Shown: positions 1 through 64,000 of the stretch, in pieces
How the letters are laid out: every line of letters starts with the position of its first letter
Position numbering within the stretch: the stretch's first letter is position 1
Translations under genes and position numbers: made by a program
The notes under the pieces: model-generated
Told to the model about the DNA's origin: nothing
Database searches by the model: none
Seen by the model: only the letters and a program-made list of their open reading frames with translations
Source of the DNA: Leucogyrophana mollusca
Taxonomy: Eukaryota > Basidiomycota > Agaricomycetes > Boletales
Assembly: GCA_021014945.1 (NCBI GenBank)
Contig: MU266358.1
Coordinates: 120,031 to 184,030, forward strand
Direction: 5' to 3'
DNA: 64,000 nt

Positions 1-2082
1 CCAATACAGTAGGCGCTCAACATAATAGCATTGGTGGTCACCTGTCGAACACGTTCAGCCAACTTCGTGACCCCGCTGCCAACTTCTCACTCACTCTTTT
101 CGTATGGCCAGCTGTGACGTTGGTCAACCAGGAAAGGGACAGCACAAATCCAGTGATACCGATATCTGCAGGCGACCCGTTCTAGTCTGCGCCGCTGGCA
201 GTTGAACATTAAAAGCCTCACCGACGAGCCAAATCCCAAACAAGAGGCCGATTTGGTTGCTCCACGGCAAGAACTCGATCATGAACACCCCCACGAACGT
301 TGGGATGAAATACAGCGCGCCAACATACGCGCGAGAGTTCGTGATTCTCGACGCTATAATCACACCCGTCCAGATAGTCGCAATCTCAATAAACCCATCC
401 ACACAGCCGAGTAGCGTCGTATGAAGGTCACTAAATCCAAACGACGCCACGATGATCTGCCGCTGGTTGGTAAGAGAGTTCGGGATCTGGTCCAGTGCGG
501 AGAAGACTGCGAAAAGCCAGGTTTTGGGGTCTTTGAGTGCTTCGATCATCCTGGCAATTATGTGAAGTCGGTGGCGGCAATAGCTAATGTTGGGATCGCT
601 TACTGTTCTTTCTTGAAATGCTTGTTCTCTACGCCAGTTTGGTTTTCCTTGGCACTGTGTCAGCGAGGTATCTCCAACTCAACGTCGCCTCTACCTTGAG
701 TCGTCGTACAGCTATCGCACGCTCCTCGGGTGTGAGGAACCACGCGTTCGTTGGCGAGTCCGGGAAGAAAAACCTTGCATGAACCCCAAACGTGAGGTCA
801 AGCGCCTGGACTACAGGAAGGAGCGCACCAGTAGACGACCGCAGTGACTAGGGTGATTAAGCCCGTGATGATCATAAGCCTGCGGACGGGTCGATCAGTC
901 CTACAGTGCACATCGCGGCCAGAGCCTACGTTGGACATACCACTGCCAGGGGGCGAAGCCGTGAGTGTTAATCTGTAAGGAGCCGAAACTGATAAACCCA
1001 GAGATGATCTGGGCTGCTCGCTATCCATGAATGTTGCTCTCCTGAATGAGCAGCGAGCGCATAACTACCTGTTCCATTCATCAAAACTGTATAAAAAATA
1101 TCAGGCCGAATGCAGAGGAAGATGCACACGGCAATTGCATGCTCACACCAGTACCCAACTCGCAGCGTTTGCTCGTTCCGAGTGTAGAACATCGAACTGA
1201 CTATCATAAAGCCCGCAGTGATCGATCCTTCGCACATACCCAGGATAAACCGAAGTACGAAAAGTCCCGCGAAGTTCTTGCACGCCGCTTGGCAAGACAG
1301 GGCGATCCCCCAGATAAAGATATTGATACTAGGCCACGTTGCTGTCAGCGCTGAACGCGTTGCGCTATCGGCGAGAAGGAGAAGGAGACGTACCTCATCC
1401 ACCGACCGACGGGGAAGCGCTGGAGGGCGAGGTTCTGTGGATACTCGAATAGGAGATAGCTCAAGTAGAAAATGGTACCGAGCCTGTGCGGGGACTTCAG
1501 CTCTGGATCAAGCCTGATAACATTCAGCCCTACCAGTTATACCTGTAGGGAAAGTCATGAGCGCTCCTCCTGAACATGCTATGAAAAGCGCTTACTGGCT
1601 TGTCGACAAATGGGCATCTTGTCTAGATTGAGCATGAGCAGGAGCCGCCTACTTGAGCGAACTCTTACTCGATACCAAGAATGGCTGCGCTTCCCAACGT
1701 CGTCTTATCCATGAATTGTATCCTAAGAGGCTGTCAGTCCCTATCGTTGACACGCAGAGTCAGCTCACCAATACAGAGCTAGAAATGGTTCCATGAACAT
1801 CCCCGCCATCTCCCCATATCGCTGAATCAATACGGGACTTACTGCACATCATCGGGAGAATGTATATGTCAATTTTTCTCCTATGACGATGTAAGCCCGA
1901 GATGGACGACAGGGTGAGCCAAGCACTCACCTGATACGCGCTGCTTCAACGGGATCCAAATCTGCAGATAGGCCCGCAACGAGCTGCGCGCCCGTGTCGA
2001 CTTCTTTCGAAGAAACGGAAATGCCCTGCGCATGCTTCTCTTTCGTGCTTGCCTGACTCGACGATGTACGACGCGAGGTCAT
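1..2082 (-). CDS. Dal5/Tna1-type MFS permease, 3' end outside window
   Basis: This is an anion:cation symporter-type MFS permease (allantoate, nicotinate or similar carboxylate uptake, plasma membrane); the substrate cannot be read from sequence. The start is the ATG at 2082 (MTSRRTSSSQ). Joining exons gives the family blocks LDPVEAARIRRKIDIYILP, LYWIQFMDKTTLGSAAILG, YNWLGTIFYLSYLLFEYPQN, RFILGMCEGSITAGFMIVSS, LMIITGLITLVTAVVYW, FFPDSPTNAWFLTPEERA and NVTAGHTKR. About a dozen introns are visible, including 1723-1768, 1779-1842, 1329-1393 and 166-221, plus a 10-nt exon at 1769-1778. Raw reading frames look broken, but every break resolves as a GT..AG intron, so the gene appears intact as far as the window edge. 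The C-terminal transmembrane segments lie beyond position 1. Confidence 0.85.
1769..1778 (-). other. 10-nt microexon of the MFS permease gene
   Basis: The exon is flanked by intron 1779-1842 (donor GTAAGT, acceptor CTAG) and intron 1723-1768 (donor GTGAGC, acceptor TTAG, branch-like CTGAC). It contributes the middle of the block MMC-TLY-WIQFMDKTTLG and restores the frame exactly: phase 1 in, phase 2 out. Skipping it would lose the conserved LYW preceding the first transmembrane helix. Confidence 0.75.
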
Positions 2083-2618
2083 ATCGCAATTCCAGGAAGA
2101 CTTAGGCGTACTCCATCATAATGTATATGTCCAGTCTTATCGGGAGTAATAGGTGATAAGAAGACCTGGGCGTTCTGTTCGAACATGACCCGCGAACCGA
2201 ATGCTGTGGTGAGATAGGGAGTGAATGTTGAGCCTATCATGAGCGGAGAGATAGGATGTGGGAATAGAGTAGTATCGCATCGTCCCTCGTGGGGAACATG
2301 AATCATGTGTTGCCGTCAGCTGGGCACAGGATATCAGCTCTGTCGTACGTACACCGCAGGAACAATGGATGAGGACATTATGATCGACCAATGAATGGAC
2401 CCCGAATCATCAAGACTTGGCAAACAATTCTATGCAGTACAGCATAGGATCAGTGACGGTGTTTTCGCAACGAAATTCTAAACTCGCGGGTATTCTGAAT
2501 GCTACCTGACAGATAGGTATATACATGTCTACAAGATGAAATATCAGTCAGACGTCTCGCTCGATAGATGCGATGTATTCACCCGGCATAGTGTGGTCTC
2601 CATCTCACTCCTACAGTC

Positions 2619-3672
2619 TTACGACTTCCGAGTTTTGGCAGACGAGATAAAGCTCGGTACCCCGTCACCCATCCCCTTCGTCAGTTCGTCCATGTCCACT
2701 TCATTGCGCTGGAAGATATCCGCAATGATTTGATCAACCTCCTCCGTAACGGGCAAAGGCTTCCCATCCTTTGATACAGTCTTGACCTGTATGACTTCGA
2801 TCAGCTGCTCAAAGACATGGCGTTTCCCCATCGCTGCTAGTTTGACCTGCATAGGGGGCGTCAATACCAGAAAGTGCAGAGGCAAACCCGGGCTCACATA
2901 GAGCTTTTCCATTATGCCGCTAAATGCTTGTGGATCGTCCTTCTTTCCGTGATCTACAACTGTCCAACCTTCTTTCATCTTCATCCAAACGCTCAACTTC
3001 CATGCATCCGCCTTAATTACGCCGCTATCCGCCTGTTTGAGCGCAGCAGTCATGGCACGATAGTCGATTTCCCACTCCTCCCAGGGCATCCCGTAGTATG
3101 GTTGCTTCATTTCAGTAGGGTCGACACCGCGCCGCAGTAAGTCGCCGAGGAAGGTATCCCTCTGGTCGGCCGGGAGGGAGAGTATGCTGGCGAGAGTGGA
3201 AATGGTAGGTTTTCGGAACACGATCTCTGGCTGGGGAAACCCATGGCGAAATCGCAACAGGGCAGGGCCAGTCACGAAGGCAGATATAATGGGGCCGAGG
3301 AAGAGAAAGACGAAGAGGTCGAGACATGCGTGCCCAGCGAGCGGTAATCCTAGAACCGGTGCATCTGAGGTGGACCTGCCAAAGAGTTTCCCAAGGGCGA
3401 AAATGATTCCATAGCGAGAGAGGCCACTGTAGGCGCGCTTTAATAGGAGTAGTGTCGATGCAGTGTTCAGGGCAGACAGTACGAGGAAGTGATTCCTAGA
3501 AACATAAAGCGGAGTCAATGGAAATTTGTGGAAATGAAAGAAGACCGCCGCTTCACTTTCTTCCTGAGACCTCAGTCGTGTCCAAGTGTGTCACATAGAT
3601 CTCAGTGCTGCCGCTGTATTCCGACAAGAGAGCAGAGATGGGGCTACCTTCCGGTACGCGTGAAGCTGCCAT
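2619..3672 (-). CDS. Hypothetical protein with two predicted membrane segments
   Basis: I do not recognise a family. The model has two exons: 3672-3557 starting MAASRVPEGSP, and 3495-2619, joined over a 61-nt intron (donor GTGAAG, acceptor TTTCTAG), giving 330 residues. The second exon alone is open upstream, but only from a TTG, so the upstream ATG exon is preferred. Two hydrophobic stretches follow the junction, one in NHFLVLSALNTASTLLLL and one around ACLDLFVFLFLGPIISAF. The C-terminal two thirds is soluble and mixed charge, with WEEWEIDYRAM and a Lys-rich end. It could be an ER or mitochondrial membrane protein with a cytosolic tail, but this is inference. Confidence 0.65.
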
Positions 3673-4709
3673 AATGGAGACAAGATGAGCGTCCCTGCTT
3701 TCTCAAGGTCTACGTATACTCACCTGGCAAAGTTAGGAACGTCGATCGCGTCGCCTCTGCTCAAAGAGCGCGTGCTTTGTCATCTAGCCCGAAAAAGCAG
3801 GTGTAGTGTTGAAGGGCCTTTCTATGCGCAGCTATCTATGCACACCGTCTTAGCCCTTCCGACACAAGGAGAATCCGGTTGTGTTGCAAGGTTTAATTCT
3901 CATATAATCTTTCGGCGTGACAGATACACTGTATACACGAAGAACCTCTCGATGGAAAGGCAAGTCCAGAGTGGCTCAAGGAGCACCCAAGCAGGACTTA
4001 TAAATGGACAGGGTGTCTCTTTTTTTTCTTTCTTCAGACGACCTTACACAAAGTAAAACAGCACTGCAAGCCATAATACACTGTGACTAGACTACACCAC
4101 GTCTGTGCGAGCGAATCGGATGGGCAGCCCGTGAAATAGTATGAGTACTTGAGAAGCAGGTCTAGTCGACATCCGGCGCGAAAGCCTGTAATCCTTCAAA
4201 GCAACCCAATGAACTATCGGCCATGAAGGATGGAGGTACCCCCAAGCATCATCAGCTGGGGGAGTTGGGCACGGTTGGGTATCAAAAACATTCTGGGCGG
4301 ATGCGCGAAGGCCGCCCGCACGACTTACTTCAGGTCTCCGGAGCAGTGCGTTGACGAACCGTCTCGAGCACAAGGGCGAACAATGGTATAAGTACACCAC
4401 AACACAGATGGTCTTTATGTTCAACAACGTACACACATGTTGACTGTCCGTACAAATGTCTAGCAGAGTGAGCCTCAGCATCGACCTAGTATATAGACGG
4501 GCAGCTATCTGGAAAGGAGTCCATTTGAGAAACCTAAGAACAAACCAAGACCAAGCCTCCCCGCAGTGAAATCTCACCTCAAATCACATCCCGCCAAGGA
4601 AATAACCTATCTAAATAAGAATGAAAATCAGTGTACTGCATGAGGGCAGATATCAAGCTGCGGAGATGGTACTGACTGCATCAAGTGGTTCTCCTACATA
4701 CCCAGGTCG
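3673..4709. other. Intergenic region, no supported gene
   Basis: About 1 kb between the two-TM protein start and the 3' end of the secreted peptide gene. Short open frames exist on both strands, but none has a recognisable domain or a convincing exon chain. A TATAAA-like string near 3998 on the + strand has no gene downstream on that strand. Confidence 0.5.
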
Positions 4710-5040
4710 TCAGCGGAAGATCAGAGGGTCGACGTCGATGCCCAACTTACGCTTCTCGACGGGAGAGTCCCCAGCAAAGTCTCTGACGGCGGAGCCATCC
4801 TCAGCCAAAGGAGTAAGTTCCTGAATGAAACGGAAAAAATCAGTCTGCGACGCATAAAATCGTATATTGGTGCATTGGTATGAGACTGACTCGCACAAAA
4901 GATTCGCCTGAAGATATCAATGCATCAGTGGAGCAAGGACCCATAACAGCGAGTAGCTTACGATGTTCCTGCGCAGGGAGAGCCCGAGCGCATGCAATGA
5001 AAATGGCAAAAACCAAAGTAGAAGTGAAGGCGAGCTGCAT
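4710..5040 (-). CDS. Small secreted peptide precursor with Kex2-like site
   Basis: The preferred model has three exons, 5040-4962, 4907-4897 (11 nt) and 4844-4710, joined by introns 4908-4961 (GTAAGC..TTCAG) and 4845-4896 (GTGCGA..CGCAG). It encodes 74 residues. Residues 1-20 form a signal peptide (MQLAFTSTLVFAIFIACARA, then LPAQEHR). An acidic middle part follows, then a Lys-Arg pair at 61-62. Cleavage after it would release the 12-residue tail KLGIDVDPLIFR. There is no cysteine after the signal peptide, so this is not a hydrophobin or a Cys-rich effector. If the second intron were retained, the frame would stop within about 20 codons and lose the KR tail. The role is unknown; candidates are a secreted signalling or processed peptide. 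Confidence 0.6.
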
Positions 5041-5103
5041 GGTAGCACAATCGACGAGATTGATATCAGTGAACGATAAGAAACGGGTGCGAATCGCCAG
5101 TCC

Positions 5104-5110
5104 CTTTATA
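5104..5110 (-). promoter_or_regulatory. TATA-like box of the secreted peptide gene
   Basis: On the minus strand this reads TATAAAG, about 64 bases upstream of the ATG at 5040. Confidence 0.4.
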
Positions 5111-6081
5111 CGATTTCCATGATGCTAACCCTTTTGGAGATCACGGTCGCTGACTTCACACTCGCAGTCACAAGAGCATGAACTCTCTCGGTCCATATTC
5201 TTTTCCGAACAGAACCAGCAAATGATCATCGACTGACGGGAAGCAGGGAAGGGAGGCGACACGGAGCCTATCACAAGGTCACGAGGCCTGACTTGCCCGC
5301 TTTTCAGCCAGGAAACCCCACCATAATGGTATGGATTCAAGGCTATTTCTCCACATTGCATTCTATTGTGACGGAAAGGGTGGCCTTCGGAGGCGAGCAG
5401 AATTGAGAGACAACGTACACCGTTCCTAAGGGGGTTGTGATGTGGGGCCCGATGTAGTAAGGTCAGAATCGAGTCGAATCAAATCACAGTCACGGTCGTC
5501 CTTGTGGCCGCGATTACGAGTCCCCTGTTGGGTGGTCATTGTCAACTTGTGAAGCACCAGGCCCTTGGACCCGAATGGGCTCCGGGTTTCCTATCGATGA
5601 TCCGGCTGTGCTGGATAACATGGAAGGGCTTAGTCTCCCATAGGCCGAACAAACTTTCGAATGAAGACAGTCGTTTCTTCTCAACAAGAGGTGCTAGATT
5701 TCGCAAAACCTGGGCTAAGTAAACTGCCTCCGAATAAACCGAGCACGATATCAGGCATTTGTTCCCACGCTCGGACGTTTATAAACCTCGGCGCGAGAAT
5801 TTTGTTTTTCAGATTCTTCCACAATCAAAAACGCCTATGACGAGAAATGACGGTGCAGAGAGATGAGACAGGTCCTTGTTGCTTCGGCGATTATGGATCT
5901 TTGCTGACATCGCCCGTTCGGCACCACTCTCCTTGTTACAAATGTAAAGGGACGGGCTTGCTTTACACTCTGATGGCGTTCCAAGATGATCGTATTTGTG
6001 GAAGAATCTTTATGTCCAGACCTCCAGCTACTTGATTGTACTGCTACACAATTCCAACTTGCCATAATCAGCGCTCAACCG
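5111..6081. other. Intergenic region, no supported gene
   Basis: Between the secreted peptide promoter and the 3' end of the methionine sulfoxide reductase gene. It holds only short, unrelated open frames without splice-joined continuity. Confidence 0.5.
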
Positions 6082-6888
6082 TTACCAATGCAGTCTGTGA
6101 GTTGGGCACTGATACCCGGATGGGTTGTTGAAGAGGTAAAGCTGGTGATAATCCTCTGCGTCGTACCATGGCCCTGCGGCTATGATCTCCGTCACGATCT
6201 TCACGCCCTTGGGCGTAAAGTGCTTTGCTTGGACTTCTTCTGTGACACGCTTTGCCATTGCCAACTGCTCGTCAGAGTGGGTGAAGATGGCTGAGCGATA
6301 TTCTGAGGTATGGATGCTATCAATAATGGTCCCATACTCGATTTATTGGAACGTACGAGTGCCCACATCGCCGCCCTGCCTGTTTACGGTGGTCGGGTCA
6401 TGTGTGCGATAGAAGAACTCTGACCAACATATTCAACGGTGGCCACAAGGCATCAGTGATGAGTGCATACCAACGAGCTCTGCGTACGAAACAACAGTAG
6501 GGTCGAATTCGATCTTCAATGCTTCAGCATGACTGGTGCTGCCAGTGCACACTTCGCGATAACTAGGATTGGTCGAGGATTCCTTCCCGCCTGTGTAACC
6601 CACAGACGTCTTGATGATACCCTTGTTCTGAGAAGGCGGGTAGTGCTTAAGAAAGATGTGCTCGACACCCCAGAAGCAGCCAGAAGCGAAAGTCGCGATC
6701 TCGGGCTGTTGTGATGCTGTCGAATAGAAGTTAGACTCGTACAGGAACCTCAGCGGTTTAGGAGGCTGGCATAACATACCGGATGTCATGTTTGTGCGGT
6801 AGAGTGAAGGATCGACGCCTTTGCGATAGAGTGCCGGAGTTGCCAACGAAGTTAGTGCGACACGAAGCTGGTTCAGTCGACCCAGCAT
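6082..6888 (-). CDS. MXR1: Peptide methionine (S)-S-oxide reductase MsrA
   Basis: The enzyme reduces methionine-S-sulfoxide in proteins and repairs oxidative damage using thioredoxin. The catalytic motif [10 protein letters not shown] is present, with GYTGG, then [19 protein letters not shown] and the C-terminal block [14 protein letters not shown] ending in a stop, all diagnostic of MsrA. The exon chain is [10 protein letters not shown]...RTNMTS | [17 protein letters not shown]... | EFFYRTHDP... | [13 protein letters not shown]..., with introns of roughly 50-65 nt. Two in-frame starts exist. The upstream ATG at 6888 gives a basic, Ser/Leu-rich leader that could direct mitochondrial import. 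The inner Met (in NMTSAS) would give a cytosolic form. Confidence 0.92.
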
Positions 6889-7148
6889 CAGTATTGGAGA
6901 GCGTGGAGATGGTGGCCACCTTTATAGTTGCAGGGCTTAGCTTGGTCATCGCGTCATTGGGGGAAGCTATGAGATTGAGGTCACATGTTCCAGCTGACCA
7001 AATGACACTATAACACGGCAACACTGCACCAAGATTTATAACACCTTTTGTGTAGCTTCCATGCAGTCCGCAGACTTGACTACGAGCAACCAGTCTTTAT
7101 TCTATGGGCTCCCTATAAGAGTGCAGTCTTACGTGTGGAGCTTACACA

Positions 7149-9968
7149 CTAGCCGCAGTAAATGCCTCCTGGACAGCCTATCGACGTCCCATACACAGCA
7201 CCAGATATACCAGCGATCGTGAAGATAGCATTTACAATGCCCCCGAGCCCTTCCCCAGCAATGAAGCCCGCAGCGACAGCAAAACAATACATTTGATAGT
7301 TGTTGAAGAACCTGCCGAGACATGGGTCTAGTCAGAGACACATCAGGCACAATGCAAAGAGGACAAACATTCTCCTCCAGAAGAAAGCCAAAGTACTTCC
7401 AAAAGCCATCGCCACTGGGTATGTGCAAACATCTAAAGATGGGACCTGAGCATTCGGAACGACGAGCAAGATATTCTGGTAAACCTACTCATGATCCAAC
7501 CGATCCCGATAGCATTGAAATTGCTATACTCAGTGCAAGTGAGGAACGACCAACAATGTCGTGACATAGGACAACGTACGGGATAAAGTCGTGATACTTC
7601 GGAGGCACAATGGTGTACTTCGCCACCACAGAGACTATTGCAGCCAAACCGAGTCCGATCGCAGTGAACCCAGACGAAGGCGGTATAGGTAGAGTGTTGG
7701 ACGACACGGCGACAGCGACAGCCCGCCATGCTTGCACGTCCGGCGCTGGGAAGGGGCATGTCGTGTAGCTCAGATCGTTGATGCAGGGGTACGCAGTCGA
7801 AAAGACGACATAAAGCCCAGCAGACATGAATATGGATACGATAGCACCGTAGAGCTGGGCAATAAAGACTGCCCAAGGAGACGCCCTTAGTAAGTGAGTC
7901 GTTTTCAGGTCACCGATCATATCACCAGCTGTCCCAGCCTCATCAGTAACGGTGGCTCATGGCTACATACACAGTTATTTACCTTGCTCGGCTGCCCCTG
8001 ATGTAGAAGCACGTTCAACACAGGCGCGACGGAATATCGACAGAATACTTGCCTAAAGTCAGCATTCCCGACAGGAGGTTGAGAAGCTCGCCACGCTTGA
8101 CGGCGTATTGCTGTCCCTTCCCAAGACCACCGAAGATCAGTTGAGACGCATTCCCTAAAACATCTCAGGAAAATTCCAACAGGAGAACATAGTCAAGTTC
8201 TCTCACCAATTGACGTGACTGGGTTGATATTCGTACGACCAGAACTTTCGCATCCGATAAAGCTGAACAGGAATGAAAAAATGATCGCTTCGCCCCAACC
8301 AAGTATCAGCGTTGTTTTTGATTAATGCAGTGGGCAAAAACATACCAAGAATTGTGACACCGACATTCTGCCCAAATTGAACGCCCATCACAACGCACGT
8401 CACAATCGTACTCAGAACGAGCACCGAGCTCCAAGCCCAGAAAGGCACGCGTTCATGATGAGGTACCGGGTCCAGGACATCCTCTTCATAAGAGCCCTTG
8501 GAGGCGGGATGCAAGCGTTGCACGAGCATACCGCAGGCAGATCGCATAGCAATATACAGCGACCTCCAGTTGCAGGCTACTTCTGCGAAACTTGCACATA
8601 GAAGCATGAGTGTGCCTGGCCACAGGAGCCAGTACCGCGGCGAGGGGTGGTGTATCGGATCCGTGAGTGTCCTAGTAACAGTTGCTCAAGCATCCAGTTT
8701 CCAGACCGACCTGTAGACTTACATGTCCATGTAATTCATGTATCCGGGTATAGAAGCATCCGCGATGATCCCGAAGGCCTGTACAAGTAAAAGAAGGCGT
8801 AAGTAAACCATGGACAAGCCGAACGAGTTTCGACGCACTTCACCCTTGGTGACGATGATGGGGCCAACAACCGCCCAGGCAAGGAAGCTCTATATAAAAA
8901 ATTAGTTCTTGGGTATCCTGGCTAGGTAGACACACTTACACCACCGAGGAAACTATAGGAAGCATTGATCCCTGTCAACATGCCGACTCCGATGAAAGCA
9001 GGTGTCCACTCCCATATCCAACCCTAGTCAAAATCGACTCGGACCTTTAGTCTGTATTCATGCTATCATAATAAACCATAGGCTTACCCAACTCTCGGCG
9101 CGGATGATCCAATTCCAGCCCACCCTATTGAGTGCATAGAAGATGTGCCAATCCCATAGGAGTCCGGGTGCATATTCACTGACCACGCGAAGGACGATAG
9201 CGCCGAGAAACGCGTAGATAAGTGCTTTGGTCTTCTTCCTCGCGTTGGCCTCGGCATTTCTGCCAACATGCAGGGAGCGTATCGTATATGCAGCTGCAAC
9301 TCCGGACGGGAAAACGAGCTTCAGTTTCAGAATGTAGAACTGCCTTAAGGGTTGCGTGAAAGCCAGGCCGAAGAAGGCGCAGCAGATTGTGAAAGTGATG
9401 AGACGCCCAATGTCGTCCTTTGGATGTGCGCCCAACAAACCGAGCTGGTATGCAGCTGGGAAGCCTGATGTAAACAACAACCCAAGCGACCCGGCAGACG
9501 TCGCTGCCGATTGGCAAACGTTGTTCTCTTTAGGGCCAAAATAGCCGCCACCGAGATAAGTTGGTGCCGCTCGCGATAAAGGCTTTAGTATGGCAAATCC
9601 TAAAATTGACCCGAACAAGGACGCCCCGAAGGTCCAACCAGTCTAAACGGTCTCATGAGCAGGAGGAGATTGACAACAACATTCGATAGGCTTACCTTAA
9701 GTCCAAGATAAATGTTGCTGGCAGCAATGACCGCCCCGAGGATACATCCAACCAAGACGGCGCGAACAGTTAGCTGATTATCTTCGACAGGAGAGTTGGG
9801 AACTTCGGGAAATGGATCATCTGTGTTGATGAATTGATTGTCTTCATCCTCCCCCTGGTCGTCCAAAGAACCGGCCGCCAAAGTGACATCGACCTGATTG
9901 CGTACCTTCTCATCTATGGATGAGGACGACTTCGGTGCCTTCATGTCTGGTGAAGAGTAGGCAGACAT
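7149..9968 (-). CDS. OPT-family oligopeptide transporter, copy 1
   Basis: A polytopic membrane transporter of the OPT superfamily, closest by motif to the YSL/Ygl114w-type branch (uptake of peptides or metal-ligand complexes); the substrate is unknown. Start ATG at 9968 (MSAYSSPDMKAPK), preceded by no in-frame ATG. After an acidic tail come LVGCILGAVIAASNIYLGLK, YLGGGYFGPKENNVCQS, TSGFPAAYQLGLLG, SGVAAAYTIRSLHVGR, IGCESSGRTNINPVTSIG, YPCINDLSYTTCPFP and the end GTSIGCPGGIYCG. About ten short introns interrupt it, and the apparently shifted frame near 8210-8350 resolves with an intron ending GCGAAG before AIIFSFLFSF. It lies directly downstream of copy 2 in the same orientation. Confidence 0.9.
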
Positions 9969-10663
9969 TGCGAGGTTCCGGTTATCGCCAATCACGGCGC
10001 GCTCGATTTTCGAATGGCTCGATCGCCACACGAAGGCAGGAGAAAGTAGAGTCAGGGCCTTTGAGAAACTGCTCCCTTTAACAGCTGTTCGGCAGGGGCA
10101 GAGATTGCAGCCAGACAGAAGCTACATCCTTATCGACGATAGGTGTCCAGTAAAGCTGCGGTCTTGCTGATAGTATTAATGGAACAACCCCAGGAGCATG
10201 GCACGCGTGACGACTCGTAGATACACACCTCCGTCGTATTCGCTCGCGTCGCTGAACCGGTGACCATAAAAAATTGGGCATCTCTGGCGTTATCGGATTT
10301 ATGTCTGGGAATTGAAAGACCTTGGACTAGTCAACGGCGTTACAAGTCCCCGCGGGCATGCTGACGCCCGATTTTGAGAAATGCTGGAGCCAGTCTGAGT
10401 GTTCATTTTAAGTCGACAACATATATGTCGCTTCTGTCAGGTGGTACGTGAGATAGAGCCTGATAGGTCGGTCGGTGCTGGGCTCATGTTCGGTTTTGTT
10501 TGTCTAAGTTGCGATCGCCTCGAACCAGACAAGCTGGTCAGCTCATGTCTCTGGGTTGTCTCCGTAGCTTGAGGCCAACTGGAGGCCTCGATTTCAAGTC
10601 ATGTCAGGGTCTATGATAATACAACCGGGTTTTGAGCCGGTGGTGATCACTCGTAGTACTCTC
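9969..10663. other. Spacer between the two OPT genes
   Basis: Holds the promoter of OPT copy 1 and the 3' flank of copy 2. No gene is supported. Confidence 0.5.
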
Positions 10664-13635
10664 TTAACCACAATACACTCCTCCAGGACAGCCGATACTT
10701 GTCCCATACACGGCACCCGAAACACCTGCTATCGTCAACACAGCGTTGACGATACCTCCCAACCCCTCGCCTGCGATAAATCCCGCTGCGACAGCGTAGC
10801 AATACATTTGGTAATTGGTGAAGAACCTTGATTGTCAATGGAGGCTTTGTGAGCGAACGGAGCGCCTCGAACTAAATCCAGGACTTACATCCTTCTCCAG
10901 AAGAAAGCGATCGTAGATCCGAAGAACATGGCTAGAGGGTATGTGCACACATCTGAGGATGCGTCAGTGAAGTTCATAATGTACCACTAAAGCAGTCAAT
11001 ACTAACTCATAATGAATCCTATGCCTGAAAATTGGTGGGTTGAATTATATGAGCGGCGGAACTCAGTCGATATGGTACCACAAACCTATAGCGTTGAAGT
11101 TGGGCACCCATGCGTGGTATTTAGGTGGAACCACAGTATATTTCGCGACGACAGATATCACAGCTGCTATACCCATGCCAATGGCGGTATAACCAGAGGA
11201 AGGAGGAATGGGAAGAGTAGAGGATGACACAGCGACCGCGACTGCCTACAGTGGCACGTTAGAACCAATGTTATGATGTTCAATGTGGCCACTTACCCTC
11301 CATGATTGCACGTCCGGCGTCGGGAAACTACACGTTGTGAAGGCGAGGTCGTTGATGCAGGGGTACGCTGTAGAGAATACGACGTAGATGCCAGCGGCCA
11401 TGAAGATGGAGACGACAGCGCCGCATAACTGGGCTAAGAAAACTGCCTTGGGAGAGGCTCTGATAAGATGGCTAGTTTTCAGGTCGCTGATCATGTCGGA
11501 GGCTGGCCAGGAATCGACTTAGCCAATGCGACTAGAACCGCACCGACGAGCTTACCCTGTTCGGCCGCACCTGCATCAGGGAAACAAGTTGCATCAGGCA
11601 GTGTATGCGAGCGAAAGATGACTAACCCAGAGCGAGCATTCCCGACAAGGAGTTGAGGAGTTCCCCACGCTGCACTGAATACCCGCGCCCCTTCCCGAGA
11701 CCACCAAAGATAAGCTGTGATGCATTGCCTGAACAGCCGATAGCTAAGTTAGAGATACGTCCAGTTGATCAAGTGACTCACCAATTGAGGTAACAGGGTT
11801 GATGTTGGTGCGACCAGAACTCTCGCACCCGATAAAGCTGAACAGGAAAGCGAAGATGATGGCTGTACAAATGTGAGTCTGGTGCACAACCGAGAGGCTC
11901 TAGACGTACCGAGTATCGTAATACCGACATTCTGTCCGTACTGTACACCCATCACAACACAGGTAACAATGATACTGGCTAAGAGCACGGAGCCCCAGAG
12001 CCAGAAGGGTACACGTTCTTCTTCTGGGACGGGGTCGACAATGTCGTCCACGTTCTCTTTATCCCCCGAAAACATGTGCATTCGCTCTGTCAATGCGCTC
12101 ATGGCAGTCCTTGCGGCTGCGAACAGCGACTTCCAGTTGCATGCGACTTCGGCAAAACTGGCGCAGAGGAGCATTAAGGTTCCGGGCCAGACCTGCGTAA
12201 TAGTTTGGTACATAATCATAATGACGAGGCGTTCGTCTCACCAGCCAGTATCGTGGCGAAGGATGATTGATTGGGTCGGTAAGTGACCTGCGAGAGATGT
12301 CAGATGTCTGAAAGTGACAATGAAGTATTCATACATGTCATCGTAGTTCATGTAGCCAGGTATGCTAGCGTCCGCGACAATTCCAAATGCCTGCGGGCAA
12401 CTTTCAGTTGATTAAGTTTTGAGTTGGCTACTGCGGCACATACTTTGCCAGTCGTGACGATAGCAGGACCGATGATTGCCCATGCAAGGAAGCTCTACAG
12501 AAACCATCACCAAATGCACTCACGAAGCAACGAAAGTCACTAACTCCACCCAAAAAGCTGTAGGATGCGTTAATACCGGTCAACATCCCAGCACCTATGA
12601 AAGCAGGTGTCCATTCCCAGATCCATCCCTGAAGAATTAGCGTGCTATAGTGAGACAAGTCCTGGAAGCATGATCTGTTGAAACACATACCCAACTTTCG
12701 GCACGAATGATCCAGTCCCACCCGACTCTATTGAGAGCATAGAAGATATGCCAGTCCCATAGAAGTCCAGGTGCGTATTCGCTGACGACGCGAAGAGTGA
12801 TCGCGAAGCAAAACGAAAGTATCAAGGCCTTGGTTTTCTTCTTGGCGTCGAGAGCAGCGTTTTTGCCGACATGAAGCGAGCGGATGGTGTAAGCGGCCGC
12901 CACTCCAGAGGGGAACACGAGCTTCAGTTTCAAGATATAGAACTTCCTCAGTGGCACCGAGAATGCAAGGCCAAAGAAGGCGCAACAGATTGTGAAGGTG
13001 AAGAGGCGACCGATGTCATCTGCAGGAGAGGCGCCAAGCAAACCGAGCTGATATGCTGCCGGAAACCCCGACGTGAAGAGCAGACCTAATGATCCGGCGG
13101 CGGAAGCCGCCGACTGGCAAACATTGTTCTCTTTGGGGCCGAAGTAACCGCCCCCAAGATATCGTGGAGCGGTCGTCGACAACGGTTTCAAAATGGCGAA
13201 TCCGAAGATTGACCCAAATAGAGAGGCACCAAAGGTCCACCCAGTCTGAGTGTGAGATCAGGCACGCATTGCAATGAGGAGGTAAGTCAAGCATACTTTT
13301 AGGCCAAGATAGACATTACTAGCAGCAATCACGGCTCCGAGCCCACAGCCAACCAGAATGGCCCGGAGAGTGAATTGCTGCTCCTCCACCGGTGCGTCGG
13401 GGTCAATGGGGAACGGATCATCGGTGTTGATGGTCCGTGCATTGGTGACATCCTTGGTATGATCGTCTTCCTGCGATTCTAGTCCAGACGCGGAAATGAA
13501 ATCGACATCCAAATGACGTTTTTCATCCTCTAATGAAGATGAAGAAAAGTCCTCCTTGATTTCCGGGGAAGCCAGAGCATGACCGCCAGTAACTCCACTC
13601 TCGTAGATGATTCCGTCCTCCGAAGGCAAACTCAT
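10664..13635 (-). CDS. OPT-family oligopeptide transporter, copy 2
   Basis: A tandem paralogue of copy 1 with the same exon order. It starts at ATG 13635 (MSLPSEDGIIYESGVT), with an acidic cytosolic tail that differs from copy 1. The transmembrane body is nearly colinear: LVGCGLGAVIAASNVYLGLK, YLGGGYFGPKENNVCQSAA, LKLKLVFPSGVAAAYTIRSL, GCESSGRTNINPVTSIG, ending GTSIGCPGGVYCG. By eye the membrane segments differ mainly by conservative changes, while the N-terminal tails and introns have diverged. That pattern fits a fairly old tandem duplication under purifying selection. A TATA-like CATATAAG lies about 50 bases upstream of the ATG. Confidence 0.9.
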
Positions 13636-14292
13636 AGCGCGTGAAGGGGAAGAACGGGTGACACTGGTGTCCGCTTGTCCCCTTATATGAAGACACCTTA
13701 TCCGCAATCCTTGCCGTCATGTCAGGTGCCTTGCCTTCTAAATTCTTGCGCTTCTTATCAGTACCAAAGACAAATCTAACATCAAAACAACGAACGATAA
13801 GAGGCAAGACGCTCAAGAGGTCGACGAAGTTGTCAGTGGCGCCAATTTACTTCTCCCGCTTGCTCACCAACCACATTGTCGTCAGCCCCTGACGCCCTCT
13901 CAAAACGGTGGTGGTATCCCAATGAAAGGGCGGAATACTCGAACAGTCAATGTCAAGTAACCAAATGGAGACACTGGGGACTCCAGCACAATGTGAGAGA
14001 TAAGAGTATTTCGGTCTCCTGTATCCAAGAGTTCCCATGAGTCAAAATTATGCATGGTGTTCCACACATACGACTCACTGATAATGTTTCGAGCCGGACT
14101 CCGGCAGTTAAACAGATATGATCTTAGAGAGGATATTTCGATGGAGAAATGAGTGCCACCAACGCCTGACCCACTGCAGCCGCATACCTCACGAGTCTTC
14201 CGCGGATGCTGTCCTGTTTTGGGACAAGTATGTTCATCTGCGATAGCAAAATTGAAATCAAAGAGCGAGCTTACCTGCTGTCGCAGCTTCAA
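13636..14292. other. Spacer, 5' flank of OPT copy 2 and 3' flank of the F-box gene
   Basis: Mostly promoter of OPT copy 2 and 3' UTR of the F-box gene. An intron-like GTAAGC..CGCAG lies just past the F-box stop (about 14230-14275), so the 3' UTR may be spliced. No separate gene is supported. Confidence 0.4.
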
Positions 14293-15924
14293 TCAAATTT
14301 CTAATACGAAGACTGAACCAGACTGTGAGCCGAGAACGATGCGTCCAAGCTCTTCATCATAATCCAGACATGTCCAACTGTCGCTGTCCCCCTTCGTCCA
14401 TGACATTCTAATCTTGTCGTCAAGCGCTTCTGGTCTGAGGACCCCCGGGAAGATTGCGGCCACAAGAGATTCGTGCGATGTTGGAACTGGCATCCGCTGT
14501 AAGTGAACGTCGGCAGATATCAGCCCTGCCACAGCCCAATCCGCGGGCTGCACCCAAACTGCAGTTCCATGCGGGCCAAGAATCATGTCTCCGCATTGAA
14601 GTGGCCCGAAATGGGGCGAAAGGATCTCGGATACCAAAGAAGGGGGGAAGATGTACGGACAGGTGCTCAAGGGGTTGTTACTGCCCGAGTCAGGCGGAGA
14701 GTTGTAGGCTGGATTGGGGTGGAAGGTCCAAAGCTGTATTTTGTAGTGCGCCGACCACGGGTCGTCACCTTTGAGACGTACAAGAGCTGATAATGGTTGA
14801 ATGGCGGAGTATCCTGTAGGACGGCCACAGAAACGTGACTCCAAAGAGACGTAGATGCCGTCTACCCAGCCAAATGTATGGCTAGCAAGAGCGCGTTGAA
14901 TGTTGTCATTTGGGTGTGTGGCCAGGATCGGCTCTGAGAACATGTGCATGGAACGAGACCGGACGACAAGGATGCTGTTGCACGAGAAAACGACCTGAAT
15001 GCATTTGTCCTATAAAACGGGATTGAGTCGGGGGGAAAAAAAGAACCAGAGGGGGCTAATGTACCCTCCAGCCGTCTACTCCATCACTTCGTAGCATGAC
15101 GTAGGCCTGCGTCTTCCAGTTCCAAATCACAGTCTCCGTTTCGTTGTCGGCGAGAGCGAGTAAGTCTCCTTTTAAGGTGATTGGTTTGTGCGAAGTGTCC
15201 ATTGAGATTACGGATTCGAACCGAGGACAGCTACGTTCCACGCTGTTGATGGAAAGAATCTCTACCCTGAACGAACTGAAGAAATCTGAGCCAGAGCTTG
15301 TCAAATGTCAGGTCATAACAAACTCATTCTGTCTGACTGATACGGCCACAGCAGCCACTGATGTTGGATCCACGTTCACTGCAAGTCCGTCGAATAATGC
15401 ACGGTCTGGGGCCCAAATGGCGACTGGTGTAAGGTCGCGACAGCGCCATAATGTGATCTTCGACCAGATCCCTTTGGAAACGGTGAGGATCCATTGCTCA
15501 TCATGACTCGGTATGAATCGAGCTTCTTCGATGGGTGTGCTCGTGCTGACTTGGTTCGAGACGACATAACGGGGTTCTGTTGAAGAAGATCGCCACCTCC
15601 TTCCAAGACGATTGGCACGATATACACGTCGTTCCAATTCCTTATCAGAAAGGCTAGCCAGGGGTCGAGAGGTGAACGGGATGCCTTGGTGGAAGATTTG
15701 GGTTGTGCACGCGTTGTGCCACACTATCCGCTGCTTCGAAATCAAAGCAAAACGCTTGCACACCTGATAGCGTGGTCAGCACCTTTTGAGCTATACGAAA
15801 GACCGATCGAGTTGTGACTGAGAGAAATCCTAACCTGCCTGATGGCAAGGATATCGGGAATGGCGAGAATGGAAAATATGTTGATAAGGGTATCATCATC
15901 AATCGTGTCCAAGAATGGGCCCAT
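14293..15924 (-). CDS. F-box protein with a C-terminal beta-rich region
   Basis: Likely an SCF ubiquitin ligase adaptor: the F-box binds Skp1 and the C-terminus binds a substrate that cannot be named. The start at 15924 gives MGPFLDTIDDDTLINIFSIL, then AIPDILAIRQ joined over an intron to VCKRFALISKQRIVWHNACT, which is a typical F-box. Downstream exons carry repeated short hydrophobic and aromatic strands (VIWNWKTQAYVMLRSDG, WTFHPNPAYNSPP) and end SGSVFVLEI. The intron joining DGWR to DKCIQVVFS spans roughly 14999-15059. This layout is common in agaricomycete F-box families. The start codon lies 263 bp from that of QCR6 on the opposite strand. Confidence 0.75.
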
Positions 15925-16187
15925 CTCTGCGTGTGATAAGATTCTTTAATAACCTCGTTGAAGGGTATCGATGATAATCCACAGAAGCAAGTTGACTGTT
16001 GAGACGTTGAGGGGCCTTGTGGGCAGTCGCCGACTTGGACAAGGAAGTTTGCGAATTTGGAAACTGAATGCCGCGGAGAATAAATAAGATGAGGCGCCGC
16101 TTGAAATATCCAATCCGTAAACTCTCGATAATTCTTCGTGCGGTGTAAAAGTGGTGTAAAGGGCCAAAGCATTCCTCCGTCGCGTCA
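15925..16187. promoter_or_regulatory. Divergent promoter, F-box gene and QCR6
   Basis: A 263-bp intergenic region separates two outward-facing start codons, so both genes must share or overlap promoter sequence. No clear TATA box was seen. Confidence 0.5.
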
Positions 16188-16840
16188 ATGAGTCTGTCGT
16201 CGTTTTTCTCGTCTTTCCTCCCTGTGGTGCACGCAGACGCGCCCGAAGAAAAGGAGGAGGAGTCCGTGCAGAAGCCTGAAGACGCGGAAGAGCCTTCGGA
16301 GGACGTGGAGGAAGCCGAACAGCCCGAAGAAGAGGAGGAGGAGCCTGAAGACGTGAGTTTTGGTGAAGTCCTGCAGCGTTTGCTAACCTGCGGTCAGATT
16401 CACCCAACCATAAGGGAAGAATGTCAGAATAGTGCCAAGTGTGCTCCGTTCACCAAACACTTTGAGCACTGCCAAGAGAAAATACAAGCAGGTCAAGGCT
16501 ACAAGGGCGAGGACTGTGTCGAGGAATTGTGCGTGACGAATTCTCCTCTGATACTCAAAAGCTAATGTTTGCATTTCATCATTGTATCCAGATGTATGTA
16601 GAGTGTTGTATCGTCACAATGACAATTCACTAACACTACTTTCTTCCTCGGCTGGTTTACCGTTCAGTCCAGTGAGTATCCTGTCGTGGTGCTATTGTTC
16701 TGGAGCTGACTTGCTTCCCCAGTATGATGCATTGCGCCGATGTGCGTATTTCATATTTAACCTGATTTACGATGTACCAGTCTGCTAATACTGCGCGCTA
16801 GGCTTGCGCTGCCCCGAAGTTGTTCTCTAAGCTCCGTTAG
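16188..16840 (+). CDS. QCR6: Cytochrome bc1 complex subunit 6 (hinge protein)
   Basis: An acidic subunit of mitochondrial complex III that aids cytochrome c1-cytochrome c interaction in the intermembrane space. The 119-residue model has a start at 16188, a Glu/Asp-rich stretch at residues 20-55, and then the paired-Cys hinge fold (EECQNSAKC, HFEHCQEKI, GEDCVEE, LFHMMHCAD, ACAAPKLFSKLR). Exons: 16188-16352, 16398-16528, 16592-16593, 16668-16671, 16723-16741, 16802-16840. The two middle exons are only 2 and 4 nt. They are required to make the conserved LFH before MMHC, and the total length is exactly 120 codons including the stop. Each of the three introns around them has a good donor, acceptor and branch-like site. 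Confidence 0.9.
16592..16593 (+). other. QCR6: 2-nt microexon of QCR6
   Basis: The dinucleotide AT is preceded by acceptor TATCCAG (intron 16529-16591, donor GTGCGT, branch-like GCTAAT) and followed by donor GTATGT (intron 16594-16667, branch-like ACTAAC, acceptor TTCAG). With the neighbouring exons it forms TT-AT-TCCA-TATG, reading Leu-Phe-His-Met. Confidence 0.75.
16668..16671 (+). other. QCR6: 4-nt microexon of QCR6
   Basis: TCCA lies between acceptor GTTCAG and donor GTGAGT. The following intron 16672-16722 carries GCTGAC and ends CCCCAG. It supplies the Phe and His codon parts of the conserved FHMMHC segment. Confidence 0.75.
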
Positions 16841-18094
16841 ATGCCGTCTTATTGTTTTACTGTGCGTTCCACCATTGCACATTAACATTAGTGTGCTGAC
16901 ATCATTTCAGTAGATTATTGCGCACCTCTGTACCTCGAAAAGAATACACTTCTTTCCCGGGTTTCTTTTCAATTTGGCTCGCCTGTGAACGTGTCCAAGA
17001 GCAGCCCATGTTTGCGAACAATCTTTGATGGTTGATTCGTAACAGATGGATCATCTTGTGGTCATTGTGAAAAATCACAAGGGATTCAGGTGGCCCTTGT
17101 AAGCCTTAATGTTAAATACCACACGCTGTGGGAGCTCGAGGCGGACAGTCAACCTGCTCGGGGCTCGTCCCGTATCGTTGGTGCTGCTACTCGTCATTTC
17201 CATTCCGCACGACATCAGACGTGATCCCATCCCCTGCAGATGCGAAGCAGGGCACCAGCTGCTATACCAGCCATTTATTTTGAACGCCTAACCCATCACC
17301 AGCAGTATTCTGGTTTTGTAGTGCACACGCAGTGTCTGCATGCTTTGGCATCTCGACCGTCACAGCCTCATCTTGTGCCCAACGCTCCAGAAGTTTGACC
17401 TGTGCGGCGCCCATCAATGCAGATCTGATCTTCCCTGTAGTGCTCGAGGTACCGCGCGAGGATATTCAAATTGATACATTGTCGCGGTATTTGTTGGTGC
17501 ACCCTTTGCGTCGCCCTGCTTTGTTCCTTTACCGTGACGCCGATGGCTCTCATAGTTCAGGTCCTGAGAGGCCTGAGCCAACGAACGTAGGTCTTAACAG
17601 GAAATGCGCCCGTCTGAGTCAGCATCGTGCTGCCTGGGTGTGCAGGGTTTGCTCACAAACCCACGAGCGTCTATGACCGTGCCGGGAACATTAAGGGCAT
17701 CAATCGCATAACGACAATCCTCCATATGGTAGAATGGGCGATGACACCGCAGGCGCCAGCTGCAGAACCGCATTACAGCCTCCCAGACACGCCCTTTGCA
17801 CAGGGAGTACTGCACCACAGTGCTGTGTAAGGCTCTTCCCTGCACTTTGCCTTTCCCCACCCACTGTATTTTGTTACATTCAACGGGAGGATAGTTTGTG
17901 TATTATTTGAACACTTCACAGATTTCGTCGCGGGTAAGCCCTCTTTACCCTGCTTGCATCCGTCTACCTGACTGATTTTCGCCTCTCAGGGTGATACTAT
18001 CCAGTCTTACTAGCAGGCCGTAGATCGCGTCATCGCGTCGGGCTGGTCACTTGGACTTAAACATATACACCCTTGCTGACCATCCTTCACCAAC
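16841..18094. other. Intergenic region, no supported gene
   Basis: 1.25 kb between QCR6 and the WD40 gene. A 114-codon open frame at 17332-17676 has no recognised domain, and its opposite strand is also open in part, so it is not called. Confidence 0.5.
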
Positions 18095-21000
18095 ATGACA
18101 TCTTCTGGCGATCCGACGAAACCGTTCGTTGGGCATACGGGTTCAATCATGGCTGTTGCCTACTCTCCTGACGGGGGAAGAATCGCGACCGGATCTGGCG
18201 ATCACACCGTACGGATATGGGACGCCCTAACAGGAAAGAAAGTGATGGAACCGTGGACGGGACATACAGATGAAGTCAACACAATTTCGTTCTCGCCAGA
18301 TGGAAAGAGACTAGTCTCCGGAGGCGACGACTACACGCTCCGAGTTTGGAATGTCAAAACTGGAGAGTGCATCTTGGGACCGTTAGAAGGGCATACACAC
18401 TGGGTCATGACAGTCGTGTTCTCCCCCGACGGGAAACTGATCGCAAGCGGCGCGAACGATAAGATATTACGTCTGTGGAACTCGGAGACAGGAGAGAAAA
18501 TCAAAGACATCACAGCCCATACCGAGGCCGTTCGTACTCTTACATTTTCGCCTGATGGCAAGCGCCTCGCCAGTGGATCCAACGACAACAAAATTCGAGT
18601 ATTCGACGTGGAGACAGGGAACGTGATACTCGGTCCTCTGGGCGGACACACGGAGTGGGTGCGCTCGGTGGTGTTTTCGCCAGATGGTCTGCGCTTCGCG
18701 AGCGGATCGGATGACCACACCGTGCGTATATGGGACGCGGTCACTGGCAAGACGGTTGTTGGGCCCCTTGAAGGACACAGCAACTGGGTCGGATGTGTCC
18801 AGTTCTCGCCGGATGGGAAGAAGATCCTGAGTGGAGCGCATGATAGAACATTGCGTGTTTGGAACGCGCAAACAGGGAAGTTGCTCCTTGGTCCCTTGAA
18901 GGGCCACAATGACTCGATTCGTGCCCTCGCCTTCTCCCGCGATGGTTCACGGATACTGAGTGGAGCGGTGGATGGCACTCTGCGCATCTGGGACTCGAAG
19001 AGTGGTGACGCTCTTGTGCCAACGGTAAGCTGGGTCCAGTTTTCTACCAGGCAGAAACTAAGATTTTCGGCATTTCATACGTTAGATGTCGGACGAGGAG
19101 AAGCGCCAGTACGAGGAAAAACCTGAAACTGTGAAGAGCGAATCATCGCCCCCTGCTCGTTCTCCAACTCCTCCGCCACCAACCGCCGAGCCGTCAGCCC
19201 CATTCAAGTGGCATACAGCAGCAGTTATGGCTGTAGAATACTTCCCAGATGGTAAACGGGTAGCCAGTGGCTCGAACGATCGAACAATTCGGATCTGGAA
19301 TGCACAAACAGGAGGAAAGGCTATGGAACCGCTGTTGGGACACACAGACGAAGTCAACGCTATCTCCATATCACCGGACGGGAAAAGGATTGCGAGCGGC
19401 GCGGACGACCACACAGTGCGAGTGTGGGACACCCAGACGGGAGAATTGGTTTTGGGGCCGCTGCAGGGGCATACAGACTGGATCATGGGTTTGAAATATT
19501 CTCCTGACGGCAAACTAATAGCGAGCGGTGGGGGGGAGAACGAGATACGTATTTGGAAGGCAGACACAGGTGAACTCGTCAGGTTGATCACTGGACACAC
19601 AAACGCCGTCCGCACGTTGTCCTTTTCCCCCGACGGCAGGCGACTCGCAAGCGGCGCAAATGACAACTCAATACGGATCTGGGATGTGTCTACGGGGCGG
19701 CTCGTACTCGGCCCTTTTGAAGGTCATACGAGCTGGGTCCGTTCGGTGGTCTATTCTCCAGATGGCCGGCGCATTGCCAGCGGATCTGATGATCACAACA
19801 TACGTGTATGGGATGCCGAATCGGGCCGGACCATTCTAGGACCATTGGAGGGACATGATGACTGGGTGGGGTGTGTTGTGTATTCCCCAGACGGGCGCAG
19901 AATCGCCAGTTGTGCCCACGACAAGACAATTCGGGTGTGGGATGCGACGTCGGGTGCCCTAGTTCTAGGGCCACTGGAAGGCCACCAGAATGCACTTCGC
20001 GCCCTTGCGTATTCTCCCGATGGTTCCAAGATACTAAGCGGCTCATTGGACAACACTCTGCGGATTTGGGATGCGAAGACTGGCCAGGTCCTGGTTCCAG
20101 CTGTAAGTCCTCCCAGTGCTTGTCACGCTTGTCGGTTTACTAACGTTACATCTTGTATTAGAACTCGCGCGATACGAAAAGCCCACCCCGTGCAGTGAGT
20201 GTATTGCATACTCATACTATGCGCTCTCTTGACCCAGACTACTCCTGCTGTAGCCCCGCCAATCCGCACCCAGACCACATCGTCAAGTAAGTCGCTCATC
20301 TTTGTACATTTTCGCCAGTGTCCACTGACAAATATCTGATATGCAGGGGTCTGACGATTCTTTCTTGGACGTAAGCCCATCTCCTCCTGGGGCCTAATGG
20401 TATTGCGTTGCTGACAACATGTCAACCCAGTTGCCTGCTACCATCGTTGTAGCAGCTGCTATAGGTCCGGAACGAGATGGCAATACCTCGGGGTCACAGT
20501 TCCCCTCGCGGGGAAGACAGGATTCTTCAGATGGTATGAGCACGTCGAGTTCGTTTGACTCCATATTAGATGTATGCATAACTCCCCTTATGTTGATGCC
20601 CTGGATAACCCCTCCTATTTTTCAGTTACCAGCAACATCTGGGGGGCCTCCACCCCGAAGACGCAAAAAAAAGAAATCAAAGCCCCCCGTCGAGGCGGAC
20701 AAGTTAAGCACCAAGTCTAGCCCCCCTGCAGAGCCTGCAAAACAAGAAGAGACCGAGGGAAAACCAAAGAAACAGGAATCGAAGCAAGATGGCAAGGCTT
20801 TTGCGCAATTGTGGTCTCGTATTCGTGCGGGTAGGCGGAGCGGAAGTGCGGGGAACAACCTCGAGATGCAACAGACGAACCCTCAGCCCGCACCTGCGCC
20901 TGTACTAGCTGACGTCGCTGCTGCCAGGGGCCGTGATGTGAGTTTTCGTTATAGACTATTTCTATCAACACTTACACTCCCAATTTAACAGAGAGTCTTT

Positions 21001-21177
21001 GCGGCGCAAGATGATGATGAGATGGAAGAACCGACGGCCCACATTCAACGGCGATTCACGTACGACGACGACGCTGGCAGCGACGAGAACACGAGGTCGC
21101 CTACAAGATCTGAACATAGTACGCATGGATGGGTCGATACGATATGTTTCTGCCTGTGCCTTCCTTGTTGTCGATAA
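18095..21177 (+). CDS. WD40 protein with two seven-bladed propellers
   Basis: Likely a scaffold for protein interactions; partners are unknown. Seven WD repeats occupy residues about 10-308, each of the GH...SPDG...SGS.D.T.R.WD type. A 61-nt intron (19025-19085) joins DALVPT in phase 0 to MSDEEKRQYEE, a Pro/Ser linker, and a second set of seven repeats ending LDNTLRIWDAKTGQVLVPA at about 20101. The raw frames look like two genes, but the in-phase junction argues for one. Downstream small exons encode a low-complexity tail with two copies of D-LPAT, a basic patch (PRRRKKKKSK) and an acidic stretch. The protein ends CFCLCLPCCR. Last stop at 21175-21177. Tail splicing is less certain than the propellers. 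Confidence 0.75.
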
Positions 21178-22213
21178 AGTGTCATTTTACGTGCGTGTTT
21201 CTAGTGTTATTGACTTCTCTTTTGCTTTACTTCAGTAGACCATGGAAGTTCAATGTGCTTCGATGTTGTCAAGTTTCCGTCGATATCTACTTTATATTCC
21301 ATGCTTTGCTTCACGATACCTGCTCGTTCTCGTACTTGCGAGTCTGCGACCACAGCCATTGACTGTACCAGCTTATTTACCCTAGCTTCAAATGGACGTT
21401 TCTCCCGGGCGTAAGGTGCACCATGACATGATGGTGATATGTACTACAATGAAACGCGACAAGTCCGTTCGCACGGCAGACCACAGCAACGCCAGCCCAT
21501 ATGCCCGGCCGCGGCACCAATACGCTCAGACACGTTGTTCATCGGCATCATCTGTTCATCATCCAACCAAACCTCGTCAAAGACATTCTATGTATACCTA
21601 TGAGTTCCTATGATTTCTCATACTAAAGGAAGCCGGGACGTGCGTATAGGCCACGGCGATCACCACTGTCACAGTGCTGAGTGTGCACCTTTCCAATATC
21701 CCAAAGCTATCCCGGTCAGAAATATGAAATCTTACTGTCTCCATGTCACGTTCATATCTGGCGTAGGGGACCACCGGCTGCTGACATACTGGACGCCTCG
21801 CCGCATTTCCCGGCCAGGATCGGGCAAGCATTTGTGTGTGTCAGACTGCATCCGGTCTCATGGGAATGGTCGTTTGGCTTTTCTCCAGAAACGACCACAA
21901 CAGGTCAGCCCTCAAGGCCTCATTTCTTGTTTAAGGTGAAACTCCGCTTTGATATATTTTGTCAATCGACGACTATTTGCCAAGCGATACTTACCTGCTC
22001 GATCAAACAGACAACAGTCCGCACCCTGACTGTAAGAGATGACGTTGATGGTCATTCAAACCAACTGTGGCAATAACAGGCTGTGTGCTTTTTGCCCGCT
22101 GGTGGACCGACCCACAGCACTCTCACAGTATACCTCCGAGCCGCTAAGCCGCGCACTTCTCGGTGGACGGCTAGTCTGACACAAACTATATTACACTTGG
22201 CTGGGGTGGATCA
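21178..22213. other. Intergenic region, no supported gene
   Basis: About 1 kb between the WD40 gene and P450-1. Open frames here, the longest at 21681-22076, show no known domain or consistent exon chain. Confidence 0.45.
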
Positions 22214-22220
22214 TATATAA
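22214..22220 (+). promoter_or_regulatory. TATA box of P450-1
   Basis: TATATAA lies 37-43 bases upstream of the ATG at 22257, suggesting a short 5' leader. Confidence 0.5.
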
Positions 22221-22256
22221 CGCCCGACAACACTTTTACAAGTAAACAGACTGATC

Positions 22257-24609
22257 ATGCCTTCCTTTTCTCTTCTCCTACAAAGCATCCTGGTCGCTGT
22301 GGTGACTTTCGCATGCTGGGCTATCCGGAGATTCGTGGCTAAACACCCCTTTGACAATCTCCCAGGTCTGCAACGGGAGAGCTTATGGAAGGGTAAGGCG
22401 TTGTTTCAAAAGTAGTACCCCTAACGTCTATCCTGATATTTAGTCGCCAGGAAATTTTGGGCAGATCTTCAACCCCTATGGATGGGAATTCCACAAGATG
22501 ATCCGTGAGAAGTATGGACCCGTTTCAATGTTCTACGGGTTATTCGGTGTAAGTCTAATTTACGGGAGGCTTCGCGGTCTTGTATCCTGTTGATACTATC
22601 CCCCAACAGAGAAAGCTGCTTTATGTATTCGATCCCAAAGCAATGCACCATATCCTTGTCAAGGATCAATATGTGTTTGAGGAGACGTCGAACTTCATAG
22701 AGTAAGTACGGGTATCCTTGCCGTTATCCTCGAGTATGCTAATTCGTGCCTCAGAACCAATAAACTGGTGTTTGGAAACGGTCTCCTGTCCACCTTGGGT
22801 AAGCCGCTCGGTGACAACACTTGCGGCACTCCGCCTTATGAGTACTGTGACGTACAGGTGATCACCATAAAAAACAGCGCAAGATGCTCAATCCTGTATT
22901 CTCCACCAGCCATATGCGCCATATGGTACCTATTTTCCGTGAAATTACAGCCACGGTGCGTGCAAGCCATACTCACATAGATATGTTCATGTGCGAGAAA
23001 AGAGAATTATAGCTGCGGGATGTAATCGCCAACCAGGTCAAAGACGGTCCCCGAGAAATCAATATGCTGGAGTGGTTCACACGGACGGCACTGGAGCTTG
23101 TTGGTCAAAGCGGCCTCGGGTATTCGTTCGATTCGCTCAAGGAAGGAGTAGTCAATCCGTACAGTGTGGCCGTGAAGAACCTTATGTCAGTTTTCGTGCT
23201 TACGAATCTGTGTTTATCTTCTCCTAAACGACTGATAGACCTGGCCTATTCAAAATCTTTATCGCGCGCCAATTTCTTCCTTTGGTTGTCAAGATCGGTC
23301 CCGCGAGTTTCCGTCGATTCCTGGTCAAGATCACACCCTGGAAAGCGCTCCGCGAAATCGACAGTATCGTCGACATCATGGACCAAACGTCCACTGAAGT
23401 CTTCCGGTCCAAGAAATTGGCCTTGGAACAAGGAGATGAAGCCGTCATGCAGCAAGTTGGACAGGGGAAAGACATTATGAGCATCCTGTGTGAGTGTACT
23501 TGGCGTCCTTGCTCGAAGACTTGGACTAAGCTCCCCTCAATCAGTGAAGGCAAATATGGCTGCATCTGAGGAGGACCGTCTTCCCGAGTCAGAACTATTG
23601 GCACAGATGACGTCTGTCCTGGTTTCGTCATGAATACGATGTGGAGCTAAAATTGATTTAGGACACTTGTGTTTGCCGCTATGGATACTACTTCTGGCGC
23701 CCTTGCGCGCACCTTCATGACTTTGGCACACCATCCCGAAGCGCAAGAAAAGCTTCGTCAGGAAGTGAAGCAGGCGAGGGCCGAAAAGGGTGACCTGGAT
23801 TACGACGACCTCGTCAACCTTCCCTATCTCGACGCTGTCTGCCGGGAAACGCTGCGTCTGTGGGTGTTCTGCTCCTTATCAGTTTTACCCATACTCAGAA
23901 TTGTTTGATCATAGATATCCTCCGGTCACCTTCGTTAGCCGGACGTTAGTTCCCATTGCTTGCTCTGTCGTTGACTGTACTTAAGCGTTCCCCCTGCAGG
24001 ACGCGTAAAGACATTGTCCTTCCATTCGGAAATCCCATCAGGGGTCTCGACGGCGAGGATATGCACGACGTACTGGTTCCAAAGGACACCACTGTGATAG
24101 TGTCAATCATCGCCTCGAACACCAACCCCGAAATCTGGGGCGAAGACGCTCTTGAGTGGAAGCCGGAAAGGTGGTTGGCACCACTTCCACCAAGTGTTAC
24201 CGATGCCGGTATTCCCGGGGTTTATTCGCATTTGTAGGTGACACATGCTAGATGCACTATCGCCATCTCTGACAGGGCACCAGGATGACTTTTATCGGCG
24301 GTGGACGGGCATGCATGTAAGTCTACTGTGGCAGTCGACATGAATAGCACTCTGACACACTATTACGGTACCCACAGCGGCTTCAAATTCTCGCAGCTAG
24401 AAATGAGTACGTGAAAGCTGTCGTCCGTGGACTACCTCATCTTACGTTGTCCCACAGAAGTCGTGCTCTCCACCCTGATCGACTGTCTCAAGTTCGCGCC
24501 CTCCAAAGAGATTGTGTGGACCATGGGCCTGTCCGCCCCGAAGGTCAAGAACTCGCAGGAGGCGAAGTTCCAACTTCCTCTTACAGTTGAACTGGTCAAA
24601 GCGGCGTAA
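22257..24609 (+). CDS. Cytochrome P450, copy 1
   Basis: An ER-anchored haem-thiolate monooxygenase; the substrate is unknown. Start 22257 gives a hydrophobic anchor (MPSFSLLLQSILVAVVTFAC), then HPFDNLPGLQRESLW. Exons joined by eye give NPYGWEFHKMIREKYGPVS, KMLNPVFSTSHMRHMVPIF, the I-helix AAMDTTSGALART, the K-helix ETLRL, the PERF-type KPERWLAPLP and the haem-binding FIGGGRACIGFKFSQLEM, whose codons are split by an intron after the Cys-Ile. The end is TVELVKAA. Roughly twelve introns are present and all signature residues are retained, so it appears functional. It is paralogous to the P450 genes at 37615-39971 and 49434-51819 but lies on the opposite strand. Confidence 0.9.
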
Positions 24610-24863
24610 GGCGTTCATCAACCTTTACTTTTGCCTGCGTGCAGTACGTTCCGAGAATTCCATAGTAATGAAGTGTATTGGCCGGGACGAATGTAGAGCA
24701 GCATCAGTGACGCAATAGGATATATTGTTTAAAGACCTGCGCTACCAGAGTCAGCGGTGACGGTACAGTATATGACTTCGAAAGCTCAAGCATACTACTC
24801 GACGAGACCAAAAAAAACAGTGGCACGCAAGCTTCACCCATATATACAAGATGGGACAATAGA

Positions 24864-25841
24864 CTAGTCTGACTTCTTATTCGAAGAGGGACCATTCGCT
24901 GCATTGTACTTCGTAGCCAACCTGTCAAACTCAGCGGCCTGCTGAGAGGCCTGCTTTTTGAGAGTTTCTGTGAGGTAGGTCAAACAATGAGGTTAACAAA
25001 CATGTCCAAAGCAGACGTACCGAAGTCACGGTCCTTGGCTTCACTTGCAGCTAGCTTCCTCTTAAGTTCTTCGATTTGCTTGGCTTGATCGCCTGATGCA
25101 AGCTCCCCTCTGGAATTGCTCGTGGTCTGTGAATGTATGATATAAGACGCTGAAGACTGGTTAATTACGTCATGAGCCAGTCTACCTGTTTCTTCAATTT
25201 AGCATACTCCTCCTGAGTATGGATGAGGTCCAAAATGATGTAGAACACGCGAGTAAGAACAAGGGATAGGAAGAGACAGAACCCAGTCAAGTAGGTGTTT
25301 CGCTGGGCGCTAAAATATGCGCCACACGATATCGTCGTCAGCGTATGCACGTGTAGGACTTACCACAATCAGGTAAGAAAAAAGACGCACTAGAATTTAC
25401 GAGCAGCGATATTGGTCTCGGTCCTAACGTCTTGCATGCCTTGGCTACCCGATTTTGCCATTTCCGACTCGGCGGTGACGCGGAGCATCCGTTGGACTGC
25501 ATCGACAAACAGTATTCCTACGAAGCTGAGAGAAAGCTCAGACAAAAGAACCAAGAGATCACAGACACGACTTGCATGAAGGATATCTTCAGCGCATATG
25601 CGATCTTTGCGACAATGGGGCTCTCTGAGAGGAATCTGAAAAGGCGTTTTCGAACCGCATAAGGAAGGGGCGCGACGAGGACACAGAATGTCGCCATCTA
25701 CATCGATGTGAGCGCGTAAAAGGTGGCTAAGTCATTGAACTCCTCACCTCCGCCGCTAGGAGCATGAATGTAAGGGAATAACTGGTAACGAAGGTCAGAA
25801 AGGCTTATGCTATTGATGCAAAGAGCTTACTAGATGGTCAT
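24864..25841 (-). CDS. BAP31/Yet-family ER membrane protein
   Basis: A polytopic ER protein implicated in quality control and export of membrane proteins. Start 25841: MTIYYSLTFMLLAAE | MATFCVLVAPLPYAVRKRLF, then SPIVAKIAYALKISFIFVG, ILFVDAVQRMLRVTAE and RNTYLTGFCLFLSLVLTRVF, which are the three membrane segments of the family. A coiled coil follows (EEYAKLKKQ, QIEELKRKLAASEAKDRDF, ASQQAAEFDRLATKYNAA), ending NKKSD, so the last four residues KKSD fit a dilysine KKXX retrieval signal. The intron inside ISFIFVG (25526-25575) is best read with a GC donor (GCAAGT). A GT donor 9 bases further in would insert three residues there instead. Confidence 0.88.
25526..25575 (-). other. Probable GC-AG intron in the BAP31-like gene
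   Basis: On the minus strand the donor reads AT|GCAAGT and the acceptor CTCTCAG. It joins KISF to IFVGILFVD in phase, as expected for the family. The alternative GT donor gives ISFMQVVFVG. Confidence 0.6.
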
Positions 25842-26119
25842 GGCTGCTACTGTCTACTTTCTGATAAAGGACGTGGAGGTTGCAGGACAAGAAGTGTTTT
25901 ATGGTCCGCAGTGATGCGGCACAGACGTGGTTCAATGCAAGCGAGGTTCTACGCTGTGCGTGACGTCACAGTTCTGCGTATTAGCTAATATTTTCTCATC
26001 CCTTTAATTAACCGCGACGCGTCAGATCTTGGCTTGATCAGAAATCTCAAGCAAAGGGACTGACTTTTCTGCCTTTTCTTGATAGACCTTGTTTTGCTGC
26101 GTCGAGGATCGTCATCGCG
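25842..26119. promoter_or_regulatory. Divergent promoter, BAP31-like gene and UBP6
   Basis: 278 bp between two outward-facing ATGs. It contains the palindrome TGACGTCA at 25961-25968 (a perfect CRE/ATF-type bZIP site) and ACGCGT at 26017-26022. Both flanking genes act in protein quality control, so shared stress control is plausible but inferred. Confidence 0.55.
25961..25968. promoter_or_regulatory. CRE/ATF-type bZIP site
   Basis: Perfect palindrome TGACGTCA, about 120 bp from the BAP31 start and 150 bp from the UBP6 start. Confidence 0.5.
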
Positions 26120-28462
26120 ATGGCTCCGCTAACAGTGCACGTCAAGCACGCTGGTAAAGTGCTCGATGTCGAGCTTGATCCCAATCAGCCTGCAACCGTC
26201 TTCAAAGACGCTGTATACCAAGTGACAGGTGTTCCACCAGACAGAATGAAAGTCATGATCAAAGGTGGCGTGCTCAAGGTTCGTCTTCGCTTGCTTGTCA
26301 TTCAGCTTTCGCACTGATCTTTAACCTACTTTGTAGGATGATACCGATTGGAAGAAAGTTGGACCCAAAGCCGTGAGTACATGCATGACGCGGCTATGTA
26401 ACACTCCCAAAGCTTGGAACGTGTTTTCTGATTGCGTATGCGGGATTTATAGGGACAAACATTCATGGTCATTGGAGCTGCGGGTGAACTTCCAAAACCT
26501 CCTGCAAAACCTATTGTTTTCCTCGAAGGTAGTGCATGATCTCAGTTGTTCGTCTGAGTTGCTGAGCGACCCCCTTTCTAATTATCAGATATGGACGATT
26601 CCCAATTAGCTGAAGCTGTATGCCTCCCTGGCTTGGTTGTTTCAGGCTCGCCTTTTAACACCTATTTTTCATTCTACAGCTGGCAATGCCCGTCGGTCTA
26701 AGAAAGTACGTTGTTCGTGATTTTTAATGACTCCTTTTCACATCAATGCCTATGCAGCTTGGGAAACACATGTTACATGAATGCTACAGTCCAGGCCATG
26801 CGTGCTATACCTGAATTGCAAACCGCTTTGACCACGTACGTATAGCACACCCACCGGCAAATGAATCCAAGATGTTCACGTTGGCGATATGGAATGCGTC
26901 CTCTCATATAGATCCGCGCCGCTCAGCATACTCCCAAAAGCCCTACGCGACTTGTACAGCAACATGTCGCGCACTAGCGAAGGTGTCATTCCCACGAACT
27001 TCCTGTCTGCTCTTCGTCAGGTCGTGCCCCAATTTGGGGAAGTCGATAGGTCCAAAGCGGGTATGATGGCTGGGTACGCGCAGCAAGGTTTGTATTTCGT
27101 GGAGCTCAGTGGAGCTGGTATTAATGCCAGACATGAACAGACGCCGAGGAATGCTGGAGCCAGATCACGAACTCGCTGAAGGAGGTCCCTGGCCTTGATG
27201 CGTCGGGCTCGTCCTTGAGCAGCAAGAAGTTCGTGGATCAGTTCATGATGGGTGAAATGCGACGAGAGTATGTCTTCCTTTTCAGCCCTGCAGCTGCCCA
27301 GAATTGGCTATTTGCTAACATTATCCTCCCGCTTAGGTTGAAATGCGAAGAAGCCCCAGACGAACCAGCAGCTGTTACGCTGGAGAAGGTCCTCAAGATT
27401 GAGTGCAACATTACCATAACCACAAATTACATGCACACTGGTATCATGGACGTGGGTTTGTACACACTAGATCGCTACTACGTTACTGATGGGCATCATA
27501 TCGGTCAGGCCCTCAATCAGAAAGTTGAAAAGAACTCGCCGTCGTTGGGTCGTGAAGCTGTGTACAATCAGACATCCCGGCTGTCGCGTCTCCCGACCTA
27601 TCTCACCGTCCATATGGTTCGTTTCGCATGGAGACGAGACGTGGGCAAGAAAGCGAAGATTATGGTCAGTGTCCACACTGTCACGATATAACTATGACCG
27701 TAGCAATGCTGAGTCTCTGATGCTTATAGCGGAAAGTAAAATTCGCCACTGAATTCGATGCGCTCGACATCGCTACCGATGAGCTCAAGGGCAAACTTAC
27801 GCCCGTCAGCCGTCGCTTAAAGGAGATCGAGAAAGAGCGCTCGCAGCGACGGAAGGTGCGAAAGCGGACAAAGGCTACACAGGAAGCCAGCTCGTCGACC
27901 CGTGCCAAGGACGGTGACGTTGAGATGGGGGACGCCCCTGCACCTGCGCCAGATAGTATTGACCTTGAGGATGAGAACGTCTACCGCACAAGAGAACTCG
28001 CAGAGCTTGAAGCACTCGTGGATGCGGATGCCAAGGCCGATTATGGGTGTAGCGTGACCGGTTTATACGACCTCGTTGGTAAGCTATCGCATAATTGTAT
28101 GGGTTAACTATTTCCTTAACCCTGCCAATCTAGCTATTGTCACTCACAAAGGCGCTGAGGCTGACGCGGGCCATTATATTGGATTCGTCAAGAAGAGCGT
28201 CTTCCACGGAAAATCATCCACCCCTAGCTCCTCTGAGGCTGGGTCTTCAACCCCAGCGCCTGCGTTTGACGAAGACGACGAGGATTGGTACAAGTTTGAC
28301 GATGAGAAGGTTTCGATTTTCCCGAAGGAGAAGTTGGGAACGATTGATGGCGGAGGTAGGCAATCTTTGTCCGTCCCCCAACACGAAGGGTACTGATCGA
28401 GGACTGCAGGAGAGGATGCATCGGCGTATGTGCTATTGTATAAGAGCAAGTCTCTGGCATGA
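26120..28462 (+). CDS. UBP6: Proteasome-associated deubiquitinase Ubp6/USP14
   Basis: A USP-family cysteine protease that trims ubiquitin chains on the 26S proteasome. An N-terminal ubiquitin-like domain (MAPLTVHVKHAGKVLDVELD, PPDRMKVMIKGG) is followed by the Cys box GLRNLGNTCYMNATVQAMRA and, after several exons, the His box THKGAEADAGHYIGFVKK, with YNQTSRLSRLPTYLTVHMVR between them. The C-terminus is acidic (FDEDDEDWYKFDDEKV) and ends YKSKSLA. The ubiquitin-like N-terminus plus this USP layout distinguishes Ubp6 from other USPs. About nine introns; the start at 26120 begins the ubiquitin-like fold directly. Confidence 0.93.
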
Positions 28463-28708
28463 GAATCAAAGCTGTAGGAGAACAGATGTACTCTTGTAGT
28501 TCTTGTACGACCCGTTGTTCTGCTGTACCGCCGCCTGCAATGTTGCTGGTCGGAGAAAGCGGTGTGGTGGTATAGCTTTAGAATGAATCTGTGGAGACCT
28601 AAACGACAGTGTAACTACAACTACAAATCAAAGGTCTCACGCAACAGTAGATCAACATGACTCGACCTCTAGAACACAGAAGAAAAAGAGTGGGACAGAA
28701 CCGTTAGA

Positions 28709-29480
28709 CTATGATATCGGCATGCCGTTTGTCTTCGGGGGAGGATCCATGTCTGTATCCTCGGGTCCATCGAGATCGTCTGCTGAGGGCACCGCGGCTG
28801 ATGCCGCGGCGCCCGCAGCCGCATGAAGTTGCTGTGGTGGTGCAACATCCCTAGACACGTCCTTCAATCCACTGGCCCTCGGCAAGTGGTCAATAACAAA
28901 ATTTACGCACCATTTGATCTGGAACCTCGTTACCCTTAGCTTTGTGCTGATATCTCTCACGAGCCGGTCAAACACGATTGGTTTTGGTTGCGCCTCTTTC
29001 ATCTCCTCGTTATCGTACTCCGTGTTCTGGTAATACCCGACACGAACGAACTCCTGGTCATTGTACGAGCCTGTTAGGATGAGGGCAGCCACACCGAGAA
29101 CGTCTTCCGGGGGGATCTTGGACGGATCTGGTGGTGACCCTTCGAAGTCAAAAGAGTTTACGCCGACTGGGACAGGTCCAACGAGGCAGTCGTCGAGCTC
29201 CTGATCGAGCTCCTCGTTCCCCGGAGAAGAGACATAGATAAGTTTCCACTCGAGGTCTGTGCCACACAGAAGTCTTATCAGGGAGATACAGCTCTGGTGG
29301 ATAGGTACAGCTACGGACCGTCTTTTAGCGGTGCTATGCACTCGAAGGTTACGCGAAAGCGGTACGGGTCGGAGAAACGCGCTGGGTTATTGAAGAACTC
29401 GACATTCTGCTCAGCGCGTTAGTATGTGATTGCAATTCGTCAAAAGTACATTCGCGTACTCTGATAGTGACGATGGACAT
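28709..29480 (-). CDS. ASF1: Histone H3-H4 chaperone Asf1
   Basis: A nucleosome assembly factor that binds an H3-H4 dimer and passes it to CAF-1 or HIR. Exons: MSIVTIR | [28 protein letters not shown] | [18 protein letters not shown], then [39 protein letters not shown] and [12 protein letters not shown], i.e. the full conserved immunoglobulin-like core. A low-complexity Ala/Pro and acidic tail follows, typical of fungal Asf1, ending TNGMPIS. The ATG at 29480 is chosen because the seven residues before the first intron match the universal N-terminus. The 3' end converges with UBP6 at a distance of about 250 bp. Confidence 0.95.
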
Positions 29481-29944
29481 TCGAGGGACAATGAACGCGT
29501 AGAATGAGGTTTTTCTAAGGGTAAAAGCACGAATATCTCAGCTTGCGAATTTGGGTAGGATATCCTGTGGTAGTCGTCCACACTGCAAGGGCATCAGCCA
29601 CGGCCGAGTCGCGAACTGGATTATTTCCACGTGGTTGCCACGCGGTATAATTGTCCCCTTCCTGGGCTTGCTTTGGAAGGCTAGAGCGTAAACCTGAACC
29701 TTTCCTCGCGCTTTTTGTTCTCCAGGTCCCTGCTTGCTTTGTGCGGTCTGAGATCCCCCTTGTATAGGCGTGTCTCGCTTTGCAGACGCATCTGCATTGA
29801 AAAACGACCCCAGGACACCGAAACCTCCATTCGCGGCTTGGTATCCGACCCACTGTTTCGCAATCTGGCCTTGTAATGTCTCTGTAACGAATTTGCTTTT
29901 ATCTCCTAAACTTTCGACTTCTGGTACTTGTTTTCTTTTCTACG
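29481..29944. promoter_or_regulatory. Divergent promoter, ASF1 and the RasGEF gene
   Basis: 464 bp between two outward-facing ATGs. Open frames on the minus strand here are not supported by any domain. No clear TATA box. Confidence 0.4.
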
Positions 29945-32900
29945 ATGTCCGACACGACCGACGATCACGACCAAGAGTCATGCCCTGTGACTCCAGTACT
30001 CGCTCAGCACTACCGCGACCCGTCTCTGGAAGCTGCACCTGACTCGTCTGTACTCGACCTGGTAAACCCGAATGCCCCCATTTCACTCGAGGGCGACGCA
30101 CCAATCACGGCTGAAATGCCCCCTACTCACCTTCTTCTTCCCATACCGACGCCATCCATGAACAGATCTCAACCTTCCGTTGCCTTCTCACACGCCATCT
30201 TAGCGGCTGATAATGATCTCTACGACTGGGGTTCGCTTCCCCCCGAAATTGCATCCGCCGATATCTCCATAGCTCGTGAGTCTGTTTGTCTTTGTACCTG
30301 CTCAATTGACTCACGTGAACAATACAGCGGACGGAAGTTTCGTCGAAACTTCGTCTGGACCAGCCGCGATTGAGCTCAAAAGACGCTATGATCAGTATCT
30401 TGGTGTTGGTAAGGACGTTCGGTCACCATATGCCATAACGTCTTTCGTGAACCAGCACGGCAAGCAAATGCATCGAGTCGGGCAAGTGTGCACGCCTTCA
30501 CGTGGATACTCCCATACTCACCCTGGGCCTCCAGTCATCGCGGCGCTCTAGCTCCCGCAGCGGCAGCTGCGGAAGCAGAACAAAAAGCTCAGAAATCCTC
30601 AGCGACTAATGACAGTTTACAAAGTCGCTCCAAACGCAAGTTACGTATGAGCGTGCACACTCTCCTTTCGCAAAGCAGGCCTAAGACAGCCGCCACGCAC
30701 ATGCACCAGCCAGCCCCCTCGCACGATGCACATGCAGCTCCACGTAGTAAGCTTCGAAAGCCGCGTTCAATCCCCGACATGTTTGGAAGCACAACCACGC
30801 TCAACACGGGCAACCGGTTGCCAGGTCGTACACATTCGCAGAGTGTGACGGGCGCGGACATGCCTCGCCTGCCTCCACCTGTAGCAGACATGCCCAAACC
30901 GCCTACGGGGGACATCTTCGCAGACGTGATGCAGTGGCATATAGGCTCTGTGCCGCAATCGCCATTCACATCTAGCTCTGTATCAGAGTCAGAGAGTGGG
31001 CAGCTTGGGTTTATAACTCATCCGTTCGGCCCCGGGGTAGCGTTCGACTCCCCGACTCGACGCCCGGCGATAGAGTGCCTCCCGATGCCCCGTGGGGTGC
31101 GGCCAATGCAATCATTCGAATCTGGTGTGACCGCTCGCGCGGGCGACACGATTCGGCGCACAGACACGCCCGACTCGGTCTTTGCCGCTGATCGAGACAT
31201 AGCCGAGTTCTCGCCCTCACCGCCACCGCGCCTTGCTGTGTCGCCATTTACAAAGGACACCGAGTTCCTTTCAGAGCCACCAGACCTCGCACCACTTCCC
31301 GAGACGAGCATGCATTCGCGGTATTCGACCGAGGTGTTTGACGTGCTCCAGACATATCGTGGGTTGCCACTCCTCGATCGTCTGTTCCCAGACTCGGGCG
31401 AGACAACGATCAAGATGTCTTTGCGCTCGGACGAGAGTGCTGCACCACGGGACGATCCGAGGTTTGTCCTGTGGGGCGAGACGCAGACAGAGGTGGACGG
31501 CGACGACTTGTCTCTCTCTCAGGGCAGCCGTACTGGGATGTCGTCGCCCGTACAATCGCGACGGAGCACCAGAGGGGGTATGTCAGAAATACCGAGCGTA
31601 CGCGTGTCCAAGAGCGGCAATGAGGAGGAAGGGACACACAAGGTGCTGATTGCGGCGACGATCGAGCGTTGGATCGCGCAGCTGACTAGCGAGCTGAATT
31701 ATGACGAGCTGCTCAACTTTTTCCTGACGTACCGAACGTACATCAGCGCTGTCGACCTCTGCCATCTGCTAATCTGCCGGTTTCATTGGTCGCTTAGCCG
31801 ACATGCGACCAAGCACGACGAGATGGTGAGGAGGATCGTGCGGGTGCGGACGTTTGTGGCGATAAGGTATTGGTTGTTGACGTTTTTTATCATGGATTTT
31901 TTGCCGAACCGGGAGCTGCGGTTGCTTCTGGCGAGTTGGTTGAATGCGCTGGTGCGAGACCCTATCTTGAAGAAGCACCAGGATGGACTGGTGAGCCACA
32001 CATGCTGGCAAGATACTTTTGTTGCTCACCCGTAACGCATTGCAGAGCATCGTCCGAAAGCTCATCAAGGTTGTGAAGGATTGCAAGGAAGCACACACTC
32101 GTAGGCGAAGAGGCTCCGTTTCGGCTCGTCAGAGCATGAGCCTGGCGTCCAAACCACGTCCAACCCATCTCCTCGGGGACAAATTTGCTGAGGCAATTTC
32201 GAAGCAAGACGAGGATTCTGACGTTGACTTGGATTTTATTCCCGATGAAGCCACAGCCCAGCCGAAATCCATCTTCCACGGGGGAGACTCCTCCAACACA
32301 TTTTCTTTCGGGTCAACCATATCCTCCCCACCCCGCCCTACTGCTGTGGCATCTGCGTCTGTCGCCATTCTCCAACAGCCTCTTCAGATGAACATTCTTC
32401 AGCAAAGTCGTGCATCAGCCTCGATATCGTCCACCGCCGACGTCCAGTCAGCCCAGGGCCCGATGGCGATTACGCTCCAGCACAGCGCTTTATCCCGTGC
32501 CTTTGTCAAGACGATAGGCCGTTTGGGACGTTGGAAGCGCGTGCTGAACTCGCGCTCGACTGTTCAAACCGCGTTAGCTGTTCCTGCGAACGTCTCGGCG
32601 TTTGATCTAGAGTTGAGCGCCACTGGGGATCTGCTCACTGTGCGGGGTGGAGTTGAGCAGTATCTCAAGATGATTGAACCTTCCTCACCAGCAACACCCG
32701 TTCACCCGAAGGAAACCCACAATGTTGCCGCACCATCGGCTGCCGATTCTGCCAAGGGCTTGTGGACCGAAAATACCACCGTGGAAAGCACGTCTACGAC
32801 ATCGGAGACGAAAGCTGAACACTCTTCTCATCTGCGCGCAGTCACAGAGGAAGATGAAACCTCTGAAGCGGCTTCAGTTTACGAACCCTCCACCCCGAAG

Positions 32901-35035
32901 TCGCCTGCACCAAGGCGAAGTGTGTCCCTGCGATCACATTCGACCGATTCATTCGGTTCGATACTGTCATCGAGGTCAAGGATCAACCCCCTTGTAGCGC
33001 AGGTCCAGGCGCAACCCCCGTGGCAATTTGACGTCGTCTCCATCGATGATCTAGATCTATCGGATGCATCATCGGAGGCTAATGTGGAAGCCCTTCCCGC
33101 TCCTCCGGGACTACGGAAGGTACCGCGGCGGCTGCCCTTGCGGCGCGACTTCGAGTTCGTGCGTCGCTCCGTGGAAAGCGTCTCGTCGATGGGCATCCGC
33201 TCCCGCGATTCTGTCGCTTCGGCGAGCTCTAGGGCTTCATCGATTTCTGCGTCAGGCGGTCTCGGCACGAATATACAGCAGTGGCAGATGAATGCCCTCG
33301 TAGATTCACTGAGTGACGACGATGAGGCGGGCGGCGTGGAAGAAGCTTTGCTTCGTCTAGAGGGCCAGATTCATCCTTCGAGGAGGAAAGAAAAGGCTCA
33401 GAAGGTAGATGGATGGGTGCGTACTATCCAGGAACGAATGGCTGCGGGAGACTTCGGGGACGAACATCCAAGGTTCTTCACTGACTCGGACGAGGAGGAT
33501 GATCAAGAATTTGACATTGACCAACATGAAACTGGTTCTTATCAGAGCTTCCAAGCCGAGGAGTCGTCGTTCTCGGGCATGTCTTCACAGCTCGCCGTTT
33601 CTGGAGGCGCTGAAGATTACTTTAACTCTACCACTACCTCAGGATCTTCGACTGCCCCTCCAGCTTCACCCTCTCTCACAGCTGATCTTGGATCTTTGGG
33701 ACCTGCTTCTCCTTTACGAACTTCTGACGCCAAGCCTGCTCCTGAAGACGCTGTTCCATTGGAAATCTTGCAAAGTCGAGTGCCCTCCAGGCCGTCAACC
33801 TCACATGGCCCCCCATCTGGCCCCTCTCAGGCCTCTTCTGTAACATCGCCATCGAAATTCGTGGGGCCCGCTTCACGAAGGCCTCACCGGTGCTGGATCC
33901 TAAGTGTCAGCGCGGAGGCTCTGGTGCAACACTTCTCAATGATCGACCGGGAGCTCTTCCTGGGCGTCAAGCCCGAGGAGCTGATTCTGGATGATTGGAT
34001 GTCTTGCCAAGAAGTGAATGTGCTCGATTGGGTGCAATACCTAAAGGACAGGGCAAGGTGGAAAGCAGAATCTCGATGGAATCAAAAGACCAGCGCTCTG
34101 GCAGCAGTTCGCGCTCGCTTCAATCTCATTTCCAATTTTGTCGTGTCAGAAATGATCCTCACTCACCCCAGTGACCGCGCCGTTCTCATGGGAAAATTCA
34201 TTCGTGTGGCTTTCGTGAGTTTGCTGATATTGTTGTTTCACCGTCCTCTTACTGAAAGTGGTTCCAGAAAGCGTATTTCCTAAGTAATTTCAATACCTTG
34301 GTGGCCATCCTGGCTGGTATCCGCAACGAATGGGTTGTAAAAGCGATGAAGCGTCACTGGAACCGAGTCGGTGAAACGGAGAATCAGCTTCTGCACAAGC
34401 TCACCCAGTTCACCACCGCCGTCGACGATTTCAAAGCGCTGCACGAGGCGGTCACCGCTATGGTCGATGCAAAGCCTATGAACGTTGGCTCTCACGCATC
34501 ATCCATAATCAGCAATGGGGCGACAGACCAGTCTTCCAGAAGTAGGACAACGATCGAAAGCAAGACACCCTCTGCTTGCGTACCGTTCGTTGGTATGTAC
34601 TTCGCTCCTTCTTTTGCCACATCAGTTAAACCGTTTTTAGGCACCTACTTGTCCCAGTTATACCGCTACAGCAAGCTGCCAGATCTGATCGACCCGACTG
34701 CCCCACACGAACCCGTTGGTGTCGACCCCCAGACAGTCAATTTTGACTCACCTGCCCACCCGGACGTCTTCGACTCCTTAACTCCCCTTCCCCCTTCAAT
34801 GCAGCTCGAACCCCTGATTAACGTTCACAAGCAGCGCCTCATTGCCAGCGTTATCAAAGACCTGGTCGCAGGACAACACCTCGCAAGTCGCGTTCAATAC
34901 CCGGTTGACAAAAAGCTTTTCCAGAAGTGCCTGAAATTGCGTGGATTGGATTCTGAAACTCTCCAACGCGCTTATATGATGTACGCAGAGCCGGACTCTG
35001 GTCCGAGCCGCTCTGTTGGATTTATTCCCTTGTAG
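29945..35035 (+). CDS. Ras-family guanine nucleotide exchange factor
   Basis: It catalyses GDP release from a Ras-like GTPase. An N-terminal disordered Ser/Pro-rich region of about 500 residues contains SMNRSQPSVAFSHAILAAD and RSKLRKPRSIPDMFG. A RasGEF_N domain follows at about 31640-32000 (KVLIAATIERWIAQLTSELN, YDELLNFFLTYRTYISAVDL). A roughly 600-residue acidic linker leads to the CDC25-homology catalytic domain from about 33900 (ALVQHFSMIDRELFLGVKP, FNLISNFVVSEMIL, NTLVAILAGIRNEWVVKAMK, GTYLSQLYRYSKLPDLIDP), ending RSVGFIPL. This N-domain, long linker, C-domain order resembles yeast Lte1 more than Cdc25, but the assignment is tentative. Few introns for its size; one (30482-30534) seems to use a GC donor. 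Confidence 0.85.
30482..30534 (+). other. Probable GC-AG intron in the RasGEF gene
   Basis: Donor GG|GCAAGT, acceptor CTCCAG. It joins QMHRVG to HRGALAPAAA in the frame that stays open for the rest of the gene. The nearest GT alternative, GTGCAC four bases further, keeps the frame with two extra residues. Confidence 0.55.
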
Positions 35036-35734
35036 TGTTCTAGCTTTCCGTCCGATAAGTATGGATATAGAATTTGTATCTTGACATGATGTATGTTGTA
35101 ACTTGGCCGTTTTTTCCGGCGCTGATGACCATTCTGACACGATGAACGTTCGATGGACGCGCAAGTGCACTGCGGAGGTACAGCAGGATCTCAGATTCGG
35201 CGGCCTACTACCACGTCTGAATACCCATGATGAGGCTTGCTATCAAAGCACCATAATGCTCTCAGGCTCAGGGATACAAAGAATCAAGATAAGCCCCAGT
35301 CTAGGACAATACCCTCAACGGCGATAAATGAAAGCCTTGCCATTTGCTATAAGCAAGAGACTATAATCCCAAGATCAGACACTCACGGCATAGAGATATC
35401 AGATCTCGCAGAACGACCAGCTGACAGAGTGGAAAGAACCCATGAATCATCCCTCCCACAATCATGATTCCTCACAAAAACGGAGCGGAAGATCCCAATG
35501 AGCGGTCGTTCTAATCCTCAGTGACAGGGCACCAACGGGCCCCCATCTCCCCAAACGTTATCTGGTCCTTTCCTCTGGAACGTCCGCTCGACATCCATGA
35601 GTAGACTTCGAAAGATGGCGGACCTTATCAGCGGTCGCATACCTTTCCCCACACTGCCGCGCTGAAGGGAAGCAATATATCCTCATGCAGATCTACTGAG
35701 AAGAGGCCAATTTGCCAGAAGCTTGATTGTTCCT
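35036..35734. other. Convergent 3' flanks of the RasGEF and SET genes
   Basis: 700 bp between two facing stop codons. No gene is supported. Confidence 0.5.
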
Positions 35735-37200
35735 CTACATGACTCCCAGCCCGGCCTTCAGTTGATCCGCCAAGTCGTCTGCTTCCTGGTCCTGTGCACC
35801 TGATTCTTTCGCAGCCCTTTCCTCTACAAGACAACGTTCACATTGGCAGGGTCCAAATCCCCATTCTGAGAGCCGTTTTCGCCTCGCCTTCAGACTTCCT
35901 GACGGATCTGTGTATGTGACTAGAAGTTCCTCGCCGGCTTCGATGTCCTTTTTGGCAATCAAGGTGACACGGGCGAGCGCTGAGCGCTGATCCAAGTGTC
36001 GTACTGAGACGTTAGGAACGCACGAGTGGTTGAGGTGGGAATGGAGTGCGTATAAGCCTCCGTGTGCTTCAATATCTATGACAATGTTCGCCGGTCAGAA
36101 AAAGCGAGAAGGAGTCAAGGAAAGGACACCAGCTGAGACTCATACGGCCCAAGCCGCGTAAGAATGCATCATATTCGAAGAGCTCCTTTGCCATGTCTGG
36201 TGGTAACTGTAGTTTCAATATGCGTGCAAGCTTTTTCTGGTTGAGGGCATGACTTGGCTCTTTGAATGCTTGAAGGTAAAGCTCAAAGGCCTTTCGCCAA
36301 TTATCCCTGTCAGGTTCTACGCCCTGATCGCTATGGCACGACCATCAGGACCACCATGGGAACAGCAGAGTCGCAATGAACAAACCGAAGGCTTTGGAAT
36401 CGTTCCTCCATGCCCAGCTCGGCAAGGCCTCTTACGACACCCAAGTCGTTTGCCAGTTGCACCTCAGCATCTTTTTGATGTGCCAGGAGAAGCCTACTCG
36501 TGCATTGCGCGAGAGCGTGCAATGCCATCCATTCAGCTCTTCGAGCGAAAGATAGAAGTGGCACCGAGGCGGGGTTTTGCGACGGACAGAGCAAAGGGTG
36601 AGTTTTGCCTGACTGTCCGAGGCACAGTCGAGTGCAAAACCGTGCGGGGCACGGAGAGCCTTCCTTCGAAGCGGGGCATGCAATATTGAGAGAGGAAAAC
36701 TCTCTGAAAATCGTTGAGCAGAACGCGCAGGCCCGACCCGAAGTTTGGAGATCATAGATATTCCTGTGGAGCGGTCAAGGATCGTCAGATCCCTCGATGA
36801 AGAAACGATTGCCGATACATATGACTCACCATTCCGGGGCCAAGATGAAGGGGTCCTCCTTCCAGATGATGTCTCCTTCAAGTAGTTTTTCCTTTGCGAT
36901 GAGACCTTTGCCTTTGCTCGCGTTGAAATACTTGACTTCGACTTTACCGGACCATTTTTCGATACGGAGAGCTTCGTTGAGACGCGAAGATGGGTGGATC
37001 TCTCGCGAACCAGGCGCAGATACAACCAGTCCTTCGTTCCGGAGAAACTTGCGTACTCTCTTCTCACTGACCTGCCAAGTCGGGTTCGCTGCCAAGACGA
37101 GGCCGTGAATTTTGGCTACTCCAGCAGACGGATTCGCTGTTTTCAGCCCCACCAAAATCGACTTGAGCTCATCTTCCCCGGGAACAATGTTTCTGGACAT
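35735..37200 (-). CDS. SET-domain protein, Set5/SMYD-like methyltransferase
   Basis: A predicted protein-lysine methyltransferase. Start 37200: MSRNIVPGEDELKSILVGLK, an N-terminal region that then enters the split SET fold (VEVKYFNASKGKGLIAKEKL, EGDIIWKEDPFILAPEW). A Cys-rich MYND-like insert follows (ACAFCSTIF, CPASKEGSPCPARFCTRLCL, GKTHPLLC). After a helical segment comes the SET core LNHSCVPNVSVRHL, with AKKDIEAGEELLVTYTDP and the post-SET Cys pair in FGPCQCERCLVEER, ending GLGVM. The NHSC and GEELLVTY motifs are intact, so it is probably active. Yeast Set5 methylates histone H4, but the target here is inference. Confidence 0.85.
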
Positions 37201-37614
37201 ATCGTGGCGTGTCGATGGAGAGGGCTGACGGAAAATCCCTCGCCAACTCCACTACGATGTTTGAAGCTGAAGCTTGAAGGCGCGATCGACTTAGATAATG
37301 TAAAGAACAACCATTGCGAGGACTGTAGTTTAGGATGATATTTGGCCTGTCCCAACGACAAGTCTTGAAGCTGATGCTGTTCGAGGCCGATCTTTATAGC
37401 CCCGCATGTGTTACGTGTATGCTGACTAGTATTCCAACATGCACCAGGAGTAGCAAGCCTACAGTTTCCACCAAGCTTCCGCATGATAGAACATGACCAA
37501 ACCTAATTCTACAGAACTAAGGGTACAAATTCCAGGGAGCAATGCGACAGAATATTCTACAATTACAGCTTATGTTTAGGAACAGTACAGGTCGGGTGGA
37601 CCTCGGGTTCGAAG
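37201..37614. other. Spacer, SET gene promoter and P450-2 3' flank
   Basis: 414 bp with no supported gene. Confidence 0.45.
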
Positions 37615-39971
37615 CTACTCAGCTTTCACCAACTCCACTTTAAGGGGTAACTGGTATTTGGTCCCTTGAGAGCCCTTGATTTTCGGAGTAGACAAACCCA
37701 TCGTCCACACGATCTCTTTGGAAGGCGAGAACTTGAAATGTTCGATAAGCATAGAAAGAACGATCTCTATTAATGTGGTTATTAAATAAGAGTGGTATGT
37801 GAATGAGCCTGAGGGCACCTACTCATTTCGAGCTGAGAGAATTTGAAGCCACTAAGCATCGAGAGATTGTAAAAACATGTCCTCTGTCGGAGTAGGCTTG
37901 ACTCACATGCATGACCGTCCACCACCAATGAAGGTCATCCTGTTATTATATCAGACACAATAGCACCATTGGGCTCAGCACAACTGACTCACAGATGAGA
38001 GTAGACCCCTGGTATCCCGGCGTCCATGACGGTTTGTGGAAGGGGCTTCAGCCACCTTTCCGGCTTCCATTCGAGGGCGTCCTCGCCCCAGATGGCGGGA
38101 TTGCGGTTAGAACCCATGATCGACACCTGAACGGTGGTGCCCTTTGGAACTAAAATGTCGTGCATCTCCCTACCATCAACACCCCTCACCGGTGTCCCAA
38201 ATGGAAGGACAATATCTTTGAGTGTACTGTGGAACAGGTTATAGAGCAGTGAGGTGAGAATTAACGCGCAGAGCAGAATGTACAAACGTGCGGTTGACAG
38301 AAGTGACTGGAGCGTATCTGCGAAGGCATCCCGCTGAGCGTGCGTACAACTTGAGTGGGAGCATAAGGCTTACAGCCGTAACGTTTCGCGGCAGACTGCG
38401 TCGAGGTACGGAAGGTTGACAAGGTCGTCGAACTCCAAGTTGCCCTTATCGGCTCTTGCTTGCCGGACTTCCTCGCGAAGCCGTTCCTGTGCTTCAGGAT
38501 GGTGTGCCAACGTCAGGAAGGTACGCGCAAGGGCACCAGATGTCGTGTCCATTGCAGCAAATATAAGCGTCCTTTTTGCCCTTTAGACGCATGCCGCACT
38601 GTGACTTAGAAGACGCACGTCATTTGCCCAACCAATTCGGACTCGGCAAGGCGTTCCTCTTCCGATGCTGCCATATTTGCTTTCACTAGTTGCGGTCAGA
38701 TTCGGCTCCTCTACTCAGAAAATTATATCAATAGTACTCACATAGGACACTCATGATATCCTTGCCCTGGCCAACTTGCTGCAGGACAGCTTCGTCTCCC
38801 TTCGCCAAGGCAGCCTTCTTGGAGTGGAAGACTTCCGTAGAGGTTTTGTCCATGATCCCGACAATCTTGTCAAGATCTCGCAGTGGCTTCCACGGCGTAA
38901 TCTTGACCAAGAATTTTCGAAAACTAGCCGGTCCAATTTTGACGACCCATAAGAGATTTTGGCGCGCAACCATTGTCATGCCCAGGCTGGGTCTACAAAA
39001 GAGTCAGCTGTAGCTGAGAAGGGAAAGTAGAGCGCTGACGCTAGGTTCTTCACAGCAGCACCGTACGGATTTGCGTCACCTTCTTTGAGCGAATCAAGGG
39101 AATATCCGAGCCCACTTTGCCCAACGAGCTCGAGCGCCGTTCGGGTGAACCATTCCAGCATATTGATTTCTTTGGGTCCATCCTTGACTTGTTCAGCGAT
39201 AACTTCCCGGAGCTGAGTTTGCGACTGCTCGCATGCAAGTAGATGAGTGCGAAGAGCGCGTACTACGCACCACGCTGGTGATTTCATGGAAAATTGGGAT
39301 CATGCGGCGCATATGCTTAGTGGAGAATACTGGATTGAGCATCTTGCGTTGGCGTTTGTGCTGATCACCTGCGATGGAGGTAAGCGGTGTAGCGAAAGCA
39401 CCATCATTCAATAGCTCACCTAAGGTGGCTAGTAAGCCATCACCGAACACCACTTTGTTCGTCCTGACATGAGATTCCAGCGACTGATAAGATCACAAAC
39501 AATAGTTTAATCGCCGTACGTACTCCAAGAAGTCCGGAGTTTCCTCATATATGTACTGATCCTTGACAAGTATGTGATGCATTGCCTTAGGATCGTACAC
39601 ATAAAGCTCCCTTGTCTATGTACAAAGGATAAAACAGTTTCAGTAAGAGACCAAAGTGAACACATGCGTGCGACTTACGCCGAATAAGCCGTGGTACATC
39701 GAGATGGGTCCATACTTGTCGCTCAGCATCTGGTGGAACTCCCATCCATAGGGGTTGAAAATCTGCCCAATATTCCCTGGTGTCCAAACATCAGATAGAA
39801 CACGCAGGTATTTCCTCAGTTCGACCCCTCACCTTTCCACCAGCTCTCCCGCTGCGGACCTGGAACATTGTCCAAAGGGTGTTTAGCCAGGAATCTGCGC
39901 CAAATAATCTGGCTAGCATATGTCAAGGCTGAGATAAGAATACTTTGTAGCGCGACAGAAAGCACGGACAT
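37615..39971 (-). CDS. Cytochrome P450, copy 2
   Basis: A paralogue of the other two P450s in this window. Start ATG 39971: MSVLSVALQSILISALTYAS (membrane anchor), HPLDNVPGPQRESWWKGNIG. All signature blocks are present after splicing: KMLNPVFSTKHMRRMIPIF, AAMDTTSGALARTFLTLAHH, CRETLRL joined to YAPVTSVNRTT, KPERWLKPLPQ and the haem loop FIGGGRSCMGFKFSQLEM. It ends KVELVKAE. The unusual frame around 38220-38380 (LFHSTLKDIVLP) resolves into two introns leaving L-YAPVTSVNRT-TLKDIVLPFG. About twelve introns, at the same positions as in copy 1 wherever compared. Confidence 0.9.
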
Positions 39972-40688
39972 GGTCGAGAAGCCAGTGCTACTCGCCAGGA
40001 TATACTTTCCAGAAGGTATATGTAGACACTTGAACGACCATAATACTCGGTGTGTCAGACGAGGCCGTACACCCGCGATCGATCCGCCGGAAGAACGCCT
40101 GTGAGAGCCATGACCTTTGTCCGCGGCGGAAGATTGACAGATTTAGAGCAACTTGCGACAAACGGCCCCTAACCTTCGGGTACCACACTTCCTTTTACAC
40201 TAAGGGGTAACGGCATTGGCTCGGCCTGACCTTGAAGTTTGAAGTCAGGTTTATTGATAGCCACGACTGCCAGGAGCGCCTAACAAAAGGGTCAAATCGC
40301 GCTCTCGTATACCAGATGAAGTGAACTCAACGAGGGGTTCGCAGAAAACAATGCCTGACAATTCCCATAAAATCGGACTTAATCAGCCACTATTACAATG
40401 GGGAAGCTGGAAGTCCGATCCAGACCGGGAAAAGTGGCAGGACATGCCAACATTTCATGGCTGTCAGCAGTCCATTCTGGAAATGTATTCAAGGACCCAA
40501 CTCCAAGGGGGTGGAAGGTCGTCGACGTGGAAAAGTGCAGCGCAGCCAATAATTCGAGGAGCATCAGATCTAAACTTTGTGATAAGAACAGGCGAGGACT
40601 CGCGGACTCCGGTTTCAGTAACACCGATCAGCATCATCGTTGATGACATCCAATGCTCGCTGGGGACGTTTGAGGCGAGCCCCATCTG
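39972..40688. other. P450-2 5' flank, no supported gene
   Basis: Between the P450-2 start and the SNF2 pseudogene. Open frames here have no recognised domain. Confidence 0.45.
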
Positions 40689-41420
40689 TTACAGCATAGG
40701 CGGCAACACGCACTGTTCCAGGGCCCGATTAATCTTCTCTGCTTTGTCGCTCTGCGTCTCCACGATATCGGTTTCGAGGAGCTTGGATGCAAAGTTTGTA
40801 CATGATAGCTGGTTTGTCCTGTCCGATGCGGTATGGCTCAGGGCGCTACCCCACGCCCAGTCGCGTATCGCCCGTTCCTCTTCACTGAATACAACATCGA
40901 CGTCGTGATCTCCGGGAGTTTGAGGACACCCTCTTTGCGTCGACGGATCATATAGTGTTCGGCACGCACTGGCATAAGAACTCAGATGAGCAAGAATGAA
41001 GACTGCTTGAGCAGGATGGACGATTGCTGGCCGCGGGAAACCTGGCCGATCCTCCGCTTTCCAAGATCACAAGCTTGAATGATTGGGCCCCTGAAATCCT
41101 GGTTTGACTTTGGCTTTGAGAAATTGCAGAAGTGGCGGATATCGATAGGTTTGTTCTGAAAGCAGGTCTGTGTCAATTCGCACTACGGCGCCATACATGG
41201 GGAAGCCCAAATCTGCATCGGGGTCCCCCCGTACGACAGAGCCCATGCATCCTGTCAATTTTGATGCATGCTTTGAACGACAGCGACTGCCTATTGCAGA
41301 TCTTGTGCGCTTCATCTGCTGCAAGCGCGAAGCTCGCAGGAGCGGGAAGAATGTGCATTGCCAGGAGTAATCCTTACCCGATGGAACTTTGCATTGAGTA
41401 AAGGTACGTTGCCAGCTCGT
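40689..41420 (-). pseudogene. Broken third copy of the SNF2-family ATPase gene
   Basis: This is a degenerate relative of the two intact SNF2 genes immediately upstream. Recognisable pieces in order: DEAHKICNRQSLSFKAC (41266-41316, against [10 protein letters not shown] in copy A), then NKPIDI and, one base out of frame, PPLLQFLKAKVK (against [10 protein letters not shown]), then RRRKEGVLKLPEITT, DWAWGSALSHT, RIGQDKPAIMYKLCIQ and, out of frame again, ETQSDKAEKINRALEQCVLPP ending in a stop. Conserved DWA..LSHT is joined directly to RIGQ at about 40830, so the whole first part of the second helicase lobe is deleted. At least three frameshifts plus this deletion make it non-functional. Confidence 0.8.
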
Positions 41421-41795
41421 AGTATGCAATAAAGGTCCCTTTGCTGTTAGAATTCGGACCACATGATTCATGCAAGTGAATTCCACGATCGTTTCGAGCT
41501 ATCGTCTTTTCCTGAATGTGTTCATATAAGAAGAGCAGAAAAGTAGCATCGTTGTGGCACAGGGACTGGTCAGAAATGAGAATGCCCAAGGCCGAAGAGG
41601 GTCAAGGTTGTTAAGCGCCCATTCTTAGACCACTGCTGGAGATCACGCGAATGTCTCACGGACTTGCTGCAAGGGTCAAACAATAAGTCAAACGGTTGTC
41701 GCACTCGGGCTTCGCGATGAGCAGACTTGAGCAACATATTACATTTGGTGTACATAAGAAAACACCTCTGCATACATTTGCCAAGGCAATATGTC
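41421..41795. other. Spacer between the SNF2 pseudogene and SNF2 copy A
   Basis: No similarity to the SNF2 genes could be traced further upstream of the pseudogene, and no other gene is supported. Confidence 0.4.
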
Positions 41796-44753
41796 CTACA
41801 TGCAGAACGACCCTTCCTCTGACAACATAGGCGGCAAGACGCATCGGTCCAGCACCGCGCTGACCTTCTCACTCTTACTGCTCTGTGTCCTCACAATGTG
41901 GGCTTCGGCAGAATTCTGGATGCAAAACTTGTACACGGTCACAGGCTTGTGCTGTCCGATGCGGTGAGCGCGAGAGAAGGCTTGCAACTACGAGGTCAGG
42001 AAAGAGAATAGTTCAGAGCCCCTGCACCGTACAACCAACCTGCCTCATACCTCGGCAAACGGATTCCACCAGGGCTCAACAAGTAAGACATGGTTTGCGC
42101 ACGTGATGTTGAGCCCGACTCCACCCGTCTGCATCGAAATCAGGAGGACTTTCTTGGCTGGGTCGGAAGCAAAGGAGTCGAGCACGTCGAGGCGTTCATT
42201 GGGACAGATGTCGCCATGGACTGTGGGAGCGGGTGAGAACAATAAGTTGAATTTTGTTGAGGGAAGACGCACTGATCATAGTCTCCACTTTGAGTTTGTT
42301 GAGCTGGATATCTAGCAGTGAAATCGTCGTCCTGTAGTGGCACTGTGCCATCGATCATGAGCCCATGAGTATGGAGTCCTACATCTCGCAAATACAACAT
42401 GAGGCTTCGACTCACGAAAATGATAGCCTTCTCCCCATCAGGGATGGTATTGATGACCTCGAGGACAGCTACTATCTTGCTTGAGATATAAGTCCTTTGG
42501 AACAACATAGTGTACGGCTGAAGCGCGAGAGGAAGGTGATTTGGGTCAAGACCCAGCGCGTAGCCTTCGTCGTCTACCATCATTTCCATGTCGTCAAGCC
42601 CAGAGACACCAGCAGCAGATTTCCTTGGTGTATTATGTGCAGTTCGCGGGTGGCGAGGACGGGGCGTTCCAGGGGCTCTGCTAGGTTTTGCTGGTGACAC
42701 GGGTGCACTCTTGGTCTTCGTTGGAGAGGCCGGGCGGTCTGCGTGGCCGACATCTTCATCTTCGCCTTTCTTGTTGATCGCAGTGGTCAACAAGTAAGGG
42801 TGATCGCAGCCTAGGCGGTTCAAATTCCAAGGCGGTCCATGAACATGATACTTTCCAAAAAAGTGAAACGGCTGATACCCACTTTGCCTCGCTCTGATCC
42901 ATGCGAAATCGGTATGAGACAAAGCACCACTTTGGGCCCAGTCGTGAATGGCCTGCTCGTCCGCAGTAAACTGACGATCAATGAACTTAATGGTAAGCTC
43001 CGGGAGTTTGACGACGTCTTCTTTGCGTCGGTAGAACATGCAAGGTTTCAGCGCGTCCTAGGATAGGAGCTCTGTGAGCAAAGGGGGACAAATACTTGAA
43101 GAGGGTCGGGAATTAACTCACTGCGAGGACCCGAGCAGAGACATTGAATGTAGGATCATTGATATTCTCCAAAATCACTCGTTGGAAATTTTCAAAAACT
43201 TGAAGGTCATAATCGACTTTTACTCTGAGGAATTCCAAGAGTGGCTGGACCTCGAGGAGCTTGTTCTGTGATGTTATGGTGCGGGTCAGGAGTTATACCT
43301 CAATAGAGGCAGAAATTGGAAAGCACAGACCTGCACTGGCGTTCCGGTGAGACACAGTCCATGTTCTCTGTTGAGCTCCATGCACGCCTGGAAGAAGGCG
43401 CCCCGACCTGAAATGTTGTGCGCTTCGTCTGTCAAAAGCGGGTCCTCGAAGTCAGTGCTGTGACACATGATATTGTATTTTTCCACCCTTACCCAAGATG
43501 ACACGAAAGAATTTCGCCCTGAAGAGAGGTACATGACTGCCTTCTTTTATACGGGCCTTGTGGTGACTGACGACTGTACGATAGGTAACCAGCTATGTAT
43601 ATCATCGAGTTAGCACTGTTATTGGGATCACACCTTACACATGATAGACGCACAATAACATCCGTCGTCTCGATATCTTCGACAGCTGACAAAGAAGCTC
43701 CTCAGCACACTTGCCAACCACTCAAATGAGACATACAGACTCATGGTCCTTTCGAACTGTCTGACAGTCAACCCACCTCCGAACTTGAGGACCTCCTCGA
43801 CCCATTGGGACGAAAGGTTAACAAAGGGAACCACGACACTTGAGTATGAAGTGGTTGTGAGCGAGTTCTGGCCGTAGGTGGAAGGGCAGACATACAGATT
43901 GGTCCTGCGCTCGCCTATTGGAAGGGAAGAGGTCTGGCACATTTTCATCAGCGCAATGGCCACAATCGTTTTTCCGAGGCTGCAATTCTCCCGTCAGTAA
44001 TGCATCGCCGTGAGCAGGAAGATTGACTCACCCCATATCATACGCTAAAATGTTTCCGCTGCCACCACTGATCTCGCGCTGATGGATAGATTTCAAGTCC
44101 ATCGCCTGGTATTTCCATAATACCAATGGTTCAAAGTGACTATCCAACTTGGCCGGAAGAGACTTCCTCCCTCTTGGTCGAGGCACAGCAGAAGGTTGAG
44201 GTACCGGGAGAGAATTTCGCGGCCCTCTTGCTCGCCTGCACGGAAAATTTGGGAGTCTATTATCCTCCTCATCTTCAGAGGACTCGCTCGAGCTTGAGGC
44301 CCTGTACTCAGAGCCATCGTCAAGCTCCATGGACATGAAGTCGCGTGGTGGTGGCCTTGTGGCTGCTCTTCTAGGTCGACCGATAATTCTGGACGGCGGA
44401 TCAAGCCTTGCCTCGTGATTATCATCGTCTGTAGATTCCGACGAAATGGGTAGTGTACTGCTATCATCACACTCCATTGGCTGCGATGGTCATGCGGGAA
44501 AGGAAAGGTAGCATGCAAGGTTTAGCCTATGGGTAGCAGACAGAAAACGCAGAATGTCACTCACGGAGTCAATGCTCGAAGCCGAGAGCTCATCACTAGT
44601 ATCACAAGCAGCAGGACGATTGACCTAGACTGAGCGGTCACCAGGGACATCGAAGAACCCAAATATAAGGAGGCCACTCACTCCATAATCGGGGACGTCC
44701 TGAACGTTTGCGACAGGGCTGGATACCAACCAGCTTGTAAGGAAAGAGAACAT
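41796..44753 (-). CDS. SNF2-family DEAH ATPase, copy A
   Basis: A predicted chromatin or DNA-repair translocase of the SNF2 superfamily. Start ATG 44753: [20 protein letters not shown], two small exons, then an acidic Ser-rich N-terminus ([12 protein letters not shown]). Helicase motifs after splicing: [14 protein letters not shown] (Walker A), [10 protein letters not shown] (motif II), [10 protein letters not shown] (III), [47 protein letters not shown] and [12 protein letters not shown] (VI). It ends [13 protein letters not shown]. The lobe order and [16 protein letters not shown] style resemble the Rad5/Rad16 group, but no RING finger was found between the lobes; instead there is a Ser/Pro-rich insert ([15 protein letters not shown]). 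A TATAAAG lies about 50 bases upstream. Confidence 0.82.
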
Positions 44754-44800
44754 GGTTCGCGAGGAAAGTTATTACCTTGTGAGTCCCCGTGGCTAGCCTG

Positions 44801-44807
44801 CTTTATA
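44801..44807 (-). promoter_or_regulatory. TATA box of SNF2 copy A
   Basis: TATAAAG on the minus strand, about 50 bases upstream of the ATG at 44753. Confidence 0.4.
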
Positions 44808-45568
44808 TTCCGCGGGTCGCGACGAGACAAAGGACGGTAACTCTTTGTCGTATAGTAGAATACGGAAAGACACGCCTCGTGGTGACATTGCGATCCATTA
44901 AGGAGATTGCCATCATCTTTGCGAGCGATCTACTCTTTGTTTTGCGCCCTCGTTCTCGTACGCGAATCGAGACGGAAAGATCTTCATACCTATCTATACA
45001 ATAGAACACGAAAGTAAGGCATTGCCTCAACTTCAAGCATCGACTGAGTGAACAAAAACGCCTTCAAGACCCTGGTAACCGTAATTCAGGGAACTCCAAA
45101 GGCTGGGCCGTCGTCTTTTCGATTATACGTGTCGAGAGAGCTAGAGAAGAACCTGACTGTCTAGATCTCCTAAAGACGAAGCGCCGAAGGCACGAGATCA
45201 AAAACTTGGAGAGATGATAGTTCGAGTTGGCAAAATGATGGGATCATTGGATGAACGCTTGTCCTGAAGCGCCGACAAACTCGGGAGTAGCCGTTGGTGT
45301 GGAACATCAAACCACCACAATAATATTGCTGATTGAACAGAAACGGCCAATCTCAGCTGTGGAAACTCATCAATTTCACCTCAGTCATGCGAACATGAAT
45401 GTCATTGAACCAGCATCAGCAGCGGCAAGCCCATAAGTTGGACCGGCTGTCAACTCAAGAAGACTCGGCATCGACAATATCAATACATGTAGTCCGCTTT
45501 CAAGTCCATTGTACACAAGAAAAACCCCAAATACATCTATCCTACACTCAATTCGCGCCTCGTCCCTA
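44808..45568. other. Spacer between SNF2 copies A and B
   Basis: No gene is supported. It holds the copy A promoter and the copy B 3' flank. Confidence 0.45.
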
Positions 45569-48500
45569 TCATAACATAGGTGGTAACGCGCACTGGTCCA
45601 TGACTGCGGCGATCTTCTCGAGCTTGCCCTTCTGGGTCTTCACGACGCGCACCTCCGCAGAGTCCTTGACGCAAAATCTGTACACCGTGACTGGTCTGTT
45701 CTGTCCAATGCGGTGTGCGCGAGAGAAGGCTTGTGCCTACGATATCAGGAATGGTCAGCCATCCACGCTAATCTCCACGCTCGGTTTCTTGCCTCAGCAA
45801 ACGGATTCCACCACGGTTCAACGAGCAAGACATGGTTTGCACTCGCGATGTTCAACCCAACTCCGCCCGCTCGCATTGAATTCAGGAGGACCTTCTTTGC
45901 AGGATCGGAGGCAAACGAGCGAAGCACCAAGATACGTTCATGAGAACTGAGGTCACCATGGTCTGTGCGCCACGTAAATGAGGTCAACAAACTTGATTGA
46001 GTCAGAACGAGGGCGGCGTACACATCAGAGTTCCCACCTCAAGCTCCCCCAGCCGAATTTCCAGCAGCGTCATCGTCATCCTCCAGTGGCTCTTCACCAG
46101 CGAACATGAGCCATTGGGCACTAGTAATCAAGATCACAACTCACGAAAATGATGGCCTTCTCTCCTTCGGGAATGGCTCTAATAATGTTGAGGACGGCCA
46201 TCATCTTACTTGATATGTAATTCCAACGGAACAATTTAGCGCATGGTTGAAGGGAGGGAGGGAGACAAGTCGGGCTGACGCCCAACGTGTAGCCTTCGTC
46301 GTCAGAACGCTCAGATTTCCGCGGTATGATCTGTGTGGTTTTCAGGTGAGCGCGAGGTGTTTCGGGCGCTCTGGCTGACTTTGCTGGAGTGGCAGGCGCG
46401 CTCCTTGTTGACGAGTCTCTGTGACACATGTCATTCCCTTCACCGTTTTGGTTGATCGCGGTGGTTAACAGGTACGGGTGATCACAGCCTAGATGATAAA
46501 CATCTCAGGACAATTGCTCAACCAGGAGTCATGACAGCCATGAAAGCACTGTCAAGCAAACAGGCGACTTGGGCAGATGTACTCACTTTGCCTCGCTCTG
46601 AGCAGCGCAATATCGGTATGGCGCAAGCCGTCCCTGGCCCAGTCATGTATCCTTCTTTCCTCCGCGGTAAACACAACGTCGACGAATTTAAGCGTAAGCT
46701 CTGGAAGTTTGATGACGTCCTCTTTGCGCCGGTAAATCATGCAAGATTTCAACGCATCCTGCCAAATGGTCACAGGTGAGCAAAAGACTATTTGAAGAGA
46801 GTTGAATGCTGGACTCACCGCAAGACCACCGGCCGAAGGTTTTGAGCTAAAGTTGCCCGTGCTTTCCAAGACCTGGCACTTGAACGTCTCAAAGTCCTCG
46901 AGGTTATGGGGTACTTTTGCTCGGAGGAATTCCAAGAGTGGCTGGACGTCAATGAATTTGTTCTACAACGTTTCAGGTTTGGATTAGGAACCTAATTCCT
47001 TCATCCAGGTGAAGCCAGAAAGCACGAACCTGCATTGGTGTCCCCGTGAGACACAACCCACACTCCCTCTTCAGCTCATTGCAACCTTTGAAGGATAGTG
47101 TCTTCCTATTGGAGATCTTGTGGGCCTCATCTGTTGTGAGCTCGTAACATTAGTCCTAGACGATGCATGTCATAATACCAATTTTTGTAAACCCACCCAA
47201 GATGACCCGAAGGAATCTCGCTTTGAAGAGGGTTACGCTGTCGGGATGCTGACTGAAGTTGTCATGAAAAGCCTTGTAGTGATTGCCAACCATCGTGTAG
47301 GTAGTCAGCTATGTACATCATTAAAACAATACAATGATCAACCGTACGACGAATGATATACGCACGATAACATCTATTGCTTCGATGTCCCCAACAGCTG
47401 GTGGGGAATTCCTTGTGAAAATGTATCCCTGAATCAAATAAGCAAAGACATACTCATTCCTCTCACAAACCTCCGGACAGTCAACCCATCTCCGAATTTC
47501 CTCACCTCCTCGATCCATTGAGTCAAAAGGCCGACCTCAGGGACGACAACCCTATACATTGCATATTTTTCTGCTCAGCATTGGCATACAAAATTGACCG
47601 GAACATACAGTGTAGTCTTGGGTCTGCGTGTGTCCGATGCAGAGAAGGCCTTCTGGCGAACCATATCTGCCTCCTTATCCATCTCCTTCAAATGCTTCAT
47701 GATTAAGGCAATGGCAACAATCGTCTTCCCGAGGCTGTGGATTCCATTTCATCCGCTGTGCAAAATCACGAGTCGAGAAGATTGACGCACCCCATCTCAT
47801 ATGCCAGAATGCTTCCCCCGTCCTTACCCATTTCGCGCCGATAGATTGATTCTAGATCTGTCGCCTGATACTTCCATAACACCAGCTTTTCGGCTCGAGA
47901 TAGGTCTTTCGAGTCGATTCTTCCCTTCGAGTGGGACGCGGCAGAAGGCTGAGGCACCGATAAAAACTTTCGTGCTCCCTTAATGGATGGCCGGGGGAAA
48001 GTGGGGAGCGTATCCTCGCCATCCAATGGATCATCCTCGGGGGACTGTGGGTAGCCTGCGCCCTCTCCAAGAGCTACATGTGTGGTGGGACGTGGACGAG
48101 ACTTTGATTTCATGTTGCTCTGATCCGACAGATCGGTGGTTTCGATCGCTGGAGAAAGCTTCCCTTTACCACCATCATCGTCTGTGGACTCCGATGAGCT
48201 GTGCGAAGTGAAATATTCGTCGCTGCCCTCTGGTTCCGGCACCTGCCTGGGGAGCAGCCCCGCCGTTGCTCTTGCATGTCCGGGACTTTCTGCCACTGCA
48301 GATTCGGGACCTCGCTGTCCTTTCCGGGGCTGTGGGACATAATTGAGTGGTCAAAGTGCTCGGTAGGTTGATCTTATGTACCGTATTCAATGACCACAGG
48401 CTCGATGGCTTGATATGAGGTCACAGATTAGCTGCAGACCTGATAGTGACCGGAAGAGTCTACTCACAGAGAAGGACAATACCGCGCTGCAGATAGCAGC

Positions 48501-48629
48501 GTAGATACCCTGTTGCTGAGGTTTGTTCGGGGTATCGATGGACGTGCCCCTCGGTAGAGAGATCACAGCCAGAGGCTCCTCGACCCCCATGACACCAGCG
48601 TCAGGGAACCCGCCTGGGAAGGGGGCCAT
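45569..48629 (-). CDS. SNF2-family DEAH ATPase, copy B
   Basis: A tandem paralogue of copy A with the same exon and motif order. Start ATG 48629: MAPFPGGFPDAGVMGVEEPL, unlike copy A, then after a long intron PRKGQRGPESAVAESPGHAR and a similar acidic region ([13 protein letters not shown]). Motifs: [34 protein letters not shown] (split by an intron with donor GTGGGT), [59 protein letters not shown] and [12 protein letters not shown], ending LPPML. All ATPase motifs are intact. The lobe-linking insert is again Ser/Pro/Thr-rich and differs from copy A. The two diverge most in the N-terminus and this insert. Confidence 0.8.
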
Positions 48630-49433
48630 AGGTGTGCAACGAGAACTCGAAACACCTTAGTGCAAAGGGTGTCTTATACCCCGCAAGGGCGCCAACAAGA
48701 CAAAAGCCGACAAAAGACACATTTCTTCATGCCTTTATTGTGGATTACGAATTTCGTCAGAGTGCGCCTAGCCTGCTTGGAACAAGGACAAAGAGATAAC
48801 CCTGCAAATCTCTTGTGCAATCGAGGATTAAGCTCATATGCTTGAACAAAGTGCCACTGCTTAGGGCATGAAGGCATGGTAACGCTCCTCAGACTTGATG
48901 GGGTCGAGATCGAAAGTGTGTCCAAGCAAGTGGCAGGCCATCGTAACACCGAACGAGTGTCAGTCGTTCATTAAGGAACGACTGTCTTCCTTCTGCGTGG
49001 TCTGCCTACGGGAGACTAGTCGTTCATTCTACTTGACCTTCCTTAACGACCGTAACATGCTGCGGCGATGAGGTGAACTGAAACACTTGTCCTTCAGCAT
49101 TTTTACGCAAAGAGTGATTCGCATTTTGGAACCATGCCACAGATAGTCACCGAATGCGTTGAAACTAGACCCGCGAGGACAACATGGACAATAAAATGTT
49201 AGAAATTGATGGGCGAGCAAATCTCAAGACCCAGCGCCACCAGCAACGTCGGAGCCCTTTCCCCCCCTGCTCAGAACGTTGAAACATTCATATTCATAAG
49301 TAGCACGTAGTACCTGGCGGGAAAATTACGCCCCAGCACGGCGCTTTGACGCATAATAACATCAGCATCATCATCCATTGTATTGCCCGGCGTGTGATGC
49401 AGTATATGTTTTGGAACTATAAGTATAATCCTT
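48630..49433. other. Spacer, SNF2-B promoter and P450-3 3' flank
   Basis: A minus-strand TATAAG at 48673-48678 lies about 45 bases upstream of SNF2-B. The rest holds no supported gene. Confidence 0.45.
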
Positions 49434-51819
49434 CTAGGCATCTTGCGCCAATTCGACCATCAACGGTAACTGCACCGTGGCATCTTCCAATCCTTTGACT
49501 TTTGGGGAAGATAGGCCCATAGTCCAGACGATCTCCTTCGAAGGCTTGAAGTTGAATGATTCAACTATAAGGGAAAGGACAGCCTCTGCAAGACGACAAA
49601 GCCGTTATCAGAAAACGCGAGTTCCCGCAACCAAATGGGTGTATACGCACTCATCTCAAGCTGCGAGAACTTGAACCCGCTAAACGACAGTGAACGACAT
49701 TCAGCTCGACAGCCTCCAACCAGACCATACTTAGACCTACATGCACGCGCGTCCACCGCCAAGGAAGGTCATCCTTCACGCAGGGCAAATACAGGTGAGT
49801 GGCAACAGCTCCATATTCGTAGCACTGACTCACAAGTGGGAATAAACGCCGGGTATCTGAGCCTTCAGAACGCTCTGCGGAAGCGGCGACAACCATCTCT
49901 CAGGTTTCCATTCGAGGGCATCGTCTCCCCAGATATCCCGGTTCCGGTTAGCTGCAAGTATCGACACAACGATATTTGTATCGCGTGGAACGAGAACCTC
50001 GTGCATTTCTCTGCCATCCGTGCCTTTGACCGGTGTTCCAAAGGGGAGAACGATGTCCTTCCGTGTTCTGTGAGAGGCATTCAATATTGTACTAGTTGGA
50101 TGAGGGAAGGTACTAACGTCCGGACCACGAAAGTCACGGGAGGGTAGCTGTGGTTACAGTCAGCGGAGAGCGGAAACGGGCGGAGACATCTGCAACGCAC
50201 AGACGAAGGGTTTCCCGGCAGACGGCGTCGAGGTATGGCAGGTTGACGAGATCGTCGTAATCCAGCGAACCTTTTTCAGATCGCGCTTGTCTAATTTCCT
50301 CCCTCAACCTGGCCTGAGCGTCGGGATGTTGCGCGAGAGTCAGACAGGTACGTGAAAGAGCGCCGGAAGTTGTGTCCATCGCGGCGAAGACGAGGGTACT
50401 GGTTTCCAAGAAGATGAGCCTGGCTTACAGCAGAGTCGTAGGAAGAACATATAAACTCACGACATCTGGCCCAGTAACTCTGAATCTGGGAGACGGTCCT
50501 CCTCAGCTGCGGCCATGTTCGCCTTTACTGTATTGGCTAAGTCAATTTAGGAATGTTCAGCCGTCCCAGTATGCTTACAGAGGATGCTCATAATATCCTT
50601 CCCCTGTCCAACTTGCTCCGTAACAGTGTCATCACCGTTCTCCAACGCCTCCTTCTTAGACCTGAAAACTTGCGTAGTCATTTTATCCATGGTATCGACA
50701 ATGTCATCGACCTCTTTCAAGGCCTTCCATGGAGTATTCTTTATGATGAACCGTCGAAACCCGAGTGTGCCGATTTTAACCGCCCATGGGAGGAGTTGTC
50801 GCGGGATAGCAGTTTTGAATAGAGCGGGTCTGTGGACAGATCATAAAACAGCTAATAACCGAGAGAAAACGGTGGTCACTAACAGTAAGTTCTTTACGGC
50901 CCGGCTGTACTGATTTTCAGAATCCTCCTTCAGCCCGTCGAAGGAATAGCCAAGGCCACTTTGTCCAACGAGCTCAAGAGCTGTGCGCGAGAACCATTCC
51001 AGCATGTTGATCTCTTGAGCTCCGTCTTTGACTTTGGCCGCAATAGCATCTCGGAGCTTGTGGGGCGATATATCTGTGACCGGGCGAAATGCGAGAAAGA
51101 ACAATTTTGCGCACCGTGGTGGATATTTCTAGGAAAACGGGCAACATCTGACGCATGTGGTTGGTAGAAAACACAGGGTTAAGCATCTTGCGTTGCTTCC
51201 GATGCTGTTCACCTGCGTATCCGAAGGTGATGTGAGCCTTGAAAAGGTGTACGAAGTGACAGTGAACAAGACCCACCGAGGGAGGAAAGCAACCCGTCAC
51301 CGAAAACGAGTTTATTTGTCCTGTTTTAAAATAGTGTTTAATGAAGCAACGAAATGAAGAGGTGAGCACCTTCTTGCTGTAGACACGTACTCGAGGAACA
51401 AATCCGTCTCTTCGTAAATATACTGATCCTTGACAACAATGTGGTGCATCGCTTTGGGATCAAAGACATACAGCTGCCTATGCTGAATGAGATCATCAGT
51501 ACAAATACCTTGGATGGTCACATCAGGCACTCACCCCAAAAAAACCATGGAATTTTACGATTGAGCCATACTTCTCAGCGAGCATCTGGTGGAATGCCCA
51601 TGCATTTGGATTGAAGATTTGGACAACGTTCCCTGTAAACTAATTGGTCGACGCGGCTTCGTGGAGATGGGCCACCGGCGACTCACCTTTCCACCAGCTC
51701 TCCCGTGGAGGGCCTGGGAGGATGTCTAAGGGATGTTTGGCGACGTATCTCTTCCAGATAAACCAACAGAGCGGGGTGAACGCGCCAACCAGTACGGTAG
51801 ACAGAGATAATGAGTCCAT
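49434..51819 (-). CDS. Cytochrome P450, copy 3
   Basis: The third P450 paralogue. Start ATG 51819: MDSLSLSTVLVGAFTPLCWF (anchor), HPLDILPGPPRESWWKG. Blocks: YVFDPKAMHHIVVKDQYIYE, KMLNPVFSTNHMRQMLPVF, NMLEWFSRTALELVGQSGLG, AAMDTTSGALSRTCLTLAQH, CRETLRL, then YPPVTFVVRT across two introns, KPERWLSPLP and the haem loop FLGGGRACM. The C-terminus (IVWTMGLSSPKVKGLEDATV) ends VELAQDA. All catalytic elements are retained. It is separated from copy 2 by the three SNF2 copies, all on the same strand. Confidence 0.9.
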
Positions 51820-52402
51820 GGTTCCTACTTGAACTCTCCCATATTTCGAGCGTCCTTTAGAGTAGGTCTCTGGCCGCCGAGATCTAAAAGGTTTTAGTCA
51901 GCTTAATAAAGAGATCAGGACAACAGACAGGGACATCTTACTACCGCAGCTCCGCGACATTCCTCCTCGGGCACCCAGTGGACGTTATGCCAGCCTGAGC
52001 CAACATCATCAGGTACTGGTAGCAGTTATGTACTGTCGCACCACTGTAGCAGTGTGGATGCGAGATGTGGGTCATGGTTCGTGCAAGTGGGTCTCGATGC
52101 CCGAGCACACGGCATAGCCATAGCACCGCGCATGATGAGCGCTAGCCAAGTGGATCGGACGGTCGTCCGCCATATTATGGGTTCCAATGATTGAACGTCG
52201 AGATTATGCTTGGTAGAGCTCCAATTGTGGGCAGACGAGCAGCACTCTGCCAGCTCTACCATGGATCTATATAAAGCTCGACCCTCATGGGGTCAGTCTC
52301 TTATCCAAACCCGCTTTCCCACTGTCACTGTCATGTACCGAATAACATAAATTACGCACCAAGCGCTGTCTGAAAGCTCGAGGCTTTGTTCCGTCCTCAA
52401 AG
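51820..52402. promoter_or_regulatory. Divergent promoter, P450-3 and amidohydrolase gene
   Basis: 583 bp between outward-facing ATGs. TATATAAAG at 52268-52276 lies about 130 bp upstream of the amidohydrolase start. No gene is supported inside. Confidence 0.45.
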
Positions 52403-55400
52403 ATGGACAAGCTACCCTCATATTCTCAGGCAACCCAACGGCCTCGTAGAAGTAAATTCACCCTCCTTCTCACCTTGTGCTGCGTTTCTATCAGTGCTTT
52501 GGTGTTATCTGCGTTCAGAATCGACCTGAGCCAGCAGTCTGTCGAACTCCCTCTGCATGCTGAAGAGATAGTACAGAAATGCCAACAGCTCAACGCGAAA
52601 CCTGGACCACCTGCTAACTTCCATACCAGAACTCAGTCCGACCGCTTTGTGTCCGGCACTCAAGCCACCTTGCTTCGGAACGCGTCTATCTGGACGGGCA
52701 ACGATGCTGGGAATGAAGTTATTCAAGCTGATCTTTTGCTCGACAAAGGAATCATCAAGTTCATTGGGCATGCGAGGCAGAGTTTGTTGGATAATTACGA
52801 GGACCTCGTCACTCTAGACTTGTCTGGTAGTTGGGTCACTCCCGGGTAAGTTATACACGTCCAAAAAGCCTGGGATTAGGTCGAGTATATATAACGTGCC
52901 TTCCAGGATTGTCGATCTCCACTCCCATCTCGGTGTCGACAGCGCTCCTGCATTGAGAGGTGCAAGTGATACTAATTCCCGCAAAGGTTCGTTGAAGGGA
53001 GTCGGATTCTCTCAATTTCCGAGCTGATATGGTGTTCGTTCAAAGGACCAATTCTACCATGGCTTCGCAGTCTTGACGGACTTAACACTCATGATGACGC
53101 GTATCGATTGTCAATTTCAGGTGGTGTCACAACCGCAAATGTGTTGCCAGGGTCCGCCAATGCTATCGGTACGATATCCTAGCAGCTTATGAATGACGAG
53201 TCGCTCACTCCGGAATAGGTGGCCAGGCATTCGTCATCAAGTTACGCCCTACTGATGAGCGCTCACCGTCATCCATGCTGTTGGAGCCTCCGTTCACAAT
53301 CAATGGCTCTGTGGTCGACCCAAGCCTACCCCCACGCTGGAGACAAATGAAGTACGTTAACCCATAGACTTCGGTGACACGATGCTTACACAATAACGAA
53401 CCATAGGCAAGCCTGCGGAGAGAATCCGAGTAAGCCGAACCCTCTCATGGCAGAATGCCCTATCTCATTGTCGCTCAAGGTCGAGTGTACGGCAACACCA
53501 GAATGGACAATATCTGGGCCTTCCGCCAAGCGTGCGTATTTTGGCCGACCTCTCGCCTTCCGTATGGGACGTGACGGGTCTATTGATACCAGATACGACA
53601 CTGCACGAAAGATCAAGGAAAGTCAGGACAATTACTGCTCGAAGGCATTGGCCGGTCAATGGAACGAGCTTGGTGACTTCCCGGAAGATCTTCAGTGGGA
53701 GGCTTTGGTAGACGTTCTCAGAGGACGTGTCAAGGTAGGCAGTGGTCGAGCTGCTTCGGCTACGGTGTACCCTTCTAACTCGCTAACATTAACATTTGCA
53801 GATCCACACTCACTGCTACGAAGCCGTCGATCTGGACGGGCTAGTAAGGGTAAGTGGCGAACAGAATGAACTTATCCCTTGTTAACAACCTCCGTTTTCG
53901 CAGCTCACCAACGAGTTTCAATTCCCAATCGCTGCATTCCACCATGCGCACGAGACTTACCTCGTCCCTGATTTACTCAAGCAGGCGTACGGTGAGTAGT
54001 TTCCGTGCTTTCGCTTACGACGGGGATCGTCTGATAGCGATGAACAGGCCATACTCCTGCCGCAGCCATCTTCGCCACCAACGCGCGGTACAAGCGCGAA
54101 GCATATCGGGGATCTGAGTTCGCCGCGCGCATCCTGGCTGAAAACGGGATTGATGTTGTCATGAAGGTTCGCGTGTTGGCCACATATTGGCTACCACTGT
54201 ACTCAGGTGTTCCCCGCGTTTAGAGTGACCACCCTGTCTTGAACTCGCGCTATCTGTTGTTTGAAGCCCAACAGGCTCACTTCTATGGGTTGCCTACGAA
54301 TCTGGCTCTTTCATCGGTAATTTCAACTCCCGCCAAGGTCATGGGGCAAGACCATCGCATTGGTTTCATCCGAGAAGGTTAGCAGCGTATTTGACCGTCG
54401 CTATGAACATCTTTCTGACAAACCGCGCAGGTTATGATGCAGGTGAGCCCATGTATTTCTGAACGATTTCCAGGAGGCTTAGGCATACCATCAAAGACGT
54501 CGTTGTTTGGGATAGCCATCCTCTCTCCCTTGGCGCCGCCCCAAAACAAGTCTGGATCGACGGTATCTCCCAACTCGAATCGCCTCATGTTTCTACGAAG
54601 CCAGCCACTTCCCAAGAAGCTCCCACGACTCCAAACTTTGACAAAGAAGCAGCAGATGCAGTCAAGTACGACGGTCTGCCTCCTCTCGCACCCGTGAGAT
54701 CCAAGACGGGGTTCATTGTGTTCGGCAACATTAGCAGTGTCTTCGCCAGGAGTGGTGGAGAGATCCAGCAGGTATACTCCGCTATGGATGTTTCGGAGCG
54801 AGGTGTTGTGGTTGTCAAAGACGGTGCTATGACCTGTCATGGAGTGAAATCTAACTGCTTGGATGCCCTGGCCAGCGTGGAAGATGCGGAATGGATCGAT
54901 CTGGAGGGTGGTTCGATATCGTACGTACAGTCATACAGGGTCTCTCATCACCACTAACACCACGATAGTCCGGGCCTGACCACTTTTGGATCACCTCTTG
55001 GGCTGGAAGATATTCAGGGAGAGGCATCGACTCAGGACGGCTACGTCTTAGACCCCTTGAGCCAAGACATTCCGGATATTTTGGCAGGTCATGAGCTTAT
55101 TCGGGCGGTAGATGGATTGCAGTTTGCTAGTCGAGACGCTCTGTACGTGTACTCTCCTCCACGACCGCGAATCGCGCTCACTTCGTACCAGCATTGCCTA
55201 TCGTTCGGGTGTGACAGCTGCCGTCGTCGCCCCGAAGTCTCGTGGTTTCCTATCCGGCCTCAGCACAGTGTTCGCTACAGGCGCCGCCCACAAACTTGAG
55301 AAGGGCGCAGTCATCCAAGATGTCGCTGCAATTCATATCGCCATCGGCCACGGTAACTCTGGGCCGAGCGTTGGCACACAGATCGCTGCATTGCGTCACG

Positions 55401-56148
55401 AGCTTTTGGGGCACGCTGCGCAATCCCAATTCAGCAGCCTATCCAAGGTAGGCATTGGCTTTTCTCCGTTCAAACTGTCTGATTGCTCATGAGCGCCGCA
55501 TAGGGGGGAATACCGTTGGTAATCGAAGTGCAAAACGCCGACATCATCGCTTCTCTCATCTTGCTAAAGAAAGAGTTCGAGCAGCACACAGGAGGTAAAC
55601 TCAAGCTCACGCTTGTAGGCGCCGCAGAGGCACATCTCCTCGCTAAAGAGATCAGCGAGGCTGATATAGGTGTGATCCTTACGCCTTCCCGTGCGTTCCC
55701 AAGCAACTGGGAATCAAAGAGGATGTGGGTGACCACTCCCTGTACCAAGACCTTCACAACACTGATCCGAGGTCTAGCCTGCCCGGCCCTCCGTTGACGA
55801 AGGAGAGCGCCATCACTATCCTGCTTGCTCACGGCGTGACAGTCGGAGTTGGCATCGAAGAGCAGTGGAGTGCACGGAACACGCGCTTTGACGTTGCTTG
55901 GGTTCGTTCCAGGAATGCCCTGTTCTAACAACTGTGCTGATATCGTCATGTAGGCGGCACTCGAGGGAGACGGCCACATATCGAAATCGCAGGCTCTAGC
56001 TTTGTCTTCAGTAAACCTGGAGAAGCTCCTGGGAGTCAAGGCCGTTGAGGGAGACCTCGTCGCAACTCGGGGTGGGAATTTGTTGGATCTAGAAGCTAAA
56101 GTTGTCAGCGTCATCTCATCGCAGAGGGGCTTGGTGGATCTACTGTAG
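52403..56148 (+). CDS. Membrane-anchored tandem amidohydrolase-like protein
   Basis: A metal-dependent amidohydrolase-superfamily protein of about 1,000 residues; the substrate is unknown. A short cytosolic start (MDKLPSYSQATQRPRRSK) precedes one transmembrane segment (FTLLLTLCCVSISALVLSAF), so it is probably a type II membrane protein. The first half carries the metal ligands of the superfamily: IVDLHSHLGVD (HxH, 52920-52928), CGENPSRVYGNTRMD, KIHTHCYEAVD, FHHAHETYLVPD and MKSDHPVLNSRY. From about 54706 a second, similar half starts (SKTGFIVFGNISSVFARSGG), but its equivalent of the HxH motif reads ISPGLTTFGSPLGL, with no His. About a dozen introns; the apparent frame breaks at 53345-53600 resolve by splicing. 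Confidence 0.82.
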
Positions 56149-56313
56149 AATACATATCACGAAAAGGTTGGAATGATATTTGGTTCCCGGACTAATTTAC
56201 ACAAAGCGGCAAATACAAAGAATCAGACCAAACGTGATAAAAAGACATCAAACGCTGTGGAAAGCGTGCAATCACGAAGAAATGGCCAAAAAGAATTGGG
56301 GTATTGGCACCCA

Positions 56314-57720
56314 TCATTCTACCCTCGCCCTCTTTCCAGGCCGCGATTCCCCGTCGTCCTCGGTGTTGTTATCTTCAGGCAGCTCGGTTCTCATCTCGCT
56401 CTCTCCAAACGGACTTCTGTTCGTCGAGCCGCTGTCATGTTCAGCAGAGCGAGAACGAGATTTATAGTGCGATGTCGTTCCGGCTTTTCCGGGGCCCTGT
56501 GACACGCCTCTCAAAACATCAAGCTCGCTCTCTGCTCTCTGCCGTGATATACGCTCCTCTTCCCACAACCTCCGCATCTCTTCAAGCTGAGCCTGCAGAT
56601 CCCCCATGGCTTGGTCCATCAAGAGCTTCTCCAACGTCCACTTCTCGATATTCCGTGCTTCGTTCTCCTTAAGATGGTGGATGTACTGCACCGCACGAGA
56701 TAGGATCGCCCCTTTCGCTTTCTCCCCCGAGCTATTAGGCACTATCCGCCCGAGCTCATTGATCCCTTCGTTGATATTCCCTCGTCTGCGACGCTCAACT
56801 TCTTTCTGTCAATCGGTGGGATCGTGCGGCTGAGCATCGCGTAATTACATGTGTGAAAGAATAGCACCCACATGATTATCTTTCCTTTGCCGGCTCCACT
56901 CGTCAGTTCCCATGGCGGCACCTCCCCTATTTCGCGATCTTCCACCCGCCGCGTTCCCAGTCGATTTAGGCTTAGGCTCGGTGTCTTCCGCATCGCTGGC
57001 GCCTTCCTCCGTCTCCTGGCCTTGTGGACCAGCAGATGCCATCATGGGCGAGTGCACAGCAGCGGCCGCCACGGCCGAAAGTTGTCCGAGATTCGGAGGT
57101 CCGCGCGGATGAGAAGATGGACCGGGATCGTTGGGGCCAGGAAGGCCCTGCCCTTGGTATGCTGTATGGTGACCTGGCAGTTGGTGCGTCGTGTGAGGTA
57201 CTTGGTGCTGGTTAGATCCTTGAACGGCGTAACCGGCTTGTGCTAGGGCTTGTAGACCAGCATCTCCGTCGCTCTGGCCAGGAGTCTGAAGGTTTCGAAA
57301 GGTAATGTATACAGGTCAGCAAATGAGGCCACTAAATCGGAAAAGATGTGCGATGTAATACTCGAGTAACTGGTATGATCGATTGGCCAACGTGACGAAG
57401 ATCAAAGATCACGTGGTACCGACGGGCACGAGACGAGATCGTGAAAGGTGCAGTACTTCATGCATATTGGAGAACAAGAACGGGAACGTAAGGAAGTAAC
57501 AAAAGTGTTATTGTTTACACACCTTTATCAAGACGCCAGGCAAGTCCCTGAGCAAATCGGCTACTTGTGCGTCGTTCAAGCCCGGCACACTCCGCAACTG
57601 AGAGTCCCCATTAGCCCCTGCCATGTTTATAGGGTTGCTTTGGTTCGCTGTGGAAGAGGAAGATTGCGCTGAACTTCCCCCAGAATGTGAATTTTTGTGA
57701 TTTGGCTGCGCGGCTGCCAT
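56314..57720 (-). CDS. CBF1: Cbf1-like bHLH transcription factor
   Basis: A class B basic helix-loop-helix factor expected to bind CACGTG (centromere and methionine/sulfur gene regulation in yeast). Start ATG 57720: MAAAQPNHKNSHSGGSSAQS, a long Ser/Gln/Pro-rich N-terminus, an acidic stretch (TEEGASDAEDTEPKPKS), then DEWSRQRKDNH joined over an intron to KEVERRRRGNINEGINEL and GRIVPNSSGEKAKGAILSRA. The His-Glu-Arg contacts of the basic region and the Cbf1-type NINEGINEL helix are intact. A coiled coil follows (LEKLLMDQAMGDLQAQLEEM). The C-terminus is polar and ends KRARVE, a possible nuclear localisation element. Its 3' end converges with the amidohydrolase gene at 166 bp. Confidence 0.88.
57408..57415 (+). 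promoter_or_regulatory. Cbf1-type site (CDEI) in the first intron of the CBF1-like gene
   Basis: ATCACGTG, a perfect RTCACRTG match with a palindromic CACGTG core, within the intron between exon 1 (57720-about 57520) and the next exon. Confidence 0.45.
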
Positions 57721-57916
57721 TACCTGAAGATATGAGGACCTTTCCGAGGTTTCTGTACAACAGCGACGAATGTTATTTGCTCAGAGATAGTAAGCAAGTG
57801 TTTTCGGTATACTCTTCGATTGGCTTGCTGAACGGAGGGCTTATAAGTTACCTGGCTGGGGATAATGAGAAGTAGGAGACGGGCTGATCACGGGGTGAGG
57901 AGGAGGTCACGGGCAA

Positions 57917-57946
57917 GTCACATGTCGCCTTTTATTCCAACACGTG
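57917..57946 (+). promoter_or_regulatory. Two upstream Cbf1-type sites
   Basis: GTCACATG at 57917-57924 (a perfect RTCACRTG match) and CACGTG at 57941-57946, about 200-225 bp upstream of the ATG at 57720. Confidence 0.45.
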
Positions 57947-59540
57947 AAGCCAAACATCAACAAATATAGTGCCTGTGCAGCCAAAGAAGCACAAGCATCT
58001 TTGTCAGCATTCCCACAAAGCCCTACACCGACTACGAAACTGAGGCACTGGTCCAGCATTGGCCTACAATTTGCAAGCTTCAACGTTGCGATCGATCCTC
58101 AAGGGCCTGGCAGACTGTTTATTGTACTTAGCTAGGATCCATCCTTATCAAGTCTGTGGATCCCCGGCAGTTGAATGATAGTTAATGTTGCTGATAGTAG
58201 CACACACTGGACCACGTCCTGATGTGACTGTATCGCAGCTGGGACCCTCTCTGGCTCCAGCATCGATTTCCTGGCCCAACGGACTCGAGGCGACCTACCA
58301 ACGCCGCTGAAGTACATCAGCCAAACACACGACGATTCCAAACCCTCGGTGATGTTGTGTCAACGACCCGTGCGCGGAGCGGTCCACAAAGTCCCTCAGC
58401 CCAAAAAGTGTGGATGGTTCCCATCTGCCCCATGCTCTGATGACTCCTTGCTGGTGAGTGGGTTGCCTCCCTACGCCTGTCGATAGCCCTGAACATATGA
58501 GCACAACATCACGCCCCAAAATCTTAGTTGCTCTTGTAGCGACGTCAAATAGTCTGTGTTTCACAACGATTTATCTGCTTTGATAGGCTCGAGGTAATGT
58601 CCAATGCTTCCGGGGAGTCCTTGGTAACGACGCACACCCGCGTGATCTCTCACCCCATTGTGTGGCTTATTTGTGTTGCCCCACCCACCTCGACCCCCTC
58701 GCCATTACGGCTGGAGCCAGTTGAAATGTGTCGTTCTCGTAACGTGTATAATGAAGGGACTTCAAGTAAGCTATTTCTTCACTGATTTGTGTCGCGTGTG
58801 CCTTTCATCCAACCTCGAACAATTTAAGTGTAAATTTATAGTGCTTCTCAGCGATGTCTCCAGCCAGATGATGCTTGTAAATATGCGTGGTGCCAACAGT
58901 GTCATTCACCGGCAATCCAATTGTGAGGCCGACAGCTATGTATGATGGCACTGTGATAGCAGGCTGAGTTTGATCCCGCGTCCGATCAGTTCCATGCGGT
59001 CGATGATTGTTGTGTAGTAGCCGATAATGACTGATTCTTCTTCGTTTGCTCCATCCTCCTCAAGATCGCGTTTGTTCCCCAAGAAGACCGCTTTACTTTT
59101 ATCCGAGCACCGTATGTGCGCACGTTTATTACTCTTTGAGTATCACACGGGAGTGTGTACCTGGGACGGGATCAAACTGCACCCGTCCAATTATTGAAGA
59201 TGCGAGAAAGAGCGTCGGGGATGCGGCTGTCAATCAGAAACAGTCAGAAACTCACTGTCAACTTGTTGCTATAAGTAAAGATAAGTTCCCCACGTAAACT
59301 GATGGTTCCGATTTTCCAGGTCTCTTGCACGGGCTTCACCTGTCACTCTTGGCCCTTCTGAAATAAGCCGTCCGAGAGTCGGTGCACCATCCCTTTCTTG
59401 AGCTGCCGTCGGGCGGCATCTGTACGACAGTTTTTGGCTCTTTGTTTTTGGCTGGACGACCTCCTTTCTTCTTTCCTGGACCCTTCGTGGACGTTGTAAG
59501 GATCGCTCTTGTAACATCTGGTACCGATCTTCTGCCGGTC
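57947..59540. other. Long intergenic region, no supported gene
   Basis: About 1.6 kb between CBF1 and the G-alpha gene. No open frame with a recognisable domain; short AT-rich stretches only. Minus-strand frames at 59336-59725 overlap the start of the G-alpha gene and are treated as shadows. Confidence 0.45.
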
Positions 59541-61523
59541 ATGATGGTTCGTGCGTCTGAAGACGACTTTTTGGCCTTCGTACTGGCCCCACCGCCGGAC
59601 GAAACCCCCGAGGACAGGGAGAGGCGCGAAGGGGCGGAAGCAGAAGCTCGCAGAGTCAGCGAAGCGATCGACGAGCAAATCCGCCAGGAAAAGATCGCCT
59701 TGAAAAAGAAGAAAAAGCCCGTCAAGGTTTTACTCCTTGGCCAAAGCGAAAGTGGTACGTTCCCTTCCGTTCACCGCGGATAAGCTTCCATGAGACATTG
59801 TCTTGGCGCAGGCAAATCAGCGACACTAAAAAGTAGCTTTCATTTCACGTTGACCTTCTGAATTCGCTGACAATATTCAAGACTTCCAACTGCAGTATGC
59901 TCGCCGCGAGTGGGCTGAGGAGCGCGCTTCGTGGCGTGCGGTCATTCACCTCAACCTTATCCGAAATGTTGTACAGGTCCTAGACATCGTTGCCCGTGAA
60001 ATGGCTTCCTTTGAATCGGACAGACGAGCAGGACTGTCTGAGCATCTCAGCGACTCTGAAGGGGAGCACCGTCGTCGTGGCCCTGCGTATGCGTTCACCG
60101 ACAAACATCGTCTACTCAAACTCCGCCTTGGGCCCCTCCGTACTGTCCAGGCCGACCTCGAGACGAAGTTGGGCCCTGGCTCCCGCGAAGTCCTCGCCAC
60201 TACGACTGACTCTGCCACACCTTTCGACTCTCCTGATCGATCACGAAGGCCGTCCCACGAGTTCTGTGTCAATTCGAGCAATGGATGGAGGTCGGCACTG
60301 GGGAGACTTCGATCCAATGTTACTTCCCCTGGGACACCATCGCCGTCACAAAGGCGCAGAGATGCGGAGGGGGATGAGATCATGGACGTAATCGTCGGGT
60401 GTAAGAACGATATAAGGGGCTTGTGGGAGGATCCCGTGGTACAGCAGGTTTTGGCCCACCGCAAAGCAAAGATCGAGGATTCACCTGGCTTGTGAGTTTC
60501 GGATCCCTCCGATTCCGGCGGACGTTGATTGAGGTTGACGCCTGGATCCAGCTTCTTGACTGATGTTGATCGCATCGCTTCCCATGACTACGAACCTACT
60601 GACCACGATATCGTCCGCGCCCGCCTACGGACAGTCGGTGTTCAAGAACACAGGTTCATCATCAACGAGGGTAGGCCGCCTTCTACGCTACTTCCTCCGG
60701 CGCGCTCACGTTATTTCATTTTCTAGGTGTGTCTGCCGGCAGAGAATGGCTTATGTATGACGTTGGTGGGACAAGATCCTCGGTAACTATGTCACGTTCA
60801 TATGGGCCCCGGATACCAACTATAGCTTCGTGTTTTACAGCGCGCTACGTGGTCATGGTATTTCGACGACGTCGACGCAATCATTTTTCTGTGTCCGATA
60901 TCATGCTTCGACGAGCAACTTCGTGAAGACCGACGCATCAATCGTCTCGAAGATAGCTATCTCCTCTGGCGTTCCGTATGCTCTTCGCGAATACTCGCCA
61001 AAACCCAAATCATCCTATTCCTCAACAAATGCGACCTTCTACACTCAAAGATCAAGCGCGGCATGTGCATCAAAGACCACATCCCAAGCTTCGGCGACCG
61101 AAAGAACGACTCGATCACGGTCATGAAATGTCCGTGCCCCTGTTTCCCACGACTACACGGCGAACTCACCGAATTGCGCTATTGTAGACTTTCAGTCGCA
61201 CTTCAAAGAGATCTCCAAGCAGAGCTCGCCTGAACCACGGCCATTCTTCATGCATTTCACATCGGTAGTCGTAAGTCTCTCTCACATTCGCTGTGCGTGC
61301 CTAGACAGGATGAGAAAAATACCCATAATTAATTCCTGCCTTTGCGTGCCCCCGCTCCACTTACTGACGCGTTTCTTTCCAGGACACCAAGGCAACGGCA
61401 GCTACGTTGAGCGTAGGTGAGTGTCTCCGCGGGATTTACTGTGTGTGGCGCCAATGACATGTCCGCTCAATAGTCGAGGAAAGCATCCTTCGGACACATT
61501 TACGGAACGCTGATTTACTTTGA
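59541..61523 (+). CDS. Divergent heterotrimeric G-protein alpha subunit
   Basis: A GTP-binding signalling subunit. Start 59541 (MMVRASEDDFLAFVL); the N-terminus has no MGC lipid-anchor motif. After an acidic helix come the P-loop LLLGQSESGKSATLK, a helical domain with a large Ser/Pro/Arg-rich insertion (to about 60490), switch I VRARLRTVGVQEHRF (Arg and Mg-binding Thr kept), then YDVGGTRSS, in which the catalytic Gln of DVGGQ is Thr (codon 60771-60773), FFLCP-type FDDVDAIIFLCPISCFDEQL, NKxD as FLNKCDLLHSK, GDRKNDS and the G5-like TSVVDTKATAA, ending LRNADLL. About eight introns; roughly 500 residues against the usual 350. It resembles the basidiomycete-expanded G-alpha group. Confidence 0.85.
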
Positions 61524-62021
61524 CCGTCTCACGAGTCAGATTGTCACCTCTTCACTTTCCAGCTCCCAAGGAATGAACCATCAATCGGCAGTACGATACA
61601 CGCGCCACCGCTAGCAGACCCTTCGACTCGAGATTTGCCTTGTCAAGGTGGACGCAAGACAGCCTTCAGTCCGCAACTTACTTCCGACCCTTGTTTATTT
61701 CATTCTCTCATCTCATCCACAGTCTTTTATGAATGTAAAGATCAACGCTCGTTACACCCAGTTACATTCCTTCATCGCGAGCGAAACAAGAGCCCGATAT
61801 CACTGCCGAGCTTGATTTGTATTACTGTATTATAAACAAGATAACCTTTTGTTCGACGAATGCGAACGATTTGTGGTGGCCAAGTGGCACGCCATGGGGT
61901 ACAGTGGCTTGGAATGGCTTGGTGGTTGCCACTGTGGCGGCATCAACATATAAGGCCCGCCTGATCAACTGCCTCATACACTGTAGCTGCAGTAATACCT
62001 TCAGTTCTTTCTTCAACTACC
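61524..62021. other. Spacer between G-alpha and FunK1 genes
   Basis: 498 bp with no supported gene; it holds the promoter of the downstream kinase. Confidence 0.45.
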
Positions 62022-64000
62022 ATGCAATCAAATCCAGGAGCAGGGGAGACGCCTACGCGTCCGTCAACCAGTAAAATGACAGAAGCCCTGAAATCCACCC
62101 CACACAATCGTGGCTCAGCAGTGAGGAGCGAAAACCTCCAACACACTGGGGTCCAGTATGTGCACGTTCACGTTGTCTGTCGGATCACTGAACGCTGACT
62201 TGAATATGCAGGGTCTCTGATGTCAGACCTTGGATTGCTCGTGATGTGGAGCGGGCTCAGCTATGCAAAATCGATGCCATGTTGGACTTTCTCTTGCAAC
62301 GTTGCTGGGAACAGAAGAATGGATCGTCACCCAACGTGAAACCGCCACCAGCAAAGAAACTACGAGACCTCTGTCTCAAAGCCGTGCTTCCCATTTGCAA
62401 TGGTAAACCTGTCAATGGCGTCGAAACTGAAGACATAAAAGGTCACCTGGGAGACTAGTGAGATCCACTTGAATGGTTCTTGATACGAGGAACCCTTACA
62501 CACCCTCCTCAGCGCGGAAGCCCTCATAGAGAAGGCTCGTTACAAGCCTTTTATCTCAGCCTTTAACGTCGCGTTAGAGGCTCTTCGACGCACTCGAGTA
62601 GCTGGGCTTCCCGACGAATGCGGAGAGCCGATCATCTTTCAGCAGAACGACCCATCTGAAATGCATCAAACGCATCGCGGAAGGACATCACGTCGCAAAC
62701 CCGACGTCGTAATCATCCCCACCGACATATCCAAAAGGGTTGTTACGGAGGAGCTTCTCAGCAAGAAGGGTACACGAAGCGAGCAGGCCACACGAGCTAA
62801 AGAGGCCGCACAAATCAAGACAGCTCCATGGATTGAATATGCGCAAGAGTACGCCGTGCGGAAACCTCCTACAAGGTTGAACTGGGAAGATATCTTGGCC
62901 GTCATCGAATTCAAGTCCAAAGGACAGAAACTCAAGGAACCTCCTGCTTCCTACCCTGTCCCCGCGCGCGAGCTGCCCTCAGATTACTACCTATCGACGG
63001 CTGATCTCAAGGCACTAGAACCTCCCGATGATCCGGAGATGGTCAACGAGATGGTTGACCCCCAGGACACGTCCGCCCCCGGGGAGGTCCCACCGAGTTC
63101 AGGTGCGAATGCTAAAAGCGGCGTATCAAGTTCCGGGGCGCAAACTAAGAGCGCCGCGACGGGCTCGAAAGTGAAAACCAGATCTACTCCGATTGAACCA
63201 AGTAAGCGAATCGCTCCATCTTTACTTCTTAACCGTTACTTGACTTATCGGACTACAGCGCGTCGGTCGAGCAGAGTGGCAAAGCCCACAGAAAAAGCCA
63301 GCGCCAACGCGGCGATAAACAAAGCTAAGTCGGAGAACTCAAGCCTGAAGCGGAAACCCGAGGGACAGGTGACGGGCGAAACGTCCAGCAAGCGGGCGAA
63401 AGTAGAAGCTCCCAAGAAACCTCCCAAGAAACCCGTCGCTACGGTACAGACAGCGATCTACTCTGCGGAAATGTTTGCCGCAAATCTGGGCTCTAACCAT
63501 CTCATTAATCTCATTGTACTCGGTACGAACAGACTTATTTGAGTGGCGTGTGGCGCTGATATTCGTTTGCAGACAACGTGATTTGGGTCTGGATGTACGA
63601 TCGCCAGAATCCCATCCAATGCGCAGGCATTGACTTCATCCAGGACCTCCCTCACTTCCTCATGTTACTTTTCTGCCTGCAGCGGTTGTCGCTCGAAAAC
63701 TGGGGCAGAAACACTGTCTTCAAGCGCGAAACAATCTTGGGGGAAAATCCGCAACCGGTCCTTCGTGTTCAAGCGGGTGAGGTGGAACTGACCCTACATC
63801 TAAAAGGCGAGGGGAGAGTAACCCATTTCGGGGTTAACGGACGTTCCACCAACGTATTTCCCGTCACTAGTCCCCAACTGGAGAAGCTGCATCCCGAACG
63901 AGAGGCGCCGCACGGAGAGCGGGGCATGGTTGCGAAAATCTTCTGGCCAGAGGACTCGCGCGATAGCGAAGCCGCCATTCTGAAGAAGGTAGAAGAACTT
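62022..64000 (+). CDS. FunK1-type fungal protein kinase, 3' end outside window
   Basis: A fungal-specific serine/threonine-type kinase family, expanded in agaricomycetes. Start 62022: MQSNPGAGETPTRPSTSKM, then an intron and VSDVRPWIARDVERAQLCKI. The family N-domain follows: LINE-like EALIEKARYKPFISAFNVAL, RKPDVVIIPTDISKRVV and WEDILAVIEFKSKGQKL. A basic/Ser-rich insert (RRSSRVAKPTEKASANAA, KRAKVEAPKKPPKK) is in the middle. The kinase lobe is beginning at the window end, with MVAKIFWPEDSRDSEAAIL (ATP-lysine region VAKIFW). Catalytic-loop residues lie beyond 64000, so activity cannot be judged. Confidence 0.85.

Follow-up and report, generated by a model that had tools for sequence, protein, structure and literature searches.

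The QCR6 gene (UQCRH, the hinge subunit of cytochrome bc1) at positions 16188-16840 on the + strand of the window, that is the whole stretch of 64,000 nt of DNA that was analysed, very probably carries three canonical introns within six coding bases, an arrangement that would leave a 2-nt exon, AT, followed by a 4-nt exon, TCCA. This reading is based on the genomic sequence and on the proteins of related fungi. Taken by itself, the 2-nt exon is likely to be present on the evidence of the genomic sequence, with a confidence equal to that in the whole arrangement. A preliminary description of this DNA had held that both tiny exons are needed. Sequence support was found for both, and relatives add support for TCCA; the part concerning AT is less secure, because a GC donor at 16531 would yield the same protein without it.

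Gene structure and splicing parses

As predicted, QCR6 consists of six exons (165, 131, 2, 4, 19 and 39 nt) and five introns (45, 63, 74, 51 and 60 nt), all on the + strand, and its product has 119 amino acids. Exon 1 begins with the start codon at 16188 (16188-16352) and is followed by an ordinary intron (16353-16397, GTGAGT...TCAG, 20.3 bits on the scale described below) and by exon 2 (16398-16528), whose 3' end reads ...GAGGAATT and stands in phase 2. Intron 1 of the finding (16529-16591, GTGCGT...CCAG) precedes the putative 2-nt exon at 16592-16593, which is supported by motif restoration and the null tests and would supply the third base of the Leu codon TTA and the first base of the Phe codon TTC. 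Intron 2 (16594-16667, GTATGT...TCAG) precedes the 4-nt exon at 16668-16671, which is supported by motif restoration and by relatives and would supply the remainder of the Phe codon and the first two bases of His. Intron 3 (16672-16722, GTGAGT...CCAG, with CTGAC 14 nt before its end) leads into the 19-nt exon TATGATGCATTGCGCCGAT (16723-16741), which ends the His codon and then encodes MMHCAD. The last intron (16742-16801) shares its GTGCGT donor hexamer with intron 1 and has a donor score of 7.0 bits, and the last exon (16802-16840) contains the stop codon. The coordinates, donors, acceptors and lengths of the three introns around the tiny exons (63, 74 and 51 nt) are exactly those of the preliminary description. 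The 19-nt exon is a third very small exon in this gene, and it too is seemingly lost in some relatives' models, for example in Pisolithus thermaeus (P0106) and Earliella (P0129).

Against the PF02320 profile, the protein of the six-exon structure scored 97.4 bits over positions 1-65 of the 65 in the model. This lies above the curated cut-off of 27.2 over the entire model length, which places the protein in the family and bears out the earlier identification of the gene as QCR6. The product of a single 194-nt intron (16529-16722), without both tiny exons, scored 84.4 bits, 13 bits lower, and was two residues shorter; that FH is lost without the two exons had been correctly foreseen. A DNA search of the fungus's own assembly (32.3 Mb, 545 contigs) returned a single copy of QCR6, and the best named protein relatives, among the matches listed, were from Serpula (71% identity), Hygrophoropsis, Gyrodon and Hydnomerulius, which suggests an agaricomycete close to Boletales.

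We enumerated the parses of positions 16521-16735 with at most four GT/GC-AG introns of 40-200 nt, no further donor dinucleotides being admitted. The conserved motif EE[LFMIV][FY]H[ML]MHC was restored by two of the 591 parses, both with the 4-nt exon and one with the 2-nt exon, and nested or iterated excision, including the use of sites created by earlier steps, returned the same two. The parse with both tiny exons places AT and TCCA between introns of 63, 74 and 51 nt, gives the predicted spliced sequence ...GAATTATTCCATATG... and reads EE-LFH-MMHC. The other lengthens exon 2 through 16530 (TTG T) and takes the GC at 16531 as donor (TTGT/GCGTGA, the slash marking the splice boundary here and below), so that GAATTGT is joined to TCCA over a 137-nt intron (16531-16667, GCGTGA...TCAG) with AT inside it. 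Its predicted spliced sequence is ...GAATTGTTCCATATG..., and its protein is identical, the Leu codon being TTG instead of TTA. The earlier claim that the 4-nt exon alone breaks the frame is thus not necessarily correct, since this GC donor joins TCCA in frame. Starting from the structure with both tiny exons, skipping one of them does produce a frameshift, and skipping both (predicted sequence ...GAATTTATGATG...) keeps the frame and leaves the conserved stretch two residues shorter. A stwintron, in which an inner intron breaks the splice signal of an outer intron, was rejected as a reading of QCR6, as nested and iterated excision gave no further motif-bearing product.

Intron scores and null tests

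Each intron was scored as the sum of donor, acceptor, best branch-like motif and length. Reference introns were taken from seven genes of the fungus's own assembly, to which proteins of the actin, EF1A and tubulin families had been aligned; GT/GC-AG introns were allowed, with the wider splice context unweighted and with an extra penalty for GC. The reference set contained 67 introns (63 with GT and 4 with GC donors), of which 64 measured 46-78 nt and three measured 109, 131 and 140 nt. The scoring matrix was built from the 64 introns of 45-80 nt, and the three longer, doubtful ones were excluded from it. The set is weaker than its size suggests, because it holds paralogues (three actins) and because 20 of the 67 introns come from one less conserved tubulin-like gene. 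The reference introns of 140 and 131 nt (L030 and L027) are far longer than most and could themselves hide tiny exons.

Introns 1, 2 and 3 scored 20.2, 19.2 and 22.4 bits, respectively, compared with a reference median of 20.9, a 5% quantile of 14.4 and a minimum of 3.1 (n = 67). Their donors scored 6.8, 7.9 and 7.7 bits, which corresponds to the 44th to 58th percentile of 64 reference donors, intron 1 standing at the 44th and intron 2 at the 58th. The signals flanking AT and TCCA are therefore canonical and their scores typical for this genome, with one exception in the branch motif of intron 2, which is unusually distant. The CTNA-type branch-like motifs reported in the preliminary description are present in each intron, as CTGAT or CTAAT in intron 1, CTAAC in intron 2 and CTGAC in intron 3. 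In intron 1 the best motif lies 41 nt before the end, and the CTAAT at 27 nt is nearly equal (total 19.8 bits). In intron 2 the CTAAC is placed 35 nt before the intron end, a distance reached by one of 64 reference introns, and confining the branch motif to the last 30 nt lowers the score of intron 2 to 12.4 bits. This distance does not discriminate between the two motif-restoring parses, because the acceptor is common to both.

The same scale argues against the GC donor at 16531. Its sequence, TGT/GCGTGA, scored -2.65 bits, whereas the lowest of the 64 reference donors from 45-80-nt introns scored 0.41; among the three longer, doubtful introns of the set, one donor was lower still at -7.19 bits. 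GC donors as such do occur in this genome, in 4 of the 67 protein-defined introns, and these four all have G at position -1 and score 2.6-6.1 bits, a strong context that the donor at 16531 lacks. The complete 137-nt intron scored 8.5 bits, a total as low or lower in one of 67 reference introns, and lengths of at least 109 nt were found in three of 67. The GC-AG introns of the reference set lie in actin genes (L022 and L023, contig C7) and in the tubulin-like gene (L029); two of the four share one site in a pair of actin paralogues. According to the part of the source available, 1.0% of the splice-site pairs annotated in fungi are GC-AG (PMC7072748).

For the null tests the flanks were retained, and a rescue was taken to equal the real one when the motif was restored with every intron scoring at least as high as the weakest real one, at 19.18 bits. 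Among 5000 doublet shuffles of the interior, rescues numbered 1890 at a threshold of at least 12 bits, 18 at 15 bits, 3 at 17 bits and 0 at 19.18 bits; we think that the large number at 12 bits comes from GC-donor variants made by the shuffling itself. When 5000 real genomic interiors were inserted instead, the corresponding counts were 188, 3, 0 and 0. No rescue at 12 bits or more was seen in 5000 shuffles of the entire 194 nt. Earlier and looser nulls of 2000 sequences each, the first two of which excluded the GC-donor parse, had given 125 (shuffles), 107 (genomic interiors) and 6 (194-nt shuffles) rescues with a threshold of 5 bits and none with one of 19.2 bits. Weak rescues are therefore fairly common, while a rescue as good as the real one was never seen. 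If the GC donor at 16531 were used, the two well-scoring introns around AT would be a coincidence of a kind found in 0 of 5000 null sequences. Altogether, the evidence weighs strongly, but not finally, against a gene with one microexon only, and we regard that structure as unlikely.

Conservation of FH and traces of introns in relatives

Relatives were collected with three protein searches, of which the best 120 of 373, 207 and 418 matches were used, giving 209 distinct proteins that were grouped by hand from their source and organism name. Among the matches listed, x[FY]H was present in 42 of 43 environmental proteins from short contigs (jgi, lgn, ena and merc), the remaining one being short. 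These contigs measured 0.5-4.7 kb where a length was given and probably represent transcripts, as no introns interrupt their reading frames. FH was also intact in all 27 listed models that we take, from their genus names, to belong to Tremellomycetes and Pucciniomycotina, and the five PDB alignments listed had no gap at this position. In contrast, x[FY]H was intact in just 30 of the 139 agaricomycete database models among the matches listed. The other 109 were exactly two residues short (64 models), had extra residues before His (16), carried another residue (2), were altered with loss of His (10) or were broken or short (17). Since FH is constant in the listed basidiomycete QCR6 proteins outside the agaricomycete models, the fault most likely lies with annotation. 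Several Polyporales models (P0064, P0069, P0099, P0117, P0124, P0125 and others) read EEF-MMHC or EEF-LMHC, for which an exon end of TTCT/GT would not easily account, and two strains of Lentinus tigrinus have conflicting QCR6 models (P0099 and P0126).

These counts bear on the possibility that the gene has one 194-nt intron and that its protein truly reads EE-F-MMHC. Such an intron is in frame, scored 14.5 bits (as low as four of the 67 reference introns) and would give the two-residue-shorter form of the 64 agaricomycete models. That form, however, was confined to agaricomycete database models, with 0 of 43 environmental and 0 of 27 other basidiomycete proteins among the matches listed; together with the lower PF02320 score and the ungapped PDB alignments, this makes the single long intron very improbable. 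Mixed splicing, in which the LFH product would be accompanied by the in-frame skip as a minor isoform, seems more improbable still. Omission of both exons would not frameshift the message, but the skip form was found in 0 of the 43 listed environmental proteins, although these would represent the major assembled forms.

Mis-spliced models are informative in another way, because intron ends are translated in them. A genomic [ACT]AG/[TA]CCA immediately upstream of the conserved exon was compatible with 12 of 14 tested extended models, compared with 6.8% of random residue pairs. The compatible models came from Suillus (2), Tricholoma, Laccaria, Mycena, Plicaturopsis, Trametes (3), Ganoderma, Dichomitus and Rhizoctonia. 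The two incompatible ones were Heliocybe, which fits a 6-nt exon (AG/YTTCCA), and the other Dichomitus squalens model. Outside the tested 14, the Candolleomyces models (P0189 and P0196) lack the AG/TCCA pattern by eye and have extra residues before an intact FH, and the structure of their QCR6 gene may differ. As the 12 compatible models are spread across lineages, the 4-nt exon, if it had a single origin, predates their split. From these translated intron ends, TCCA is very likely a real exon, and it looks old.

The donor after exon 2 was more variable. Of 19 tails from relatives, 7 fitted only xxxT/GT, 6 fitted only xx/GT, 4 fitted both and 2 fitted neither, the xxxT/GT pattern having been tested more laxly than xx/GT. 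The tails that fitted only xx/GT, as in the gene studied here, came from two Lentinula, Gelatoporia, Hebeloma, one D. squalens model and Suillus bovinus. An xxxT/GT donor is compatible with a single microexon, and the exon end xxxT/ implied by the GC donor at 16531 is the position fitted exclusively by the 7 tails, which is a point in favour of that donor. Species that combine xx/GT with AG/[TA]CCA would need two further bases, in the form of a 2-nt exon or of some other arrangement between which the proteins do not discriminate.

Three relatives were also parsed by hand. Cubamyces lactineus gave a single 4-nt exon flanked by introns of 74 and 56 nt, the donor lying clearly after T, although the match for the exon is weak evidence alone, as 575 of 5000 shuffled peptides matched as well. 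The intron before the 4-nt exon measured about 78 nt in Plicaturopsis and about 66 nt in Mycena floridula if the donor follows T, and two bases more otherwise; both species are among the four whose tails are compatible with either donor. An intron of about 66-78 nt resembles intron 2 (74 nt) and is unlike the 137-nt intron of the GC-donor parse. Scans of viral and genome contig collections for DNA of this kind found no relative.

Origin, order of splicing and comparison with known small exons

With both tiny exons accepted as the preferred structure, intron 2 matches the relatives' intron in place and approximate length, and intron 1 therefore looks like the added one, with AT as a former exon end. 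Intron 1 (16529-16591) was probably gained two bases upstream of an old intron 2 (16594-16667), which would have created the 2-nt exon. An alternative route would be the loss of two exon bases and their rescue by a cryptic 2-nt exon, as proposed for Fusarium CYP621A. An introner-type origin of introns 1 and 2 was rejected, as a DNA search with these introns and a few flanking bases returned self-matches only and no similar copies in the fungus's own assembly.

For fungal introns of such small size, intron definition is the generally assumed mode of recognition. In QCR6 the acceptor of intron 1 is separated by 2 nt from the next donor, that of intron 2, and 4 nt separate the acceptor of intron 2 from the donor that follows it, so that neighbouring spliceosomes are unlikely to occupy both sites of such a pair at once. 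Splicing is probably sequential, and we infer intron definition with an obligatory order of removal. If introns 1 and 3 were removed first, intron 2 would come to lie between larger exons and would be removed last, and both clashes would be solved. The statement in the preliminary description that such exons challenge exon-definition models is overstated, because intron definition is the general assumption for introns of this size and stepwise removal suffices. We lean, by a small measure, towards a combined view in which an intron was recently gained beside a 4-nt exon that has been kept since before the main agaricomycete orders parted, the middle intron is obligatorily removed last, and the arrangement has been hidden by annotation throughout the class.

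Very small exons have been published before, and the comparisons below follow the available portions of the papers cited. Nelson and Syed (2026; PMC12940212) described a 1-nt exon in Fusarium CYP621A with transcript support and proposed base loss followed by cryptic-exon rescue. Like QCR6, this ultra-small fungal exon was found through a conserved protein motif and a phase mismatch; unlike it, CYP621A has one 1-nt exon supported by transcripts, whereas in QCR6, a respiratory-chain gene, the exons predicted from the sequence would be two consecutive ones of 2 and 4 nt. The introduction of the same paper mentions that Arabidopsis, Drosophila and humans have exons of 2-5 bp; these fall in the size range of those in QCR6 but belong to other kingdoms and are not described as consecutive in the part available (PMC12940212). 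Plant APC11 and VPS55 contain 1-nt exons (PMC4674806; PMC8831610), and Guo and Liu argued for sequential splicing of the APC11 exon, citing potato invertase (PMC4674806). As in QCR6, these exons are far below exon-definition size, are absent from annotations and have led to proposals of step-by-step splicing, although, as far as the accessible text goes, they are single and are found in plants (PMC4674806; PMC8831610).

The closest adjacent pair in the literature searched was that of rice, whose microexons of 5 and 12 nt are larger than the 2 and 4 nt of QCR6 (PMC8831610). MPC1, like QCR6 a gene for a mitochondrial protein with a 4-nt exon, has one microexon only in the text available, of 4 bp and called constitutive (PMC9929638). 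In the agaricomycete Phanerochaete chrysosporium, P450 genes also have very small exons, the shortest given in the accessible part of the report being 6 bp, as opposed to 2 nt in QCR6 (PMC1184071). Fungal stwintrons, as far as their description was available, likewise have nearly touching splice sites that need consecutive reactions; there an internal intron breaks the splice signal of another intron, whereas in QCR6 2 and 4 coding nt would separate the introns.

Within the literature searched, a coverage that leaves out most subscription journals, we found no consecutive pair of 2-nt and 4-nt exons and nothing on basidiomycete QCR6 introns, and the CYP621A paper was the only related work found for 2-nt or 4-nt exons by name. 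Since the literature already contains 1-nt exons and exons of 2-5 nt, the consecutive 2-nt and 4-nt pair would be a new form of something known. If the structure is true, QCR6 is a natural substrate with two nearly overlapping splice-site pairs, in which the order of intron removal can be tested directly. Many agaricomycete QCR6 gene models could also be corrected, because the 109 of 139 listed models without an intact x[FY]H include 64 that deviate by exactly two residues.

Elsewhere in the window, two long WD40-rich open frames at 18080-20195 on the + strand overlap by 38 nt in different frames, which would be an intron or a frameshift within one WD40 protein. Fragments of OPT oligopeptide transporters lie a few kb apart on the - strand, at 9061-9642 and 12640-13257, and perhaps belong to tandem intron-bearing genes.
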